Positions 1 through 64,000 of a stretch of 64,000 bases of DNA are shown piece after piece. The DNA is from Desertivirga arenae (GTDB taxonomy: Bacteria; Bacteroidota; Bacteroidia; Sphingobacteriales; Sphingobacteriaceae): contig NZ_JAFEWE010000002.1 of assembly GCF_017355785.1 (NCBI RefSeq), positions 546,618 to 610,617 of the forward strand. The letters are read 5' to 3'. Positions within the stretch are counted from its first letter, which is position 1. The number at the start of each line of letters is the position of its first letter. A model generated the notes under the pieces. It did not search any database and was not told the origin of the DNA. It saw only the letters and a program-made list of their open reading frames with translations. The translations under genes were made by a program, and so were the position numbers.

Positions 1-337
1 GTTCCGTTATCCCTAATTTGGAATGAATGAATTCCTGCAACTGATGGATTAGGTCCGAGACCTTCCCCTGCATTTGAGAAAAGTCTTTTGCAATGTCCGA
101 CATTTGCCAGATCAATAAGGCTACAATTCCGGCGAGAACGCCTGCTAAGACCAGAAGACCAAAGATGGCAGAAACTGGCCTGCTAAAGCCCCTGCCCTCA
201 ATACGCTTGCACAGCGGTAACAATAGCATGGCAATAATAGCCGCCAGGGTAAAAGGGAACAAAAACGGCTTCGCATAATAAAGTCCCGCAAAAATTAAAG
301 AGAATAAGAGAAGTACTTTAACCGCCTTGTTTAACAT
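1..337 (-). CDS. AI-2E family (PerM-like) permease, N-terminal part
   Basis: The reverse strand opens at 337 with MLNKAVKVLLLFSLIFAG and stays open to the window edge, so only about 112 N-terminal residues are visible. They form two hydrophobic helices (about residues 5-45) and a third at about 60-80, followed by an amphipathic stretch (QMSDIAKDFSQMQGKVSDLI). This is the usual N-terminal layout of the AI-2E/UPF0118 exporter family of inner-membrane proteins. The substrate cannot be told from this part. The gene is divergent from polX. The family call rests on layout and memory only. Confidence 0.72.
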   Translation of the reverse strand, partial: MLNKAVKVLLLFSLIFAGLYYAKPFLFPFTLAAIIAMLLLPLCKRIEGRGFSRPVSAIFGLLVLAGVLAGIVALLIWQMSDIAKDFSQMQGKVSDLIHQLQEFIHSKLGITE

Positions 338-435
338 GCTTTAGATTTATATAAGTGTGAATTATTCTCAGAACACTAAAAGAAGATGAGATGTTTTTTG
401 AGGGGAGATTGAGGGATATATGTATTTTTGAATCG

Positions 436-2112
436 ATGGAAAATAAAAGCATAGCGAGAACCCTCAGATTGTTCAGTCAACTAATGGAACTTCATGAAGA
501 AAATCCATTTAAGGTAAAATCGCTGGCTACAGCTGCTTTCAAGGTAGATAAACTTCCCTTCTCTATAGCAAAGAAGAGTCCTGAGGAAATCGAGAAAATA
601 GATGGATTAGGAAAAAGCACCGCCGCAAAGGTAATCGAACTACTTCAGACCGGAGCTATTCAGGAGATGGCCGATTTAATCAAGGAAACGCCTGCAGGTG
701 TGGTTGAAATAATGGGCATTAAGGGAGTCGGGCCGAAAAAAGTTCTTGTGATCTGGAAAGATCTTGGAATAGAGAGTATTGGAGAGCTTTACTATGCTTG
801 TAATGAAAATCGGCTGATCGAGGCTAAAGGCTTTGGATTAAAAACCCAGGAAGAGATCCGCAAGGCAATTGAGTTTAAGGTGGCAAGTAATGGCCGGTAT
901 CTGTACGCCCAAGTAGAAGAAGTTGCCGAGTTATTAATAAAAGAAGCGACCGGACTTGCTGGAGGCATTCAGGTGTCTTTTGTGGGAGATTTCCGGAGAA
1001 GATGTGAAATCATTGATGGACTAGACTTTCTGATAGGCTGCCAAGATGCTTCGGGAATTATTTCCGACTTAAAGGAGATCCCTTATCTGAACGTCCTTGC
1101 AGAAAGTCCAGAAAAACTTGAAACAGAGCACGAAACGGGAATAAAAGCTTTATTTAATTTTTGCTCCCCTGACACCTTTAGCTATAACCTTGCTTTTCTA
1201 ACAGGGGCTGAAGGCCATAATAAAGAACTGCAAAACAGACTGGAAATTGGCGATAAAAGTTTTGAAACGGAGGAGCAACTGTATGCCCAAGCTGGTCTTC
1301 CTTTTATCGAGCCCGAACTAAGAGAAGGCCTATTTGAATTTGACCTGGCAGCAGCTGGAAGAATGCCGGAACTGGTGGAATGGAAAGATCTGAAAGGAAG
1401 TCTTCACAATCATAGTACCTGGAGCGACGGAGTACATACACTGGAGGAAATGGCTCTTTTTTGCAGGGACGAACTTAAACTGGAATACCTCGGGATATCA
1501 GATCACTCTAAGTCTGCTTTCTATGCTAAAGGCTTAACCGAGGAACGTGTGATAGCTCAGCATGAAGAAATAGACAAACTAAATCTTGAGATTGAAAATT
1601 TTAGAATATTTAAGGGTATTGAATCTGATATATTATTCGACGGCTCTTTAGATTATTCTGATGAGATTTTAGCCCGCTTTGATTTTGTTGTTGCATCGAT
1701 CCACTCCGTTTTCAAAATGAGTGAAGAAAAAGCTACCAGCCGTTTAGTTAAAGCGATCGAAAATCCATTTACCACTATACTTGGTCACCCTACGGGTAGG
1801 ATGTTATTAACGCGAAATGGGTATCCCATCGACTATAAAAAGGTCATAGATGCTTGCGCTGCTAATGGAGTTATCATTGAAATAAATTCTAACCCTCTCC
1901 GTCTCGACCTCGACTGGCGTTGGCATCAATACGCTCTCGAAAAAGGAGTAGAACTTTCGATAAATCCTGATGCCCATAGTAAGAAAGGATTTTACGATAC
2001 CCGCTACGGTATTTTAGCAGCCCGAAAGGGAGGTGTTACTGCTGCAGATTGTTTAAATGCTTTGAATTCGACAGAGATAACAGCTTACTTCAAACAAAAG
2101 AAAGGAATTTAA
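436..2112 (+). CDS. polX: PolX-family DNA polymerase/PHP phosphoesterase with degenerate polymerase site
   Basis: PolX proteins join an X-family polymerase core to a PHP domain with 3'-5' exonuclease or phosphoesterase activity, and act in base-excision-type repair. Helix-hairpin-helix motifs lie at about residues 55-70 (IDGLGKSTAAKV) and 93-105 (IKGVGPKK), the palm near 184-200 (GDFRRRC), and the PHP domain from about 322 (LHNHSTWSDG, GISDHS, LGHPTGR, NPDAHS) to the end. All PHP metal ligands appear present. In the palm, the expected DxD reads G-L-D and the third acidic position near 239 is not acidic, so polymerase activity is doubtful. I chose ATG 436 (MENKSIARTL), the usual family start; the frame also allows ATG 391. 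The GT9 gene follows after 3 bp. Confidence 0.9.
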   Translation: MENKSIARTLRLFSQLMELHEENPFKVKSLATAAFKVDKLPFSIAKKSPEEIEKIDGLGKSTAAKVIELLQTGAIQEMADLIKETPAGVVEIMGIKGVGPKKVLVIWKDLGIESIGELYYACNENRLIEAKGFGLKTQEEIRKAIEFKVASNGRYLYAQVEEVAELLIKEATGLAGGIQVSFVGDFRRRCEIIDGLDFLIGCQDASGIISDLKEIPYLNVLAESPEKLETEHETGIKALFNFCSPDTFSYNLAFLTGAEGHNKELQNRLEIGDKSFETEEQLYAQAGLPFIEPELREGLFEFDLAAAGRMPELVEWKDLKGSLHNHSTWSDGVHTLEEMALFCRDELKLEYLGISDHSKSAFYAKGLTEERVIAQHEEIDKLNLEIENFRIFKGIESDILFDGSLDYSDEILARFDFVVASIHSVFKMSEEKATSRLVKAIENPFTTILGHPTGRMLLTRNGYPIDYKKVIDACAANGVIIEINSNPLRLDLDWRWHQYALEKGVELSINPDAHSKKGFYDTRYGILAARKGGVTAADCLNALNSTEITAYFKQKKGI

Positions 2113-2115
2113 GAA

Positions 2116-3072
2116 TTGAAGATTTTAATCATACGGTTTAGTTCCATTGGAGATATCGTACTTACGACCCCTGTTATCCGATGTGTTAAACAGCAGTTAC
2201 CCGATTGTGAACTCCACTTTCTTAGTAAGCCTAATTTTAAAGCTGTATTAAGCAGCAATCCTTATATTGATAAGATTCATCTCCTGCAGAAGCCCCTCGC
2301 TAAAACAGTTGAAGAATTGAAGGCAGAGAAATTTGACTACGTCATTGATCTTCACAATAACCTTCGGACAAGCCTTCTCAAATTCAAACTTGGTGTCCGT
2401 TCATCGGCCTTTAACAAATTGAATATTGAAAAGTGGCTTTTGGTTAACTTTAAGATCAACAAAATGCCAAACAAACACATTGTAGACCGGTATTTGGAAG
2501 CGGCAGCTCCTCTCGGAGTTACGAATGATGGAAAGGGTCTGGATTACTTTTTGGAGAAGGAAAGAAATGTGCAGGAACTACTTCCTGCTTCTCATTTAAA
2601 TTATGTTGCTTTCGTAACCGGGGCCCAACACGCTACTAAAAGACTTCCTTTACATAAGATCGTTGAGATCTGCCGTCTTATCAACAAACCCGTTGTGCTT
2701 TTGGGCGGAAAAGACGAAATGGACCAGGGTGCAGAAATCGCCAGGGAAAGTGGGGCTCACGTGTTTAATGGTTGCGGGAGATTCTCGCTGGATGAGTCGG
2801 CTTTTTTAGTTAGGGAGGCAGAATCAGTTATTACCCACGATACCGGATTAATGCATATTGCGGCTGCTTTCAACAAGCGTATCATCTCTGTATGGGGCAA
2901 TACTGTACCCGAACTGGGCATGTATCCTTACAAAACAGAGGATCAGAAAATTTTTGAAGTTAAGGGCCTAAAATGCCGGCCTTGTTCCAAGATCGGATAT
3001 AAAAAATGTCCATTGGGACATTTCAAATGCATGAATGAGCAGAATTCTAAAGGTATTGCAGATTGCATATAA
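2116..3072 (+). CDS. Glycosyltransferase family 9 (heptosyltransferase-like)
   Basis: GT9 enzymes transfer heptose or related sugars from ADP-sugars to the lipopolysaccharide inner core on the cytoplasmic face. The protein (318 aa) starts MKILIIRFSSIGDIVLTTP, the typical first Rossmann strand and loop of the family. Its C-terminal half holds the nucleotide-binding stretch (LLGGKDE near 195, then THDTGLMHIAAAF and WGNTVPELGMYP near 238-270). A cysteine-rich tail follows (CRPCSKIGYKKCPLGHFKCM), common in GT9 homologs. The start codon is TTG, 3 bp after the polX stop, so the two genes are probably cotranscribed. The acceptor sugar is unknown. Confidence 0.88.
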   Translation: MKILIIRFSSIGDIVLTTPVIRCVKQQLPDCELHFLSKPNFKAVLSSNPYIDKIHLLQKPLAKTVEELKAEKFDYVIDLHNNLRTSLLKFKLGVRSSAFNKLNIEKWLLVNFKINKMPNKHIVDRYLEAAAPLGVTNDGKGLDYFLEKERNVQELLPASHLNYVAFVTGAQHATKRLPLHKIVEICRLINKPVVLLGGKDEMDQGAEIARESGAHVFNGCGRFSLDESAFLVREAESVITHDTGLMHIAAAFNKRIISVWGNTVPELGMYPYKTEDQKIFEVKGLKCRPCSKIGYKKCPLGHFKCMNEQNSKGIADCI

Positions 3073-3220
3073 AGTTGTATACTTGCAGCTGAAATTCATG
3101 CTTTGTCACAATTAAATAAACAGAATATCGACAGATAGATCCTAATTTCCCAAATAGGCCTAAACATCCTATTCCCAACATTGCTCACAATTAAATTAAT
3201 TATCACATATCTTTTAAACA

Positions 3221-3892
3221 ATGAAAAAACTATTTTTCACAGCTATGATGCTGGTTGCTGGTTCAAGCTTATTTGCACAAACAAAATTCGGACTTAAAGC
3301 AGGGGTTAATTTTGCAAACATGACTCAAAAAGACGATGGTTCTAATGTTAGTACAAGCGCTTCATCAAGATTAACTTATAACTTAACGGGATACTTAGAG
3401 ATTCCTCTTAGTGAGAGCATATTTTTTCAACCCGGCCTATCTCTCATGGGAAAGGGCTATAAGGCAGAGGCTAGTGAAGAACTATTCGACATTACTGTTA
3501 AAGGCGAAGAAAAGACAGATTTAATGTATTTGGAAGTACCCTTGAACGCGGTTAAAAAATTTGATGTCGGAACCGGAAAGTTCTTTGTTGGCGCAGGTCC
3601 ATATATAGCCTATGGCCTTTCAGGAAAATATAAGATTTCAATGACAGGACCTGATGAAGACGGCAAGACAATCACAGAAAGCGATGAAGGGGATATTAAT
3701 TTTGGAACTGGAGATGATGATGATGTAAAGCCACTCGACATGGGCTTAAATTTTCTTGCTGGATATCAACTTGGTAATGGAATCAGTTTAAATGGTAGCT
3801 ATGGATTAGGTTTGACAAATCTAGCGCAAAAAGACAGTGGCAGCACGCTTAAAAATAAAGTATTCTCTATCTCTCTGGGATTCTTATTTTAA
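3221..3892 (+). CDS. Outer-membrane beta-barrel protein (PorT/OmpA-barrel type)
   Basis: The first 20 residues (MKKLFFTAMMLVAGSSLFAQ) are a signal peptide ending in the A-Q site usual in Bacteroidota. The mature part begins TKFGLKAGVNFANM, the opening strand of the porin-like outer-membrane beta-barrel domain. It continues as alternating strands to a C-terminal ISLGFLF, an aromatic-ended last strand. An acidic loop (GDDDDVK, about residues 165-171) is probably surface exposed. At 223 aa it fits an eight-strand barrel. The gene has its own upstream region and a strong terminator. The specific role is unknown. Confidence 0.82.
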   Translation: MKKLFFTAMMLVAGSSLFAQTKFGLKAGVNFANMTQKDDGSNVSTSASSRLTYNLTGYLEIPLSESIFFQPGLSLMGKGYKAEASEELFDITVKGEEKTDLMYLEVPLNAVKKFDVGTGKFFVGAGPYIAYGLSGKYKISMTGPDEDGKTITESDEGDINFGTGDDDDVKPLDMGLNFLAGYQLGNGISLNGSYGLGLTNLAQKDSGSTLKNKVFSISLGFLF

Positions 3893-3916
3893 TCAATAGA
3901 ATTTTCATAAACTTAC

Positions 3917-3945
3917 AGCCCGGAAAACTTCCGGGCTATTTTTTT
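3917..3945 (+). terminator. Intrinsic terminator of the barrel gene
   Basis: Seven-base-pair GC stem AGCCCGG / CCGGGCT with a 7-nt loop, followed by eight Ts, 24 bp after the stop codon of the barrel gene. Confidence 0.9.
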
Positions 3946-3956
3946 GCTTAATTATT

Positions 3957-4454
3957 ATGAAAAAACTATTACTTGTCCGACACGCTAAGTCAGATTGGAA
4001 CGAACCGAAGCTTTCGGATTTTGACAGACCGCTCAATGCCCGTGGTAATAAGAACGCGACCGAAATGGCAGACAGGCTTTTGCAAAAACATATTATCCCG
4101 GAAAAAATAGTAAGTAGTCCTGCTAAACGCGCCTACACTACCGCGAAATACTTCGCCAAAACTTTCAATATCGACAAAGAACAGATAGAGAAGGTAGAAG
4201 GTATTTATGAAGCGAGCGCCCACGAACTTCTAAATATTGTTAACCAATTAGATAACACAAAAAACTTCATTGCCCTTTTTGGACATAACCCAGGGATTAC
4301 CACTCTTGCTGTCGGTTTATGCGGCACTTATATTTCCAATATCCCAACTTGCGGAATGGTCTTAATAGAATTTCCGTTTGATGACTGGGCGATGGTAAGC
4401 TACGATACGGGAAAGGAGTTATTATACGACTATCCAAAAAGTGGTGACGATTAG
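3957..4454 (+). CDS. Histidine phosphatase family protein (SixA-like)
   Basis: A 165-aa member of the histidine phosphatase superfamily. The catalytic motif is RHAKSDW at residues 8-14, where RH(A/G) carries the phosphorylated histidine. A second arginine motif (SSPAKRAYTTA) lies near 54-64 and the second catalytic histidine is in FGHNPGI near 108. The short length and RHAK motif are like SixA, which dephosphorylates phosphohistidines in signalling proteins; the substrate here is not known. It follows the barrel gene behind a terminator and is convergent with dprA. Confidence 0.88.
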   Translation: MKKLLLVRHAKSDWNEPKLSDFDRPLNARGNKNATEMADRLLQKHIIPEKIVSSPAKRAYTTAKYFAKTFNIDKEQIEKVEGIYEASAHELLNIVNQLDNTKNFIALFGHNPGITTLAVGLCGTYISNIPTCGMVLIEFPFDDWAMVSYDTGKELLYDYPKSGDD

Positions 4455-4528
4455 AATAAATGCCATAACCGGGTAGATAAGGTTCCCTCTAACTATTGTA
4501 ATTTAAATCATTGAACTTCAAGCCGAAT

Positions 4529-4551
4529 TGTTCTACGTAGAACGTGGAACA
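4529..4551. terminator. Convergent-gene hairpin that also reads as a parS-like palindrome
   Basis: Arms TGTTCTACG and CGTGGAACA (one G-U pair) enclose TAGAA between the SixA-like gene and dprA, so a bidirectional terminator is the simplest reading. The same bases contain the perfect 14-bp palindrome GTTCTACGTAGAAC (4530-4543), which resembles ParB-binding parS sites. See the finding. Confidence 0.55.
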
Positions 4552-4552
4552 T

Positions 4553-5647
4553 TTAAGCGAGTTTATACATTTTACCCGGAAGACCTGTCAGTACTCCTTT
4601 CATTTCAAGATTCAGCAATGTGACAACCAGCTTGCTTTGCGGCATTTCTGCCAGCACTGATAGCTCGTCTACTCCCGCAGTTTTCCTGATACCAAGTATT
4701 TCAACAATTCTTTGCTCCTCCGGCTCTAATGCTAAGATCAGGCTCAGTTGTTTGAGAGATTCAACATCTTCGGGCGGATTCCATCCCAGCAGGTATTCAA
4801 TATCCCTTATACCTGTTATAAGGTTTGCCCGGTTTGTTTTAATCAGATGATTACACCCTGCCGAGTACTCATTATTGACATCGCCGGGATAAGCAAATAC
4901 ATCCCTGTTATAGGAATCAGCCAGTTCCGCAGTGATTAATGCACCACCTGTTAAACTTGCTTCAACGATTATCGTAGCATCTGTCATTCCTGCCACTATC
5001 CGGTTTCGCTTTGGAAAGTTCTCTCTATCCGGGTTAGTCTCCGAGAGGAACTCAGTCAAAATACCTCCGCTGCTTACCATTTTCTCTGCTATTGATCGAT
5101 GCTGAGCCGGATAGATCCTGTCAAGCCCATGCCCTACTACTCCTACCGTAGGTACCTCATTTTTCAGGCACTCACGATGAGCAATTCCATCAATTCCATG
5201 AGCAAGCCCACTTACTACTACCACATCATGTTTCTTCAGATCTTCCACAAGCTTCTGAGTTAGCTCCTTTCCGTAGGCTGTAGCCCTCCTCGTCCCCACA
5301 ATACTTATGATCTTGCTATGGTTTAAGTTTGCATTGCCTTTATAATATAAAAGTACCGGGGCGTCATAGCAATTCCTTAATCTTTGCGGGTAACTCTCAT
5401 CCGCTATGAAAAAGGTCTGTATTTTATATCGTTCAATAAATTCTATTTCCTTCTCTGCACGCTTAAAAAATTCCTTTTGACGAATATTTTGAGCTGTCTT
5501 TTCCCCTATTCCAGGAATAGCCATTAGTTGAGCTTTACTGGCTGTAAATAATTCTTCAACACCTCCAAAATGCTTTAATAAGAGCTTTGAATTCACCGAT
5601 CCTACGCCGGGAATAAGGGTTAATGCGATTTGCTGTAAAAGAGACAT
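4553..5647 (-). CDS. dprA: DNA-processing protein DprA
   Basis: DprA binds incoming single-stranded DNA during natural transformation and loads RecA. The 364-aa protein has an N-terminal helix-hairpin-helix region (LIPGVGSVNSKLLLKHFGG and IPGIGEKTAQNI), then the Rossmann-like core with SIVGTRRATAYG near 115, SGLAHGIDGIAH near 150, and the phosphate-binding stretch NFPKRNRIVAG followed by GGALITAELA. A C-terminal winged-helix-like domain covers about 300-364. This is the full family layout and length. It is transcribed away from the BlaI-like gene, and the operator cluster lies in the shared upstream region. Confidence 0.96.
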   Translation of the reverse strand: MSLLQQIALTLIPGVGSVNSKLLLKHFGGVEELFTASKAQLMAIPGIGEKTAQNIRQKEFFKRAEKEIEFIERYKIQTFFIADESYPQRLRNCYDAPVLLYYKGNANLNHSKIISIVGTRRATAYGKELTQKLVEDLKKHDVVVVSGLAHGIDGIAHRECLKNEVPTVGVVGHGLDRIYPAQHRSIAEKMVSSGGILTEFLSETNPDRENFPKRNRIVAGMTDATIIVEASLTGGALITAELADSYNRDVFAYPGDVNNEYSAGCNHLIKTNRANLITGIRDIEYLLGWNPPEDVESLKQLSLILALEPEEQRIVEILGIRKTAGVDELSVLAEMPQSKLVVTLLNLEMKGVLTGLPGKMYKLA

Positions 5648-5673
5648 AAGGTTCTGAAAACAGGTCCATAAAA

Positions 5674-5713
5674 TAAACTATAGAAGTAGTTTGGAAACTA
5701 CTTCTATGGTTTA
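5674..5713. promoter_or_regulatory. Large palindromic operator upstream of the BlaI-like repressor
   Basis: A perfect 13-bp inverted repeat ATAGAAGTAGTTT / AAACTACTTCTAT (5680-5692 and 5695-5707) is centred on GG and extends to about 19 bp per arm with one mismatch. BlaI/MecI repressors bind as dimers to palindromes of the TACTA...TAGTA kind, and the core here is similar. It lies between the divergent dprA and blaI-like genes. Confidence 0.75.
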
Positions 5714-5728
5714 TACCTTCATCTAAGC

Positions 5729-5746
5729 GAACTATTTTTATAGTTC
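5729..5746. promoter_or_regulatory. Second, smaller palindrome before the BlaI-like gene
   Basis: Perfect 7-bp inverted repeat GAACTAT-N4-ATAGTTC ending 13 bp before the ATG at 5760. Its position, overlapping the likely core promoter, suggests a repressor half of a two-operator arrangement. It has AT-rich, ACTA-like arms similar to the larger site upstream. Confidence 0.55.
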
Positions 5747-5759
5747 AATCAGATTTAGC

Positions 5760-6155
5760 ATGAAAGATAAGAGTAAAAATCTTATTAAAGAACTTACAAA
5801 AGCAGAAGAACAGATAATGCGCATTCTCTGGCGACTGAAAGAAGGGATTGTAAAAGAGATCATTGAAGAAATACCTGAACCTAAACCCGCTTATAATACG
5901 GTATCAACTGTTATACGGGTGTTAGAAACAAAAGGCTTTGTAGATCACAAAGTTTATGGCAGCTCGCACATCTACTACCCGATTGTAGCAGAGAAAGACT
6001 ATAAAGCTTTCGCATTTGATAAGATCTTCAGCAACTACTTCAATAATTCCTATAAGCAGCTTGTTACCTTTCTCGTAGACGAAAAGCAAATTGGAGAAGA
6101 TGAAATTAAGGAGTTAACACAAATGGTGGAACAACTAAAAAACAAAAAAGAATGA
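5760..6155 (+). CDS. BlaI/MecI/CopY family transcriptional repressor
   Basis: This winged-helix repressor family controls beta-lactamase or cell-wall-stress genes and is normally inactivated by a BlaR1/M56 membrane protease encoded just downstream. The 131-aa protein shows the family signature LTKAEEQIMRILWRL (residues 11-25), the recognition segment KPAYNTVSTVIRVLETKGFV (about 42-61), and a C-terminal dimerisation helix pair. Two palindromes upstream suggest autorepression. Its stop codon overlaps an ATG in the ATGA arrangement typical of blaI-blaR1, but the downstream frame ends after 21 residues, so the partner is missing here. Confidence 0.92.
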   Translation: MKDKSKNLIKELTKAEEQIMRILWRLKEGIVKEIIEEIPEPKPAYNTVSTVIRVLETKGFVDHKVYGSSHIYYPIVAEKDYKAFAFDKIFSNYFNNSYKQLVTFLVDEKQIGEDEIKELTQMVEQLKNKKE

Positions 6156-6217
6156 ACTTTATCTCTCTATTAGAAGGCATAGCAAGTCTTCCAGGTACCT
6201 ATTGCGCAGGTAAATAA
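6152..6217 (+). pseudogene. Stub of a BlaR1/M56 peptidase partner gene
   Basis: The ATG overlaps the repressor's TGA, exactly as M56/BlaR1 genes usually follow blaI. The 21-residue reading (MNFISLLEGIASLPGTYCAGK) begins like the first helix of a Bacteroidota M56 protein, then stops inside the 3' end of rsmG. I infer a deletion that removed the rest of the sensor gene. It could also be a chance ORF. Confidence 0.45.
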
Positions 6218-6831
6218 ACGACAAACTTTGTCTCGAAAAAGTCTTCCTTAAAATATTTCGACAAAGGATATAGCTCGATATCCTTCAATCTCGATTCTTT
6301 CAACTCTTGTTCCAGATCACCTCCTTTGAGGTAAAGTACACCATTGGGCAATTTGTTCAATGGTTTTTTGTCGAACTTCCCTCTGATCCATGGATAAAAA
6401 TCTTTCAACTGGGTAACAGCTCTTGAAACAATGAAATTAAACTTCTCATCGATCTGCTCAGCGCGGGCGTGAGAGGACTTCAGGTTCTGCAAGTGCAAAG
6501 CTTTGGCAACTTCAGTTACCACCTTTATTTTTTTTCCTATAGAATCGACGAGGTGGAAAGATGTGTCAGGAAATAAGATAGCTAAAGGAATACCCGGAAA
6601 ACCTCCTCCTGTACCAACATCCATAACCTTTTCGCCAGGCTTGAACTCTATAACTTTAGCAATTCCCAGGGAATGAAGAATATGCCGAAGGTAGAGACTT
6701 TCTATATCCTTACGGGAAATTACGTTGATCTGGGAATTCCAGAAGGTATAAAGCTCTTCGAGCTTATTGAACTGATCTTTCTGAGTATCAGTTAAATTTG
6801 GAAAATAATTAAAAATAATATCAGAAGTCAC
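6199..6831 (-). CDS. rsmG: 16S rRNA (guanine-527 N7)-methyltransferase RsmG
   Basis: RsmG (GidB) makes m7G527 in 16S rRNA using S-adenosylmethionine. The 210-aa protein carries the SAM-binding motif MDVGTGGGFPGIPLAI (about residues 70-85), preceded by the typical YLRHILHSLGIAKVI and followed by DSIGKKIKVV and the VSRAVTQL motif. It is the last gene of a three-gene operon: its start overlaps the end of the sigma-factor gene by 11 bp, so translation is probably coupled. Its 3' end overlaps the BlaR1 stub on the other strand. Confidence 0.95.
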   Translation of the reverse strand: MTSDIIFNYFPNLTDTQKDQFNKLEELYTFWNSQINVISRKDIESLYLRHILHSLGIAKVIEFKPGEKVMDVGTGGGFPGIPLAILFPDTSFHLVDSIGKKIKVVTEVAKALHLQNLKSSHARAEQIDEKFNFIVSRAVTQLKDFYPWIRGKFDKKPLNKLPNGVLYLKGGDLEQELKESRLKDIELYPLSKYFKEDFFETKFVVYLPAQ

Positions 6832-7435
6832 TTCCTGGGGCTTTCTTCCTGCGGTTAATAATGTTTGATAATAAATCTCTTGCCCTGAATAACTGTGCTT
6901 TTACTGTTCCCAAAGGTAGATCAAGTTGCTGTGCAATTTCCTCGTACGACTGCTCGTCAAAGTAGCGCAACATGATCAGAGTTTTATACCGCAAAGGTAG
7001 CTTATCTACAATTATCTTTAGCTGTTCCTGCTGCTGTTTTTTAATAGAGGTTTCTTCTGGATTGAGGGTGTCCGATTTTATTTGTAAGGGTCTGTCATCT
7101 CCCTCATCGTCAACCATTGAATTTATAGATACCAGATTGATTCTCTTCTTCCGGATAAAATCGATACAGTTATTGGTAGCGATCCTGAAAAGCCACGTAC
7201 TGAAGGCGAAGTCAGGTTTATATTTCTCAATATTTTCAAAGGCTTTCCCAAATGTCTCCACCGTAAGATCCATCGCGTCGTCCTTGTTATTCACCATTTT
7301 CAACGCCATGAAATAGATTGAGTCTTTGTACCGTTGCATTAGCTCAGCATACGCTTTTTGATCGCCTTCTTTAGCCCTTCCAACAAGGTTAAAATCGTTT
7401 AATGCGTTAGCCGAAAAGTTCGGATTTACTTCCAT
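6821..7435 (-). CDS. ECF-type RNA polymerase sigma factor
   Basis: A 204-aa sigma-70 family protein with region 2 at about residues 25-95 (YAELMQRYKDSIYFMALKMV, STWLFRIATNNCIDFIRKKR) and region 4 at about 140-190 (LPLRYKTLIMLRYFDEQSYEEIAQQLDLP, then LGTVKAQLFRARDLL). Region 3 is absent, as in extracytoplasmic-function sigma factors. No anti-sigma gene is adjacent; the gene overlaps a GT2 gene upstream (10 bp) and rsmG downstream (11 bp). The regulon and inducing signal are not visible from this window. Confidence 0.93.
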   Translation of the reverse strand: MEVNPNFSANALNDFNLVGRAKEGDQKAYAELMQRYKDSIYFMALKMVNNKDDAMDLTVETFGKAFENIEKYKPDFAFSTWLFRIATNNCIDFIRKKRINLVSINSMVDDEGDDRPLQIKSDTLNPEETSIKKQQQEQLKIIVDKLPLRYKTLIMLRYFDEQSYEEIAQQLDLPLGTVKAQLFRARDLLSNIINRRKKAPGSDF

Positions 7436-8541
7436 TTGATCTTCTTCTTAAATAAAGAAATTATGCTTAGGACGAGTATATAAAAATTATAAATCAAATC
7501 CAATGCCGGAAACCACCAAATCAAATCTTTACAATTAAGACGCTTAAAAACAGGAGCATAAATAAATATCTGCACCAGAAAGCGAATTAAAAAAAAGGAA
7601 AGTATTACATACCATTGTGCATTTATCAGTACAAGTATCCCCAATAGCAAATAAAATGCAAGAGCAGAACCCGCCTGAAAAGAAAGCATTCGTTTGTGAG
7701 AGGCTTTGTAAACTTTACCCGCTCCCATGTGCCTTATCTTCTGTGTAAAATAGGAGGAAAATGAGGTCTTCGGCTCAGACCACACATGACTTTCCGGATC
7801 AATTTCTATGACTGTGTTCCGGGAAGAGGCGTTTTGATTTACGAACAGATCGTCGTCACCAGAGGGAATATGCATGTGGGCCGCAAAACCTTTCCCTTTG
7901 AAAAATAAAGATTTAGTATAGGCAAGATTTCTGCCTACTCCCATATAAGGTTTCCCGGCAAGAGAGAAAGAAAGGTAATTAAGCGCTGTAAAAAACGTTT
8001 CAAACCTTATCAGTTTATTTAAAAATCCTTTCCTGACTATATATGGAGAATATCCCAGGACGATCTCTGTTGATCCGTCGAAATTCTCCTGCATTTTCCT
8101 TATCCAGTTATTACTGGCAGGTTTACAATCTGCATCGGTAAAAAGCAAGTGCTCGTGGGAAGCTGCCTTTATACCTAAGGTAACCGCAAACTTCTTTCCA
8201 TGTTTAAATCGGGTATGTTCATTAATGGTTACCACTTTGAGATTTTTGTACTTAAGGGAGAATTCCCTCAAAACGAGGTCAGACTCATCCACAGAACAAT
8301 CGTTAACAACAACAACCTCAAAATCAGGGTAGTCCTGTTCAAGCACAAAAGGCAAATAGTTTCTTAGGTTCTCTTCTTCATTCCGGGCACAAATAATTAC
8401 AGAAACGGGATGGGTACTATCAGCCTTCTCTGTTCGTTTATAACTTCCCAGACGCTTCTGAATAACTAGCAGATAGTAAAGCTGGAGCAGGAAGGCAATT
8501 TGAAATAGAGCGAAAACTATTATATAAAGATAATCAGCCAA
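7426..8541 (-). CDS. Membrane-bound family 2 glycosyltransferase
   Basis: A 371-aa GT2 protein with one N-terminal transmembrane helix (about 5-27) and two C-terminal ones (about 290-355). The GT-A core shows VSVIICARNEEENLRNYL near 46, VVNDCSVDES near 79, the metal-binding DAD at 136-138, a GDDDLF acidic motif, and QKIRHMGAG in the place of the QxxRW motif of processive enzymes. This suggests transfer of a sugar to a polysaccharide or lipid at the inner membrane. The donor and acceptor are unknown. It is first in the GT2-sigma factor-rsmG operon. Confidence 0.88.
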   Translation of the reverse strand: MADYLYIIVFALFQIAFLLQLYYLLVIQKRLGSYKRTEKADSTHPVSVIICARNEEENLRNYLPFVLEQDYPDFEVVVVNDCSVDESDLVLREFSLKYKNLKVVTINEHTRFKHGKKFAVTLGIKAASHEHLLFTDADCKPASNNWIRKMQENFDGSTEIVLGYSPYIVRKGFLNKLIRFETFFTALNYLSFSLAGKPYMGVGRNLAYTKSLFFKGKGFAAHMHIPSGDDDLFVNQNASSRNTVIEIDPESHVWSEPKTSFSSYFTQKIRHMGAGKVYKASHKRMLSFQAGSALAFYLLLGILVLINAQWYVILSFFLIRFLVQIFIYAPVFKRLNCKDLIWWFPALDLIYNFYILVLSIISLFKKKIKWK

Positions 8542-8636
8542 TGCTTAAAATTTTAAAGAAAGCGCAAAGGTCTGTTTTTTAGACAACATTTTACACATAC
8601 AAAATATTTTAGAAGTTAAAGGCCAAGCTATTTTGC

Positions 8637-8644
8637 TATTTTTG
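8637..8644 (+). promoter_or_regulatory. Bacteroidota -7 box TATTTTTG before tgt
   Basis: Matches TAnnTTTG, 10 bp before the tgt ATG, so the 5' leader would be very short. No clear -33 TTG at the expected distance. Confidence 0.55.
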
Positions 8645-8654
8645 CAAGCTTAAA

Positions 8655-9785
8655 ATGAAATTCAAATTACAGGCAACCGATAATTTATCAAAAGCCAGAG
8701 CCGGAGAGATCACCACAGATCACGGTACTATAAAAACCCCTATTTTCATGCCTGTTGGAACCGCAGGCTCTGTTAAAGCTGTGCATCAAAGGGAGCTGAA
8801 GGAAGACATAAAGGCACAGATCATCTTAGGAAATACTTATCATTTGTATCTCCGACCGGGATTAAATACTCTGGAGCAGGCTGGAGGACTTCATAAGTTC
8901 AATGGCTGGGACAAACCTATCCTGACTGATAGCGGTGGATACCAGGTATATTCCCTAACCGAAGTTAGAAAAATAAAGGAGGAAGGAGTTACTTTCCGCT
9001 CCCATATAGACGGATCGAAACATCTTTTTACTCCTGAAAATGTAATGGATATTCAGCGCATCATTGGGGCAGATATTATCATGGCCTTTGATGAATGTAC
9101 TCCTTATCCATGCGATTATCGATACGCGAGCAAATCGCTGGATATGACACATCGCTGGCTGAAACGCTGCTGCGACCGTTTTGACGCTACTGAACCTAAA
9201 TATGGATATTCGCAGACGCTATTCCCTATTGTTCAGGGCTCGGTTTACAAAGATTTGAGGGAGAAGTCTGCTGAAGTAGTTGCTTCATTTAACCGGGAAG
9301 GAAATGCAATCGGAGGTTTATCCGTTGGCGAACCAGCTGAAGAGATGTATGCTATGACTGAGATCGTCTGTAACATACTACCTCATGAAAAGCCTCGTTA
9401 CTTAATGGGTGTTGGTACTCCTGTTAACATTCTTGAGAATATTGCTCTGGGTATTGATATGTTTGATTGTGTTATGCCTACACGCAACGCAAGGAATGGG
9501 ATGCTGTTCACAAAAAATGGTATAATTAATATCAGGAATGAAAAATGGAAGAACGATTTTTCTCCCATCGAGGCAGATAGCGATCTCTTCGCAGACCTTA
9601 CCTATACCAAGGCCTACCTGAGGCACTTAATGATTTCAAAAGAGATATTGGGCGCACAAATCGCTACTCTTCATAATTTGCATTTCTATCTTTGGCTGGT
9701 GGGAGAAGCAAGAGAAAAGATTGTTAGCGGAGAGTTTTACGAATGGAAGAACAAGATGGTAAAACAGCTTGCCCAGCGACTATAA
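8655..9785 (+). CDS. tgt: Queuine tRNA-ribosyltransferase (tRNA-guanine transglycosylase)
   Basis: Tgt swaps G34 for preQ1 in tRNAs with GUN anticodons during queuosine synthesis. The 376-aa protein has the core motifs TPIFMPVGTAGSVK, ILGNTYHLYLRPG, the catalytic TDSGGYQVYSL near 95-105, IVQGSVYKDLR, GGLSVGEP, and the nucleophile region DMFDCVMPTRNARNG near 270. The CxCxxC zinc cysteines expected before AYLRHL are replaced (DSDLFADLTYTKAYLRHL), although the HNLHFY histidine remains, so this looks like a zinc-free version. It heads an operon with the LptF/G and EamA genes (gaps of 3 and 2 bp). Confidence 0.96.
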   Translation: MKFKLQATDNLSKARAGEITTDHGTIKTPIFMPVGTAGSVKAVHQRELKEDIKAQIILGNTYHLYLRPGLNTLEQAGGLHKFNGWDKPILTDSGGYQVYSLTEVRKIKEEGVTFRSHIDGSKHLFTPENVMDIQRIIGADIIMAFDECTPYPCDYRYASKSLDMTHRWLKRCCDRFDATEPKYGYSQTLFPIVQGSVYKDLREKSAEVVASFNREGNAIGGLSVGEPAEEMYAMTEIVCNILPHEKPRYLMGVGTPVNILENIALGIDMFDCVMPTRNARNGMLFTKNGIINIRNEKWKNDFSPIEADSDLFADLTYTKAYLRHLMISKEILGAQIATLHNLHFYLWLVGEAREKIVSGEFYEWKNKMVKQLAQRL

Positions 9786-9788
9786 TTT

Positions 9789-10880
9789 ATGCTGAACAGA
9801 TATATAAAGCTTATTGACTGGTATATTATCAAGAAGTATTTAGGTACATTCTTTTTTACCATGGTCATCTTCTCTGTGGTTGTTGTGATTTTTGATGTAT
9901 CGGAAAAGCTTGATGACTTTTTAAAGCATGAAGCACCTTTGTCTAAAATCATTTTTCAGTATTATGCTGGCTTCATTCCATTTTACCTGAATTTCCTTTC
10001 ACCTCTTATCAATTTCATTGCCGTAATTTTTTTTACAGCTAAAATGGCCGACCAAACAGAGATAGTACCGATCCTTTGCGGAGGCGTGAGCTTCAATCGC
10101 TTTCTCTGGCCATATTTTGTATCCTCTTTCATCATATTCTTCATTACACTGGTCTTTAATCTCTTTATTATCCCTGAAACCAATCAGCTTAAGATTGACT
10201 TCGAGAACAAGTATATTAATCCTAAAAGCGATAACAACAAGATGTATACGCACATGCAGCTTGACAAAAACACTTACATATACATCGAAAACTTCGATAA
10301 TAATCAAAAAGTGGGCTACAAGTTTTCGCTGGAGAAATTCAAAGGAGATTCTTTGGTTGAGAAAACAATGGCAGAACGTATCGTTTGGGATTCTTTAAAG
10401 AGAAAATGGGATTTGGAAACGTACTCCATCCGTAAGATTGATAATCTGAAGGAGTCGATGAGCTATGGCGAAAAGAAACAAGTGAACCTTGACGTAAAAC
10501 CAGTTGACTTCGAGCTCTTCGACAACATTTATGAAGCCATGGATATGAAGCAACTCAACACCAGGATCGAACAGGAAAAGATCCGGGGTACCGGGATAAT
10601 GGAAATTTTACAGCTTGAAAAATACAAGCGCTTTGTATACCCTCTTTCCTCCTTCGTCCTAACCCTGATGGGAGTTTCATTATCTTCAAGAAAGGTTAGA
10701 GGGGGAATTGGTTTGCCCCTTGGGATAGGTATTTTCTTAAGCTTTGCGTATATCCTGTTTATTCAATTCTCCACAATGTTTTCCCTAAAGGGAGGCCTTC
10801 CTCCTATTGTTGCCGTATTCATTCCAAACACTATTTTCGGCATTCTGGGTTTCTATCTTCTGGCTAAAGCGCCAAAATAA
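9789..10880 (+). CDS. LptF/LptG family LPS-export permease
   Basis: LptF and LptG are the inner-membrane permease subunits of the LptB2FG ABC transporter that extracts lipopolysaccharide toward the outer membrane. The 363-aa protein begins LIDWYIIKKYLGTFFFTMVIFS (first helix). It has three N-terminal helices, a central periplasmic domain (about 130-265) and three C-terminal helices (YPLSSFVLTLMGVSLSSRKVRGG and following). This six-helix-plus-jellyroll layout is standard. It follows tgt by 3 bp. Which of the two subunits it represents cannot be told; Bacteroidota often carry two such genes. Confidence 0.9.
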   Translation: MLNRYIKLIDWYIIKKYLGTFFFTMVIFSVVVVIFDVSEKLDDFLKHEAPLSKIIFQYYAGFIPFYLNFLSPLINFIAVIFFTAKMADQTEIVPILCGGVSFNRFLWPYFVSSFIIFFITLVFNLFIIPETNQLKIDFENKYINPKSDNNKMYTHMQLDKNTYIYIENFDNNQKVGYKFSLEKFKGDSLVEKTMAERIVWDSLKRKWDLETYSIRKIDNLKESMSYGEKKQVNLDVKPVDFELFDNIYEAMDMKQLNTRIEQEKIRGTGIMEILQLEKYKRFVYPLSSFVLTLMGVSLSSRKVRGGIGLPLGIGIFLSFAYILFIQFSTMFSLKGGLPPIVAVFIPNTIFGILGFYLLAKAPK

Positions 10881-10882
10881 CA

Positions 10883-11773
10883 ATGACATATTTAAGATCT
10901 GCTGTGCAGCGCAACAAGAGTTTGTTGACGCTGCACATAACTGTATTTGTATGGGGTTTTACAGGCATACTTGGAGCCCTGATTTCAATCCCAGCAACCT
11001 ATCTCGTATGGTATCGGGTATTAATTGCTTTTATAAGTATCTATGCCTGGTTTAGAATAAAAAAAACCTCACTAAAGGTCGACACAAACAGCTTTGTTAA
11101 ACTGTTCCTTACGGGACTAATACTGGGAGGCCACTGGATCCTGTTCTTTTACTCCATTAAAATTTCTACTGTATCAGTAACCCTTGTTAGCCTTTCTTCC
11201 ATAACCCTATTTACATCCATTTTAGAACCTCTTTTCAGCAAATCCAAAATCGCAAAACTGGAGGTACTGATAGGCTGCCTTATCATTGCCGGAATATATT
11301 TAATATTTAAATTTGAACATCAATACACCCTCGGCATCCTTACAGGGCTTGCAAGCGCGCTTTGTGCAAGCATCTTTTCTATAATCAATTCAAAGCAAGT
11401 TAAAACAATCCAGCCAGCGGTAATTAGCTTCTATGAACTGTTTGGCGCCTGGTGCTGGTTGTCATTATACTTCCTGATTACAAGAGGATTTAATAGTGCC
11501 ATGCTATTGAATGGAAAAGACTTATTCTTTCTGCTGATCCTGGGCATCCTATGCACTGCTGTTGCCTACGTTGCTGGTGTGTCAGTGATGAAAGAACTTT
11601 CAGCATTCAGAGTAGCCCTAATTACAAATCTTGAGCCCATATATGGAATTATAATAGCATTTCTGATATTCGGAAAGAAAGAGCAAATGAGTCTCGGATT
11701 CTACGGGGGGACTGTGTTAATACTAGGTTCTATATTCCTTTATCCGTATATAAGGAAGCGATTGAATAAATAA
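10883..11773 (+). CDS. EamA/DMT-family transporter
   Basis: A 296-aa drug/metabolite transporter superfamily protein with ten hydrophobic helices in two EamA repeats. The first begins near residue 16 (LHITVFVWGFTGILGALISI) and the second near 150. Conserved family features include LFFYSIKISTVSVTLVSLSS in repeat one and ALITNLEPIYGIIIAFLIFG in repeat two. Members export amino acids or metabolites; the substrate is unknown here. The ATG lies 2 bp after the permease stop, so it is the third gene of the tgt operon, closed by the terminator at 11881. Confidence 0.9.
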   Translation: MTYLRSAVQRNKSLLTLHITVFVWGFTGILGALISIPATYLVWYRVLIAFISIYAWFRIKKTSLKVDTNSFVKLFLTGLILGGHWILFFYSIKISTVSVTLVSLSSITLFTSILEPLFSKSKIAKLEVLIGCLIIAGIYLIFKFEHQYTLGILTGLASALCASIFSIINSKQVKTIQPAVISFYELFGAWCWLSLYFLITRGFNSAMLLNGKDLFFLLILGILCTAVAYVAGVSVMKELSAFRVALITNLEPIYGIIIAFLIFGKKEQMSLGFYGGTVLILGSIFLYPYIRKRLNK

Positions 11774-11880
11774 CATACTACAGTTCTATCTGTGTCATAA
11801 CTAGCCTAAAACTCTCACTTTACTAATGATTTTAACATCAATAAAAGAACCAGAAACTAGAAACAACACACAACATATTA

Positions 11881-11919
11881 TAAGGCCTATTGAGATGATC
11901 AATAGGCCTTAGTTCTTTT
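11881..11919 (+). terminator. Intrinsic terminator of the tgt-lptF/G-eamA operon
   Basis: Perfect 13-bp stem (TAAGGCCTATTGA and its complement, 11881-11893 and 11899-11911) with loop GATGA, followed by a T-rich tract. Confidence 0.88.
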
Positions 11920-12856
11920 CATATCATCAAATAAAACTCTGTAGATAAACGTCGACTATAAAGAACAATAATGGCTTTCCAAATCAAACGAGTAAAGGAA
12001 ACAAAAGGCAAATTCGATCCAAACAAACACATTAAACAGGTCAACATTAACAAACATATTAATAAACATTTACCTACTTACAAGAAGGAAAATTTTCATT
12101 AATACACCCATGTTCCCAAACAGGAACAGTTAAACGAATGAGAAATATTATAGATTAATTATAACTCCAATCACTAAAAAAACACCAACAAATACAACAC
12201 GAACTAGTTTATAATGGAGTAGAATAAGATGAAATAAAACATTCCATATGGAGCCTTTAGTACATCAAAAAAGAGAAGTAAAATCAACAGTTTAATAAGA
12301 TAAAATAGACTAAAAATACTATTATGCAACTATTAATTTCGGTGAGACTTAAGTATAAAAATTAAAAAATCTGCAGTGATATTATCTTCAAATAAAAAAC
12401 CAAATCCATGGAAAATCTGCAAAACAGACACTAAAATAAATGCCTTAAATTTCTCCAATATTTACTATTTATATTAATATTTCAAACGTATTATTGCATT
12501 GTTAGCAGTATAAAAAATCCAAGAATTTTATCGGTATAACGAAGCTCTAATCTTGACCTAAATTCACCTAGAACCAATTTTATAAGGTATACCGCCGGGT
12601 AGCATAGACCAAAATAAATCGACTCTAAAAACTTTAAATAACAGAATAAGTATTTATATTAGAATGATCATAAAATTCGATAAAAATTAGAAATAAATTG
12701 AATTATGATCAAGAAAAGGTAAATTATATTAATAAAATAATCGACTCTTTACCAGTACTATAAACAACTTATTAGAAATAATAAGTATAGATAATCAGCA
12801 AATTTAAGATAAAATAATACTAATGATTTTAGCAAAGGACTAAATACAGGCGTTAA
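11920..12856. other. AT-rich gene-free stretch
   Basis: About 0.94 kb with no convincing gene. G+C is roughly a quarter in the lines I counted (18-28 %), far below neighbouring genes. The only ORF of note is a 43-residue basic frame at 11971-12102 (+, MAFQIKRVKETKGKFD...), which I do not call as a gene. The 14-mer TACTAATGATTTTA occurs at 11821-11834 and again at 12818-12831, bracketing the stretch. No tRNA, no long hairpin and no transposase remnant was seen. Confidence 0.6.
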
Positions 12857-15670
12857 ATGAGAAATAAAATATTAGTTTTCAAAGTATTGACATTATTAAC
12901 CTTAAGCATAAGTTCTAACATAGCTTTTTCTCAGGTGTTCTCGGCAGATCAGAACCCTCCTACCCTCAAATGGCATCAAATAAACACCAGTAATTTTCAA
13001 ATTATTTATCCTGTTGAAGTTGAAATTGAAGCACAACGAATGGCCAATACTCTTGAAAATATTATTGGTAGAGTAAGTAAATCATTAAACAAAACGCCAA
13101 AAAAAATAAGTATAATTTTACAGAATCAGGGAACTACATCAAATGGTTTCGTTCAGCTAGCACCAAGAAGATCTGAGTTCTATACAATGCCTTCCCAAGC
13201 CTTCGATTTTCAAAATTGGCTAAATAGTCTTGCTGTTCACGAGATGCGTCATGTCGTTCAATTTGACAAGCTCACAGGCCGGTACAACTCGCCGGTTTTT
13301 GAAACACTTGCCCTCGCTATATTTGGAATAAATCTCCCGCCTTGGTTCTACGAAGGAGATGCAGTAAACATTGAAACATCTTTAACAAAAGCAGGACGAG
13401 GAAAACAACCAGAATGGCCTATTTACCTTCGATCAAATCTCTTAAACAAAAGAAAATTTAGCTACTCTAAAAATTACTTTGGATCCTATAAAGACTTCAC
13501 TCCAGGCTATTACCAGCTTGGACATTTTATGAATTCAAAACTGAGAAGAGACAATGGAGGTAACATTATGGATAGTCTGTTTTCTCGAATGTCATCCTTC
13601 CCCATCAGGCCTTTCAATCTTAGTAATTCTATTAAGAAATTTACGGGACTTACAACAAGAAAGCTCCACGATTCCACCATGGATGAACTTCAGAATTTGT
13701 GGCAACATCAGGTGGATAAAAACCACACAACAACTTATTCTTCTTTAAACAAAAGATCGGATAATACCCCCTCTCACTTTCTTTTTCCTACAGCTATTGA
13801 AGACGGACGAATCCTGTATCTAAAGGAAAGTAAAGGAGAAACTCCTTCCTTATTTTTGATGGATAAAAACGGGAGATCAAAGAAGATTTTCAGAATAGGA
13901 TATCAGGAAAATCCATGGCTTAGTTATAGTTCAGGAAAGATCGTTTGGGACGAATCAAGAACCGCAATTCGTTACCAGCAACAATCCTTTAATGTTATTA
14001 ATATCTATGATATAAAAAGAAAAAAAGCAAGGCAGCTAACTCATCATTCCAGGATGTTCGCTCCGGCACTTTCGCCTAAGGCTGATGTTATTGCTGCAGT
14101 CGACATTTCCTATTCCAATCGTATTTCTATAGTAGAGTTGGATGCTAATTCGGGTAAAGAATTAAAGCGTTACCCGAGTCCCCAAAACTATATGTTGCAA
14201 ATGCCATCATTCAATTCCAGAGGAGACAAATTGGTGATCGTAGGAATCGGGACTACAGGAAAAACACTCTTTGAACTCGACAGGAAATCTGGTAGCTTCC
14301 GCCAGTTAATTCCACTGCAATTCCAGGAAATACTAAAGCCTGTCTATGTGAACGAAGACATCGTTTTCAAAGCCCACTATAACGGACTGGACAATTTGTA
14401 TAGATTGGATACGAATGGTGAAATATACCAATTAACATCAGCGAGACTGGGCGCTTTTAATCCTTCTTTCGATGCACAGCGACAACAGCTTCTATTTAAC
14501 AACTTTGTTTATAAAGGGCAGGATATCTCAAGCCTTCCCTGGAAACCGCAGATGGGAAAAAAAATTAAAATGGTAGAGGATACTTTCGTAGATTATTCAA
14601 AACCTTTGTACTATCAGGAAGGAGCTGATGACGTGTTTGACAGCATTCCTAACAGGAAGTTCAGCTCCAGCCGTTACTCCGATCTCCAGCTTCGGAACCT
14701 ATTCTATTTCCACAGCGTTTACCCCTTGGCCGGCGATGGCATAACCGGACTGGAACTCCGTTCTGATAATAAATTAAATACTATTGGAGTTTATGGCGAC
14801 TATCAATACAACTCATCGTTGAAGAAGAGCGAATATGGTGCTGGTTTCGAATTCAAAAAATACTATCCTATCCTTACTGTTGATTACTTCAACTCGGCCG
14901 ACTTTATTTATCGTCGTGGAGAAACGACTCCTGTGACCTGGAGACAGCATGAGATCAAAGCAGAACTAACGATCCCCTTTAACTTTAACAAATTTAATTA
15001 TGGATATAGTGCCGGATTTAAAACAGGGACTAGTTATTCACGCAAGTACGACATCGACAGGCCTTTCAACGCGCTCCCCTCAGAGATAAAGTTCCCGATG
15101 CATTATCAAATTTACGCCAGAAGGTCGAGCATAAGAAGCTCAAGAGATCTCGCCCCTAAATGGGCCCAAAGCATCACCCTTGATTACCGTCACTTTCCAT
15201 TCGAAAACTTCTTTGAAGGAGACCTTTTCACCTTCAAAAGCTCATTCTATTTCCCCGGAATATTCAGGAACCATTCCTTCCAGGCCTCTTTCAATTGGCA
15301 AAAGTCAGATGGAGATTATGCGCTAACAACTGATATCTCCAGGATCAGAGGGTATAGTTTTTCGCGAACTTCAAGCTCTCCCGATAATACCCTTCTACTC
15401 AACTACCGGTTCCCCGTTTTTTATCCCGACTGGCAGCTTGGTCCATTGGCTTATATAAAACGAATTAAAGCTGGTTTTTTCTCAGACTTTCAAGATGTGA
15501 AACGAGGTAATGAATTTGCACCAAAATCTTTCGGAATGGAATTACGCGCCGATATGAACCTGCTGAGATTTTATCTTCCAAACTTTGATATTGGTGAAAG
15601 AATTATTTTTTTGAATGAGAAACCTAATCAAAATCCTATATTCGAATTCATGGCGACTTATAGTTTTTAA
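12857..15670 (+). CDS. HExxH-protease-like, beta-propeller and outer-membrane barrel fusion protein
   Basis: A 937-aa exported protein. Residues 1-25 are a signal peptide ending in FSQ. Residues about 40-250 resemble gluzincin peptidases of the MA clan, with HEMRH at 128-132 (HExxH zinc motif) and WFYEG at 163-167 supplying a possible third ligand (Glu166). Residues about 290-540 contain TolB-like propeller repeats (ILYLKE, SFNVINIYDIKRKKARQLTHHS, MPSFNSRGDKLVIVG). The last 350 residues are strand-rich and end in MATYSF, like surface-antigen barrels. Similar Bacteroidota proteins are often annotated only as TolB-like. Substrate unknown. The next gene follows after 2 bp. Confidence 0.75.
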   Translation: MRNKILVFKVLTLLTLSISSNIAFSQVFSADQNPPTLKWHQINTSNFQIIYPVEVEIEAQRMANTLENIIGRVSKSLNKTPKKISIILQNQGTTSNGFVQLAPRRSEFYTMPSQAFDFQNWLNSLAVHEMRHVVQFDKLTGRYNSPVFETLALAIFGINLPPWFYEGDAVNIETSLTKAGRGKQPEWPIYLRSNLLNKRKFSYSKNYFGSYKDFTPGYYQLGHFMNSKLRRDNGGNIMDSLFSRMSSFPIRPFNLSNSIKKFTGLTTRKLHDSTMDELQNLWQHQVDKNHTTTYSSLNKRSDNTPSHFLFPTAIEDGRILYLKESKGETPSLFLMDKNGRSKKIFRIGYQENPWLSYSSGKIVWDESRTAIRYQQQSFNVINIYDIKRKKARQLTHHSRMFAPALSPKADVIAAVDISYSNRISIVELDANSGKELKRYPSPQNYMLQMPSFNSRGDKLVIVGIGTTGKTLFELDRKSGSFRQLIPLQFQEILKPVYVNEDIVFKAHYNGLDNLYRLDTNGEIYQLTSARLGAFNPSFDAQRQQLLFNNFVYKGQDISSLPWKPQMGKKIKMVEDTFVDYSKPLYYQEGADDVFDSIPNRKFSSSRYSDLQLRNLFYFHSVYPLAGDGITGLELRSDNKLNTIGVYGDYQYNSSLKKSEYGAGFEFKKYYPILTVDYFNSADFIYRRGETTPVTWRQHEIKAELTIPFNFNKFNYGYSAGFKTGTSYSRKYDIDRPFNALPSEIKFPMHYQIYARRSSIRSSRDLAPKWAQSITLDYRHFPFENFFEGDLFTFKSSFYFPGIFRNHSFQASFNWQKSDGDYALTTDISRIRGYSFSRTSSSPDNTLLLNYRFPVFYPDWQLGPLAYIKRIKAGFFSDFQDVKRGNEFAPKSFGMELRADMNLLRFYLPNFDIGERIIFLNEKPNQNPIFEFMATYSF

Positions 15671-15672
15671 AG

Positions 15673-15978
15673 ATGAGGGCAAAGACAGTTTTTATAATTA
15701 TAATTACAGCTGTAGTGACTGCTATCCTGGTTAATAATACCAGGGATATGGACCTATGGCTTTTTGGTGTCCGTAAATTTCCCAAGCTCGGAGTGCTTGG
15801 TTCAATGCTTGCTGCTGGCTTTATTTTGGGACTGATAGTAAGACCCGGGACTTCCCGAAAATCAGCAAAGTCTGAAGCAGAAGAAATACCAAAAGAATAT
15901 CTAGAAGAAGATGAAACAACTCCGTATTTGAAGAAAACATCGGCTTTGAGCGAAGAAGACCGGGATTATATAAGTTAA
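15673..15978 (+). CDS. Small membrane protein of unknown function
   Basis: A 101-aa protein with two hydrophobic helices (about residues 5-22 and 40-58) and an acidic, hydrophilic C-terminal tail (SEAEEIPKEYLEEDET). The two-helix hairpin plus charged tail resembles LapA-domain proteins, but I cannot confirm that. It starts 2 bp after the large outer-membrane protein, so the two are probably cotranscribed. Confidence 0.72.
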   Translation: MRAKTVFIIIITAVVTAILVNNTRDMDLWLFGVRKFPKLGVLGSMLAAGFILGLIVRPGTSRKSAKSEAEEIPKEYLEEDETTPYLKKTSALSEEDRDYIS

Positions 15979-15985
15979 TGCAGGA

Positions 15986-16020
15986 TTGGACGGAGCCAGT
16001 AGAAAAACTAGACCGTCCAA
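15986..16020. terminator. Hairpin between convergent genes
   Basis: 8-bp stem TTGGACGG / CCGTCCAA (15986-15993 and 16013-16020) between the small membrane protein gene and ispE. It has no T-tract, so it is only a weak terminator candidate. Confidence 0.45.
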
Positions 16021-16028
16021 CCGATACC

Positions 16029-16832
16029 TTAAATATTATAAAACACCTCGTTACTGGTTTCTAACTCGGGTAAGGTTAATTCCTTTTCAAAGATCCCGTA
16101 AACAGAAGCCCCGCTACCACTCATGGAAGCATATAAAGCACCTGCTTCATAAAGCGCGGATTTTACCCCTCTTATCGAAGGATGATTAGTAAAGATAGAT
16201 GCTTCAAAATCATTCTTGACGTGGTACTTCCACTCGCCTACTGGCAGTTTTATCAAATCCTTTAATGATTCCTTAGGTATCTGAGGTTTCACGCCCCGGT
16301 AAGCTTCTCCGGTAGAAACATGTACCGGGGGCATCACTAATACGAGGTAATAGGATCTAAGATCCAGAACAATATTATCAAACTCATCCCCTTTACCAAA
16401 AGCAAATACAGGCTCGTTCTTCACAAAAAAAGCACAATCAGCACCTAATCGCCTTGCATAAGTTTGCATACGCTCTGTACTTAAACCCAATTCAAATTTC
16501 TCATTCATCAAACGGATAAAAAAAGCTGCATCTGCTGAACCACCACCGAGACCGGCACCAATAGGAATTCCCTTATGAAGATGGATACCAACCGGCGGAA
16601 TACCAAAATCGTCTTTCAACAAATGCCAGGCTTTAAGACACAGATTTTCATTTGCATGACCGGGAATTTCGATCCCGGTAGCGGTAAACGTAAGCTCTGC
16701 CCCTTCTATCACTTCCAGGGCATCTTTAATTTGGATCGGATAAAAGACCGTTTCCAGATTATGGTAACCATCACTTCGTCTATTCAGTATATTGAGACCA
16801 ATGTTGATCTTTGCGTTTGGGAAAACTATCAT
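16029..16832 (-). CDS. ispE: 4-diphosphocytidyl-2-C-methyl-D-erythritol kinase IspE
   Basis: IspE phosphorylates CDP-methylerythritol in the MEP isoprenoid pathway. The 267-aa GHMP-family kinase starts MIVFPNAKINIGLNILNRRSDGYH (family start PAKINLxL). The ATP-binding loop is IPIGAGLGGGSADAAF near residues 88-103, and the C-terminal GHMP motif is YASMSGSGASVYGIF near 233. Length and motifs are normal. It is divergent from thyA and convergent with the small membrane protein gene. Confidence 0.96.
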   Translation of the reverse strand: MIVFPNAKINIGLNILNRRSDGYHNLETVFYPIQIKDALEVIEGAELTFTATGIEIPGHANENLCLKAWHLLKDDFGIPPVGIHLHKGIPIGAGLGGGSADAAFFIRLMNEKFELGLSTERMQTYARRLGADCAFFVKNEPVFAFGKGDEFDNIVLDLRSYYLVLVMPPVHVSTGEAYRGVKPQIPKESLKDLIKLPVGEWKYHVKNDFEASIFTNHPSIRGVKSALYEAGALYASMSGSGASVYGIFEKELTLPELETSNEVFYNI

Positions 16833-16953
16833 TCGAATGCAGAAATGTTATATCAATTTTTCGCAGGACCGTAAAAATACATTTTCTTTGTGGGATAAGG
16901 TAAACGACCTGAGAGCAAAAGAAAAAGCGGCAGGCATTGGCTGAGGAATACAA

Positions 16954-17748
16954 ATGAAACAATATCTTGACTTAATGAAGCATGTGCTGGAGAACGGCAC
17001 ACAGAAACATGACAGGACCGGTACCGGAACAATAAGCGTTTTTGGGCATCAGATGCGCTTTAACCTGGAGGATGGCTTTCCTTTAGTAACTACTAAAAAA
17101 TTGCACTTACGTTCCATTATACACGAACTTATCTGGTTTCTGAAAGGCGACACCAATATAAAGTACCTAAAAGACAACGGTGTAAGTATTTGGGATGAAT
17201 GGGCGGATGAGAACGGAGAGCTGGGACCGGTGTACGGATACCAGTGGAGATCCTGGCCCACACCGGATGGCAGGCATATCGATCAGATCACCCAGGTAAT
17301 TAAACAGATTAAAAATACACCTGACTCCAGGAGATTGATTGTATCCGCATGGAACGTGGCCGATGTTGATAAGATGAAGCTTCCTCCCTGTCACAGCTTT
17401 TTCCAATTCTATGTAGCAGATGGTAAACTCAGTTGTCAACTCTACCAGAGAAGTGCCGACATTTTTCTCGGTGTGCCTTTTAATATCGCGTCTTATGCTT
17501 TGTTAACTATGATGGTAGCACAGGTATGTAACCTCAAGCCAGGAGAGTTTATCCATACATTAGGCGACGCACATCTATACAACAATCACCTCGAGCAGAC
17601 AAGACTCCAGCTAACAAGGGATCCAAAGCCTCTTCCTACGATGAAACTAAATCCCGGGATCAAAAATATATTTGATTTCAAGTTCGAGGATTTTGCACTG
17701 GAGAACTACGAACATCATCCTCACATCAAAGCACCTGTTGCCGTATAA
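16954..17748 (+). CDS. thyA: Thymidylate synthase ThyA
   Basis: ThyA methylates dUMP to dTMP using methylene-tetrahydrofolate, giving dihydrofolate. The 264-aa protein is full length. It has [13 protein letters not shown] near residue 19, YGYQWRSW, the catalytic cysteine in [12 protein letters not shown] near 145, the dUMP-binding [20 protein letters not shown] near 165, and the terminal [15 protein letters not shown]. The cysteine found in many QRSCD motifs is alanine here, a known variation. folA follows after 26 bp, pairing the dihydrofolate producer with the enzyme that recycles it. Confidence 0.98.
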
Positions 17749-17774
17749 CCATAATCGATTAAACTAAAATTTCA

Positions 17775-18260
17775 ATGATACTTTCGGCAGTAGTGGTCGT
17801 AGATGCGAACAATGGCATAGGAAAAGAAAACAAACTGCTGGTTCATTTCCCGGCAGATCTTAAGCGCTTCAAAAAGATAACCTCCGGGCATACCGTCATC
17901 ATGGGCAGGAAAACATATGAAAGCATGGGAAAAGCGCTTCCCAACCGCCGTAATATTGTAATTAGCAGACAGCCCGGTTATGCGCTGACTGATTCAGAAA
18001 CTACACATTCGCTTGAAGCAGGGATCGGACTGGCAGAAGGCGAGGAAGAAGTTTTTATAATCGGCGGAGCAGAGATCTTCAGGCAGGCCTTACCTGTATT
18101 AAACAAAGTGTATTTAACGCATATTGATAAGACTTTTGATGCAGATACGTTTTTCCCAGAATTAGATAAAAATCAGTGGCATGAAGAGGATCGGGAAGAT
18201 CATCAACCCGACGAGAAAACACCCTTCAGTTATTCCTTTTTAACCTATAAAAAGGGCTAA
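17775..18260 (+). CDS. folA: Dihydrofolate reductase
   Basis: Reduces dihydrofolate to tetrahydrofolate with NADPH. The 161-aa protein shows the standard features: VVVDANNGIGKENKLLVHFPADLKRFKK (the W of the usual W-x-x-P is H here), the NADPH-binding GHTVIMGRKTYESMG near 46, and EEVFIIGGAEIFRQAL near 95. Family length is normal. It lies directly downstream of thyA and is probably cotranscribed. Confidence 0.96.
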   Translation: MILSAVVVVDANNGIGKENKLLVHFPADLKRFKKITSGHTVIMGRKTYESMGKALPNRRNIVISRQPGYALTDSETTHSLEAGIGLAEGEEEVFIIGGAEIFRQALPVLNKVYLTHIDKTFDADTFFPELDKNQWHEEDREDHQPDEKTPFSYSFLTYKKG

Positions 18261-18313
18261 CGCAACCGCCTGATATTTTCTGAATTAACAATTTTATAAA
18301 ACAAAAATTTAGT

Positions 18314-18321
18314 TAGATTTG
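18314..18321 (+). promoter_or_regulatory. -7 box TAGATTTG upstream of secDF
   Basis: Matches TAnnTTTG, 62 bp before the secDF ATG, leaving a 5' leader of about 55 nt. No clear -33 element. Confidence 0.45.
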
Positions 18322-18383
18322 CCGTCTTATCAAAAAAAGGCTTATTAACAAATAAGATATTCTATAATTATTACTAAACTAAA

Positions 18384-21380
18384 ATGCAAGGTAAAGGATT
18401 GATTAAATTCGTGGCTATAGCATTAACGATTGGGTGTTTATATGCCTTGTCGTTTACGTGGGTAGCTAACAAAGTTGAAAAAGATGCAAAGGAGTATGCA
18501 AAGGGAGATCCTGCCAGAGAAAGAGCTTATCTCGATTCTATGGCGACTCAAACGGTGTATAACCTGGGCTTCACTAAATTCACTTATTCTAAAGTTAAAG
18601 AGAATGAGATTCCGCTGGGATTAGATCTTGAAGGTGGTATGAACGTTACGATGGAGATCTCTTTAACCGAACTGGTGAAGAATCTTTCCAATAACAATCC
18701 TGACCAGGCTTTCAACCAGGCACTAAGAAATGCTACTGAGAGACAAAAGTCTTCACAAACGGATTTCATTACTTTGTTTGGACAAGAGTATGAAAAGCTA
18801 AATCCTAACGGAAAGTTAGCCAGCATTTTTTCAACCAAAGAAAATGCAGCGTTCATCAAACCTGATGCAAGCAATGGAGATGTTCTTTCTTTCTTGCAGA
18901 AACAATCTAAAGATGCGATCGACAGGTCTTTCAATATCCTTCGTACACGTATCGATAAATTTGGAGTAACTTCTCCAAACATTCAGCAACAACAAGGAAC
19001 GAACAGAATCCTGATCGAGCTTCCTGGCGTATCAAGCGTTGACATTCCTCGTGTTCGTAAATTACTTCAGGGATCTGCAAAACTGCAATTCTGGGAAACA
19101 TATGAAAATGCAGAGATCTTCCCTTTATTGGAGAATGTTAATAAAACTATAGCTGCCTCTCAGAAATCTACAGATACTACAGCTACTGCTAAAGCTTCTG
19201 CTGATACAGCAAGCGCGGGAGGTAGACTGGCGAATCTTGGAAACAAAAAGGGTGCAGCAACTAAAGGAAAAGATTCTTTAAGTGTTAATCAGGCTGAACA
19301 AGCGAAGCAAAACCCACTTTTTGCCGTTCTTGCCCCTGCTACTTACCAGGCAGAGAATGGTCAGCAAGGCCTTCGTCCTGGTGCGGTTGTAGGATATGCA
19401 GCTCAAAAAGACACGGCTAAGATCAATTCTTATTTCAATTCAGCTGCAGTCCGTTCGATCATCCCTCCAAATGTTAAATTATTATGGTCTGTTAAGCCTA
19501 TTAGCGAAGAGACTAAAGTATTCGAACTATATGCTCTAAAAACATCTGGTTTCACTAACGGTCCAGCCCTTGAAGGCGATGTGATCAGTGATGCACGGGC
19601 AGATGTCGACCAGAGAGGCAACAACGAGGTGTTGATGTATATGAATTCTGTTGGTGCTTCTCAATGGGCACGTATCACACGTGATGCTGCTGGAGATGCA
19701 AATAATAAGGCAGACAATAAAGCAGTAGCCATCGTTCTCGACAATTACGTTTACTCTGCTCCTACTGTACAAAATGAAATCTCTGGTGGTAGTTCTTCCA
19801 TCACAGGAAACTTTACACCAGAAGATACCAAAGACCTTGCAAACGTACTTAAGGCCGGACGTTTACCTGCTCCTGCTAAAATCGCAAGCGAGTATGTTGT
19901 TGGACCATCATTAGGTTTAGAGTCAATTAACAAAGGATTGATTTCATCTATAGCAGGTGTTATCGTGATCCTTATTTTCATGGCTTTATATTATAGTAAA
20001 GCAGGATGGGTAGCAAACATCGCCTTATTAGTGAACCTTTTCTTCCTGATGGGAGTACTTGCTTCCCTGGGTGCGGTGTTAACTTTACCTGGTATTGCTG
20101 GTATCGTTCTATCCCTGGGTATGTCTGTGGACGCTAACGTTCTGATTTATGAGCGTGTTCGTGAAGAGTTGGCTGAAGGTAAAGGAACTCGTTTAGCAAT
20201 TGCTGAAGGATTCAAAAAAGCAATGTCTTCTATCCTTGACTCAAACATCACAACATTCTTAACAGGGGTTATCCTTTATATATTCGGTAGCGGTCCGATT
20301 GTTGGTTTCGCAACTACTTTGATGATCGGTATCTTAACTTCATTATTTGCGGCAATTTTTATAACCCGCCTGATTTTTGAATGGATGCTGTCAAAACAAC
20401 AAGACATAAGTTTCTCGATAAAAGCAACTCAAAATCTGTTCAAGGATTCTAAGTTCGACTTCATTGCGGGAAGAAAGAAGTTTTATGTTTTCTCAACTAT
20501 CATCATTGTTGCCGGTTTGGTATCTATGTTTACAAGAGGCTTTAGCCTGGGTGTCGACTTCAAGGGTGGTCGCTCATACTTTGTTGAGTTTGACAAAACT
20601 GCAAAAGTTGGTGACGTTCGTAATGCACTGGAAGCAGAATTTGGTGCAGCACCTGAAGTAAAAACTTATGGCTCTTCCAATGAGGTAAAGATTACTACTT
20701 CTTACCGTGTTGATGAATCATCAGAGCAAGCAGAAGCTGAGGTTACTAAAAAGCTGAACGATGGATTAAAGAAGATCAGTGCAAACTATGAGATAAAAGA
20801 TGCTCAAAAGGTAGGTCCAACTATTGCCCACGACATCAAGATCTCTGCAATTTACTCTGTTATTGCAACTATTGTAATTATCTTCCTTTACATACTTGTT
20901 CGTTTCCGCAGATGGCAATTCGGAGTTTCGGCCATCGTAGCATTAGCACACGACGTTCTGGTATTACTTGCCTTATTCTCTCTATTGAATGGAATTGTAC
21001 CATTCTCCCTCGATATCGATCAGGCATTTATTGCTGCTATTCTAACAGTTATGGGTTACTCCATCAATGATACGGTAGTAGTATTTGACCGTGTCCGTGA
21101 GTACATTGATGAGCATCATTCGAAAGATGAAGACATGCCGACAGTAATTAACAATGCATTGAACAGCACCCTGAGCCGTACAGTTGTTACCGGTATCTGT
21201 GTTATCGCTGTATTGATCATTATCTTCATCTTTGGTGGAGAAATCTTGAGAGGCTTCTCATTCGCGATGCTAATTGGTGTAATCTTCGGAACTTATTCTT
21301 CTCTATTCGTAGCTACTCCATTTGTAGTCGAGCTTATCAGAGAGAAAAAAGATGTAAAAGCACCGGCATTACAAAAATAA
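18384..21380 (+). CDS. secDF: Fused protein translocase subunit SecDF
   Basis: SecD and SecF use the proton gradient to help SecYEG-dependent export. Here they are one 998-aa polypeptide, as is usual in Bacteroidota. The SecD half (about 1-650) has an N-terminal helix, a large periplasmic region with ENEIPLGLDLEGGMNV, and a low-complexity Ala/Thr/Ser insert (about 250-310). It then has the SecD helices with GMSVDANVLIYERVREE. The SecF half (about 690-998) has SLGVDFKGGRSYFVEF and SINDTVVVFDRVREY. Both sets of conserved Asp residues are present. A strong terminator follows. Confidence 0.97.
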   Translation: MQGKGLIKFVAIALTIGCLYALSFTWVANKVEKDAKEYAKGDPARERAYLDSMATQTVYNLGFTKFTYSKVKENEIPLGLDLEGGMNVTMEISLTELVKNLSNNNPDQAFNQALRNATERQKSSQTDFITLFGQEYEKLNPNGKLASIFSTKENAAFIKPDASNGDVLSFLQKQSKDAIDRSFNILRTRIDKFGVTSPNIQQQQGTNRILIELPGVSSVDIPRVRKLLQGSAKLQFWETYENAEIFPLLENVNKTIAASQKSTDTTATAKASADTASAGGRLANLGNKKGAATKGKDSLSVNQAEQAKQNPLFAVLAPATYQAENGQQGLRPGAVVGYAAQKDTAKINSYFNSAAVRSIIPPNVKLLWSVKPISEETKVFELYALKTSGFTNGPALEGDVISDARADVDQRGNNEVLMYMNSVGASQWARITRDAAGDANNKADNKAVAIVLDNYVYSAPTVQNEISGGSSSITGNFTPEDTKDLANVLKAGRLPAPAKIASEYVVGPSLGLESINKGLISSIAGVIVILIFMALYYSKAGWVANIALLVNLFFLMGVLASLGAVLTLPGIAGIVLSLGMSVDANVLIYERVREELAEGKGTRLAIAEGFKKAMSSILDSNITTFLTGVILYIFGSGPIVGFATTLMIGILTSLFAAIFITRLIFEWMLSKQQDISFSIKATQNLFKDSKFDFIAGRKKFYVFSTIIIVAGLVSMFTRGFSLGVDFKGGRSYFVEFDKTAKVGDVRNALEAEFGAAPEVKTYGSSNEVKITTSYRVDESSEQAEAEVTKKLNDGLKKISANYEIKDAQKVGPTIAHDIKISAIYSVIATIVIIFLYILVRFRRWQFGVSAIVALAHDVLVLLALFSLLNGIVPFSLDIDQAFIAAILTVMGYSINDTVVVFDRVREYIDEHHSKDEDMPTVINNALNSTLSRTVVTGICVIAVLIIIFIFGGEILRGFSFAMLIGVIFGTYSSLFVATPFVVELIREKKDVKAPALQK

Positions 21381-21402
21381 TAAGAACATTAAAATCAAAT
21401 AG

Positions 21403-21434
21403 AAAGGCCTTTGCTAGCGCAAAGGCCTTTTTTA
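21403..21434 (+). terminator. Intrinsic terminator of secDF
   Basis: Perfect 12-bp stem AAAGGCCTTTGC / GCAAAGGCCTTT with loop TAGC, followed by Ts. Confidence 0.92.
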
Positions 21435-21449
21435 TTAACCAAAAAACAG

Positions 21450-21457
21450 TATTTTTG
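21450..21457 (+). promoter_or_regulatory. -7 box TATTTTTG upstream of the NADH dehydrogenase gene
   Basis: Matches TAnnTTTG just after the secDF terminator, about 105 bp before ATG 21562, implying a leader of roughly 100 nt. Confidence 0.45.
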
Positions 21458-21561
21458 CAAAAAATATAACAAAAACTAAATTCCGTTGCGAACTTCACAA
21501 CCTCACAACATTTTAGCTTTAACAAGGTTATTATATAATTAAATTCTTGTAAACTCTTAAA

Positions 21562-22893
21562 ATGGAAATAAGAAACACTTCAACAAATTTCCCGAAAGTA
21601 GTAATCGTTGGTGGTGGATTTGGTGGTATTCAATTAGCAAAAAATCTAAGGGACAAGGATGTGCAGATATTAATGCTTGACAAGCACAACTATCACACAT
21701 TCCAGCCTTTATTGTATCAGGTTGCTACAGGCGGACTTGAAGCTGACTCTATCGCATTTCCATTACGGAAAATATTTAAGGGACAACAGAACTTTAGTTT
21801 TCGCGTAGCAGAAGTAAAGAAAATACATCCGGAAAGAAAAGCCATCACTACTACGATTGGCGAGTTCTTCTATGATTACCTCATTCTTGCTACGGGCTCT
21901 GATTCAAATTATTTCGGTTCAAAAGAGCTGGAACACTATACAATGCCGATGAAATCAATCCCTGAAGCATTGAACCTTAGGAATATGCTCCTACAAAATC
22001 TGGAACAGTCACTTATCGAAACCGATCCTGCAAAAAAAGCGGGGCTACTTAACTTCGTGGTTGTCGGTGGAGGCCCTACAGGAGTAGAATTATCAGGAGC
22101 ATTGTCTGAATTAAAAAGGCACGTTCTTAAAAAGGATTATCCCGAACTCGATATTTCACAGGTTCATATCTACCTGGTTGAAGGTGCGCCAGTATTACTC
22201 GGACCAATGTCGCCGCAGTCTCAAACTCACGCAAGAGAATTTCTTACAGAGATGGGCGTAACGGTACTTACCGATGTAAAGTTAAACTCTTACGATGGAG
22301 AAGTGATCAAGCTCTCCAATGGTCAGGACATTATTACTAAAAACGTTTTATGGTCTGCCGGAGTAAAAGGAGCTTTCCCGGAAGGTATTCCTCAGGATAA
22401 AATCGTTCGAGGTGGAAGAATAAAAGTAGATGAGTTTAACCGTATTGACGGATTTAAAGACATTTTTGCTATTGGCGACTGTGCAGCGATGCAGATTGAA
22501 GGATTTCCCAATGGACATCCGGGAGTTGCACCAGTAGCTGTTCAACAAGGAAAACACCTTGCCAAAAATATCCTGAAGATCTTTAATAATGAAGATCCGG
22601 AGCCCTTCAAATACTTTGACAAAGGATCAATGGCAACAGTGGGACGTAACAGAGCCGTTGTTGATATCGGAAAAATACGCTTCCAGGGTGTATTTGCCTG
22701 GTTCGTATGGATGTTCGTCCACCTGATCACCCTGGTAGGTTTCAGGAATAAAATGATTGTCTTTGTAAACTGGGTATGGAGTTATTTCAGCCTAGACCGG
22801 GGTACCCGGTTAATTATTGGGAAGTTCAAGCGTAAGCCTCTGATAGAGGAAGAGCCTTACGAGAAAAGTCAAAAGGGACAAACGGTATTCTAG
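21562..22893 (+). CDS. ndh: NAD(P)/FAD-dependent oxidoreductase, type II NADH dehydrogenase
   Basis: Single-subunit, non-proton-pumping NADH:quinone oxidoreductases sit on the inner face of the membrane. The 443-aa protein has two dinucleotide-binding folds: VVIVGGGFGGIQLAKNL near residues 13-29 (FAD) and FVVVGGGPTGVELSGAL near 165-181 (NADH). LLYQVATGGL near 50 and a DCAA motif (AIGDCAAMQ, FAD binding) near 307 are also typical. The C-terminal 80 residues are hydrophobic and basic (WFVWMFVHLITLVGF), consistent with membrane attachment. A bidirectional terminator separates it from the GNAT gene. Confidence 0.93.
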   Translation: MEIRNTSTNFPKVVIVGGGFGGIQLAKNLRDKDVQILMLDKHNYHTFQPLLYQVATGGLEADSIAFPLRKIFKGQQNFSFRVAEVKKIHPERKAITTTIGEFFYDYLILATGSDSNYFGSKELEHYTMPMKSIPEALNLRNMLLQNLEQSLIETDPAKKAGLLNFVVVGGGPTGVELSGALSELKRHVLKKDYPELDISQVHIYLVEGAPVLLGPMSPQSQTHAREFLTEMGVTVLTDVKLNSYDGEVIKLSNGQDIITKNVLWSAGVKGAFPEGIPQDKIVRGGRIKVDEFNRIDGFKDIFAIGDCAAMQIEGFPNGHPGVAPVAVQQGKHLAKNILKIFNNEDPEPFKYFDKGSMATVGRNRAVVDIGKIRFQGVFAWFVWMFVHLITLVGFRNKMIVFVNWVWSYFSLDRGTRLIIGKFKRKPLIEEEPYEKSQKGQTVF

Positions 22894-22904
22894 AACATAA
22901 TAGC

Positions 22905-22935
22905 AGATGCCTGGCAATAGCCAGGCATCTTTATT
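22905..22935. terminator. Bidirectional terminator between ndh and the GNAT gene
   Basis: Perfect 11-bp stem AGATGCCTGGC / GCCAGGCATCT with loop AATA, followed by TTATTT. It serves the two convergent genes. Confidence 0.9.
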
Positions 22936-22951
22936 TCCAATCCTAAGGGAC

Positions 22952-23383
22952 TTATTTTTTCAGCACCATTTTATAATGCTGTATTCCCGCCTCTTCAAAC
23001 AGATTCCCCTCGGCAACAAAACCAAGCTTTTTATACAATCCCACTGCAGTCACCTGCGCATGAAGGTATACATACACTGCTTCTGCAGGAAGGTCTGCAA
23101 GAACAGCTTCTACGAGCTTCTGCCCTACTCCCAATCCGCGAAATTCCTGTAAAACTGCAAAGCGTTCCAATTTATATCCCTTGTCTGTTTGCCTCCACCT
23201 CGCTGCACCTGCAGGTTGAGAATTTACTGTTGCCAGAAAATGTACTGATTCTTCTTCAAATTCCCATTCGAGCTCCGGGGGGCAGTTCTGTTCCTCTACA
23301 AAAACCTTTTTTCGAATTGCAAATACTGTTTCAAGGTCCTCCTTACTACTTACCTTGAGTACCCTGATTTCTTTTTCCTCCAT
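22952..23383 (-). CDS. GNAT family N-acetyltransferase (ElaA/YjcF-like)
   Basis: A GNAT-fold acetyl-CoA transferase of about 143 aa. It has the N-terminal motif VFAIRKKVFVEEQNCPPELEWE, typical of the ElaA/YjcF subgroup, and the acetyl-CoA loop LERFAVLQEFRGLGVGQKLVEA (R/Q-x-x-G-x-G/A). The acceptor substrate is unknown. I start it at ATG 23383 (MEEKEIRV); the frame also has ATG 23401. Either way it overlaps the end of the iron-permease gene by 38-56 bp in another frame, so coupled translation is likely. Confidence 0.86.
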   Translation of the reverse strand: MEEKEIRVLKVSSKEDLETVFAIRKKVFVEEQNCPPELEWEFEEESVHFLATVNSQPAGAARWRQTDKGYKLERFAVLQEFRGLGVGQKLVEAVLADLPAEAVYVYLHAQVTAVGLYKKLGFVAEGNLFEEAGIQHYKMVLKK

Positions 23384-23843
23384 GGCTATGTCTTTGATCA
23401 TTCTTATTGGCTTTTAATATATGGCGTTCTAACGCCGCTTCATTTGAGTGCGACGACTTCAGATTTGTCTCCCTGTCCTCTTTGGCAAGAATAGCAAGCC
23501 GGGCATAGAACTTATGGATAGCATCAAGCTCCTCTTCTGTAAGATCCTCGATATCCACCATACGGTTACTTGCCTTAGCGCTGGAGGCAATAAGTTCATT
23601 AAGTTTAAGCTGAATAGCTTTCGAATCCTTATTCTGGGCCTTCTGTATCAGGAACACCATCAAAAAGGTAATGATAGTTGTTCCGGTATTGATTACTAAT
23701 TGCCAGGTCTCAGAATAATTAAATATCGGCCCGGTTACAGCCCAGAGGATAACAATAGCTGTAGCGCCTAAAAAAGCAGGAGAACTACCGGTAAAGCGTG
23801 CCGCACGATTTGCGAACCTGTCAAAAAAACTATTCTTTTCCAT
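23346..23843 (-). CDS. Low-affinity iron permease family protein
   Basis: A 165-aa protein resembling the bacterial branch of the FET4-type low-affinity iron permease family: FDRFANRAARFTGSSPAFLGATAIVILWAVTGP at the start, two or more helices (about 22-42 and 50-68), then FLMVFLIQKAQNKDSKAIQLKLNELI, a strong family signature. The tail is hydrophilic. The fungal relative transports Fe(II), but transport by these short bacterial proteins is not something I can assert. It is upstream of, and overlapping, the GNAT gene. Confidence 0.85.
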   Translation of the reverse strand: MEKNSFFDRFANRAARFTGSSPAFLGATAIVILWAVTGPIFNYSETWQLVINTGTTIITFLMVFLIQKAQNKDSKAIQLKLNELIASSAKASNRMVDIEDLTEEELDAIHKFYARLAILAKEDRETNLKSSHSNEAALERHILKANKNDQRHSHGGKRNQGTQGK

Positions 23844-23850
23844 AGTGGTG

Positions 23851-23887
23851 AAAATAAAAAACCCTCGCTGATTATTCAGCGAGGGTT
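23851..23887 (-). terminator. Intrinsic terminator of fbaA
   Basis: Perfect 12-bp stem AACCCTCGCTGA / TCAGCGAGGGTT with a TTAT loop. On the reverse strand it is followed by a T-rich tract, 21 bp after the fbaA stop. Confidence 0.9.
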
Positions 23888-23908
23888 AAATTAACAATTC
23901 TGAATTAA

Positions 23909-24988
23909 TTACAATTTAGAGTTAACATCTAAACAGTTCAGATCAGCAAATGCCTGAGTTAAGCGTTTAACAAAAGTTTCTTCGCCTTTACGTAACCAAA
24001 CCCTTGGATCGTAATATTTTTTGTTTGGAGAATCCGGACCCTCAGGATTTCCGATTTGTCCCTGAAGATAGTCTTTCTTCGCTTCGTAGTAATCGTGGAT
24101 ACCTTCCCAGAATGCCCATTGCATATCGGTATCAATATTCATTTTGATTGCTCCATAAGAAATAGCCTCTCTGATTTCTTCCTGAGAAGAACCAGAACCA
24201 CCATGGAAAACGAAATTGATCGGTTTTTCTGCCTCTAAACCTAACTCATTTCTCAGGTAATCCTGAGAGTTCTTAAGGATGACAGGCTGTAACTTAACGT
24301 TACCAGGTTTATAAACACCGTGAACGTTACCAAAAGCCGCAGCAATAGTAAATCTATGACTAACAGTGCTCAGTTCTTTAAAGGCATAAGCAACTTCTTC
24401 TGGCTGAGTGTATAGTTTAGAGCTGTCGACATCAGAATTATCTACACCATCTTCCTCACCACCAGTTACACCTAGTTCAATTTCGATAGTCATACCCAAA
24501 GCTTTCATACGCTCAAGATACTTCTTGCTTATCTCAATATTTTCTTCAATCGGCTCCTCGGAAAGGTCGAGCATGTGAGAAGAGAATAAAGGCTTGCCGG
24601 TTTGTTGGTGGAAACGCTCACCATGAGCTAACATTCCATCGATCCATGGCAACAATTTCTTTGCAGCATGGTCGGTGTGAAGGATAACAGCTACACCATA
24701 ATGCTCAGCAAGCAAATGTACGTGACGAGCGGCAGATACAGCTCCAAGGATACACGCGTCAAGCTTCTCATTATTAAGAGTCTTTCCTGCAAAAAACTGT
24801 GCACCACCATTTGACAGCTGAATTATTACCGGTGAATTAACAGCTTTCGCTGTCTCCATTACTGCGTTGATGGAATTCGTTCCAATAACGTTTACTGCTG
24901 GTAATGCAAACTGATGTTGCTTCGCTTGTTCAAATAGTTCCTGTACAGCATCGCCGTATAGTACTCCTTTGTAATTTTTTAGATTCAT
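23909..24988 (-). CDS. fbaA: Class II fructose-bisphosphate aldolase
   Basis: Zinc-dependent aldolase of glycolysis and gluconeogenesis, cleaving fructose-1,6-bisphosphate. At 359 aa it matches the E. coli FbaA subgroup. It has FALPAVNVIGTNSINAVMETA near residue 26, the zinc ligand region VILHTDHAAKKLLPW near 104-118, SSHMLDLSEEPIEENI, ELGVTGGEEDGVD near 170-182, FGNVHGVYKPGNVKL, FHGGSGSSQEEI near 265, and MNIDTDMQWAFW. All metal-binding histidines are visible. Confidence 0.98.
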   Translation of the reverse strand: MNLKNYKGVLYGDAVQELFEQAKQHQFALPAVNVIGTNSINAVMETAKAVNSPVIIQLSNGGAQFFAGKTLNNEKLDACILGAVSAARHVHLLAEHYGVAVILHTDHAAKKLLPWIDGMLAHGERFHQQTGKPLFSSHMLDLSEEPIEENIEISKKYLERMKALGMTIEIELGVTGGEEDGVDNSDVDSSKLYTQPEEVAYAFKELSTVSHRFTIAAAFGNVHGVYKPGNVKLQPVILKNSQDYLRNELGLEAEKPINFVFHGGSGSSQEEIREAISYGAIKMNIDTDMQWAFWEGIHDYYEAKKDYLQGQIGNPEGPDSPNKKYYDPRVWLRKGEETFVKRLTQAFADLNCLDVNSKL

Positions 24989-25135
24989 TTGTTTTTTTCC
25001 TCTTTACTAAAAGCCGAAAATAGAAATTTTAGTTTTAGTATAAGTGACCAAAATCAGAAAAATCTGTGTACTTGATAATAAAACTATCCTTTTCTTAAAA
25101 AATTCGTTTATTTGTACCCGCTTATTTCCAAAGAC

Positions 25136-25984
25136 ATGGCTTGGTTTAAAAGAGAGAAAAAAGGAATTTTCACTTCTACGGAAGATAAAAAAGAAGCACC
25201 TGATGGCATTTGGAACAAATGCCCGCAATGCAAAAAACCATTGCACTATGCCGAGCAGGTGGAACATAAATACGTTTGCCAATACTGCAGTTACCATTTA
25301 AGAATAGGATCAAAAGAATATTTTTCCATACTTTTTGACGATAACCAGTTCACTGAACTTTTTGCTAACTTAAGATCAGGAGACCCTTTAACTTTCTCCG
25401 ATTCTAAGAAGTACACAGAAAGACTCGAAGAAAGCTATACAAAAACAGGGTTAAATGATGCAATCCGTTCAGGATATGGAAAAATAAACGGTGCAGATAT
25501 TGTTGTAGCCTGCATGGATTTTAGCTTTATTGGAGGATCTATGGGTTCGGTAGTTGGGGAAAAGATCGCACGGTCTATTGATTATAGTATTGAACATAAA
25601 ATTCCCTTCCTGCTTATATCTAAATCGGGCGGAGCCAGGATGATGGAAGCTGCATTCTCGTTGATGCAGATGGCTAAAACCTCTGCTAAACTGGCTCTTT
25701 TATCAAAAGCAGGTATTCCGTATATATCTTTAATGACTGATCCTACAACAGGTGGTGTTACGGCTTCCTATGCAATGCTTGGTGATATTAACATTGCAGA
25801 ACCAGGTGCACTGATAGGTTTTGCAGGACCGCGAGTTATTAAAGAAACGATCAAGAAAGATCTTCCGAAGGGTTTTCAAACTTCAGAATTCGTCCTGGAA
25901 CACGGTTTTCTTGACTTCATTGTAGACAGACGGCAAATGAAAGATAAGTTGTCTACATTTATTAAAATGGTTTACAGTAACTAA
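25136..25984 (+). CDS. accD: Acetyl-CoA carboxylase carboxyltransferase subunit beta
   Basis: AccD with AccA forms the carboxyltransferase that makes malonyl-CoA in the first step of fatty-acid synthesis. The protein (282 aa) starts [12 protein letters not shown], the family N-terminus; the upstream ATG at 25112 is less likely. A four-cysteine zinc ribbon (CPQC...CQYC) occupies residues about 28-50. The crotonase-like core follows with [25 protein letters not shown] and [35 protein letters not shown] strong terminator follows directly. Confidence 0.97.
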
Positions 25985-25986
25985 AT

Positions 25987-26026
25987 AAAAAGTGCCATTT
26001 CGATAAGAAATGGCACTTTTTTATTT
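25987..26026 (+). terminator. Intrinsic terminator of accD
   Basis: Perfect 15-bp stem AAAAAGTGCCATTTC / GAAATGGCACTTTTT with loop GATAA and a T tract. Confidence 0.92.
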
Positions 26027-26168
26027 TCCAGACCAAATAAATCTGCCATTTTTACAAGCGGATAGTGTAATAATCACAAAGCAAGTCTTTGGATGTTGTA
26101 CTACTATGCTCTAGGGATGTTAAAATAAATTACAAGAAGGATCTCCCGGATTTTCTAGAAACCTGACT

Positions 26169-27551
26169 ATGAAGAATGCTCAAAGCATTTACTACTTAAT
26201 TGGGGCTACAATTGTAATAATTGTGGTGAACACGATATTTTTCCTTATGCAATCGTCAAGGAATGCAAGGAATTACGAGGCATCAAGAAAAACCTACGAG
26301 ATTATTGAAACAACAAATTTCCTGTTGGAGAGTATCAAGGATGCAGAAGCTGGGCAGAGAGCTTATCTGCTAACCAATGACACTTCTTACCTGGGACCAT
26401 ATAAAGAAGCCGATCGGGGCCTAAGTACAGTTTACCTCAACCTGTATTCTGCCCTGACAGAAAATCCTGCTCAACAGAATAATCTCCTTCGGTTAAATCA
26501 GCTAATTAAAATAAAGCGCGATGAGCTTGCTGAAACCATTATACTACACAATAAGGGTCAATCAGCCAATGCTTTATTGAAGGTTCAAAGTACATCGAGT
26601 CAGAATACGATGGAGGAACTGGGCCAGATCATAAAGCGCATTACTACCATTGAAAAGGAAAAGCTCAACAAGAACAATAGGTCAATTGAGAAGCTAACAC
26701 GAAGGACGCAGGTATTTTCAGTGATCAGTAACTGGGTTCTCCTTGTCATAGTAATATCCTCGCTTATAAGCATTGTACAGAACAGAGAAAAGATCTCAGA
26801 GCTTTTTAAGGAGGTCGAAAAAAAGAATCAGATACTCGAAGATCAGAAGAGCGAGCTTCAAAGCCTAAGTCAGGATTTGATTAAACAAAACCACGAGCTG
26901 GAGCGCTTTGCCTATGTAGCATCCCACGACCTTCGCTCTCCAGGTGTAAACCTTATTGCCTTGCTGCAATTGTACGAAGAGTCGGACGAAGAGCAGGAAA
27001 AGAACAACCTGATGGATATTATTAAGGAAGTTGCAGACAACCTGATCGTAAAATTGGATGACCTTATAGAGATGCTACGCAGCAAACACGAATCTTACGC
27101 TGTGCACGAGCAGTTAAACTTCAAACAGGTCTATAGCCAGGTAGTGAAGAATTTATCAGCCGATGTTAAGAAGTCTAACGTTACGTTAAACTACGATTTC
27201 TCTGAAGCACCATCCATTAAGTATCCGAAGAGCTATCTGGAAAGTATTCTCCAGAACCTGATAACAAATGCAATCAAATACAGAAGCCCTAAGCGGCCAG
27301 CGCAAATTTCGGTAAAGACCTTCACCAATAACGGGCGCATCTTTATGGAAGTGAGGGATAATGGTTTAGGCATAGATTTAAAGCAGCACGGAGAAAATAT
27401 CTTCGGTATCTATCAGACCTTCCATAGCAACAATAATAGTAAAGGAGTGGGACTTTATATCACCAAAGCACAGGTAGTAGCTATGGGTGGAACGATAGAA
27501 GTTGAAAGTATTCCAGATCAGGGTACTACCTTTACTATCAATTTCAACTAA
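26169..27551 (+). CDS. CHASE3-domain sensor histidine kinase
   Basis: A 460-aa membrane kinase. The first helix is at about 8-28. A CHASE3 extracytoplasmic sensor spans about 35-175, with the typical LESIKDAEAGQRAYLLTNDTSYLGPY. The second helix is at about 185-205 and a coiled coil at about 210-245. The HisKA domain holds AYVASHDLRSPGVNLIAL near 250, where H is the phosphoacceptor, and the ATPase domain has NLITNAIKYRSP (N box), DNGLGIDLKQHGENIFGIYQTF (G1/F) and SKGVGLYITKAQVVAMGG (G2). No response regulator is adjacent. Its end overlaps the convergent helicase gene by 8 bp. Confidence 0.93.
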   Translation: MKNAQSIYYLIGATIVIIVVNTIFFLMQSSRNARNYEASRKTYEIIETTNFLLESIKDAEAGQRAYLLTNDTSYLGPYKEADRGLSTVYLNLYSALTENPAQQNNLLRLNQLIKIKRDELAETIILHNKGQSANALLKVQSTSSQNTMEELGQIIKRITTIEKEKLNKNNRSIEKLTRRTQVFSVISNWVLLVIVISSLISIVQNREKISELFKEVEKKNQILEDQKSELQSLSQDLIKQNHELERFAYVASHDLRSPGVNLIALLQLYEESDEEQEKNNLMDIIKEVADNLIVKLDDLIEMLRSKHESYAVHEQLNFKQVYSQVVKNLSADVKKSNVTLNYDFSEAPSIKYPKSYLESILQNLITNAIKYRSPKRPAQISVKTFTNNGRIFMEVRDNGLGIDLKQHGENIFGIYQTFHSNNNSKGVGLYITKAQVVAMGGTIEVESIPDQGTTFTINFN

Positions 27552-28953
27552 AAAAATTCTGACTAAAATTAACTAGGAACAGTTCCTTCGTTGGCCGGGT
27601 AACAGCAGTATACAACCATCTTAAGAAATCCGTATTCAGCATCTCTTCGGTGAGATATCCCTGATCAATAAATACTGCATCCCATTGCCCGCCCTGCGCT
27701 TTGTGGCAAGTAACCGCATACCCAAACTTTACCTGCAAAGCATTATAATAGGGATTCTTCTTTAACTCTTCCATTCTTTTCCGTTTGTCTGGAATATCTG
27801 CATAGTCTTCCATTACCGCATGATAGAACCTGGAGTTATCTGCACTAGACAGATTAGGACTTTCAGAATAAAGTGTATCCAGCAAAATCTTACAAGATAG
27901 TGGCTCTTCATCCGGATAATCGATAAATTCAAGCACTACATTAGCAAAACGGAAACCGTATAGCTCTTCTATATTCCGCATCCTTCTTACCTTTGCAATA
28001 TCACCATTAGCGATAAAAGAAGTATTATTCTCATTCTGCTGCTGCAGCCAGTAATAATTATTCCGCACTACCATCAGGTAATCTCCTCCTGTCAGCTCCT
28101 CCTCCCTGTAAAGTATCCGGTTCCTGATCTGCTGATTATAATTATTGGCGCTCTTATTCGATCTACAGATCACTAAGGAGTTTTCAATGCCATATTTATC
28201 GTAGGCATAATGTAGTCCCTCCGGCAACTTCTCCCCCGTCATACTATAGATATCCCGGAATCCCCTGACGTTCAACTGAGGGAACAGCTCTTGCTCCTGC
28301 CTGATCAACTCCCGGATAGCAGTGGCGTTCTGCAATATCCCGGAAGTCTTCTGTTGCCTTACTACATCCGTCAACTCGTAACTGAACAAATTCAGATAAA
28401 AGTTATCCTTAAGATATTTAACATCAAGTGCGGGACTGCTTTGAGAACCTACCGGGGGAAGCTGAGCCGTATCTCCCACTAGCATCAATTTGCAGTTCTC
28501 CCCCATAAACACGTACTCTATCAGATCAGCAAGAAGGCTATTACTGCTAAAATCTGCAGACTCGTCAGAGATCATCGAAGCCTCATCTACGATAAAAACC
28601 GTATTAACCGCAACATTTTGCCCCAAAACAAAACCTGCAGAAAGGTCCATTGCCGACTTCTTCCTGTAAATCCTCTTGTGAACAGTGAAAGCCTTTTTCC
28701 CTGAATAGTTAGAGATCACCTTTGCTGCACGCCCGGTCGGAGCAAGTAAAACCATTTTCCAACCAGCTCTGGGAAGAGCCTTCACCAATGCTCCTATAAT
28801 AGTGGTCTTTCCGGTACCCGCATAGCCTCGCAGCACAAAGCATTCTTCGCCTGCCTGCGACTGTACAAAGCGCTCAAGTTGTTGGAAAACTTCCAATTGC
28901 TGTTGAGTAGGTGTATTACTGAACTGAGTGTTTAGCAGCGAAGCAAAATTCAT
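27544..28953 (-). CDS. RecD-like ATP-dependent DNA helicase (SF1)
   Basis: A 469-aa SF1 helicase, much shorter than RecD2, of a type common in Bacteroidota. Motif I is GYAGTGKTTIIGAL near residues 43-56, then APTGRAAKVISNYSGK (Ia), FIVDEASMISDES (II) near 120, and LVGDTAQLPPVGSQSSP (III). The C-terminal UvrD_C_2-type end has VTCHKAQGGQWDAVFID and RWLYTAVTRPTKELFLVN (motifs V and VI). It probably unwinds DNA during repair or recombination; no RecB/RecC partner is present. It is divergent from the DUF3822 gene by 41 bp. Confidence 0.9.
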   Translation of the reverse strand: MNFASLLNTQFSNTPTQQQLEVFQQLERFVQSQAGEECFVLRGYAGTGKTTIIGALVKALPRAGWKMVLLAPTGRAAKVISNYSGKKAFTVHKRIYRKKSAMDLSAGFVLGQNVAVNTVFIVDEASMISDESADFSSNSLLADLIEYVFMGENCKLMLVGDTAQLPPVGSQSSPALDVKYLKDNFYLNLFSYELTDVVRQQKTSGILQNATAIRELIRQEQELFPQLNVRGFRDIYSMTGEKLPEGLHYAYDKYGIENSLVICRSNKSANNYNQQIRNRILYREEELTGGDYLMVVRNNYYWLQQQNENNTSFIANGDIAKVRRMRNIEELYGFRFANVVLEFIDYPDEEPLSCKILLDTLYSESPNLSSADNSRFYHAVMEDYADIPDKRKRMEELKKNPYYNALQVKFGYAVTCHKAQGGQWDAVFIDQGYLTEEMLNTDFLRWLYTAVTRPTKELFLVNFSQNFFS

Positions 28954-28981
28954 GAAATGTAAAAATGCACAATTAAATAAT

Positions 28982-28989
28982 TAGTTTTG
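28982..28989 (+). promoter_or_regulatory. -7 box TAGTTTTG before the DUF3822 gene
   Basis: Matches TAnnTTTG and ends only 5 bp before ATG 28995, so the transcript would be almost leaderless. Confidence 0.55.
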
Positions 28990-28994
28990 CCTTA

Positions 28995-29825
28995 ATGAAT
29001 AACATAGGTACGATTCACCTTAAAGACTACAACTTCGATTTAAGCCAGGCAGAAGAGTCTGAATTACTGATAAAAGTAAGCCCGAAAAGGCTTTCGTATG
29101 CTATCATTAACGCAAGTAAACAAGTTTCCGTACTTTTTGATACGGCGTTGGAGATGTCTCTTACGGAGACTATTGACGAGCTGCTATCCGAAAACGAATA
29201 CTTGAAACAGCCTTATAAAGCGGTTAAGATATTAACGGAAACGTTTAACTTCACCTTTATTCCGAACGAGCTTTACTCGCCAGCCAACCTTTCTGTTTAT
29301 AAAGCTTTATTTGCAAAAAAGGCATCTGATAATGTGCAGGTGAACCATATCAAAAAAGCAGAGATCCGAAACGCGTTTGCCTTGCAGGAGGAACTGACGG
29401 AAACCCTCTTTGAAAGTTACCCTAACGCACGTATCTATTCCCAGGCCGAGCCTCTTATCGACGGGATGATGTATAACTATCAGGGAGAAAAGCTGATCCT
29501 TCAGTTTAATGATTCCTCCTTCGAACTATTGATCATCGACAATCATCTTGTTCGTTTCTACAATATATTCCAATTGCACTCGCCGGATGATTTCAACTAC
29601 TACCTCCTCTTTGTCCTGCAGCAACTCGGACTTACCGAAACAGATTTCGAGGTCATTCTTTCAGGAGACATCGACAAAGAAAACCTGCTCTATAAACGGA
29701 TTGAGAAATACTATAATAAGATCTCCTTTGCAAGCAATATCAGGTTAGCAAAATTAGGAAATACGTTCAGCAGCGTTCCAGAGCACCAATTCTTTACTCT
29801 ATTTAACCTGTATTTATGCGAATAA
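28995..29825 (+). CDS. DUF3822 family protein
   Basis: A 276-aa protein of the DUF3822 family, which in Bacteroidota is regularly encoded just before rsmD. Recognisable stretches are SELLIKVSPKRLSYAIIN near the start, LPNEL-like FTFIPNELYS near 90, and a C-terminal FNYYLLFVLQQLGL with IVLSGD-like VILSGDIDKEN. The strand pattern suggests an ASKHA (actin/hexokinase-like) fold, which is inference. It overlaps rsmD by 10 bp, pointing to coupled expression. Its biochemical function is unknown. Confidence 0.85.
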   Translation: MNNIGTIHLKDYNFDLSQAEESELLIKVSPKRLSYAIINASKQVSVLFDTALEMSLTETIDELLSENEYLKQPYKAVKILTETFNFTFIPNELYSPANLSVYKALFAKKASDNVQVNHIKKAEIRNAFALQEELTETLFESYPNARIYSQAEPLIDGMMYNYQGEKLILQFNDSSFELLIIDNHLVRFYNIFQLHSPDDFNYYLLFVLQQLGLTETDFEVILSGDIDKENLLYKRIEKYYNKISFASNIRLAKLGNTFSSVPEHQFFTLFNLYLCE

Positions 29826-30361
29826 TTGGAGGAAAGTTAAAAGGTATCAGGATCATGCCTCCCGCCAATTTGCCGGTCCGGCCTACTACAGATATGGCTA
29901 AAGAAGCCCTCTTCAATATATTGATCAACCAATATGATTTTGAGGACTTGAAAGTGTTAGATCTATTTAGTGGGACAGGAAACTTATCCCTCGAGTTTGC
30001 CTCCCGTGGTTGTAAAGAAGTAGTTTCTGTAGATAAAAATACCGGATGTTACAACTTCCTTAAAAATACTGCCAAACAGTACAAGCTGGAGGCAATACGA
30101 GCCAACCGGGCAGACGTCTTTAAATTTCTGGAGCAGGAAACGGAGACCTTTGATCTGATCTTTGCCGATCCCCCTTTTGACATTCCTCAAATCCCCCTGA
30201 TACCCGAGCTGGTCTTTAAAAAGAACCTGCTTAAGCCTTCAGGTTTACTGATCGTTGAACATCCAACAGTAAAAAGACTGGACAACCATCCTAATTTCAT
30301 AGAACAGCGCAAATATGGGTACTCGTCCTTCAGCTTTTTTGAAGTTAAGGAAGGCCTTTAA
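29816..30361 (+). CDS. rsmD: 16S rRNA (guanine-966 N2)-methyltransferase RsmD
   Basis: RsmD methylates G966 of 16S rRNA with S-adenosylmethionine. The 181-aa protein begins MRIIGGKLKGIRIMPP with RPTTDMAKEALFNIL near residue 23. The SAM-binding motif VLDLFSGTGNLSLEFASRG is near 45-63 and the catalytic DPPF is near 122-125. It overlaps DUF3822 by 10 bp, and coaD follows after 50 bp, a common Bacteroidota arrangement. Confidence 0.96.
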   Translation: MRIIGGKLKGIRIMPPANLPVRPTTDMAKEALFNILINQYDFEDLKVLDLFSGTGNLSLEFASRGCKEVVSVDKNTGCYNFLKNTAKQYKLEAIRANRADVFKFLEQETETFDLIFADPPFDIPQIPLIPELVFKKNLLKPSGLLIVEHPTVKRLDNHPNFIEQRKYGYSSFSFFEVKEGL

Positions 30362-30411
30362 TCACACCTTGATTTTACCTTTTTTTATAAAAAGATTTTA
30401 CCTTTAGCAGC

Positions 30412-30873
30412 ATGAAAATAGCGTTATTTCCAGGTTCATTTGATCCGGTGACTATTGCCCATGTGGATATTCTCAAAAGGTCCGTCTCTCTTTTCGATAA
30501 GGTGGTAATAGGGATAGGAAAGAATAGCACCAAACAACCGATGCTGTCGGTGGAAACCAGGATTCAAATACTTGAAGCAGTATTTGCTGATGAACCAACA
30601 GTAGAAGTACAGACCTATGAAGGTTTAACGGTAGATTTCTGCAGGGAGACAGGTGCTAAATATATGCTTAGAGGTATCCGCACCGTATCCGACTTCGAAT
30701 ACGAAAAAGCCATCGCACAAATGAATCACGCTTTAGAGCCAAGCATCGAAAGCATTTTCATTGTAAGCAACCCAGGCTATTCTTCCATCAGCTCTACCAT
30801 CGTAAGAGACGTTCTGCGCCACAAGGGAGATGTAAGCAAGTTTATACCAAAAGAAGCTCTTCCCTTTCTATAA
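30412..30873 (+). CDS. coaD: Phosphopantetheine adenylyltransferase CoaD
   Basis: CoaD adenylates 4'-phosphopantetheine to dephospho-CoA, the penultimate CoA step. The 153-aa protein starts MKIALFPGSFDPVT. The nucleotidyltransferase (T/H)xGH motif reads T-I-A-H at residues 16-19, so the usual glycine is alanine. KYMLRGIRTVSDFEYEKAIAQMN near 83 and the ISSTIVRDVL motif near 127 are normal. The Gly-to-Ala change deserves a check but may be lineage specific. It follows rsmD, probably in the same operon. Confidence 0.95.
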   Translation: MKIALFPGSFDPVTIAHVDILKRSVSLFDKVVIGIGKNSTKQPMLSVETRIQILEAVFADEPTVEVQTYEGLTVDFCRETGAKYMLRGIRTVSDFEYEKAIAQMNHALEPSIESIFIVSNPGYSSISSTIVRDVLRHKGDVSKFIPKEALPFL

Positions 30874-30899
30874 ACTCACTTACATATACTTCTATCTTT

Positions 30900-31505
30900 C
30901 TAAACTTCGATCAAGCTAAGGATATCTTTGATGAGAGGAAAGGTGTTCTCTTCCACAATATCAAAATCCTCCGGAGCGATCCAGCGTGCATCTGTGATGT
31001 CTTCCTCTAACTGAGGGATAAGCTTCTGATTCTTAGCTTTCATGTAATACCATGCAGTTTTCTTAAAGACGATCTGCCCCCGCTCTTCGTAAACATGCCA
31101 GGTATTACAAGCCTTATCGCCAAGCTTGGAAACCTTTATTCCGCATTCTTCTTCGACTTCCCTGACTGCAGCTTTTTTAAATTTTTCCCCTTCGTCAAGC
31201 TTTCCTTTTGGAAGGTCCCATTTCCCTTTTCTGAAGATGAAAAGGTACTCTTCTTTCTCATTTTGAACTACGCCACCGGCAGCATGGATGGTTCCAAAGG
31301 AGTTCCGGATCTTACGAAACGTCTTCTTTGGATCCTTTGCTACGATCAAATAAGTAGAGGCAGGCGTTCCCTTAACCTGCTTGTAGAAACTCTTAAAGTC
31401 GAAACTGTTTATCTCTATTTGTTGATAACTTCCTATGCCCTCAGGCACAAAATCAGCGATAATTAAGAGAGTATCATTAATATAAGTCTTATAGTTTTTA
31501 TACAT
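30900..31505 (-). CDS. NUDIX hydrolase
   Basis: A NUDIX hydrolase of about 201 aa starting MYKNYKTYINDTLL. The NUDIX box is GKLDEGEKFKKAAVREVEEECGI, a full GX5EX7REUXEEXGU match, preceded by FRKGKWDLPK. The N-terminal 70 residues are an extra domain. It probably hydrolyses a nucleoside diphosphate derivative; the substrate is unknown. A longer frame starts at 31592 but would run into pyrE, so ATG 31505 is chosen. Only 7 bp separate this start from the divergent pyrE start. Confidence 0.88.
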   Translation of the reverse strand: MYKNYKTYINDTLLIIADFVPEGIGSYQQIEINSFDFKSFYKQVKGTPASTYLIVAKDPKKTFRKIRNSFGTIHAAGGVVQNEKEEYLFIFRKGKWDLPKGKLDEGEKFKKAAVREVEEECGIKVSKLGDKACNTWHVYEERGQIVFKKTAWYYMKAKNQKLIPQLEEDITDARWIAPEDFDIVEENTFPLIKDILSLIEV

Positions 31506-31508
31506 TTG
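31501..31508 (+). promoter_or_regulatory. -7 box TACATTTG of pyrE
   Basis: Matches TAnnTTTG and ends 4 bp before the pyrE ATG at 31513. It overlaps the start codon of the divergent NUDIX gene, implying a nearly leaderless pyrE mRNA. Confidence 0.6.
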
Positions 31509-31512
31509 CACC

Positions 31513-32172
31513 ATGATCAACAAAAGTGAGACTGAAAAGAAAGTTGCCGAGTTTTTGTTACAAATTAAAGCAATTAAATTACAACCCAACAAACCTTTTA
31601 CATGGGCATCTGGAATTAAATCTCCAATCTATTGCGATAACCGTGTAACATTATCCCATCCTTCTATAAGAACTTATATCCGCCAGCAGCTATCTGCATT
31701 GGTACAAGAAGAATTTGGATCCGTTGGACTAATTGCCGGAGTAGCAACAGCTGGAATACCTCAGGGTGTTTTAGTTGCTCAGGAACTTGGGCTTCCATTC
31801 GCTTACGTTAGATCAAAACCAAAAGAACACGGTACTGGAAGCCTTATCGAAGGAGAAGTATTCGCTGGTCAGCGTGTTGTAGTTGTAGAAGACCTTATAT
31901 CAACAGGAAAAAGCAGTTTACAGGCTGTTAGCGCTTTGCGCGAAGCAGGATGTGACGTTGCTGGTCTGGTTGCTATCTTTAGTTACGGTCTTGACAGTGC
32001 TACAGAGAATTTCAAGTCTGCTAAATGCAGGTTCTCAACCCTGTCCAACTACGAAGCATTGATCGAGTATGCTTCCGAAAACAGCTACATTAATAACGAC
32101 GATCTTGAGTTATTACGCAAATGGCGTAACAATCCCAACGAGTGGGGCAATAGCCTTGAAAAAACGACATAA
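31513..32172 (+). CDS. pyrE: Orotate phosphoribosyltransferase PyrE
   Basis: PyrE converts orotate and PRPP to OMP in pyrimidine synthesis. The 219-aa protein has TWASGIKSPIYCDNRVTLSHP near residue 30, IAGVATAGIPQGVLVA near 75, YVRSKPKEHGTGSLIEGE, and the PRPP-binding loop RVVVVEDLISTGKSSLQAV near 118-136. It is somewhat longer than E. coli PyrE but normal for Bacteroidota. The -7 box lies directly before the ATG and a terminator follows at 32202. Confidence 0.97.
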   Translation: MINKSETEKKVAEFLLQIKAIKLQPNKPFTWASGIKSPIYCDNRVTLSHPSIRTYIRQQLSALVQEEFGSVGLIAGVATAGIPQGVLVAQELGLPFAYVRSKPKEHGTGSLIEGEVFAGQRVVVVEDLISTGKSSLQAVSALREAGCDVAGLVAIFSYGLDSATENFKSAKCRFSTLSNYEALIEYASENSYINNDDLELLRKWRNNPNEWGNSLEKTT

Positions 32173-32201
32173 ACCAAAACAAATAAAATAAAACGGTCTT
32201 T

Positions 32202-32235
32202 AGACCTATAAGCAGCAAACTTATAGGTCTTTTTA
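32202..32235 (+). terminator. Intrinsic terminator of pyrE
   Basis: 11-bp stem AGACCTATAAG / CTTATAGGTCT with a 7-nt loop, followed by a T tract. Confidence 0.9.
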
Positions 32236-32282
32236 GTTTTTTAGGACCACAGCCGAATTTTGATTATCTAATAGAAAAAAAG

Positions 32283-32678
32283 ATGACAGTCTTTGAAAGC
32301 AAAGTAAGAATTAACAAATCAGTTTCGACAGTTTACCAATTCTTGTCCGACTTTAACAATCATAAACAGTTAATGCCTGATAGTATCACAAACTGGACTT
32401 CAGACAAAGACAGTGCTAACTTTACTGTTCAGGGGATGGCTAACCTTGCCCTTAAGATTTCAAACCGCATAGAAAACAGCAGTATCATCATCGTTCCTGC
32501 GGCCGATGTGCCTTTTAATGTAGATATGCGCTGGGTGGTGGTCGACTTACACGATGGTACAACGGAAGCTGTTCTTACTTTATCAGCCGAACTGAATATG
32601 ATGATGAAGATGATGGCAAGTGGCCCTCTTCAGAAGCTGGTCAATCAGCAAACGGCAACACTTGCAAGAATCGTATGA
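32283..32678 (+). CDS. SRPBCC superfamily protein
   Basis: A 131-aa protein with the start-domain-like pattern VRINKSVSTVYQFLSDFNNHKQLMPDSITNW, which is the first strand and helices of the SRPBCC/polyketide-cyclase-like fold. The C-terminal long helix (AELNMMMKMMASGPLQKLVNQQTATLARIV) is also typical. Such proteins bind hydrophobic ligands; none can be named here. It lies alone between the pyrE terminator and a strong bidirectional terminator. Confidence 0.83.
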   Translation: MTVFESKVRINKSVSTVYQFLSDFNNHKQLMPDSITNWTSDKDSANFTVQGMANLALKISNRIENSSIIIVPAADVPFNVDMRWVVVDLHDGTTEAVLTLSAELNMMMKMMASGPLQKLVNQQTATLARIV

Positions 32679-32694
32679 TCACTAAAGAATGCAC

Positions 32695-32743
32695 GGTATA
32701 AAAAAAGAGAGCTAACATAGGGTTAGCTCTCTTTTTTTATACC
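32695..32743. terminator. Strong bidirectional terminator
   Basis: Perfect 22-bp inverted repeat (32695-32716 and 32722-32743) with loop ATAGG. The arms contain A7 and T7 runs around a GAGAGCTAAC core, so it works in both directions for the convergent SRPBCC and inositol-phosphatase genes. Confidence 0.93.
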
Positions 32744-32755
32744 AAAAACCGTTCC

Positions 32756-33550
32756 TTAAGCATTGAAATTTCGCTGGATCACTTCTGTCATCGCCTCTCC
32801 TACCAGACCATTACTGGCTATTACTTCCCGCGAAACAAAAAACTCATCCTCTCCCGCGAAGTTAAATGCCGTTCCTCCTGCCTCTCTAACGATCACCACC
32901 CCTGCAGCAATATCGTAAAGGTTGATATTATACTCAAAATAGCCATCAAACCTGCCACAAGCTACATAAGCCATATCTACCGCAGCCGAACCCATTCTTC
33001 TGATTCCGTGACTCTGCTGCATAAACTCACGCACCACGTTCAGGTACTGGTTTTCCTTTTCAAAATTATAGTAAGGGAAACCGGTGGCCAAAAGCGTTTG
33101 GTTCAGCTCGGTATTCTTAGTAACTTTAATCTTCTTATCATTCAGAAATGCTCCGCCATCTTTCCAGGCGTAAAAGCATTCATTCAGGTTCACTTCATAC
33201 ACTACTCCCAAAACCAGCTCCTTATTTTGTTCCAGAGCAATACTTACCGAAAAAATAGGCAGCCCGTGGATGAAATTAGTAGTACCATCCAAAGGATCCA
33301 CTATCCAGTTGTATACGTCCCCTTTTTTATTAATAGTTTCTTCTTCTGTTATATATCCTGCCTCAGGTAATAGTTCAGACAATCTTGCCACAATCTTTTC
33401 CTCCGCAGTCTTATCCACGTAAGAGACCAGATTATTGTACCCTTTGTATTCTATGCTATCTGCATCAAACTTTTGAGCTTCTTCACGTATAAAACCTCCT
33501 ACCTCTTTCGCCAGTGCAATAACTTCAGTTGTTAAACTTTGTAGATCCAT
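32756..33550 (-). CDS. Inositol monophosphatase family protein (SuhB-like)
   Basis: A protein of about 264 aa starting MDLQSLTTEVIALAKEVGGF. Metal-binding motifs of the lithium-sensitive phosphatase family are present: the EE site in YITEEETINKKG near 70, WIVDPLDGTTNFIHGLPIFSVSIAL near 85-108 (DPLDGT), and NLYDIAAGVVIVREAGG near 213-230. It may act on inositol phosphates, 3'-phosphoadenosine phosphates or fructose-1,6-bisphosphate. The frame extends to 33604, but ATG 33550 fits homologs best. lgt lies upstream on the same strand. Confidence 0.92.
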   Translation of the reverse strand: MDLQSLTTEVIALAKEVGGFIREEAQKFDADSIEYKGYNNLVSYVDKTAEEKIVARLSELLPEAGYITEEETINKKGDVYNWIVDPLDGTTNFIHGLPIFSVSIALEQNKELVLGVVYEVNLNECFYAWKDGGAFLNDKKIKVTKNTELNQTLLATGFPYYNFEKENQYLNVVREFMQQSHGIRRMGSAAVDMAYVACGRFDGYFEYNINLYDIAAGVVIVREAGGTAFNFAGEDEFFVSREVIASNGLVGEAMTEVIQRNFNA

Positions 33551-33631
33551 TTTTATGCTATAGATGTGTGTTACGAATATTAATTTGTTCTTAAGCGGCT
33601 GCAAAGAGCTATTACTTTCCTTATCCTTTGC

Positions 33632-34801
33632 TTATAAGCCTCCGCTCAGGCCTGATTTCCGATGATTATTAATTGCCCATATGGCTCCAAGTATTCCTAC
33701 CACGATCATAATAAATGATATTAGTTCTGCCTGCGTGAAGGCCATACCGAATGCATGATAAAAGGAATTAACACGGATATGTTCTATTAAAAAACGTTCT
33801 ATTCCGTTCAGGATCAAATAAAGGAACCACATCAGGCCCACGGCATGAATACGCTTTCTTAATGACCAGAGGATAGCAAAAAGGACCAGACACATGATCA
33901 CTTCGTAAAATGGAGTTGGGTAAACGCCTGCCGGAAGTTCATGACAGAACCTTCCTTCACAACCCGCAATAGGCACGCCTTCATTGATTACATTATGCGG
34001 ATATTTAAAAGACCATACCCAGTCCGGCGCCCAGCTTAACCAGCCTGGTTTGGCGGAAGTGGTAGGTATACCCCAGTCCCCGTCTCCCGACATATGACAA
34101 CCTATACGTCCTACAGCATACGCAAGCATCATTCCAGGTCCGCCCACATCCAGCATATGGATAGGTTTAATACCGTTTTTATTGGCAATATATAGTACAG
34201 CCGCTCCACCACAGATCAAGCCCCCGTAGAAGGTCAGACCACTAAAGGATAAAAGCCCTTCAATCGGGTCTCTCATGAAGTCATCCCAGTACTCAAGGTT
34301 ATGGAATATTTTAGCGCCAAGAAAACCCCAAACGGCAGCCCAAACGATCATATTGCTCATTAATTGGTAAGGATGTACCGTCTCCTCTACTACTCTGGGC
34401 TTATCCAAAGCGTTCTTTTTCTTGTCTGAATAAGCCAGATAGGCGAAGGCCACTGCGAAAAGAACACCTCCGATAAAATTTCCCTTGGTTGAAAGAATAA
34501 ACTCCTGAGGGTTATTTACAAACTCAGAATAATTTAAAACTCCATACAAAAGCTTATAACCAACAACAAACCCAAATATGGCATTAATGATCAGTTCTGA
34601 TGTAGTGGCAGGTTCTCCGACTTTAACCCTTTGCGTAAAAGAATGAATCAGACCCAAAGCTTCTTTTCTTTTAAGTTCCTCGGTAAAAGCCCAGTAACCT
34701 GCCATAAAAGCCAGGGCCACGAAAAAACCAAAAGTCTGTATCGGCAGAGGAATGTTTATGCCTGTTAAATATTCTATTAAATATGATAGCGTAGGAAACA
34801 T
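33632..34801 (-). CDS. lgt: Prolipoprotein diacylglyceryl transferase Lgt
   Basis: Lgt attaches diacylglycerol to the lipobox cysteine of prolipoproteins in the inner membrane. The 389-aa protein has seven or more helices. It shows [21 protein letters not shown] near the start, the core [18 protein letters not shown] near 185, and the signature [20 protein letters not shown] near 225-244. Compared with E. coli it has a longer middle and the GDGDWG variant, as I remember from other Bacteroidota. It lies upstream of the inositol-phosphatase gene with an 81-bp gap. Confidence 0.93.
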
Positions 34802-34804
34802 GCG

Positions 34805-34963
34805 GCTAAGATACCGAATGGAAAGGGGAAAGGGAAAAGGTTAAAGGGAAAAGGTTCATGCGGAAGGTAAAAGGTGGGAATTCAAAGGTTAAAGATGGAA
34901 GGTGGACACGGAATGGCTAAATGGCAGAGGAGAAAGATTAAAGGCGAAGGTTAGAGATGAAAG
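34805..34963. repeat. Purine-rich degenerate short repeats
   Basis: About 160 bp upstream of lgt is almost all purine on the plus strand, built of imperfect copies of units such as GGAAAAGGTTAAAG and GGTAAAAGG. No ORF. It sits between the lgt start and the mtaB terminator. Confidence 0.7.
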
Positions 34964-35003
34964 AATAAAGTCAGAAAGATTTCAATGGCTTCCTGACTTT
35001 ATT
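34964..35003 (-). terminator. Hairpin terminator of mtaB
   Basis: 15-bp stem with one mismatch (34964-34978 and 34989-35003) and a 10-nt loop, just past the mtaB stop on the reverse strand. Confidence 0.75.
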
Positions 35004-35008
35004 ATATT

Positions 35009-36328
35009 TTAGTGCTGAAGTTCTTCCTGAAGCTCTACAACCTCTACCTCTCCCTCAGGAGAAATCCCTGTAAGATTAACTCGTCTTAATTCATTAACTG
35101 CCACCGGATCGTATTTAGCTCTTACTTTCACATAGTTCTCCGTAAAGCCGTTCATAATGCCATCCTTATGGTCTCCCTCAAAAAGAACTAGAGCATCTTT
35201 TCCTAATTGTGTTTCATAGAAGGCCCTTCGTTTTTTGTCAGAAAGGATGTGAAGCATTTTACTGCGATCTGCACGCTGAGAACCTGGTACACTGCCCTCC
35301 ATTTCTGCTGCCGGCGTATTCTCTCTTTCAGAGTATGTGAATACGTGCAGGTAAGAAATGTTTAGCTCGTTGAGGAAATTATAGGTATCAATAAAATCCT
35401 CCCTGCTTTCGCCAGGAAAACCTACAATTACGTCAACCCCTATACAACAATCCGGCATTATCTCTTTAATCTTTGCTACCCGTTCAACATACAATTCACG
35501 TCGGTAACGCCTGCGCATTAGTCCCAGTATTTTGTTGGAACCAGACTGTAAGGGTATATGAAAGTGCGGAACGAATTTCTTAGATGTAGCAACGAATTCG
35601 ATGATCTCATTCGTCAGCAGATTTGGCTCTATAGAAGAGATCCTGAAACGCTCGATCCCCTCTACCTCATCCAAAGCCTTTACCAGGTCAAAAAAGCGAT
35701 CTTCTCTCTTCCCTTCCCTGATTCCAAAATCACCGATATTCACACCGGTTAATACGATCTCCTTCACTCCTGAAGCGGCAATTTCCTCCGCTTGTTTAAC
35801 GATATTCTCAATCTTATCACTTCTGCTTGATCCGCGTGCAAGAGGAATAGTACAAAAAGTACAGGAATAATCGCAACCATCCTGCACCTTTAAAAAGGTA
35901 CGTGTACGATCTCCATAAGAATAAGAAGCTACAAATTCTTTAGCTTCTTCAATAGGCTGATTATAAACTAGTGTTTTAGGCTGTTTAGTAAAGTCTTTAA
36001 CATAGTCGATCAGCTGGAATTTTTCGGCAGCCCCTAATACGATGTCTACCCCAGGTATTTCAGAGATCTCTTTCGGTTTAAGCTGCGCGTAACAACCAAC
36101 GATCATGACATAAGCATTAGGCGAATGCTTTAACGCTTCCTTAACTACCTTCCGGCATTTCTTATCGGCATTATCAGTCACCGAGCAGGTATTGATCAGG
36201 TAAACATCGGCCTTATCAGTAAACTCTACGGTTTCAAACCCTGCAGCTTTAAATTGTCTCCCAATTGTCGAAGTCTCTGAATAATTTAACTTACAACCCA
36301 GCGTATAGAATGCTACTTTCCTGCTCAT
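35009..36328 (-). CDS. mtaB: tRNA t6A37 methylthiotransferase MtaB
   Basis: MtaB is a radical-SAM enzyme that adds a methylthio group to t6A37 of tRNA. The protein (about 439 aa) has the N-terminal UPF0004 domain with cluster cysteines in YTLGCKLNYSET, LINTCSVTDNADKKCR and IVGCYAQ. The radical-SAM motif is VQDGCDYSCTFCTIPLARG, followed by EIVLTGVNIGDFG and HIPLQSGSNKILGLMRRRY. The TRAM region is near the C-terminus. The GCKLNYSE and TGVNIG forms fit MtaB rather than MiaB or RimO. Two ATGs are possible (36334 or 36328). Confidence 0.94.
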   Translation of the reverse strand: MSRKVAFYTLGCKLNYSETSTIGRQFKAAGFETVEFTDKADVYLINTCSVTDNADKKCRKVVKEALKHSPNAYVMIVGCYAQLKPKEISEIPGVDIVLGAAEKFQLIDYVKDFTKQPKTLVYNQPIEEAKEFVASYSYGDRTRTFLKVQDGCDYSCTFCTIPLARGSSRSDKIENIVKQAEEIAASGVKEIVLTGVNIGDFGIREGKREDRFFDLVKALDEVEGIERFRISSIEPNLLTNEIIEFVATSKKFVPHFHIPLQSGSNKILGLMRRRYRRELYVERVAKIKEIMPDCCIGVDVIVGFPGESREDFIDTYNFLNELNISYLHVFTYSERENTPAAEMEGSVPGSQRADRSKMLHILSDKKRRAFYETQLGKDALVLFEGDHKDGIMNGFTENYVKVRAKYDPVAVNELRRVNLTGISPEGEVEVVELQEELQH

Positions 36329-36397
36329 AATCAAGGCGCAAAGATACTAAAAACTGAAATTGAAAATTATTAAAGTACTGCAATAAAGTCATATTTG

Positions 36398-36425
36398 AGA
36401 AGAGTCAGAAAGCCCTGACCCTTCT
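36398..36425 (-). terminator. Hairpin terminator after the aminotransferase gene
   Basis: 11-bp stem AGAAGAGTCAG / CTGACCCTTCT with one wobble pair, 10 bp beyond the stop codon on the reverse strand. The T tract is weak. Confidence 0.6.
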
Positions 36426-36434
36426 TATTGAAAA

Positions 36435-37631
36435 TTACCAGTTGGTGTATTCCAGGATTGTTCCCAATTTCCTTAAAGCATTTCTCATGGTTGTATCATT
36501 AACATTGGAGAAATTTAAACGAAGGGTCTGCAGATCAGGAGATGAAGCATAAAAACTATCACCCGGAACAAAAATCACGTCCTGTTCCATTGCTTTTTTA
36601 AGGAACTCTCGTGCATTAGTAGTGCTAGGTAAGGTTAACCAGGTGAACATTCCTCCTTCAGGACGATTATACTGTACATTCTCCGGAAAGTATTCTTCAA
36701 TGCAGCTCAGCATCACATCCCGCTGGTATTTGTAATGCTTAACAATCTTAGAGACGTGATGATCGAGGTCATAGGTGCTAAGGAACTCATAAAGGATATG
36801 CTGTGAGAGGTTATTGGAATGCAGATCCGAAGCTTGTTTCATGATCGTTGCTTTCCTGATAATATCCTTATCTGCAACCATCCAGCCTACCCGTAATCCC
36901 GGTGCAACAGTTTTAGAAAAGGAACCTAACAGGATAGTTTTCTCGGGCAGGTATGAATAGATAGGAAGGGGTTGATGATTAGAAAAAGAAATATCTCCAT
37001 AAGGGTCATCCTCAATAACCATTGCCGGGTACCTTGCTGCAATTCCGGCTATCAACTTTCGCTTTTCTTCTGAATAATGCAGTCCTGTAGGATTTTGGTA
37101 ATTGGGGATGCAATAAAAGAGCTTGGGATTGCAATCGAACATTTTCTCTTCCAACTCGTCAGGATCGACACCATCGCTATTCAAAGTTACTTCCTCAAAT
37201 TTAGCCTGAAAAAGAGATAAACATTGTAAAGCACCAAGATAAGTTGGTCGTTCAAGCAGCACCTTGTCACCAGCATTCAGGAATACCTTTCCCAGAAGAT
37301 CGAGGGCCTGCTGAGAACCACTTGTAATAAGGATTTGTTCCGGAGAAATAGTTAATCCAAATTTTTGAAGATAACGGGCAGCAATGTATTCCCTTAATGG
37401 ATAATATCCTTCTGTCTCGGAATATTGAAGCACTTGCGCTCCCCTTTTCTGAAATACTTTTGCTGCACAATCCTCCAGCTCCTGCATAGGAAATAGGGCA
37501 GGATTAGGAAGTCCTCCTGCAAAAGAAACGATACCAGGATTGCTGGTTACTTTCAGGATTTCACGAATAAATGATTTAGGTACCTGCTGTACCCTTTGTG
37601 CAAATGGATAGTGTGGGGTTTCTACTGTCAT
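36435..37631 (-). CDS. PLP-dependent aminotransferase (LysN/2-aminoadipate type), attenuator-controlled
   Basis: A 398-aa fold-type I aminotransferase without a GntR DNA-binding domain. It has FAGGLPNPALFP near residue 38, ITSGSQQALDLLGKVFLNAGDKVLLERPTYLGAL near 103, YCIPNYQNPTGLHYS near 173, EDDPYGDI near 205, and the PLP lysine in LLGSFSKTVAPGLRVGWMV (K near 238). This subgroup includes LysN-like enzymes, some of which accept branched-chain amino acids. Two Val/Ile-rich leader peptides with terminators precede it, so I infer a role in valine, isoleucine or leucine synthesis. The substrate is not proven by sequence. Confidence 0.9.
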   Translation of the reverse strand: MTVETPHYPFAQRVQQVPKSFIREILKVTSNPGIVSFAGGLPNPALFPMQELEDCAAKVFQKRGAQVLQYSETEGYYPLREYIAARYLQKFGLTISPEQILITSGSQQALDLLGKVFLNAGDKVLLERPTYLGALQCLSLFQAKFEEVTLNSDGVDPDELEEKMFDCNPKLFYCIPNYQNPTGLHYSEEKRKLIAGIAARYPAMVIEDDPYGDISFSNHQPLPIYSYLPEKTILLGSFSKTVAPGLRVGWMVADKDIIRKATIMKQASDLHSNNLSQHILYEFLSTYDLDHHVSKIVKHYKYQRDVMLSCIEEYFPENVQYNRPEGGMFTWLTLPSTTNAREFLKKAMEQDVIFVPGDSFYASSPDLQTLRLNFSNVNDTTMRNALRKLGTILEYTNW

Positions 37632-37654
37632 ATGGATTTCTGTTAATTTTTCCT

Positions 37655-37689
37655 AAAAAAAAAAGCCCCCCGGTTTTGACGGGAGGCTT
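37655..37689 (-). terminator. Attenuator terminator 2 (before the aminotransferase ATG)
   Basis: On the reverse strand: stem AAGCCTCCCG / CGGGGGGCTT (one G-U pair) with a 7-nt loop, then ten Ts, ending 24 bp before ATG 37631. Its 5' arm CCTCCCG can instead pair with CGGGAGG in the last codons of leader peptide 2 (37722-37716). Confidence 0.9.
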
Positions 37690-37710
37690 CGACTATTAAT
37701 TCTTTTAATA

Positions 37711-37800
37711 TCAATCCTCCCGCCATAAACGCACGACAGCCACCACCACTGCAATAATGGCTACTACTGAAAGATTAATATTTGCTACTGTTAATTTCAT
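37711..37800 (-). CDS. Leader peptide 2, Val/Ile-rich (29 aa)
   Basis: ATG at 37800, TGA at 37711. The 29 residues begin MKLTVANINL and end VRLWRED. They contain eight Val, three Ile and three Leu, with a VVV run and two VV pairs, as in ilv-type leader peptides. The last sense codons CGG GAG G hold the antiterminator strand that can pair with terminator 2. When charged Val/Ile/Leu tRNAs are abundant the ribosome reaches the end and the terminator forms; stalling at the Val codons frees CGGGAGG. The mechanism is inferred. The peptide could alternatively be a tiny membrane protein. Confidence 0.82.
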   Translation of the reverse strand: MKLTVANINLSVVAIIAVVVAVVRLWRED

Positions 37801-37815
37801 ATTCGCTTAAAACGA

Positions 37816-37843
37816 CAAAAGCCCGTCTTTTCGGGACGGGCTT
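37816..37843 (-). terminator. Attenuator terminator 1 (between leader peptides)
   Basis: On the reverse strand: 9-bp stem AAGCCCGTC / GACGGGCTT with loop CCGAAAA, followed by TTGTCGTTTT. Its 5' arm CCCGTC can instead pair with GACGGG at the stop codon of leader peptide 1 (37876-37871). Confidence 0.85.
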
Positions 37844-37874
37844 CTGCTGTATGTTTAAAATAAATACGCTCCCG

Positions 37875-37934
37875 TCAGCTGGCTGTAATGGCCACTGCTA
37901 CGACTACTGCGATATTTACTTTGTAAATTGTCAT
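37875..37934 (-). CDS. Leader peptide 1, Val/Ile-rich (19 aa)
   Basis: ATG at 37934, TGA at 37875. The peptide is MTIYKVNIAVVVAVAITAS, with five Val, three Ile and four Ala. Its stop codon TGA is part of GACGGG, which can pair with the 5' arm of terminator 1 and so act as the antiterminator strand. The layout repeats that of leader 2, giving two attenuators in series before one structural gene. A -7 box lies just upstream. Confidence 0.82.
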   Translation of the reverse strand: MTIYKVNIAVVVAVAITAS

Positions 37935-37943
37935 GTCTTGATC

Positions 37944-37951
37944 CAAATATA
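37944..37951 (-). promoter_or_regulatory. -7 box TATATTTG of the leader-aminotransferase transcript
   Basis: Matches TAnnTTTG on the reverse strand and ends 9 bp before the leader peptide 1 ATG, between hemF and the leaders. It suggests an independent promoter with a very short leader. The -33 TTG is not at the usual spacing. Confidence 0.55.
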
Positions 37952-37990
37952 GAAGATCTGGCTATTCAATAAAAATATTTTTTCATTTTC

Positions 37991-38887
37991 TTAAGCCCAG
38001 TCAATACCCTTTTTAAGTAAAGACAAAGTTTTCTCCTCTTCTGTTCCCGCTTCAGCCTTGAAGTTATAAGTCCAGTTAGCCTGGGGCGGGAGACTCATTA
38101 ATATAGACTCAATCCTGCCGTTGGTTTCCAATCCGAATTTAGTTCCTGCATCATAAACCAGATTAAACTCTACATAGCGACTTCTGCGTTGATACTGCCA
38201 TTGTTTCTGTTGCTCAGAAAAAGGATCATTACGGTGGCGATCAACCAACTCTTTATAAATAGGTACGAAGGAACGGCCTACTTCTTTTGAAAACTCAAAG
38301 ATCTTCCTCCAACCTATTCCGGCAGTTTTAGGATTAAGCCGGTCGTAAAATATTCCACCGATGCCCCTGGTTTCTTCACGATGCTTAATAAAGAAATAAT
38401 CGTCGGCCCATTTCTTGAACCTCACATAAAACTCCTGGTTATAATGATCACAAACCCCTTTCAGGTATTGGTGAAAAAACTTCGCATCATCTTCAAATAC
38501 ATAATGTGGAGTAACGTCTATCCCGCCCCCGAACCACCGAATATCCTCATTCATCTCAAAATAACGGATATTCATATGGATGATCGGCACCAGGGGATGA
38601 TTAGGGTGAATTACAATAGATACACCGGTAGCAAAAAAATCATCCTCTTCCACTTTAAACGACTTCTTTACAGGTTCTGGTAATTGTCCGTAAACCGCAG
38701 AGAAGTTAACACCTCCTTTTTCAAGGATGTTCCCATTCTGAATAACCCGTGTGCGACCACCGCCTCCACCTTCGCGTTCCCAAAGTTCCTGCTGAAAGCT
38801 TGCACCTCCATCCAGCGCTTCCAGGCCAGCACATATTTCGTCCTGGATAACCTGATAATCCGCAGCGATTTCTTCTTTGCTAATCAT
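37991..38887 (-). CDS. hemF: Oxygen-dependent coproporphyrinogen III oxidase HemF
   Basis: HemF oxidatively decarboxylates coproporphyrinogen III to protoporphyrinogen IX in aerobic heme synthesis. The 298-aa protein has ELWEREGGGGGRTRVIQNGNILEKGGVNFSAV near residues 28-60 and the metal-site region FFATGVSIVIHPNHPLVPIIHMNIRYFE. It also has WFGGGIDVTPHYVFEDDAKFFH near 118, REETRGIGGIFYDRLN near 171, and RRSRYVEFNLVYDAGTKFGLETNGRIESILMSLPP near 233. Length is normal. The aminotransferase leader region lies directly downstream. Confidence 0.97.
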   Translation of the reverse strand: MISKEEIAADYQVIQDEICAGLEALDGGASFQQELWEREGGGGGRTRVIQNGNILEKGGVNFSAVYGQLPEPVKKSFKVEEDDFFATGVSIVIHPNHPLVPIIHMNIRYFEMNEDIRWFGGGIDVTPHYVFEDDAKFFHQYLKGVCDHYNQEFYVRFKKWADDYFFIKHREETRGIGGIFYDRLNPKTAGIGWRKIFEFSKEVGRSFVPIYKELVDRHRNDPFSEQQKQWQYQRRSRYVEFNLVYDAGTKFGLETNGRIESILMSLPPQANWTYNFKAEAGTEEEKTLSLLKKGIDWA

Positions 38888-38907
38888 ATGTACAAAGATG
38901 CTAAATA

Positions 38908-40131
38908 TTACTGTTCAACGTAATCAAGATCCTTACCAAAACTCTCCCGTAGCTGGCTTAGTGAAAACAATGCGAGGGTAGAAAGGAGTATGGTCAGGAT
39001 ATAAGCCGCAGTTATAATATTAAATTCCTTAACAAAAAACTCAAACAGGAAGGTAATAGGGATTAAAGCACCTCTAACAAAGTTAGGCACAGTGGTGGTA
39101 ACAGTAGCCCTGATATTTGTTCCAAACTGTTCTGAGGCAATAGTAACGAAGGTTGCCCAATATCCGACAGAAATACCAAGGAATAAGCATAGCCACAAAA
39201 ACCTGCTGCTGTCCATCCCCTTACTGGATAGGTAAACCAGGATAGCAAGTATCGACAGGACATGAAAAACGAACATTGTTTTTTTCCGCGACTTAGTAGC
39301 CTGTGCCAGCAAGCCGGCAATAATATCGCCGATAGCAATACCTATATAAGTATACATAATTCCTTTCCCGGCGCTTAGTGGCTCTGTTGCTCCTAAAGCC
39401 TTGCCTATTTCAGGTGATTGTGTTACTAAGATACCGACTACGAACCACAGAGGTGCTCCAATAAAGATACAGTTAAGGTATTTGAAGAGGTTTTTAGGAT
39501 TACCGAGTATAAGCATAACATTGCCTTTCTCTACCTTCTTATGCGCCACCTCATTGAACATTCCTGATTCAAACGTTCCAACCCTTAGAAACAACAGCAC
39601 CATTCCTAATCCCCCACCAACAAAATAAGCAGTACGCCAATCATACATCTCGTGCACCTGGTTCGCCAAAACAGCTCCAAATAATCCAACACCCGCAACG
39701 ATCATTGTTCCGTAGCCGCGGTTCTCTTTACTCATACTCTCACTTACAAGTGTAATACCTGCGCCTAGCTCTCCTGCAAGGCCTATTCCTGCAACCAATC
39801 GCACAAAAGCATAAGTATCAATATCGTTAACCAGGCCATTCGCAATATTGGCAAGGGAGTACATCAGGATAGATCCGAACAGAACTTTAATCCGGCCCAG
39901 CTTATCACCCATAATCCCCCAAAGGATTCCTCCTAAAAGCAAACCTCCCATTTGCATATTGATCACATACTCCCCCATCACACGCATTTGGTCATCTGCA
40001 ATTCCAAGATCCTTAAAACTTTCTATTCTAACTATGGAAAAAAGCACAAGATCATAGATGTCAACGAAATAGCCGAGAGCCGCAACAATTACAAGGAAGA
40101 TAACATTTCTGGAAGAATCAACTTTACTCAT
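38908..40131 (-). CDS. Major facilitator superfamily transporter
   Basis: A 407-aa MFS protein with twelve hydrophobic helices. It has the loop 2-3 signature GGLLLGGILWGIMGDKLGRIKVL (GxxxDRxGR-like) near residues 58-80, FVRLVAGIGLAGELGAGITLVSE near 110, and a half-repeat at KSRKKTMF. The pattern near helix 4-5 is like the metabolite:H+ symporter and sugar-acid groups, but the substrate cannot be assigned. It lies 20 bp upstream of hemF on the same strand, so the two may share a transcript. Confidence 0.87.
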   Translation of the reverse strand: MSKVDSSRNVIFLVIVAALGYFVDIYDLVLFSIVRIESFKDLGIADDQMRVMGEYVINMQMGGLLLGGILWGIMGDKLGRIKVLFGSILMYSLANIANGLVNDIDTYAFVRLVAGIGLAGELGAGITLVSESMSKENRGYGTMIVAGVGLFGAVLANQVHEMYDWRTAYFVGGGLGMVLLFLRVGTFESGMFNEVAHKKVEKGNVMLILGNPKNLFKYLNCIFIGAPLWFVVGILVTQSPEIGKALGATEPLSAGKGIMYTYIGIAIGDIIAGLLAQATKSRKKTMFVFHVLSILAILVYLSSKGMDSSRFLWLCLFLGISVGYWATFVTIASEQFGTNIRATVTTTVPNFVRGALIPITFLFEFFVKEFNIITAAYILTILLSTLALFSLSQLRESFGKDLDYVEQ

Positions 40132-40209
40132 ATTTCATAATTGGTGGGGCTGAAACTACGAATAAAATTGAAAACGGGAAAGCTGTAAGCGCCAGTGTAC
40201 CTTTCCTGA

Positions 40210-40290
40210 CGGGGGACCACTGTCTGAAATACCTATAGAGAACACCCAGCAGGCTTGTTGGTGAAAGCACCAACAAGGTGGGAGCATGAA
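40210..40290. repeat. GC-rich hairpin element
   Basis: A perfect 10-bp stem CTTGTTGGTG / CACCAACAAG with loop AAAG (40254-40263 and 40268-40277), with outer CCCA / TGGG pairing, lies in the 160-bp gap after the small lipoprotein gene. There is no T tract. It looks like a dispersed REP-type element or a structured RNA rather than a standard terminator. Confidence 0.5.
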
Positions 40291-40293
40291 GTT

Positions 40294-40551
40294 TTAGGGA
40301 CTAGGAACAGGTACTTTTCCCGGACCTTTCGTGGTATCTTGCTGTAAACCACCCTGGTCCATTGCCTTTCCATTACCACCCTGAGCAGCACCAGTAGTGT
40401 CCACCCACTGCGTATCTATATTCACCATCGAATCAGAATCAGCCGACCCTGCTTCGTTCATTCCCTGATTACCACCACTGCTGCAGGCATTACCGAAAGA
40501 AGCAGCAATTACGACCAGAAGAACTCTAAGAAATCTAGTTTCCATAAGCAT
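40294..40551 (-). CDS. Small putative lipoprotein
   Basis: An 85-aa protein with a hydrophobic signal (FLRVLLVVIAASFGNAC) and a lipobox-like GNAC followed by SSGGNQG. The rest is low complexity, rich in Gly, Asp, Gln and Pro, ending in PGKVPVPSP. Probably anchored by the cysteine at residue 23. The lipobox lacks the usual leucine, so processing is not certain. No function can be given. Confidence 0.6.
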   Translation of the reverse strand: MLMETRFLRVLLVVIAASFGNACSSGGNQGMNEAGSADSDSMVNIDTQWVDTTGAAQGGNGKAMDQGGLQQDTTKGPGKVPVPSP

Positions 40552-40651
40552 GTATTTAAATCTATCTAATCATTTCCAACGTTCATGCCAATGTTTGTAT
40601 TTAGCATGCAGAAATTTCACTGATAAGCTTTAAATTCAGATATTCGTCGGC

Positions 40652-41125
40652 ATGCGGGTCTCTGAAAACACCATGAAATGGCTCTTACGATTTTATCCCC
40701 CTTTATTGCTTCAACGTATCTGGGTGAAAAAATTCGAAAAAGACTTTACAGGTGTAGAGGTTAAAATTTCGAAAAGCATATTAAATATAAATTATAACCG
40801 TTCAATATTCGGAGGTTCTATCTTTAGCGCTACAGATGCTTTTCATCCTATTTTATTTCACGAGCTTTTGGCCGGGAAAGGAATACGAACGCTGATCTGG
40901 GTAAAACGTTCGGAAATTGAGTTTGTAAAACCTGCGTATAAGAACCTCTATTTTAAAATTAATATTACAGAAGCAGAGATCTTAGAAATTTGTACTAAAT
41001 TAAGTGAGTTTGGAAAGTTACTGCAACAGAACACCATAGAGGTTTACGACAATGAGCAGCAGCTCTGCGCAGTGGTAAGGAACGAAGTATATATCCGGGA
41101 ATTACAAGGTAAGCCAAACAATTAA
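40652..41125 (+). CDS. DUF4442 (hotdog-fold, thioesterase-like) protein
   Basis: A 157-aa protein starting near MKWLLRFYPPLLLQRIWVKKFEKDFTG, the DUF4442 N-terminus, followed by NRSIFGGSIFSATDAFHPILFHELLAGKG, the hotdog core. The family is related to YiiD-type thioesterases, and acyl-CoA hydrolysis is a guess from fold only. A second ATG at 40673 could be the start. The next gene starts 24 bp downstream. Confidence 0.85.
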   Translation: MRVSENTMKWLLRFYPPLLLQRIWVKKFEKDFTGVEVKISKSILNINYNRSIFGGSIFSATDAFHPILFHELLAGKGIRTLIWVKRSEIEFVKPAYKNLYFKINITEAEILEICTKLSEFGKLLQQNTIEVYDNEQQLCAVVRNEVYIRELQGKPNN

Positions 41126-41149
41126 AGAACTGGGAGATTTAAATACCAG

Positions 41150-41791
41150 ATGAATCGATTAAGACCGCATCATATAAAACAGTTGATTTTTGAAGGAGAA
41201 GGGGTATCACTTGATTTCAAAAAAACAATTACTTCCTGCGAGAAAATAGCTAAAACACTGGTAGCTTTCGCAAATAACAAAGGGGGAAAGTTACTGGTAG
41301 GAGTATTGGATAACGGAGGTATTAAGGGAGTCAAGTCAGAAGAAGAGGAAAAGTATATGCTGCAGAAAGCAGGTACCTTTTTCTGCCGACCTGCCATCGA
41401 GCCCTTTTTCGAGGAAGTTTACATAGACGACAAGATCGTACTCGTTGCCGATATTAAAGAAAGCGACACTAAGCCCCACTATGCGCTGGGAGAAGACAAA
41501 AAGTGGTGGGTATATATTCGTGTAAAGGACAAAAGTTTGCTGGCAAGCAAAATAGTAGTCGACGTACTAAAGAGGGAGTCGAAAGACGAAGGCGTGCTGA
41601 TTGAGTATTCCTCAAAGGAACAGTCCCTGTTGGAATACCTCGACACCAACGATCGCATTACAGCAAAAGAATACAGCCAGATGCTTAATCTCAGCAGAAG
41701 AAGGGCGCAGAAAATACTAGTTAACCTTGTTCTTTCTGGTGTCATCCGTTTACATACTACAGAAAAAGAAGAATTTTACACCGCCTGCTAG
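41150..41791 (+). CDS. AlbA_2/Schlafen-type putative DNA-binding protein
   Basis: A 213-aa protein. Residues about 10-125 form an AlbA_2 domain (FEGEGVSLDFKKTI, KTLVAFANNKGGKLLVGVLDNGGIKGV), typical of putative regulators with an E-x-x-x-x-E/D-F-K motif. Residues about 145-213 look like a winged helix (LLEYLDTNDRITAKEYSQMLNLSRRRAQKILVNLVLSGVI). It probably binds DNA. The target and trigger are unknown. It may share an operon with the DUF4442 gene. Confidence 0.85.
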   Translation: MNRLRPHHIKQLIFEGEGVSLDFKKTITSCEKIAKTLVAFANNKGGKLLVGVLDNGGIKGVKSEEEEKYMLQKAGTFFCRPAIEPFFEEVYIDDKIVLVADIKESDTKPHYALGEDKKWWVYIRVKDKSLLASKIVVDVLKRESKDEGVLIEYSSKEQSLLEYLDTNDRITAKEYSQMLNLSRRRAQKILVNLVLSGVIRLHTTEKEEFYTAC

Positions 41792-41794
41792 CAC

Positions 41795-42202
41795 TTATCC
41801 AAAGTTAAGCTGCCATGATACGCCATACTTGTCGGCAATCCAGGCAAACTTATTACTAAATCCATAACTATCCGGCGGCATCATTACTGCACCTCCCTCC
41901 GAAAGGCTCGTGAATAGATTATCTAGTTCTTCTTCTGTCTCGCAAGAGACGTAGATGGAAATAGAGGGAGTAAAGGAAAATTTATGGCCCATTGCACTAT
42001 CGAAGGCCAGGTACTCCTGGCCTCCCAAAGTAAATACGGCGTGCTTCACATCGCCTTCATTTCCTCCGCCCTCATCCGCTTCAAAGTATTCGATACTTTT
42101 AATTTCAGAATCGGCAATTAAGGACGTATATAATTCAATCGCTTCCTTTGCTTTGCCGCACATATCGCCGCTGAACATCAGGAAGGTGCTAACTTTCTGC
42201 AT
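41795..42202 (-). CDS. VOC/PhnB-like family protein
   Basis: A 135-aa protein of the glyoxalase-like VOC superfamily, PhnB/3-demethylubiquinone-methyltransferase-like subgroup. It has TFLMFSGDMCGKAKEAIELYTSLI at the start, HAVFTLGGQEYLAFDS, FTPSISIYVSCETEEELDNLF and SYGFSNKFAWIADKYGVSWQLNFG at the end. The closing GVSWQL is diagnostic of the subgroup. Activity is unknown. It is convergent with the AlbA_2 gene with only 3 bp between stops. Confidence 0.88.
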   Translation of the reverse strand: MQKVSTFLMFSGDMCGKAKEAIELYTSLIADSEIKSIEYFEADEGGGNEGDVKHAVFTLGGQEYLAFDSAMGHKFSFTPSISIYVSCETEEELDNLFTSLSEGGAVMMPPDSYGFSNKFAWIADKYGVSWQLNFG

Positions 42203-42217
42203 TCTCTTTAGTTAAAA

Positions 42218-43666
42218 TTACTCGCCTACCACTTTAATAAGCGTTCCTTTTTCCAAACGGTCCTTAAGCTGTAAGCCATTCAGTATGGCTAACTCTTCAT
42301 AACGCTTAGCGGGAACATTGTATGTTTTTAAAGCCTGCTCTAAAGTAGTAGCCTGACCTAAGGTTTTTATGTGAACGCGCTCGGGCTTCTTATTCAACTT
42401 TGAAGCATCCGTTAGTTTACTGAAACTTTGCATTGTGGAAGTAAAAAGACTAACACGGTTATTAAAGTCGGTTGCAGAAGTAACGCCGATCAGGTGATAG
42501 ATAGTATCTCCATCCTGGATAAGATAAGACAAGGTCCGTAAAGTGTTCCCCTGCTCCTGCTGCTGGTCAGCAACCAATACATAAGCCGGTAAAGAGTTAA
42601 CGGTTGTCTGGCGACTTTCGACAGTAGTTAAACTATATTGTTTTAACACATTAGCAGCCGCTTCCTGTAAAGTTTTTCCGGGCGCCAGCATTAATATCAT
42701 TAGAGCACCTCCGTCTTTTGGTGCCATTTGAAATCGTGAAGGTGAATTTTGAGAAGCCCAACCGGCTGGGATAGCGAATTTGAATTTCAGTTGCGGATGG
42801 TAGAATACACTGTTTTCAACAAAGCCCTGACGGGGGTCTTCACCGTAAACCAAACCTTCCAATCTTTTCAGATAGGTGTTCCTGTTCACCTGGGGACTAT
42901 TTAAGGCAAGCTTTGCTTTCCATTCTTTGGCAGCTTTTGCCACTGCTGCATTTCTTCCTGCAGGATTAGGGTGAGTAGACAGGAATTCAGGAAGAGCTTC
43001 TCCTGAACCTTGTTTCGACTGACGATCCAGTGTATTAAAAAAATCAGCCATATGTTCCGCATCGTATCCAATCTTTGACGAGTATTCTACTCCAAGGTCG
43101 TCAGCCTGGCGTTCATCATCCCTGCCAAACTTCAAAAACAACAAACTTAGGCCCTGAGAAGCAGTCTGAGCAAAATCGCCCAATTGCGGCGCGATGATCA
43201 TCCCGGCTATCAATCCCACCTGACTAAGGGTAGCATTCCTTTGCTGTATCACAGAATGACGGGCGGTGATATGCCCTATTTCATGCCCCAGTACCCCGGC
43301 AAATTGTGCTTCATCATTAAAATGAGCCATAATACCCCGGGTAAAATAAACATAGCCACCGGGAATAGCAAAAGCATTCAGAATGTCTGAATCTACTATC
43401 CGGAAATTATAATCTATGTTAGGACGATGAGAAACGGCGGCCATAGCCTTCCCTTTCTGATTGATAAAATCCTGCAGTTCCTTATTTTCATAAAGCCCGT
43501 ATTCCTGCACTATCTGCGGATCAGCCTCTTTCCCCATAGCCAGCTCCTGCTCTTCAGACATCAACACGATCTGCTTTTTCCCTGTAACAGGATTAACGGC
43601 ACACATGTCAAACAGGCCAATAGTAGCGGCCAAACAGACAAAAGTTATATATTTGATCATAAGCAT
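42218..43666 (-). CDS. M48-family metalloprotease lipoprotein
   Basis: A 482-aa exported zinc protease. The N-terminus has a signal with cysteine in FDMCAVNPVTGKKQ, so it is probably a lipoprotein. The peptidase domain has GVLGHEIGHITARHS near residues 124-138 (HExxH) and ERQADDLGVEYSSKIGYD, with Glu as third ligand, as in BepA/LoiP-type proteases. Residues about 290-420 are an extra domain, and the last 50 residues (LEQALKTYNVPAKRYEELAILNGL) resemble a LysM-like or related fold. It likely acts in envelope quality control, an inference from the family. Confidence 0.9.
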   Translation of the reverse strand: MLMIKYITFVCLAATIGLFDMCAVNPVTGKKQIVLMSEEQELAMGKEADPQIVQEYGLYENKELQDFINQKGKAMAAVSHRPNIDYNFRIVDSDILNAFAIPGGYVYFTRGIMAHFNDEAQFAGVLGHEIGHITARHSVIQQRNATLSQVGLIAGMIIAPQLGDFAQTASQGLSLLFLKFGRDDERQADDLGVEYSSKIGYDAEHMADFFNTLDRQSKQGSGEALPEFLSTHPNPAGRNAAVAKAAKEWKAKLALNSPQVNRNTYLKRLEGLVYGEDPRQGFVENSVFYHPQLKFKFAIPAGWASQNSPSRFQMAPKDGGALMILMLAPGKTLQEAAANVLKQYSLTTVESRQTTVNSLPAYVLVADQQQEQGNTLRTLSYLIQDGDTIYHLIGVTSATDFNNRVSLFTSTMQSFSKLTDASKLNKKPERVHIKTLGQATTLEQALKTYNVPAKRYEELAILNGLQLKDRLEKGTLIKVVGE

Positions 43667-43879
43667 CTATTTTAATCTTACAGCGCAAAATTTAAGCCAA
43701 GCGCAATATTAGGCGTAATCTGCTAAAAGTATTTAACTTACACCATACCTTCAAACAAGTATTCTATGAACCAGACGGTCGTGAAGAATGGGGATAAGGT
43801 GTTAAAAAACAACCGCTCTTTTTATCAGAATTAATGACACTCATTGCTTAATTTAGCACCCTTCAAAAAAGGAGCAGGT

Positions 43880-46180
43880 TTGGATTATTTAAAAGGTTTA
43901 AATCCTTCACAAAGGGCCGCGGTAGAACAGATCAAAGGCCCGGTAATGATTGTGGCAGGTGCGGGATCAGGGAAAACGAGAGTCATTACCTATCGTGTTG
44001 CACACTTAATTAAAGCAGGAGTTGATCCTTTCAATATCCTGGTACTTACCTTTACCAATAAGGCGGCAAAGGAAATGCGAGAAAGGATCACGTCTGTGGT
44101 TGGTCCCGAAGCCAAAAATATATGGATGGGTACATTCCACTCTGTCTTTGCTAAAATATTAAGAGTAGAAGCAGAGAAGATCGGCTACCCTTCTAATTTT
44201 ACCATTTACGATACAGACGATAGCAAAAGTTTGTTAAGGGCTATTCTGAAGGAATATCAGCTGGATGATAAGTTGTATAATGCCAATTTCGTTTATGGAC
44301 GTATTTCTTCGGCAAAGAACAACCTCATCTCCCCTGCTGAATACATGAAGAATGAGCATATCCAGGCAGAGGACTTTTCTACAGGCAGAGGTAAGATAGG
44401 CGAAATATACCTTACTTATACGCAGCGCTGCTTTAAAGCTGGCGCAATGGACTTTGACGATCTTCTTTTCAAAACCAATGTATTGCTTCGCGAACATCCA
44501 GATGTACTTTATAAGTATCAGAACAAATTCAAATACCTGATGGTGGATGAGTATCAGGATACCAACTTTTCGCAATACCTCATTGTGAAAAAACTGGCAG
44601 CCATCACAGAGAACATTTGCGTAGTAGGCGACGATGCTCAAAGTATTTATGCTTTCCGTGGTGCTAATATTCAGAACATCCTGAATTTTGAAAAAGACTA
44701 TCCTGATCTGAAGGTGTTTAAGCTGGAGCAGAACTACCGTTCTACCCAGAACATCGTAAATGTTGCCAACAGCATTATTGCCAACAACACTAATCAGCTT
44801 AAAAAAGACGTATTCTCTGAAAACGAAGAAGGCGACAGGATTAAGATTGCACGGGCTTTCAGTGATAACGAAGAAGGAAAGATCGTTGCAGAAAGTATTA
44901 TGCAGGAACGGGCGTTAAAAGGTTTGCAATATAAAAGCTTCGCTATCCTTTACCGTACCAATGCTCAATCTAGAGCAATGGAGGAGGCCTTACGAAAACT
45001 GAATATTCCTTATAAGATCTACGGCGGACTTTCCTTCTACCAACGGAAGGAGATTAAAGACTTGATCGCTTATTTCAGACTTACCTTTAATCCGAACGAT
45101 GAGGAAGCACTGAAGCGCGTGATCAACTATCCTAAACGTGGAATCGGAGATACTACGGTTGACCGCATCATTGTAGCTGCAGATAAAAATAATGTAACAT
45201 TATGGGAAGTTGTGGTTAATGCACAGCAGTACCTGGAACCGAGAAGCGCCACGGCGGTAGCTAACTTTGGAACCCTTATACAAAGTTTCCAGGTTCTTGC
45301 CAAGAACAATTCAGCTTACGATGCAGCATTACATATTTCACAGCATTCAGGTTTGCTGAAAGACCTTTACGAAGACAAATCTGTTGAGGGCTTAAACCGC
45401 TACGAAAACATTCAGGAACTCCTGAACGGTATAAAAGAGTTCAGTGAGCGGGAAGACATCGAGGAAAGAGGCTTGGATATCTTCATGCAGGATGTTGCCC
45501 TCCTAACAAATGACGATAACGATAAGGATCCAAATGCCGATACAGTAAGCTTAATGACGATCCACTCGTCTAAGGGACTAGAGTTTCCGCATGTATATAT
45601 CGTAGGTTTGGAAGAAAACCTTTTCCCTTCGCAAATGTCGCTCAACTCAAGGTCTGATCTTGAGGAAGAAAGGCGTTTATTCTACGTAGCTATAACAAGG
45701 GCGGAGAAGAAACTTACTATATCTTATGCCACATCGCGTTACCGTTGGGGAAATCTAACAAGTTGCGAGCCGAGCAGGTTTATAGATGAAATTGACGCCC
45801 GGTTCTTGGAGCTTGACTTTAAGCAACAGCAAAAAGCTTCGGCTGAGAATCCTTTCTTTGACGGAGACCGTTCTGCCTGGAGTAGGACATCCTCATCTTC
45901 TACGGGTACTAAAGATGTATTTTCTAAACCAAAACCAACTGGGGCTCCTCCAAAAACTACAGCAATTCTTCCAAAAGCACACGTTCCTTCAGAGGGTTTT
46001 GCACCATCAGATACGAGCAATTTACAAGCAGGAATGGAAGTAGAACACGAGCGTTTTGGATTTGGAAAAGTGATCAGCCTTGAAGGATCAAAGCCAGACA
46101 TCAAAGCAACAATATTCTTTCAGGGATTAGGCAACAAGCAATTATTACTGAAGTTTGCCAAACTAAGGATAGTAGGTTAA
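43880..46180 (+). CDS. UvrD/PcrA-type ATP-dependent DNA helicase
   Basis: A protein of about 766 aa, an SF1A 3'-5' helicase in repair and replication restart. Motifs are GLNPSQRAAV (Q), IVAGAGSGKTRVIT (I), LTFTNKAAKEMRER (Ia), LMVDEYQDTNFSQYLIV (II), CVVGDDAQSIYAFRGA (III), EQNYRS (IV), MTIHSSKGLEFPHVYIVGLEE (V) and FYVAITRAEKKLTIS (VI). A Ser/Pro-rich linker leads to a C-terminal Tudor-like module (MEVEHERFGFGKVISLEG), as in PcrA. I prefer the TTG at 43880 because GGAG lies 5 bp upstream and it gives the family start MDYLKGLN; the frame also permits TTG 43844. Confidence 0.93.
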   Translation: MDYLKGLNPSQRAAVEQIKGPVMIVAGAGSGKTRVITYRVAHLIKAGVDPFNILVLTFTNKAAKEMRERITSVVGPEAKNIWMGTFHSVFAKILRVEAEKIGYPSNFTIYDTDDSKSLLRAILKEYQLDDKLYNANFVYGRISSAKNNLISPAEYMKNEHIQAEDFSTGRGKIGEIYLTYTQRCFKAGAMDFDDLLFKTNVLLREHPDVLYKYQNKFKYLMVDEYQDTNFSQYLIVKKLAAITENICVVGDDAQSIYAFRGANIQNILNFEKDYPDLKVFKLEQNYRSTQNIVNVANSIIANNTNQLKKDVFSENEEGDRIKIARAFSDNEEGKIVAESIMQERALKGLQYKSFAILYRTNAQSRAMEEALRKLNIPYKIYGGLSFYQRKEIKDLIAYFRLTFNPNDEEALKRVINYPKRGIGDTTVDRIIVAADKNNVTLWEVVVNAQQYLEPRSATAVANFGTLIQSFQVLAKNNSAYDAALHISQHSGLLKDLYEDKSVEGLNRYENIQELLNGIKEFSEREDIEERGLDIFMQDVALLTNDDNDKDPNADTVSLMTIHSSKGLEFPHVYIVGLEENLFPSQMSLNSRSDLEEERRLFYVAITRAEKKLTISYATSRYRWGNLTSCEPSRFIDEIDARFLELDFKQQQKASAENPFFDGDRSAWSRTSSSSTGTKDVFSKPKPTGAPPKTTAILPKAHVPSEGFAPSDTSNLQAGMEVEHERFGFGKVISLEGSKPDIKATIFFQGLGNKQLLLKFAKLRIVG

Positions 46181-46206
46181 ATTTCAGGACATACAACCAA
46201 CGAGCA

Positions 46207-46246
46207 AATAATCCGGGTGACCAAAATCACCCGGATTATTATTTTT
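46207..46246. terminator. Terminator of the uvrD-like gene
   Basis: Perfect 14-bp stem AATAATCCGGGTGA / TCACCCGGATTATT with loop CCAAAA, followed by ATTTTT. The facing gene at 46245 suggests bidirectional use. Confidence 0.9.
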
Positions 46247-46496
46247 AAGAATCTGCTCCTTCGTGACCTTCAAGTTTTACTAGTTTATTATAAAGTCCAA
46301 GTAGCAGGAATGGTGCTACCCACTGACCAACAAATAAACTTTTAGGTTTCCTGCCAACAACCTGCAAGACTAATGAAGCCGCAATAGCAGCACCTGCTGT
46401 CCATAAGAATAGATCAGATGGAAGTTTTGCTGTTTGCTCTTCAATCATTCTGGCCACTGGCCCTTCTGAGTGTTCTGGATTGAAATTAGTTGCCAT
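46245..46496 (-). CDS. Small membrane protein, unknown function
   Basis: An 83-aa protein with a hydrophilic N-terminus (FNPEHSEGPVARMIEEQTAKLPSD) and two hydrophobic segments (LFLWTAGAAIAASLVLQVVG and SLFVGQWVAPFLLLGLYNKLVK). I believe similar short proteins occur in other Sphingobacteriaceae, but no function is known to me. Confidence 0.75.
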   Translation of the reverse strand: MATNFNPEHSEGPVARMIEEQTAKLPSDLFLWTAGAAIAASLVLQVVGRKPKSLFVGQWVAPFLLLGLYNKLVKLEGHEGADS

Positions 46497-46561
46497 ATTT
46501 TTTATAGTTAGATGATTTATTAGGGTTTAACCAATTCTTGTGCCAATAGGTTTGGGATAAT

Positions 46562-46714
46562 TCAATCATCATTCTCATTGGTATCATCCCAATATGAATA
46601 ATAATCAGGTTCCTCTGACTCCAAATCTTCGTTGTGATTATCTATAACTTCGTTCTCGTGGATAATTTCCTCCTCATCCGTGAGACGGAAATACTTTTTT
46701 TCATTCAATACCAT
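46562..46714 (-). CDS. Small acidic protein, unknown function
   Basis: A 50-aa acidic frame starting MVLNEKKYFRLTDEEEIIHENE and ending in DDTNENDD. The open frame runs up to 46861 but that would cross the btuB terminator hairpin at 46801-46838, so ATG 46714 is the better start. No known domain. It could be spurious, although the strong acidic bias and codon pattern look gene-like. Confidence 0.5.
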   Translation of the reverse strand: MVLNEKKYFRLTDEEEIIHENEVIDNHNEDLESEEPDYYSYWDDTNENDD

Positions 46715-46800
46715 AGAGCGTAATTTTGGAGATAAAGACGTATTTATACTTACTGATGAGAAAAATACAATTATTAGGCCAAAGGTGTGAAACAGGTGTT

Positions 46801-46838
46801 TCTTAAAAAAAAACGAATCGCCGATAGGACGATTCGTT
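46801..46838 (-). terminator. Terminator of btuB
   Basis: Stem AAACGAATCG / CGATTCGTTT (46811-46820 and 46830-46838) with a 9-nt loop. On the reverse strand it is followed by nine Ts, about 57 bp after the btuB stop. Confidence 0.88.
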
Positions 46839-46895
46839 TTAAGTGTATTTCTGCCCTGCAAGCAGAGGTTAGTTTTACCTTATTTTAGAAGATTT

Positions 46896-48797
46896 TTATT
46901 TTATCACGTAGTTCAAGCCAAACATGAAATTTGTTCCCATAGTAGAATAGCCTGCTACTTCCTGGTAATCTTCATCCAACATATTGTTTACGTTCAGAAA
47001 AAGTTTAAGCCTGGAAGAGTACTTATATTCACCATACAGGTCAAGCAGCTGATAAGCTTTTTGTTGAAGGGAAACCGAATTGAAGGTTTGATCATCGAAA
47101 TAGGCATCTGCCCGTTTCCCGTAATTCCTGAAATTAATGCTGGAATAGAACCTGGAAGAAGGCTTTAAACCCAGGTTTACACCGACCGAGTGCTTTGGTC
47201 TTCTCAGCAGGTCCTCCGATATCAGCACTTTCTCTCCAGATTCAGTCTTTGTAAAACTTTTTCCATCCACAAAGGCATAAAACGCTTTAATGTCAACATA
47301 CCGGCTGCTAAAGGTTGGTTCAATCTCTGCGCCCCAGGTGTCTTCGATAGCAACATTCTCATACCCTACAGCTCCGTAAGTGATTGCATCTTTTAAATAA
47401 CGTTCGTACCCGGTTATACGAAGACTGAAGCTATTATTGGGACTCACAGAAAATCCAGCCTCATAATTATTTGCCTCCTGGGGTTTAAGCTTTGGATTAC
47501 TGCCGAAAGCACCATAAAGTTCTGTCAAGGTAGGCGCTTTAAATGCACTACTAACGGTTCCGAACAAACGGAAACCTCCATCAAAGAAATTTACAGAGGG
47601 CGTGATCGAATAGGTATAATTATCTCCGTAATCACTATGGTGGTTAGCCCTTCCTCCTATTTCCAGATCGAAATACTGGCCTAAATTCTTCATCGCAACC
47701 GAGCCGTAAGCACTCATTAGATTTGCTTCAGGCTTTGCTTTTTCAGCACCCGACTGGATCACCCTGGTAAAACGGTTCTCTAAACCTGCCAGGATTTGAA
47801 CCTTATTACTTATCCTCTGATTCAGGAACAGATCTGCTAAATGCATATGCCCTTCGAAAAGGCTTGGAAAAGAGCCTTTATAGTCACGGCCTGTATGCGA
47901 ATAGTTATAGTTAAAGGTTAGCTTAGACAAGCCTGTCCTGAACTCTGAATTTAGACCCGTTGAAAGAAAATTGTTATATGTTACATTTTTACCTGCAGAA
48001 AGCGCGTCATCGCTAAAAGCCCCATTGTCAAACTGAGAATCAATATACTGATACTGGAAAAATGGATTCACAGAAACCTTGTTATTGACCTTATAACCAA
48101 GCCAGGCGCTCAACCCATCTTGAATGAAGCGGTCTTTATCAAAAACTACACTTCCCATCTGTTTTGCTTCTGAAATTCCATCAGAATGCAGATGGGAATA
48201 ATTCAGATTATAAGAAACCCCTTTTACTTCACCCGAAACCGCAGCACCGCCCTTATACGTTCCATAGCTTCCGCCATTAGCTGAAATAGAAGCATTAAGA
48301 GGAGCACCATTGCCTTTTTTAGTAATAATATTGATCACCCCGGCAACAGCGTCTGATCCGTACAAAGTTGCTTGTCCCCCACGCAATATCTCAATCCTTT
48401 CAATTTGGTCGGTAGACAAAAGCCTCAGATCGAAAGTCGCTCCAATAGCCGAAGGGTCGTTCACCTGTATTCCATTAATTAGAATCGGAGTGTAGGCTGT
48501 TCCTGCTCCTCTTAAAAATAAGGTCTTATCTTTCCCGTAATTTCCCTGAGCTCCGGTAATATAAATTCCGGCCTGCTCGCTTAATAGTTGGGGCACACTC
48601 TTTCCCTGACTTCTTTCGATGGTTTCCTTTCCGATCACCGACATTACTTTTCCGGTTTGTGACTGTTTCTGATCCAGTTTAGTCGAGGTAACAACAACTT
48701 CTCTTAATACAGAATCCCGTTGTGCCGAGGCGCTTGTCGCAAACGCCAGTTGTGCTAGCCCCAGGCCAGCAGCAACTACAATTTTTCTACTCTTCAT
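46896..48797 (-). CDS. btuB: TonB-dependent vitamin B12 receptor (BtuB-like)
   Basis: Outer-membrane receptor that takes up cobalamin using TonB energy. The protein is about 633 aa. It has a signal peptide (KIVVAAGLGLAQLAFATSASAQ), then the plug domain with VVVTSTKLDQKQSQTGKVMSVIG and IEILRGGQATLYGSDAVAGVINIITKKG. A 22-strand-type barrel follows, ending in FMFGLNYVIK with the TonB-box-distal motif LFLNVNNMLDEDYQEVAGYSTMG. ATG 48797 is preferred; the frame reaches 48821. The cobalamin riboswitch upstream identifies the substrate better than the protein sequence alone. Confidence 0.92.
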   Translation of the reverse strand: MKSRKIVVAAGLGLAQLAFATSASAQRDSVLREVVVTSTKLDQKQSQTGKVMSVIGKETIERSQGKSVPQLLSEQAGIYITGAQGNYGKDKTLFLRGAGTAYTPILINGIQVNDPSAIGATFDLRLLSTDQIERIEILRGGQATLYGSDAVAGVINIITKKGNGAPLNASISANGGSYGTYKGGAAVSGEVKGVSYNLNYSHLHSDGISEAKQMGSVVFDKDRFIQDGLSAWLGYKVNNKVSVNPFFQYQYIDSQFDNGAFSDDALSAGKNVTYNNFLSTGLNSEFRTGLSKLTFNYNYSHTGRDYKGSFPSLFEGHMHLADLFLNQRISNKVQILAGLENRFTRVIQSGAEKAKPEANLMSAYGSVAMKNLGQYFDLEIGGRANHHSDYGDNYTYSITPSVNFFDGGFRLFGTVSSAFKAPTLTELYGAFGSNPKLKPQEANNYEAGFSVSPNNSFSLRITGYERYLKDAITYGAVGYENVAIEDTWGAEIEPTFSSRYVDIKAFYAFVDGKSFTKTESGEKVLISEDLLRRPKHSVGVNLGLKPSSRFYSSINFRNYGKRADAYFDDQTFNSVSLQQKAYQLLDLYGEYKYSSRLKLFLNVNNMLDEDYQEVAGYSTMGTNFMFGLNYVIK

Positions 48798-48898
48798 ACA
48801 TGTGATGAGCATAAGAGGCAAATAAATACAAATGAGAATACACGAAGGGTACTATCACTCATAGCTTCAATCCCCGAAAGCTCTGAATATTATCTCAC

Positions 48899-49056
48899 TA
48901 GGCAGGTCTTCTGACTACTCCCGGAAATTCGCCTTCCCGTTTTATAAACAGTGGCTTTCGAATGAATTCCGTTTTTGGAGAACACAGCAGCGGGTCTGTC
49001 GGGGATTCTCACCCCAGTTCCCTTTTAACCCCAGTCGACAAGACTGGAGACCTAAT
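48899..49056 (-). ncRNA. Cobalamin (B12) riboswitch
   Basis: Read on the reverse strand, the aptamer blocks are in order: AAAGGGAACTGGGGTGAGAA, TCCCCGACAGACCCGCTGCTGTG, GAAAGCCACTG, AACGGGAAGGCG, and the closing GGAGTAGTCAGAAGACCTGCC. These match the B12 riboswitch consensus (AAGGGAA, CGCTACTGT-like core, GGAGTCAGAAGACCTGCC). It lies about 100 nt upstream of the TonB receptor, so B12 should repress receptor synthesis. Confidence 0.95.
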
Positions 49057-49260
49057 TGGCCGCAAATGTATAAACTTAGATTTGATTCACAACTGACCTT
49101 CGTCACAATTGATGTTTTACTCCCTTTGCGACATGGAAGACAGCATAAGAGGGATGAAAAGTAAAATTAAACCCTTAGCTCTGCCAATTTGACAATTCAA
49201 TTACGTTTGGAACACCAGTTGAGGAAACAGGACGAAATAAGATCTAATCGCAGTACAGTT

Positions 49261-51144
49261 ATGCAAGAAAAAGGCACAATTTCGATTCACACCGAAAACA
49301 TCTTCCCGATAATTAAAAAATTCCTTTACTCTGATAATGAGATATTTTTAAGGGAATTGGTTTCAAACGCAGTTGATGCAACACAGAAAATAAAACGCCT
49401 GTCTTCATTAGGACAATACCAGGGCGAGTTGGGTGATCTACAGGTGGAGGTTTCTTTCGACGAAGAGAAAAAGACCATCACTATTTCCGATAAAGGTATC
49501 GGAATGACAGCTGATGAGATTAAAAAATACATCAACCAGATCGCCTTCTCCGGAGCAACTGAATTCGTTGAAAAATTCAAAGAAGCAAAAGATGCAAATG
49601 AACTGATCGGTAAGTTTGGTTTAGGCTTTTACTCTGCCTTTATGGTGGCAGATAAGGTAGAGATCAATAGCTTATCTTACCAGGAAGGTGCACAACCAGC
49701 ACGCTGGATTTGCGACGGCAGCACAGAGTTTGAAATTTCAGACGGTAGCCGTACTGAAAGAGGTACAGACATCACGCTTTTTGTGAATGCCGAGTCTGAA
49801 GAATTCCTAAGCAAGTTCAAGCTTCAGGAAATCCTTGACAAATACTGTAAATTTTTACCAGTTCCTATTAAATTCGGAACTAAAACAGAATCTGAACCAG
49901 ATGGTGAGGATGAAGAAGGTAAACCAAAATATACTTCTGTAGAAGTTGATAATATTATTAATAATCCTAATCCGATCTGGACTAAAGCTCCTTCCGAGCT
50001 GAAAGACGAGGATTACCTGGAATTCTACAAGGAATTATATCCATTCGGCGAAGATCCGCTGTTCTGGATCCATCTGAATGTAGACTATCCATTTAACCTG
50101 ACTGGTGTACTTTACTTCCCTAAGGTTAAAAATGATTTCGATTTCCAACGCAACAAGATCAAGTTATTCTCCCGCCAGGTATTCATTACCGATGAGGTAA
50201 AAGACATCGTACCAGAATTCCTGATGCTTCTTCACGGTGTGATCGATTCACCAGATATCCCATTAAACGTTTCCAGAAGCTTCCTGCAAGCAGACAGTAA
50301 TGTCAAGAAGATTAATAACTACATCACTAAAAAGGTAGCTGATAAACTTTCTGAGCTTTACAAGAAAGATCGCAAGGCTTACGAAGAAAAATGGCAGGAT
50401 ATCGGTCTTTTCGTGAAATATGGTTTTGTAAGCGACGAGAAGTTCTACGAGAAAGCAAAAGACTTCACTCTTTTGACCAACACGAAGAACGAACACTTCA
50501 CGCTGGAAGAGTACAAAGAGAAAGTAAAACCACTTCAGACAGACAAAAACGATACCATCGTTTATCTATATACTCCTGATGCTGCCAAACAGGACGCTTT
50601 CATCCAGTCGGCGAACAAAAAAGACTACGACGTATTGCTGATGAACTCTCCTATCGACAATCACTTTATTAGTCACCTGGAGCAGAAACTGGAGAAAACC
50701 ACATTAAAACGTGTTGACTCTGATGTAGCAGACAAGTTGATCGTAAAAGATGATGCTCCTGCACATGTATTAACAGAGGAACAAACTACTAAGGTAAAAA
50801 CCATCTTCGAAAGCACTATTTCAAAACCAAACATGAAGGTTGAGATAGAAAGCTTAAGTCCCGAAGAACTTCCTGTTCATATCACGCAAGACGAGTTTAT
50901 GCGCAGGATGAAAGATATGGCTAAGATGGGTGGAGGAATGAGCTTCTACGGAAGTCTTCCTGACAACTACAAAGTAGCTGTGAACGGAAATCACCCGCTT
51001 ATTTCCCGTATCGTTTCTGCAACTGACGACCAGGAGCAACAAAAACTTGCGAAGCAGGCGTTTGACCTGGCATTGCTATCTCAAGGCCTGTTAACCGGAT
51101 CAGATCTGACAGACTTTGTTAAAAGAAGTGTTGAATTGATATAA
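49261..51144 (+). CDS. htpG: Molecular chaperone HtpG (Hsp90)
   Basis: ATP-dependent cytosolic chaperone. The protein is about 627 aa starting MQEKGTISIHTENIFPIIKKFLYSDNEIFLREL, the usual Bacteroidota form; the TTG at 49189 adds 24 unlikely residues. GHKL ATPase motifs are LVSNAVDATQKI, ISDKGIGMTADEI, SGATEFVEKF and GKFGLGFYSAFMVAD. The middle domain has FPKVKNDFDFQRNKIKLFSRQVFITD and the C-terminal dimerisation region follows. Length is standard. A terminator follows directly. Confidence 0.97.
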   Translation: MQEKGTISIHTENIFPIIKKFLYSDNEIFLRELVSNAVDATQKIKRLSSLGQYQGELGDLQVEVSFDEEKKTITISDKGIGMTADEIKKYINQIAFSGATEFVEKFKEAKDANELIGKFGLGFYSAFMVADKVEINSLSYQEGAQPARWICDGSTEFEISDGSRTERGTDITLFVNAESEEFLSKFKLQEILDKYCKFLPVPIKFGTKTESEPDGEDEEGKPKYTSVEVDNIINNPNPIWTKAPSELKDEDYLEFYKELYPFGEDPLFWIHLNVDYPFNLTGVLYFPKVKNDFDFQRNKIKLFSRQVFITDEVKDIVPEFLMLLHGVIDSPDIPLNVSRSFLQADSNVKKINNYITKKVADKLSELYKKDRKAYEEKWQDIGLFVKYGFVSDEKFYEKAKDFTLLTNTKNEHFTLEEYKEKVKPLQTDKNDTIVYLYTPDAAKQDAFIQSANKKDYDVLLMNSPIDNHFISHLEQKLEKTTLKRVDSDVADKLIVKDDAPAHVLTEEQTTKVKTIFESTISKPNMKVEIESLSPEELPVHITQDEFMRRMKDMAKMGGGMSFYGSLPDNYKVAVNGNHPLISRIVSATDDQEQQKLAKQAFDLALLSQGLLTGSDLTDFVKRSVELI

Positions 51145-51161
51145 GTATCAGTTTATATAAG

Positions 51162-51190
51162 AAAAAAAGCGGCCTCGGTGCCGCTTTTTT
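51162..51190. terminator. Terminator of htpG
   Basis: 11-bp stem AAAAAAGCGGC / GCCGCTTTTTT with a 6-nt loop. The A and T runs on both sides allow bidirectional action with the convergent sensor gene. Confidence 0.9.
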
Positions 51191-51869
51191 AATTTAAATT
51201 AAAGCTGTCCTGCTTTACCGCTAAAGCCTTTGATATGGAAATGAGCGATACGATCATGATCCCAATAATGATGACAAGTATCATTTGAATATTTGACAGC
51301 ATATCAGAAGTTGCCAGAATACCTTCAGAATCTTTCTTCAGCTCGTTGCCCACATCTGTTTGAATCTTGGCTAATACAGAAAGGTTACGAATATTATCCA
51401 TTAACAAAGCCTTTCCCTCATGTTCGTAGAGTTTTTTCGCCTCACTCAGATCTCCTGCAGCAGCGTTGGCTAAGATCTTCTGTTCTATCAAATTGTAGCT
51501 TGTAATCTGAGATCTTAACTGATTTAGAAACTGAGTTTCTTTGTCTACCAGGTAAGTTTTCTCAAAAGAACGGATCAAATCTTCAATACCCTTGTTGTGG
51601 TCTAAGAGCTGATGCTTAACCTTTGTTGTGGATTTCCAATCAGAGGTTAACAACCGCTCTATTTCAAAACGTTTATAATACAATTTCTCGGTCAGGTAGA
51701 AAATATCCGTAGCTGGTACTAACCTGTCTTTATAGATAGATGTTACCGATTGATTAATAGCTGCAATATTGCGTCGTTCCAGTACGTTGAACAACAATAC
51801 AAGCAACATTATCCCTGCTAGCAAAAGCGCAACCTTAAGCTTTTGCTGAATTGCAAATTCCCACCTCAT
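51189..51869 (-). CDS. Four-helix-bundle sensor protein without output domain
   Basis: A 226-aa membrane protein with a helix at about 10-28, a helical periplasmic domain (about 30-190) matching the MCP four-helix-bundle pattern (ERRNIAAINQSVTSIYKDRLVPATDIFYLTEKLYYKRFEIERLL), and a second helix at about 194-215. It then ends after about ten residues (ALAVKQDSFNLN). Proteins with this sensor normally continue into a kinase, methyl-acceptor or cyclase domain; none exists here. It is convergent with htpG. Confidence 0.85.
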   Translation of the reverse strand: MRWEFAIQQKLKVALLLAGIMLLVLLFNVLERRNIAAINQSVTSIYKDRLVPATDIFYLTEKLYYKRFEIERLLTSDWKSTTKVKHQLLDHNKGIEDLIRSFEKTYLVDKETQFLNQLRSQITSYNLIEQKILANAAAGDLSEAKKLYEHEGKALLMDNIRNLSVLAKIQTDVGNELKKDSEGILATSDMLSNIQMILVIIIGIMIVSLISISKALAVKQDSFNLN

Positions 51870-52010
51870 ACCTTTAAATTTAAATTCCTAAAACGGATGC
51901 TGATTTGACTTATAAAATCACGAGTATCAATATAATAACAAATCAGAGCTGGCTGTTTTGATTTTAAATTTAAGTTTATTAAACCATTAAAAAAATGCCT
52001 AATTGTAGGA

Positions 52011-52211
52011 TTATAAGGAACTTAGCTCATCAATTTGCAAACACTTCCAGCCGCCACTCTCCTGCTGAAACGTAACTACATAAGTATGGCAGGTACCGTG
52101 TTCGTCGTCCAGATCAACAGCCACATCTATTTTACTATCCTTAATCATGTCCTGACGCTTCTCCTGAGCGTCAGCTTTCTCTAAGATCTCTTCGTCTGTA
52201 TGTGCTCTCAT
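52011..52211 (-). CDS. Small protein of unknown function
   Basis: A 66-aa hydrophilic protein (MRAHTDEEILEKADAQEK... ending QIDELSSL). It has no recognised domain. The pattern of an N-terminal charged helix followed by beta-like VDLDDEHGTCHTYVVTFQQ looks like a folded protein. It is divergent from the deaminase gene by 87 bp. Confidence 0.6.
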   Translation of the reverse strand: MRAHTDEEILEKADAQEKRQDMIKDSKIDVAVDLDDEHGTCHTYVVTFQQESGGWKCLQIDELSSL

Positions 52212-52298
52212 AGGGTTTTCTTGAATAACTTTTTACAACCCTTAAAGTTTTATCCTGTTAACCTTGATAATTATTATCTTATTAAAAATTTTCGAATA

Positions 52299-52733
52299 AT
52301 GGATGAATTCATGCAGTTAGCGATAGAAGAAGCAAGAAAGGGACGATCAGAAGGAGGAATCCCTATCGGTTCGGTGCTGGTAAAGGATGGAAAAGTGGTA
52401 GCCCAGGGACATAATAAGCGCGTTCAGGAAAACAACCCAATTCTTCACGGCGAGATGGACTGCTTGAATAATGCAGGCCGGATAGGCAGTTACAGAGGTA
52501 CAGTGATCTACTCCACCCTGATGCCCTGTTATATGTGCGCAGGCACTATCGTGCAGTTTAAAATACCGAAAGTAATCGTTGGAGAATCTAAAACTTTTAG
52601 CGGAGCCCGGGAATTTATGGAGTCTCACGGTGTAGAGGTGATCGATCTTAACCTTTCCGAATGCATCGATATGATGGACGAATTTATCAGGGAGAAACCA
52701 GAACTCTGGAACGAAGATATAATGGAGTTATAA
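52299..52733 (+). CDS. Cytosine-deaminase-like nucleoside deaminase
   Basis: A protein of about 144 aa of the CDA fold, starting MDEFMQLAIEEARKG. Zinc motifs are HGEMDCLNNAGR (HxE) near residue 49 and MPCYMCAGTIVQFKIPKVIVGE (PCxxC) near 76. The ending EKPELWNEDIME closely follows yeast cytosine deaminase Fcy1 (RPQDWFEDIGE), so cytosine to uracil is the likely reaction; guanine deaminase is an alternative. The frame extends upstream to 52200, but ATG 52299 gives the family start. Confidence 0.88.
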   Translation: MDEFMQLAIEEARKGRSEGGIPIGSVLVKDGKVVAQGHNKRVQENNPILHGEMDCLNNAGRIGSYRGTVIYSTLMPCYMCAGTIVQFKIPKVIVGESKTFSGAREFMESHGVEVIDLNLSECIDMMDEFIREKPELWNEDIMEL

Positions 52734-52742
52734 GCTCCATTA
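52720..52742. terminator. Hairpin across the deaminase stop codon
   Basis: 8-bp stem TAATGGAG / CTCCATTA around the TAA stop, between convergent genes. There is no long T tract. Confidence 0.5.
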
Positions 52743-52745
52743 TTA

Positions 52746-53117
52746 TCAGATCTCGTCTGGTTCCCTCTCCGGAAAATACTCGCCGGTAAGTAAAACAGAA
52801 CCCGAGTTTAAATCTGCATTGATGGAGATGTGCATACTCTCTTCTTCATTGGAATCCACATCGGCACAGGCATTAAAATGACCAATATTATAATTTACCT
52901 TAAAGGCACCGTTACAATTGGCATCTAAAACAGGTTTATTAATTCGCACGTTATAAATCCTTCCCCTCGACCTGTAATAATAGCTTACGAGAAGGTCCTC
53001 GATGACTGGTTTGTGGTTTAGTAACTCATTTAACACAATAGACTCTTTCTCAGCCGCCTGTGTTTTTAATCCCTCGACAGCAATGGACGAGAATTTAAAC
53101 TTAGTGCTTTCCTGCAT
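52746..53117 (-). CDS. Conserved hypothetical protein
   Basis: A 123-aa soluble protein with predicted strands in the second half (RGRIYNVRINKPVLDANCNGAFKVNYNIGHFNACADV, then EESMHISINADLNSGSVLLTGEYF). No signal peptide and no catalytic motif seen. I do not recognise the family. It is convergent with the deaminase gene. Confidence 0.68.
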   Translation of the reverse strand: MQESTKFKFSSIAVEGLKTQAAEKESIVLNELLNHKPVIEDLLVSYYYRSRGRIYNVRINKPVLDANCNGAFKVNYNIGHFNACADVDSNEEESMHISINADLNSGSVLLTGEYFPEREPDEI

Positions 53118-53206
53118 TATTATTTGTATTCATTGTAACTTCTAAGCCCAAATAAACGTACTAATAGTGTCCTTTCCAAGAGGACATGTTTTTCATAGGT
53201 AGATGT

Positions 53207-53236
53207 AGAGCCAGGTCTTTGACTTGGCTCTTTTTT
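53207..53236 (+). terminator. Orphan intrinsic terminator
   Basis: 11-bp stem AGAGCCAGGTC / GACTTGGCTCT (one G-U pair), loop TTT, followed by six Ts. No plus-strand gene ends upstream within 470 bp, so it may close a small RNA. Confidence 0.7.
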
Positions 53237-53606
53237 GTTCCTTTAAGTACTTGGTTTATTTGAGCTGAAGATTTGGTAGATGTTCAACAAAAAAGAGCCT
53301 GCGTTTCAGACTGATTACTAAAGTCAAAAAAGACTTAATTGTTTTTTATAATTTTAAAAAAATAAAAGCCGAGCTTTAACATAATTTTATTAAAGGGAAT
53401 TAATAATAAAGGCCAGTACTGAAATATTTAACGGGTGCATCAAGGGCCGTTCGCTAAATCAATTTTCTTTTATTGGAGATGATTCTTATATTTGGATTAT
53501 CCTGAAGCGCTACTTGACTCTATCTGAAAAAGCGCAATTTCTCCATTATTTTTTGAATTAAAAATTTCACCTACCGGTTTATCCCCTGGGTATTCCCTGA
53601 TTATGC

Positions 53607-53729
53607 CCAAGTTCTGTATGTGCCTTTATCACGCCTATATAAAGCCCATCTTGAGTCCACCTTTTGTATAAATACGTGGACAGAACCGGGACTTATACTA
53701 GTTTTAGAATAGGCACATACAGAACATGG
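53607..53729. repeat. Nested inverted repeats
   Basis: Outer arms are 15 bp perfect (19 bp with one mismatch) and 85 bp apart; inner arms are GTCCAC / GTGGAC with a 15-nt loop. The symmetry suggests a small mobile element or a long structured RNA. Confidence 0.65.
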
Positions 53730-53822
53730 TAGCCACTTGGTTAGAAGCAGGGGCTAATAGGATTACTGATTTTTATACTAAGGGAGAAAGGAGAAAAGTG
53801 ACGAGAATCATCCTCTTTTTTA

Positions 53823-53853
53823 TTGACAAACAGCCAGTTACCAGGTATTTTTG
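53823..53853 (+). promoter_or_regulatory. Consensus Bacteroidota promoter of the DUF6266 gene
   Basis: TTG (53823-53825), a 20-bp spacer and TATTTTTG (53846-53853) match the -33/-7 consensus. The ATG is at 53892, leaving a leader of about 33 nt. Confidence 0.7.
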
Positions 53854-53891
53854 ATCATCAAAAGTAATAAAATTTTAACTAAAACCTTACT

Positions 53892-54824
53892 ATGGCTACA
53901 ATTGATAAAAAAGGAGATATTCACGGTTCTGTTGGTCCTAATGTGTACCGCATGTGGCGGGATATAAAGGTAATTCAGTCAAAACCTAAAAGAAACGCAA
54001 AACGAACAATTGCATCTAAAGAAGCAAGTTTAGAATTTGGTATGTGCAGCAGCACAGCGAGAGTGATCAGAACCGCTTTTGGCTGGGCTTATAAAGCCTA
54101 TGATGGTGGGATGATCAACCGGTTTACAAAGGCTGTCAGAAGCGCAGTTTCTGCCTCATCGAAGGAAGTTGGAGAAAGAGATATCCACGATGCCGATTTG
54201 AGTTTCCTAAAAGGTTTCCAGTTCAACAATAACTCCCCCTTAGATAAAGTTCTGAAATTAAGACCTACTGCTGAACTCAGTGAAGATAATAAGGTTATTG
54301 TAAACCTTCCTCGTATTGCAAAAGAAGACATTAAAGCGCACTACGCCCAGGAATATGGTATCCGATTACTCGTTATCGCTTTTGATTTTAAGGAGAGGGT
54401 GTATAGTAATATTGCAGCTAAAGAAATAAGGATTAATTATAAGCAAGCTTTTGAAGGAGGAGCGATAGTATTTGACGAGCCTTTGCCAGAAGGAAGACTA
54501 GTGGCAGTAAGTATGTCAATATATGGCTACAAGCCAGGTTTCGGAGGAGGAGTCGAAACAACAAACAACGTACAATGGAGCCCGGGGGAGATTTTAAACC
54601 TCTGGCAGTTGCCGGCTCAGGCAGAAGACAAGTCGCATGCAGTATTGAAAATGGGGCCATTCCGCTATGAAAATATTCCAATGGGTTATCAGGGAGATTC
54701 CTGCCTTGCCAGAATAGCCTGGCTGCGCAGGAAAGCAGAAGAAACGAAAATATCTTCTTCAAAACCAGCAGAGAAGCACGTTTCGGTACCACCAGACTTT
54801 CCGAAAGGTGATGTTAAATTTTAA
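53892..54824 (+). CDS. DUF6266 family-like protein
   Basis: A 310-aa protein starting MATIDKKGDIHGSVGPNVYRMWRDIKVIQSKPKR, which resembles the N-terminus of DUF6266 proteins (G-x-x-G-x-V, W-R-x-x-x-V-I-x-S-K-P) common in Sphingobacteriaceae. The remainder is mixed strand, with VVVNLP-like VIVNLPRIAKEDI and SMSIYGYKPGFGGGVE. No signal peptide. Function unknown; these genes are often in accessory regions. A consensus promoter lies upstream. Confidence 0.75.
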   Translation: MATIDKKGDIHGSVGPNVYRMWRDIKVIQSKPKRNAKRTIASKEASLEFGMCSSTARVIRTAFGWAYKAYDGGMINRFTKAVRSAVSASSKEVGERDIHDADLSFLKGFQFNNNSPLDKVLKLRPTAELSEDNKVIVNLPRIAKEDIKAHYAQEYGIRLLVIAFDFKERVYSNIAAKEIRINYKQAFEGGAIVFDEPLPEGRLVAVSMSIYGYKPGFGGGVETTNNVQWSPGEILNLWQLPAQAEDKSHAVLKMGPFRYENIPMGYQGDSCLARIAWLRRKAEETKISSSKPAEKHVSVPPDFPKGDVKF

Positions 54825-54900
54825 ATACGGGCATAAATCAGAGTTTCAAAAGGAGCTTTAGATGAGTTACCCCTTATTACACTTTAATAGTTATGGTGAC

Positions 54901-55617
54901 TCAGTTTACATCCGCTGTATCTGGCTTAACAATCTTGCCAGCGTCGATCTTCATGGCTGAAGGATTGTACAAACCATCTGCTTTAAAGTAGAGCTGTTCA
55001 TTTTCAGGCAGATCATAAACCATGCAGTTAAACAGTGCAATAGCGTAGAGATGAGGAATCTTTTCATGAATTAAAGTGGCACTTTGCAGGTCTGATACCC
55101 AGTCAGCATCGGGATACTTTATTTTATACTCGTACAGAAAGGTTCTCAACTTATCTTTGGCTTCGATATAATCAAACCACTCAGGAAGAGCATAAATTCC
55201 TGTAACACTTCCTACTTTTTCTCTTATCTCGGCTTCCTGAGGGGAGGTCTTTCCGAAAAAGAAGAAAAGATAAATACAGGCAGTAAGGGAAATTATAGCT
55301 TTAGCGCATAACCAAAGATAAGCAGTACGCGCTTCCTCAACAGTTGAATAAAAATAAACGCTGAAAACACCAGTCACCTGCGCCAGATACCATAAGGAAA
55401 GCAGAAGCGTTACCAGGCGCATATAAGTTGCGCAAACGCTTTTTCTGGAGAGTGGTAATTCGATCCCTCTTCTACTATTAAACTCCTTCGCTGTAACCAA
55501 AATGGAGCTTATTGGAAAGAGAGGAATAAACCATACATGAAAAAATTTGGTTTCTACCCATTGCTGACTGAGAGACGCAATTTTACCATAGAAGGCTGTC
55601 CCGAATAAAACTCTCAT
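54901..55617 (-). CDS. Membrane protein of unknown function
   Basis: A 238-aa protein with a short N-terminal domain (RVLFGTAFYGKIASLSQQWVETKFFHVWFIPLFPISSILV), two helices near residues 66-88 and 105-125, and a soluble C-terminal half (about 130-238, PEWFDYIEAKDKLRTFLYEYKIKYPDADWV). No family that I can name. It is divergent from the HigB remnant, whose frame begins 24 bp away. Confidence 0.75.
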   Translation of the reverse strand: MRVLFGTAFYGKIASLSQQWVETKFFHVWFIPLFPISSILVTAKEFNSRRGIELPLSRKSVCATYMRLVTLLLSLWYLAQVTGVFSVYFYSTVEEARTAYLWLCAKAIISLTACIYLFFFFGKTSPQEAEIREKVGSVTGIYALPEWFDYIEAKDKLRTFLYEYKIKYPDADWVSDLQSATLIHEKIPHLYAIALFNCMVYDLPENEQLYFKADGLYNPSAMKIDAGKIVKPDTADVN

Positions 55618-55640
55618 TACTTATGAATTATACTGATTAG

Positions 55641-55955
55641 GAGAATGTTACGAAAAGACCTTCATTAAGTTTCATTCCAGCTGGAGAAAAAACAGGAATC
55701 ATCACAGGAACCGCAATTAGATTTGCTGATTGGGAATGTCCAGAGTATATTGAACAGAGTTTTGGAGCTGCGGATCTTTTGGGAAATGGCACTAATCGTG
55801 TGGTATTTGATATAGGGGGGAATAATTACCGAATGATTTGCAAATACGCATTTGGTAGCGAGCAGATACACTTATTTATCTGCTGGATTGGATCCCATCG
55901 AGAATACGATAGTCTTTGTAAGAAGAATGAGCAGTACACTATAAATAATTATTAA
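55641..55955 (+). pseudogene. higB: HigB-type toxin gene without a usable start codon
   Basis: The plus frame from 55641 to the TAA at 55953 encodes about 104 residues. The C-terminal 75 match the HigB mRNA-interferase pattern: FADWECPEYIEQSFGAADLL, then NRVVFDIGGNNYRMICKYAF, then HLFICWIGSHREYDSLC. No ATG, GTG or TTG gives this frame full length: ATG 55623 meets TAG at 55638, and ATG 55645 is in another frame and stops after seven codons. The N-terminal 30 residues match the family poorly, so an indel is likely. The HigA-like antitoxin starts 1 bp after the stop. Confidence 0.75.
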
Positions 55956-55956
55956 A

Positions 55957-56406
55957 ATGGATACATTAAAATACAAGGTGATAAAGACAGAGGAGCAGTA
56001 TAATGAGTATTGCGATGTACTGAATGAATTGCTGAGTCTGGAAAACCTCTCCCAGGAACTTCAGGATGAAGTGGAGTTAGTTACTTATTTGATTGAAAAG
56101 TGGGATGAAGAACATAGTACATTCTATGATGCAGACCCTGTTCAATTACTCAGCACTCTAATGATGGAAAGAGGACTTAAAGCGGAAGACCTGGTAGAAA
56201 TACTGGGAGTAAGCAAAGGTCTAATTTCTGATATACTCCATTATAAAAAAGGCCTTTCAAAAGAAATTATTCGTTCTCTTTCTAAAGTTTTCAAAGTGTC
56301 TCAGGAGGCTTTTAATCGCCCTTATAAATTAAAAGTCCCTGAGAACAGCCATTTAAGGAATGCCAGTGTAATGAACACTGTTAAGGCTTTAGAACTTCAC
56401 CATTGA
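55957..56406 (+). CDS. higA: HigA-type antitoxin
   Basis: A 149-aa antitoxin with the Bacteroidota HigA N-terminal helices (MDTLKYKVIKTEEQYNEYCDVLNELL, LIEKWDEEHSTF) and a C-terminal helix-turn-helix (LLSTLMMERGLKAEDLVEILGVSKGLISDILHYKKGLSKEIIRSLSKVF, about residues 69-117). It would neutralise HigB and repress the operon. The toxin reading frame directly upstream seems broken, so the antitoxin may be a solitary regulator or protect against related toxins. Confidence 0.9.
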   Translation: MDTLKYKVIKTEEQYNEYCDVLNELLSLENLSQELQDEVELVTYLIEKWDEEHSTFYDADPVQLLSTLMMERGLKAEDLVEILGVSKGLISDILHYKKGLSKEIIRSLSKVFKVSQEAFNRPYKLKVPENSHLRNASVMNTVKALELHH

Positions 56407-56417
56407 ATCTATATCTT

Positions 56418-57263
56418 TTATTTGAAACTCATCCGGAAAAACCGGCTTCGATAGTTTCCATTACTATTTTCGGTCATCTCTAGTACCTTGATCACGAAAC
56501 TCTTATTATCAAGCCATTGAAGCTCAACTGGTCCCCAGTTACCGCCTTCTATCGTAAGTTTAGGACGATACTGCCCTTGCGAAAGCTCTACCAACTGTAA
56601 CCCATTACTTGAGTATCTGGCTTCCAGGTCGGCATTTATGGCAATAAACGAATGATTGTCAGGACTCGGGTAGATCTTGCCGATCACATAGATCTCCTCT
56701 CCTGTTTTTCTGTTCACTACCATATAACAGTCGCCTTCGTAAAGCTGTCCTCGAAGCAAATAGCTATTTATTCCCTTGAAATAGTTTTGATAGGTATACC
56801 AAATATCCTCCTCACTATCTTTGGACACATCTTTAATAGTCTTTGTTTTTCCACCTTCCAGGCTTAAGGTAAGAATGCTGTCTTTTCTATTAAAATACAT
56901 CGCCTGGCCCTTTGCCAAATACCCTTCCACTTCCTTGTCAGCTTCATAAAAGTTATCGTGTTTCTTATAGATCTCGGCCCTGGTGTTCTCGTCCATGTAA
57001 AGAGAGGGAATATACGTGCTATCGATTTCTTTTACGGATAGTTTATAATTCCTGAAGGTGTAGGTAGTGTCTCTTAACTTATCAATAGTATCCACCGGAA
57101 ATTCTTCTGGTTTCTCTGGTTCTGCAGTCAAAGCCGCAGGCAAGGCTCTCGACTTGGACGTTTTGGGTTTGGTCATGGTCTTCTCATGGGTACAGGAAAT
57201 ACTAAGAAGAACAACTGTAATAGCTAATAGGTATTTCATAAATAAAGGTTTCTTTGCCTTCAT
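56418..57263 (-). CDS. Putative lipoprotein, unknown function
   Basis: A protein of about 281 aa. The signal peptide KYLLAITVVLLSISC ends in a lipobox cysteine followed by THEKTMTKPKTSKS. The mature part is mostly strand (TYTFRNYKLSVKEIDSTYIPS, GKTKTIKDVSKDSEEDIWYTYQNYFKGINSYLLRGQLYEGDCYMVVNRKTGEEIYVIGKIYPSPD), resembling small lipoproteins that bind at the surface, but I do not recognise the family. ATG 57263 or 57239 are possible starts; the longer frame to 57356 lacks a sensible signal. Confidence 0.75.
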   Translation of the reverse strand: MKAKKPLFMKYLLAITVVLLSISCTHEKTMTKPKTSKSRALPAALTAEPEKPEEFPVDTIDKLRDTTYTFRNYKLSVKEIDSTYIPSLYMDENTRAEIYKKHDNFYEADKEVEGYLAKGQAMYFNRKDSILTLSLEGGKTKTIKDVSKDSEEDIWYTYQNYFKGINSYLLRGQLYEGDCYMVVNRKTGEEIYVIGKIYPSPDNHSFIAINADLEARYSSNGLQLVELSQGQYRPKLTIEGGNWGPVELQWLDNKSFVIKVLEMTENSNGNYRSRFFRMSFK

Positions 57264-57568
57264 AATGTTCGAAGGGTTTGAATTTTGAGGACCAATGTAA
57301 TAAAATGAAGCGCAATTAGTCAAGTATGCGTTAAGGTGCCCAAGCAAATATTCCAAGCTATCTATTAGACAACAGTTTTTTCCTTAATCTGAATTCTTCT
57401 TCGTCTTTCCATTATATAAATTTTGATACATCTCCAATCCTTTCAATAATAAACCTAATAATTTACACCTTTGAATCTCTAATAATAAAAGTAAAATTCT
57501 GATCATCTCGCAAGAGAAGGCCTCTTTTAATGGCACTTCTGCAGGATGTAGTTCATGTATAAATATTT

Positions 57569-59947
57569 ATGAGAGTCTCATTATTTCTATCTTTTCTCTT
57601 GTTAGCGAGCTTTTTAGTCCCGGCCCAGGATATATCGCAATACAATGTGGTGTGGAATGGCCAGAGCAAAAATTCGTCGGGCTCAATGCCTTTGGGCGGT
57701 GGCGATATTGGCTGTAATGTTTGGGTCGAAAATAATGATATCCTTTTCTATATCAGTAACAGTGGAACTTTTGACGAGAACAGCTCCATGCTAAAGCTTG
57801 GAAGGGTAAGGATTACTTTATCCCCTAATCCATTCAAAAAAAATTTTAAACAAGAGCTGAAACTCAAGGAAGGCTATGTAGAGGTTAGTGGGGATAACAA
57901 TACAGTTATTAAGCTTTGGGTAGAGGTTTTTCAACCGGTTATACACGTCAACATAAGCAGCAAGGAACAGCTTAGCTCTAAAGTCGTATTTGAAAACTGG
58001 CGAACTGAAGACCACTCTCTTTCAACGCTTGAACGTCATCAGGTGTATGGATACAGTAACACAACGCCAGAGAAGATATCGGTTATCACCAGAAAAGATA
58101 CTATTCAACCTGAAGCCTCGTCGCTTGTATGGTATCATCAGAACCGGAATACGGATATGATCCTCGATCGTGAAGCCGTTCAGCAACACCTTGGCACAAT
58201 AAAGAATCAGCTTTGGAATCCAATGCAGAACCTCATCTTTGGTGGTGAACTGCTAGCCGAGGGGATGAAATATGCAGGCACGACAGATAGCATATATGTA
58301 GCCAATAAGTATCGGGGCTGGATTTATCAAAGCATTAAGCCGTTAAATAACCAGAAAATAGATATTGTTCTTCATACCGCTCAAGCGAGTGCAGCGGGAT
58401 GGCGAGAGGGTTTGCAGAAAGCAGTTAGTAAGGCAGGAAGCAGCACGGAAAAATGGCAAAAGAACCTTAAATGGTGGCGAGAGTTTTGGAATAGAAGCCA
58501 TATCTATATCAATGCGACAAAGGGTGCGGAGGATAAAGGATGGGAGATTGGTCGTAATTATAATGTGTTCCGATATCAATTGGCCTGTAATGCTTATGGA
58601 GAATGGCCAACCAAGTTTAATGGTGGTTTATTTGTGTTTGATGCGGATTTTGTAAAAGGTGATTATAAAGGCAAGGTGACTCCCGATTTCAGAAGATGGG
58701 GCGGAGGCAGCTTTACAGCCCAGAATCAACGTCTTGTTTACTGGCCGATGCTTAAGAGTGGCGATTTCGACATGATGAAGCCTCAGTTCGATTTTTACCG
58801 GCGCGCTCTTGGCAATGCAATTCTCCGTACCAAATTTTACTGGGGGCACAAGGGAGCCTCCTTTACTGAACAGGTGGAAAATTTCGGAATTCCAGCGGGC
58901 CATACCTACGAGCGCCTCTGGGGTAAAGACCCTTTCAGCCCCAGATCGGATTCTTCCAGTACAAGAACTTTGCAGAATCAGAAAGGCGAGACGATGAAGT
59001 TCGTGGATTATGGTTTCCTTACCAATCCCTGGGTAGTAGATCATTACGACGGACAATTGGAGTTTTCGAAAATGATCCTGGATTACCACCAATATTCAGG
59101 AGCTGACATCGCCCGATACCTACCTTTTATCCACGCAAGCGTGCAGTTTTTTGATGAGCATTATCAATACTGGTGTAACAAACTGAACGGGCAGCCTTTG
59201 GACGATAAAGGTAAGTTAATACTCTACCCGGGAACGGCTCTCGAAACGTATAAAGGTGCAACTAACGCTACGAGTACAATAGTGGGTATGCAAACAGTGC
59301 TGGAGCAGTTGATTGCGCTTCCCGCGAAATATGGTACTCTCGCTCAACGCACCTACTGGAAAGGGCTTTTAAGTCGTTTACCAGATGTTGCTACCCGCGA
59401 ACTTAACGGTCATAAAGTAATTTCTCCGGCAAAAAGCTGGGATGGAAAGGTGGTGAATACCGAACTGCCGCAATTATATCCGGTATTCCCATTTCACAAG
59501 TACGGAGTGGGGCATCCTGATCTTCAACTTGCAATTGATACCTGGCATTTCGGTGTGGACAAAAAAGATCAATATAGTGTGATTAGCTGGCACCCTGATC
59601 CTATTTATGTAGCTGATCTGGGCTTAACAGATGAGGCAAAGGATCTGACCACTCAAAAATTATCAAATGCTCCTTATCGTTTTCCTACTTTCTGGGGACC
59701 AGGTTTAGACTGGGCTCCCGACCATAACTGGGGAGGTAGCGGAATGATCGCATTGCAGGAAATGATGATGCAGACCAATGGCAGGAAAGTCTACCTGTTA
59801 CCGGCCTGGCCAAAAGATTGGGACGCAGATGTAAAGCTTCACGCTCCTTTTAATACAATAATTGAAGCATCTGTAAAAAACGGCAAAGTAGCGACATTAA
59901 AGGTGTCTCCACAATCGAGAGCAAAGGATGTGATGGTAATGCAATAA
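57569..59947 (+). CDS. DUF5703-domain protein, glycosidase-like
   Basis: A 792-aa secreted protein. Residues 1-19 are a signal peptide (LFLSFLLLASFLVPAQ). Residues about 20-290 match the DUF5703 N-terminal beta domain (YNVVWNGQSKNSSGSMPLGGGDIGCNVWVENNDILFYISNSGTFDENSSMLKLGRVRI). The rest looks like an (alpha/alpha)6 barrel as in GH95-like enzymes, with GGLFVFDADFVKG and RRWGGGSFTAQNQRLVYWPMLKSGDFDMM. It probably cleaves a plant or host polysaccharide; the linkage is unknown. No SusC/D pair is adjacent, so it is not in an obvious polysaccharide utilisation locus. Confidence 0.85.
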   Translation: MRVSLFLSFLLLASFLVPAQDISQYNVVWNGQSKNSSGSMPLGGGDIGCNVWVENNDILFYISNSGTFDENSSMLKLGRVRITLSPNPFKKNFKQELKLKEGYVEVSGDNNTVIKLWVEVFQPVIHVNISSKEQLSSKVVFENWRTEDHSLSTLERHQVYGYSNTTPEKISVITRKDTIQPEASSLVWYHQNRNTDMILDREAVQQHLGTIKNQLWNPMQNLIFGGELLAEGMKYAGTTDSIYVANKYRGWIYQSIKPLNNQKIDIVLHTAQASAAGWREGLQKAVSKAGSSTEKWQKNLKWWREFWNRSHIYINATKGAEDKGWEIGRNYNVFRYQLACNAYGEWPTKFNGGLFVFDADFVKGDYKGKVTPDFRRWGGGSFTAQNQRLVYWPMLKSGDFDMMKPQFDFYRRALGNAILRTKFYWGHKGASFTEQVENFGIPAGHTYERLWGKDPFSPRSDSSSTRTLQNQKGETMKFVDYGFLTNPWVVDHYDGQLEFSKMILDYHQYSGADIARYLPFIHASVQFFDEHYQYWCNKLNGQPLDDKGKLILYPGTALETYKGATNATSTIVGMQTVLEQLIALPAKYGTLAQRTYWKGLLSRLPDVATRELNGHKVISPAKSWDGKVVNTELPQLYPVFPFHKYGVGHPDLQLAIDTWHFGVDKKDQYSVISWHPDPIYVADLGLTDEAKDLTTQKLSNAPYRFPTFWGPGLDWAPDHNWGGSGMIALQEMMMQTNGRKVYLLPAWPKDWDADVKLHAPFNTIIEASVKNGKVATLKVSPQSRAKDVMVMQ

Positions 59948-60032
59948 GGGATTAGATAATAATATTTCCCGATAAATCGACTTAAATGTAGCGGGAGATT
60001 ATAAATTCTAAAACAAAGATGTGTTAGCAATC

Positions 60033-60059
60033 ACAATATTCTGTACAGGATATTGTACC
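60033..60059. promoter_or_regulatory. YefM-YoeB operator
   Basis: A nearly perfect 24-bp palindrome (60033-60056, two mismatched positions) is centred on TGTACA (60042-60047). A second core TGTACC starts at 60054, 12 bp further on. E. coli YefM recognises long and short palindromes with TGTACA cores, and this matches the arrangement. The antitoxin ATG is at 60098. Confidence 0.75.
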
Positions 60060-60097
60060 TTATATTTTTATTGTTTACCTTTAAAAAAACTTGGCAT

Positions 60098-60352
60098 ATG
60101 CAGATTACAACCTATACAGCTTTTAGGCAGCACTTGAAGTCCTTTCTGGATAAGGTATTAGCAGAGCATTCTCCACTATTTGTAACAAGGGCTAACGGAG
60201 AAGACGTAGTTGTCTTATCTAAATCAGATTATGAGAGAATGCAAGAAACCTTCTATTTATTGAAAAGCCCTAAAAATGCGGCAAGGTTATTAGAGGGCAT
60301 TCAAGAATTGGAGCGCGGCGAGGCTGAAGAAAGAAGCTTATTGGAGGAATGA
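60098..60352 (+). CDS. yefM: YefM/Phd-family antitoxin
   Basis: An 84-aa antitoxin starting MQITTYTAFRQHLKSFLDKVLAEHSPLFVTRANGEDVVVLSKSDYERMQET, the typical Phd/YefM DNA-binding domain. The C-terminal region that binds YoeB is short and acidic (ELERGEAEERSLLEE). The frame extends up to 60053, but ATG 60098 fits the family. It overlaps yoeB by 4 bp (ATGA). With the operator upstream, conditional cooperative autoregulation is expected. Confidence 0.95.
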   Translation: MQITTYTAFRQHLKSFLDKVLAEHSPLFVTRANGEDVVVLSKSDYERMQETFYLLKSPKNAARLLEGIQELERGEAEERSLLEE

Positions 60353-60603
60353 AAATTCTTTTCACGACTGCAGGTTGGGAAGATTACCTGCATTGGCAAC
60401 AGTATGATAAGTCCGTGTTGAAAAAGATCAATGCTTTAATTATGGAAATTGAGAGAATGCCATTTGAGGGAACGGGAAAGCCAGAACCGTTAAAACACGA
60501 TCTTTCTGGGTGGTGGTCCCGTCGGATTAATTTGGAGCACCGCCTTGTCTACAAGGTTGATAAAGATGTTCTCATAGTATTGCAATGTCGTTATCACTAT
60601 TAG
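60349..60603 (+). CDS. yoeB: YoeB/Txe-family mRNA interferase toxin
   Basis: An 84-aa RelE-fold toxin that cleaves mRNA at the ribosome. Family motifs are WEDYLHWQQYDKSVLKKINALIMEIERMPFEGTGKPEPLKHDLSGWWSRRINLEHRLVYKV, with the catalytic region (E46-, R65- and H83-equivalents) represented by GTGKPEPLKH, SRRINLEHRLVY and the terminal QCRYHY. The conserved C-terminal HY dipeptide is intact, so the toxin looks active. It overlaps yefM by 4 bp. Confidence 0.96.
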   Translation: MKILFTTAGWEDYLHWQQYDKSVLKKINALIMEIERMPFEGTGKPEPLKHDLSGWWSRRINLEHRLVYKVDKDVLIVLQCRYHY

Positions 60604-60938
60604 CAGATTGCCTCAAAAACGGTAAAATCTAACCACCTGGTTTTGCTAAAAACTTTATATATTGAATTTTTGCCTAACACGTTTAAAACTATTATATCCA
60701 ATAAGACAAACTGGATAAAACATCCCTTTAGACTCAAAGAAAACAAAAGCTAAATAATGATTTAGAGAGCTATCGAATGTATCAACTAGGTATATCATTC
60801 TTACCGACCTGCTTCTAAAGGTGCAATTCCGCTTGATCCATGATTTCATCTAAAACCTACACTTCAGTGCAAAAAATAAGCCGTCTATGGGAGACAGCTC
60901 AAACTAACCAATTATAAACCTAAATTATATGAAAGGAG
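60604..60938. other. Gap between yoeB and the tRNA-like gene
   Basis: 335 bp, AT rich. A 64-codon reverse frame exists at 60655-60849 but shows no domain and poor codon character. Nothing else seen. Confidence 0.55.
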
Positions 60939-61048
60939 CTGTAGGGGAAGGAGTCGAACCTTCAAGGAGTGGTTAGCCCATTGCTGGATTTCCCATGATC
61001 TCCGCCACCGAGACAAGGAGGTGTGTCTGCCAGTTTCACCACCCTACA
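60939..61048 (-). tRNA. Atypical tRNA-like gene with GUC anticodon and 41-nt variable region
   Basis: Reverse strand, 110 nt. The 7-bp acceptor stem TGTAGGG / CCCTACA is perfect (an eighth C-G pair is possible), as is the T arm GAAGG-TTCGACT-CCTTC. The D arm GTGAAACTGGCAGACAC is leucine-like. The anticodon arm CCTCC-TTGTCTC-GGTGG has one T-T mismatch and gives G34-U35-C36 (Asp). G2-C71, G10, C38 and G73, the other AspRS identity bases, are also present. The 41-nt variable region can fold as a rod: GGAG/CTCC, TGG/CCA and TCCA/TGGG capped by GCAA. CCA is not encoded. It may be an unusual tRNA, a tRNA-like RNA or a decaying copy. Confidence 0.7.
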
Positions 61049-61261
61049 GTGTTTAACACTTTTTTTCTGAAGTGTTGATACAAAGATAAAGGGCTCTGAT
61101 TTATTTTGCAAATATTATAATGAAAAAAGTTATTTTTTATAAAATAGATATTTGCAACTATTTTTATTATCAAACTATTAACACAACCTTACTTTCAACC
61201 TCTTTCATTGACAATTTGTTAAAAAAACACTTGTATTAGAGTTCTAAAGCCCTTTATTCAA

Positions 61262-61546
61262 CTAAGACTTTAAATTCCTGTTCGGACCTTCTTTTGCCGT
61301 GCCTCCTGTATTTTCGGCGTGAACTCCGGGTACTGTGTCCTTTTCTTCCTTTGCCGTTTTTACCCTCCTTGCCTGAGCCTTTTTCTCCTGATCTTCCTTC
61401 GAGAGGGTAGTGTGTGATTCTATCTTCTTGTTCAACTCATGTTCATGGTCATAAGTACCCTGTATATTCTCGGCATTCACACTGCCTTGTTCGTTTCTCA
61501 TTTTCTTTTCCATAGCTGTATTTTCATTATCTACATCAATTGTCAT
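61262..61546 (-). CDS. Charged small protein, unknown function
   Basis: A 94-aa, very hydrophilic protein rich in Glu, Lys, Asn and Thr (KKMRNEQGSVNAENIQGTYDHEHELNKKIESHTTLSKEDQEKKAQARR). No hydrophobic core, so probably disordered. It is divergent from hscA with 62 bp between starts. The first ATG is 61546; internal ATGs at residues 12 and 16 are alternatives. Confidence 0.6.
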   Translation of the reverse strand: MTIDVDNENTAMEKKMRNEQGSVNAENIQGTYDHEHELNKKIESHTTLSKEDQEKKAQARRVKTAKEEKDTVPGVHAENTGGTAKEGPNRNLKS

Positions 61547-61593
61547 ACCGGAGTTATATCCTTAATGTAATTTCAGATTAGACCCAAACTAAG

Positions 61594-61601
61594 TACCTTT
61601 G
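61594..61601 (+). promoter_or_regulatory. -7 box TACCTTTG of hscA
   Basis: Matches TAnnTTTG and ends 7 bp before ATG 61609. Confidence 0.55.
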
Positions 61602-61608
61602 CCGGGAT

Positions 61609-63462
61609 ATGGCGAAAGTTTCAATAAATATTGCGACAGGCTCTTTACAAAAAGAAGATATTATTGTAGGAATAGATCTGGGTACTACCAACAGTCTTGT
61701 GGCCTTTATTAATCCTGAAGGAAACTCTCAGGTAATAAATGATACAGGCAAAGGCGTTCTTGTTCCTTCTGTCGTACATTTCCATCCTGACGGAAGTGTT
61801 ATTGTAGGGAACGAAGCTAAAGACTTCTTAATTACTGATCCTCAAAATACCATTTTCTCTGTAAAAAGACTTCTGGGCCGTTCTTATCAGGACATCGCTA
61901 ATTATAAAGATTTCTTCTCGTACAAGGTTATAGACGATAATACGGAAAGCTTAGTTAAAATTAAGGTGGGAGAAAAGTTTTTCACTCCTATCGAGCTCTC
62001 GTCATTAATATTAAAGGAGTTAAAGGAAAGAGCTGAACATGCTCTTAAGACTCCGGTAAGAAGGGCAGTTATTACTGTCCCTGCTTATTTTAACGACAGT
62101 CAGCGCCAGGCAACACGTGATGCGGGAAAACTTGCTGGATTGGATGTGCTTCGCATTGTTAACGAGCCTACCGCAGCTAGTCTTGCTTACGGCATTGGAC
62201 TACAACCTGATGAAGAAAAGACTATTGCTGTTTACGATCTTGGTGGTGGTACTTTCGATGTATCTATATTAAAGATTCAAAATGGCATATTTGAAGTATT
62301 GTCTACAAATGGAAACACCTTCCTGGGCGGTGACGACTTTGACCGCGCTATTATCGATTATTGGATAGCGCAAAATAGACTCGACAAAAACGAAATCACT
62401 GATAATAAGGAATTATCTCAGGCATTACGCTTAAAAGCTGAAGAGGCTAAAAAAGCGTTAAGCTCTCAGAATATTTATAACGGCGCTATTGGTGACATTC
62501 CTTGCGCTATAACCAAGGCTAAGTTCGAGGAACTTATCCAATCTAAGGTTCATGAAACGATCACGGCATGTTCAAATGCATTGAAAGATGCAGGACTGAA
62601 GGTTTCTGAAATTGACGAAGTTGTAATGGTAGGCGGATCTACCAGAACATCGCTTGTAAAACAGGAAGTTGCTAAATTCTTCGGCCGAAGAGTGAATGAT
62701 GCCATTAATCCTGACGAAGTTGTTGCATTGGGAGCAGGAATTCAGGCAGATATCCTTGCTGGAAATCGTAAAGATATCCTCTTACTGGATGTTACTCCTC
62801 TTTCTTTAGGTATCGAAACGATGGGAGGCTTGATGGACGTGATCATTCCCCGTAATTCGAAAGTCCCTACCAAAGCTGGTCGCCAGTACACAACCTCCGT
62901 GGACGGGCAGGTGAACATGAAGATCTCTGTTTTTCAGGGAGAACGCGACCTGGTGAAAGAGAACAGAAAACTGGCAGAGTTTGACCTTAAAGGAATTCCG
63001 GCGATGCCTGCGGGACTACCTAAAGTAGATATTAATTTCCTTTTAAATGCTGATGGAATCCTTACCGTGCAGGCCGTAGAATTACGGTCGGGTGTAAAAC
63101 AGGAAGTGGAAGTTAAACCAACTTACGGGTTGACGGATCAGGAAGTGGAGAAGATGTTATTTGATTCTATCACTTATGCAAAAGATGATGTTTCTCAACG
63201 GATGATCATTGAAGCCCGGACCGAAGGGGAACAAATGGTATATACCGCACAACGTTTTGTCGAAAAGAATGGTGAATTCTTAAGCATACAGGAAATTGCA
63301 GATACTAACCGTTATGTTGAGGCACTCAAGACCGCCTTAACTTCGGGCGACAAAGATCTAATCCATAAGAAGATTGACGAATTAAATGAGTTCACCCGCC
63401 CTTTTGCGGAAAGGGTGATGGACCAGGCCATCAGTCAGGCGATGAAAGGAAAGACAATCTAG
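61609..63462 (+). CDS. hscA: Fe-S assembly chaperone HscA (Hsp70 family)
   Basis: HscA is the Hsp70 that works with HscB to move iron-sulfur clusters from IscU to target proteins. The 617-aa protein starts [32 protein letters not shown]; the 17-residue extension before the phosphate-1 motif is typical of HscA rather than DnaK, as is the short total length. [52 protein letters not shown] and [12 protein letters not shown] are intact. The substrate-binding domain and lid follow. No other isc genes are visible here, so the assignment rests on the N-terminus and length. Confidence 0.88.
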
Positions 63463-63485
63463 GTGTAAAATCAAATCCATTATAG

Positions 63486-63523
63486 AAAAAACGGACAGCC
63501 CTTCATGAGCTGTCCGTTTTTTT
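63486..63523 (+). terminator. Terminator of hscA
   Basis: Stem AAAAAACGGACAGC / GCTGTCCGTTTTTT with a 9-nt loop and a T tract. Confidence 0.92.
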
Positions 63524-63537
63524 ATGAACCGGCTATC

Positions 63538-64000
63538 CTACTTATTCCCTGCACAGTCCATTTGCGTAAGGTTCACTCCGTGAAGGATCACGTCGAACTC
63601 GGTCCTTCTATTTAGCTGCTGATCTTCTTCTGAACACGGCACTTCATCCGTACATCTATTTACCAGACGCGACTTACCAAAATACTCCACCTTAATCCGG
63701 CTTGCCGGAATTCCCCTTGAAATAAGGTAGGATTTTGCTGCCTCTCCCCTTCTTAACGATAAAGCTTTATTATATTCAGCAGAAGCCCGTGTGTCGCAGT
63801 GGCTTGATGTAATGACAGAAATCTCCTTATGGTTCATCATCAACTCAGCCAGTGTATTAAGCGTTGGTTTTGCATCTTCTCTTACTACCGAGCGGTCAAG
63901 ATCATAGTATATGTTCTTAATGGAGAAAACGCGTTTTAAGGAATCGCAATTTTTGGAAACCCATAATTGGGCTTTCTCCGACTTATCCAACTTAAGGTTA
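63538..64000 (-). CDS. OmpA-domain outer-membrane protein, C-terminal part
   Basis: The reverse frame is open to the window edge (…NLKLDKSEKAQLW…), so the N-terminus is outside. The visible 153 residues form an OmpA peptidoglycan-binding domain: IYYDLDRSVVREDAKPTLNTLAELMMNHKEISVITSSHCDTRASAEYNKALSLRRGEAAKSYLISRGIPASRI, with the conserved Asp and Arg that bind diaminopimelate. In Bacteroidota this domain often ends large TPR/PD40 proteins, and the whole protein may be one. It is convergent with hscA. Confidence 0.88.
   Translation of the reverse strand, partial: NLKLDKSEKAQLWVSKNCDSLKRVFSIKNIYYDLDRSVVREDAKPTLNTLAELMMNHKEISVITSSHCDTRASAEYNKALSLRRGEAAKSYLISRGIPASRIKVEYFGKSRLVNRCTDEVPCSEEDQQLNRRTEFDVILHGVNLTQMDCAGNK

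Follow-up and report, generated by a model that had tools for sequence, protein, structure and literature searches.

Two predicted transcription attenuators in series, with leader ORFs rich in valine and alanine codons, ahead of an aminotransferase gene in Desertivirga and related Sphingobacteriaceae

Attenuation is usually drawn in textbooks with one sensor per operon, and attenuation in amino-acid operons has reportedly been the subject of a comparative study by Lopatovskaya and colleagues. In the trp, his, ilv and leu leaders of E. coli and Salmonella the leader ORF carries runs of control codons, its stop codon lies on or near strand 2, a 2:3 antiterminator and a 3:4 intrinsic terminator exclude each other, and an amino-acid gene follows. 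The locus described here resembles these leaders in each of these respects, as far as can be predicted from its sequence. In Salmonella mgtCBR a single leader mRNA holds two short ORFs (mgtM and mgtP), each proposed to drive an attenuator of its own (PMC3641672), and all six loci considered below share that likeness. The two mgtCBR ORFs sense ATP and proline-tRNA and act additively; the stem-loops are unlike intrinsic terminators, and the authors suggest Rho (PMC3641672). Two leader peptides also lie ahead of ermB (PMC8274638). Closer in phylum, promoter type and amino-acid biosynthesis targets are the single attenuators of Flavobacterium psychrophilum, which the accessible part of that report presents merely as clues upstream of amino-acid operons, with no mention there of a tandem form (PMC9723704).

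We consider it likely that transcription of the present locus has to pass two classical ribosome-mediated attenuators, placed one after the other on the same transcript and responding to valyl- and probably to alanyl-tRNA; this explanation is built on six sequences. The locus lies in a window of 64,000 nucleotides from Desertivirga arenae, the window being the whole stretch of DNA that was analysed. On the minus strand, from 37951 to 37655, a promoter box is followed by two short ORFs, of 19 and then 29 codons, each with an intrinsic terminator behind it, and the gene for a PLP aminotransferase lies directly beyond, with its ATG at 37631. The parts are as follows.

37944..37951, minus strand: -7 promoter box TATATTTG, matching the Bacteroidota sigma-A consensus TAnnTTTG
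37875..37934, minus strand: leader ORF 1, MTIYKVNIAVVVAVAITAS, stop included; an equivalent Val/Ala-rich ORF is present in 6/6 loci
37871..37876, minus strand: strand 2 of module 1, GACGGG, overlapping the ORF1 stop codon; pairs with strand 3 at every base in the predicted 2:3 stem
37835..37840, minus strand: strand 3 of module 1, CCCGTC, the 5' arm of terminator 1 (by folding)
37821..37841, minus strand: terminator 1, GCCCGTC-ccgaaaa-GACGGGC, then TTTTGTCGTTTT; -12.2 kcal/mol, z -4.2
37711..37800, minus strand: leader ORF 2, MKLTVANINLSVVAIIAVVVAVVRLWRED, stop included; an equivalent ORF is present in 6/6 loci
37716..37724, minus strand: strand 2 of module 2, GGCGGGAGG, in the last codons of ORF2; the antiterminator folds at -23.8 kcal/mol (z -5.5)
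37678..37686, minus strand: strand 3 of module 2, CCTCCCGTC, the 5' arm of terminator 2 (by folding and by comparison of strand pairing across species)
37655..37687, minus strand: terminator 2, GCCTCCCG-tcaaaac-CGGGGGGC (hairpin 37687-37665), then ten T; -14.5 kcal/mol, with agreement from an independent terminator scan
36435..37631, minus strand: PLP aminotransferase of 398 aa, class I/II, LysN / multiple-substrate group (Pfam PF00155; phmmer)

A first-pass annotation made from the window alone had placed the box, the two ORFs, the two terminators (the second with ten T) and the aminotransferase ATG on the minus strand, and all of them lie exactly where it put them. It had also counted the branched-chain codons correctly, with 5 Val and 3 Ile in ORF1 and 8 Val, 3 Ile and 3 Leu in ORF2, while leaving uncounted the four alanines of each ORF, which are more notable than the isoleucines. 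The exact complementarity it described between the ORF ends and the 5' arms of the following terminators is present in both modules (GACGGG/CCCGTC in module 1, CGGGAGG/CCTCCCG in module 2). The genes on either side, hemF (oxygen-dependent coproporphyrinogen oxidase) upstream and mtaB downstream, are on the same strand. None of the known Rfam leader and riboswitch families scored above its gathering threshold, the best being Phe_leader (26.6 against 55) and Thr_leader (19.1 against 55).

Searching 400 genomes of the family produced five further orthologues of the enzyme, with 59-61% protein identity, and hence a conservation set of six loci, the window included, from three genera. The order promoter, ORF, terminator, ORF, terminator is kept in all six despite the divergence of the DNA. 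Conservation in relatives had been set beforehand as one point on which the proposal could fall, and both ORFs and both stems were found at every one of the six loci. ORF2 starts 19-22 nt past terminator 1 in five loci and 110 nt past it in L013. In that locus the two are pushed apart by an insertion of some 90 nt (L013 ~1230-1340) that contains an inverted repeat (ATGAGCAT...ATGCTCAT). Searches at the order, class and genus levels gave no further orthologue above 43%. The nearest outgroup, the class-level relative L022 (43%), has no such leader as judged by eye, and in a wider search of contigs the matches were limited to distant Bacilli and a single other MAG, at 37-41%.

Covariance models trained on the six loci gave no other close match in the family genomes scanned. 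For module 1, only these loci reached about 100 bits or more (100-121) among 361 family genomes, the next match scoring 46.8; for module 2 they scored 75-97 bits among 346 family genomes, the next match scoring 48.5. Many of the weak matches of both models are ordinary gene terminators and were left out of the counts. The neighbouring genes differ between loci, save for two loci of the same genus that have an alpha/beta-hydrolase-like gene upstream in common. As the layout of the leader stays constant while the neighbours mostly change, leader and aminotransferase gene are kept as a unit. The enzyme is patchy, occurring in three of about 25 sampled genera and, within one genus, in 1 of 20 genomes, a distribution that suggests that the gene has been lost or transferred along with its leader.

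Each of the twelve leader ORFs is followed by an intrinsic terminator with a T tract (-8 to -16 kcal/mol, with z as low as -4.7). In all twelve modules a strand that overlaps the final codons or the stop could base-pair with that terminator's 5' arm, and would be masked by a ribosome standing on the stop codon. The view that enterobacterial-type attenuation logic is duplicated in series, already put forward for the window, is thus borne out by the pairing potential and the terminators of every module, at the level of prediction. The antiterminator folds had a negative z against dinucleotide shuffles in 12/12 modules, with a combined z of -4.4 for module 1 and -8.5 for module 2. The 2:3 stem of module 2 is paired in 41 of 42 cells over seven positions and includes two compensatory columns, one with G-C, G-U, A-U and U-A and the other with G-C, G-U and A-U (24 of 720 permutations were equally good). 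There is no covariation support for the module 1 antiterminator because its core, GACGGG/CCCGUC, is nearly invariant: strand 2 is identical in three orthologues, with one base changed in L014 and two in L010.

The terminator arms pair better within species than when shuffled across species (2/720 permutations for terminator 1 and 12/720 for the other). Exchanging the antiterminator halves among species caused no significant loss of pairing (604/720 and 99/720 permutations), in part because the strands of module 1 do not vary and one half, that of module 2 in L013, was truncated in the test. The 1:2 protector hairpins gain little over shuffles of their sequence (combined z -2.5 and -1.1); in module 1 the hairpin is present in most folds, with a weak z. 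Each module has the short ORF with control codons, the intrinsic terminator and the predicted antiterminator of a classical attenuator.

It could be argued that one module alone regulates, most likely module 2, with module 1 a degenerate copy or there to set basal transcription only. The T tract of terminator 1 in the window is interrupted (TTTTGTCGTTTT), the first modules of L010 and L014 have one mismatch in the 2:3 pairing, whose potential is weak in L010, and the antiterminator z of module 1 is the weaker of the two. However, module 1 has kept its Val/Ala ORF, its terminator and a strand 2 overlapping the stop in all six loci, its model gives the highest scores (100-121 bits), and terminator 1 and ORF2 keep their 19-22 nt spacing in 5/6, which leaves regulation by a single module improbable.

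All six loci, the window and L010-L014, have a TATATTTG or TACATTTG box 6-9 nt ahead of ORF1. The sigma-A box of F. psychrophilum has the consensus TAnnTTTG and was mapped at -12 to -5 (PMC9723704). With the box set at -12 to -5, the predicted 5' UTR of ORF1 is 2-5 nt in 6/6 loci, and the mRNA should be leaderless or nearly so in all of them. Leaderless mRNAs are rare in the phylum, making up 5.5% in F. psychrophilum (PMC9723704), and 5' UTRs under 10 nt account for about 3.7% in Bacteroides thetaiotaomicron (PMC7366714). The near-leaderless ORF1 therefore looks like a design feature. A 5' UTR this short would let a ribosome load on the message once the mRNA emerges from the polymerase. In the trpE leaders L053 and L061 the spacing from box to ORF is 8 nt.

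The codons of the leaders show what is probably being sensed. Among 269 leader codons there are 54 for Val against 16.9 expected (p 3e-14), 43 for Ala against 18.5 (p 2.5e-7) and 33 for Ile against 19.9 (p 3e-3), while Leu, with 19 against 25.9, is under background. The stall windows, meaning those codons at which a halted ribosome would not mask strand 2, are mainly Val and Ala in 12/12 modules; pooled, they hold 36 Val, 25 Ala and 8 Ile in 86 codons. At the window locus they read VVAVAIT in ORF1 and AVVVAVV in ORF2. The rare codon GTC makes up 39% of the Val codons in the 12 leader ORFs and 8% in the genes of the window (p 4e-10), an over-use of about fivefold. GTC often occurs in the leaders as GTC GCA, and in several species it also pairs with the end of ORF1. 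Alanine makes up 16% in the aminotransferase leaders as opposed to 5% in the leaders of branched-chain operons from the same family (p 7e-7), which are higher in Ile and Leu. With stall windows of Val and Ala here, and ilv-type leaders poor in Ala, the control signal is best read as valine with alanine, rather than as the three branched-chain amino acids.

The first-pass annotation had suggested a branched-chain role. Its valine part stands, with 36 of 86 stall codons, but isoleucine and leucine have to give way to alanine, with 25 of 86. That two serial attenuators sense Val, Ile and Leu together, ahead of a general branched-chain aminotransferase, seems unlikely to us. Ile is modestly enriched (33 against 19.9), the LysN-group enzymes are broad in substrate, to go by the names of the phmmer matches, and another genome of the family, G323, has a tandem Ile-rich pair ahead of ilvE. 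Yet the stall windows hold Ile at only 8/86, and, in module 2, Leu at 2/43, where the two modules together have 36 Val and 25 Ala. Leu is under background across the leaders, the ilv-operon leaders of the family are Ile/Leu-rich and Ala-poor, and the genus has a separate ilvD attenuator of its own.

The modules differ in the balance of their stall windows, with Ala 14 and Val 15 in module 1 and Val 21, Ala 11 and Leu 2/43 in module 2. This pattern, together with the two-signal precedent of mgtCBR (PMC3641672), would suit an AND gate in which module 1 reads mainly alanine and module 2 mainly valine, a sub-case of serial attenuation and compatible with it. We doubt that the division is so clean: both amino acids occur in both modules in nearly every species, and GCA codons next to GTC, which account for part of the alanine, may be there for the sake of the 1:2 hairpin of module 1.

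Leader peptide sequence is barely kept, with 35% column identity and no invariant residue among the 12 peptides, and this bears on two further readings, in which the peptides themselves would matter. ORF2 is hydrophobic with a charged end, as might be expected if the ORFs encoded small membrane peptides with a function of their own, followed by ordinary terminators. But Leu, the usual residue of membrane helices, is under background while Val and Ala are enriched, the column identity is low, and each ORF end sits on a strand able to pair with a terminator arm. A loose (Y/N)IIS(V/A)xAVA motif, found in several peptides of both modules, could instead point to a nascent arrest peptide as the cause of ribosome stalling, rather than tRNA shortage. 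Here too the 12 peptides, with no residue in common, argue the other way, and codon bias to one or two amino acids is a mark of tRNA sensing. Given the lack of Leu enrichment and of any invariant residue, we regard both the membrane peptide and the arrest peptide as very improbable.

The enzyme is a class I/II aminotransferase (PF00155). Its closest solved relatives are archaeal multiple-substrate/kynurenine-type enzymes and LysN (phmmer: 1x0m 2.8e-97, 1wst 6.3e-90, LysN 2egy 1.6e-85), and the similarity to the solved members of this group is full-length, with about 380 residues aligned for 2egy and 1wst. It had been called LysN-like from the start, and the 2egy match (E 1.6e-85) agrees. An identity as AvtA, the valine-pyruvate transaminase, was rejected because the score of 116.9 bits against the NCBIfam equivalog NF006967 is far under the cut-off of 402. 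We infer the substrate from the control codons: on that basis a valine/alanine-responsive transaminase is predicted, and the simplest fit is a role in the synthesis or exchange of valine and alanine.

In the three genomes of the genus, ilvD is preceded by a single attenuator of its own, whose leader is rich in branched-chain codons (Ile, Val and Leu in the window genome). The window genome also encodes a fold-type IV aminotransferase that resembles IlvE; it is assigned by sequence motifs, has no leader and is probably a branched-chain aminotransferase. Given the separate ilvD attenuator and the IlvE-like enzyme, the aminotransferase studied here is probably not the sole route to the branched-chain amino acids.

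From the anatomy, conservation, codon bias and pairing potential we infer stalling and antitermination by two attenuators in series, which would operate as follows. The polymerase would start a few bases ahead of ORF1, and a ribosome would load immediately on the near-leaderless mRNA. On a shortage of Val- or Ala-tRNA it would stall in the Val/Ala run, about 12-33 nt ahead of strand 2, leaving strand 2 free to pair with strand 3, so that terminator 1 would be blocked and the polymerase continue. A new ribosome on ORF2 would then repeat the tRNA test ahead of terminator 2. With charged tRNAs, the ribosome would translate as far as the stop codon and mask strand 2, allowing the terminator to form. 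The aminotransferase would be encoded only by transcripts that escape both terminators, and the two readthrough probabilities should therefore multiply. Expression would then be shut off more tightly, and climb more steeply under starvation, than with a single attenuator.

This picture fits with what is seen elsewhere in the family, where single leader-peptide attenuators are common ahead of trpE, trpD, pheA, thrA, ilvN, ilvE, ilvA, ileS and ilvD. They come from weak model matches and from the regions upstream of ilvD and ilvE, and their downstream genes are named from sequence. Examples are thrA (L080, L088, L091, L152), trpE (L053, L061), trpD (L050), pheA (L064), ileS (L120), ilvA (L099) and ilvN (L087, L121, L125, L126, L134, L151), and the leaders carry matching codons (Thr/Ile, Trp, Phe/Tyr, Ile, Val). 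As single attenuators of the same design precede many amino-acid genes in the family, the mechanism is probably in use there. One genome has a second tandem pair (G323:C12; L117 2125-2389), with Ile-rich leaders MYNSIIISSIIIAGVISHTGEE and MKSYNNTIIISIIISSPP, each with a terminator after it, and ilvE immediately downstream of the pair. Serial duplication of attenuators may, tentatively, be a recurrent device of the family, one that arose on two or more occasions at transaminase genes unrelated to each other (the aminotransferase and ilvE). In place of the graded response of a single attenuator it would give a steep switch on near-leaderless mRNAs, either multiplicative or responding to two signals (Val AND Ala).

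A conserved pair with the same bias would allow the effect of series attenuation on gain and leakiness to be measured directly, and would show whether two tRNA signals combine. Valine and alanine give a lead to function for this aminotransferase group, and the leader-peptide attenuators of many amino-acid operons in the family can be found by simple comparison.

Compared with the E. coli and Salmonella leaders, the Desertivirga locus has two full serial copies, a near-leaderless first ORF and Val and Ala as control codons, and its target belongs to the LysN aminotransferase group. The two peptides of ermB belong to antibiotic-driven translational attenuation (PMC8274638), not to amino-acid-driven termination of transcription as proposed here. 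No earlier report of tandem or two-leader attenuation in Bacteroidota was found in the open-access literature searched. The first-pass annotation knew of no description of such an arrangement, which holds, within the searchable literature, for the form with intrinsic terminators, but not for tandem attenuators as such (mgtCBR; PMC3641672). Unlike mgtCBR, both Desertivirga modules have intrinsic terminators and a common codon bias, and with two such modules in series readthrough should multiply. As far as the open literature goes, it is this serial intrinsic-terminator form with a common codon bias that is new.
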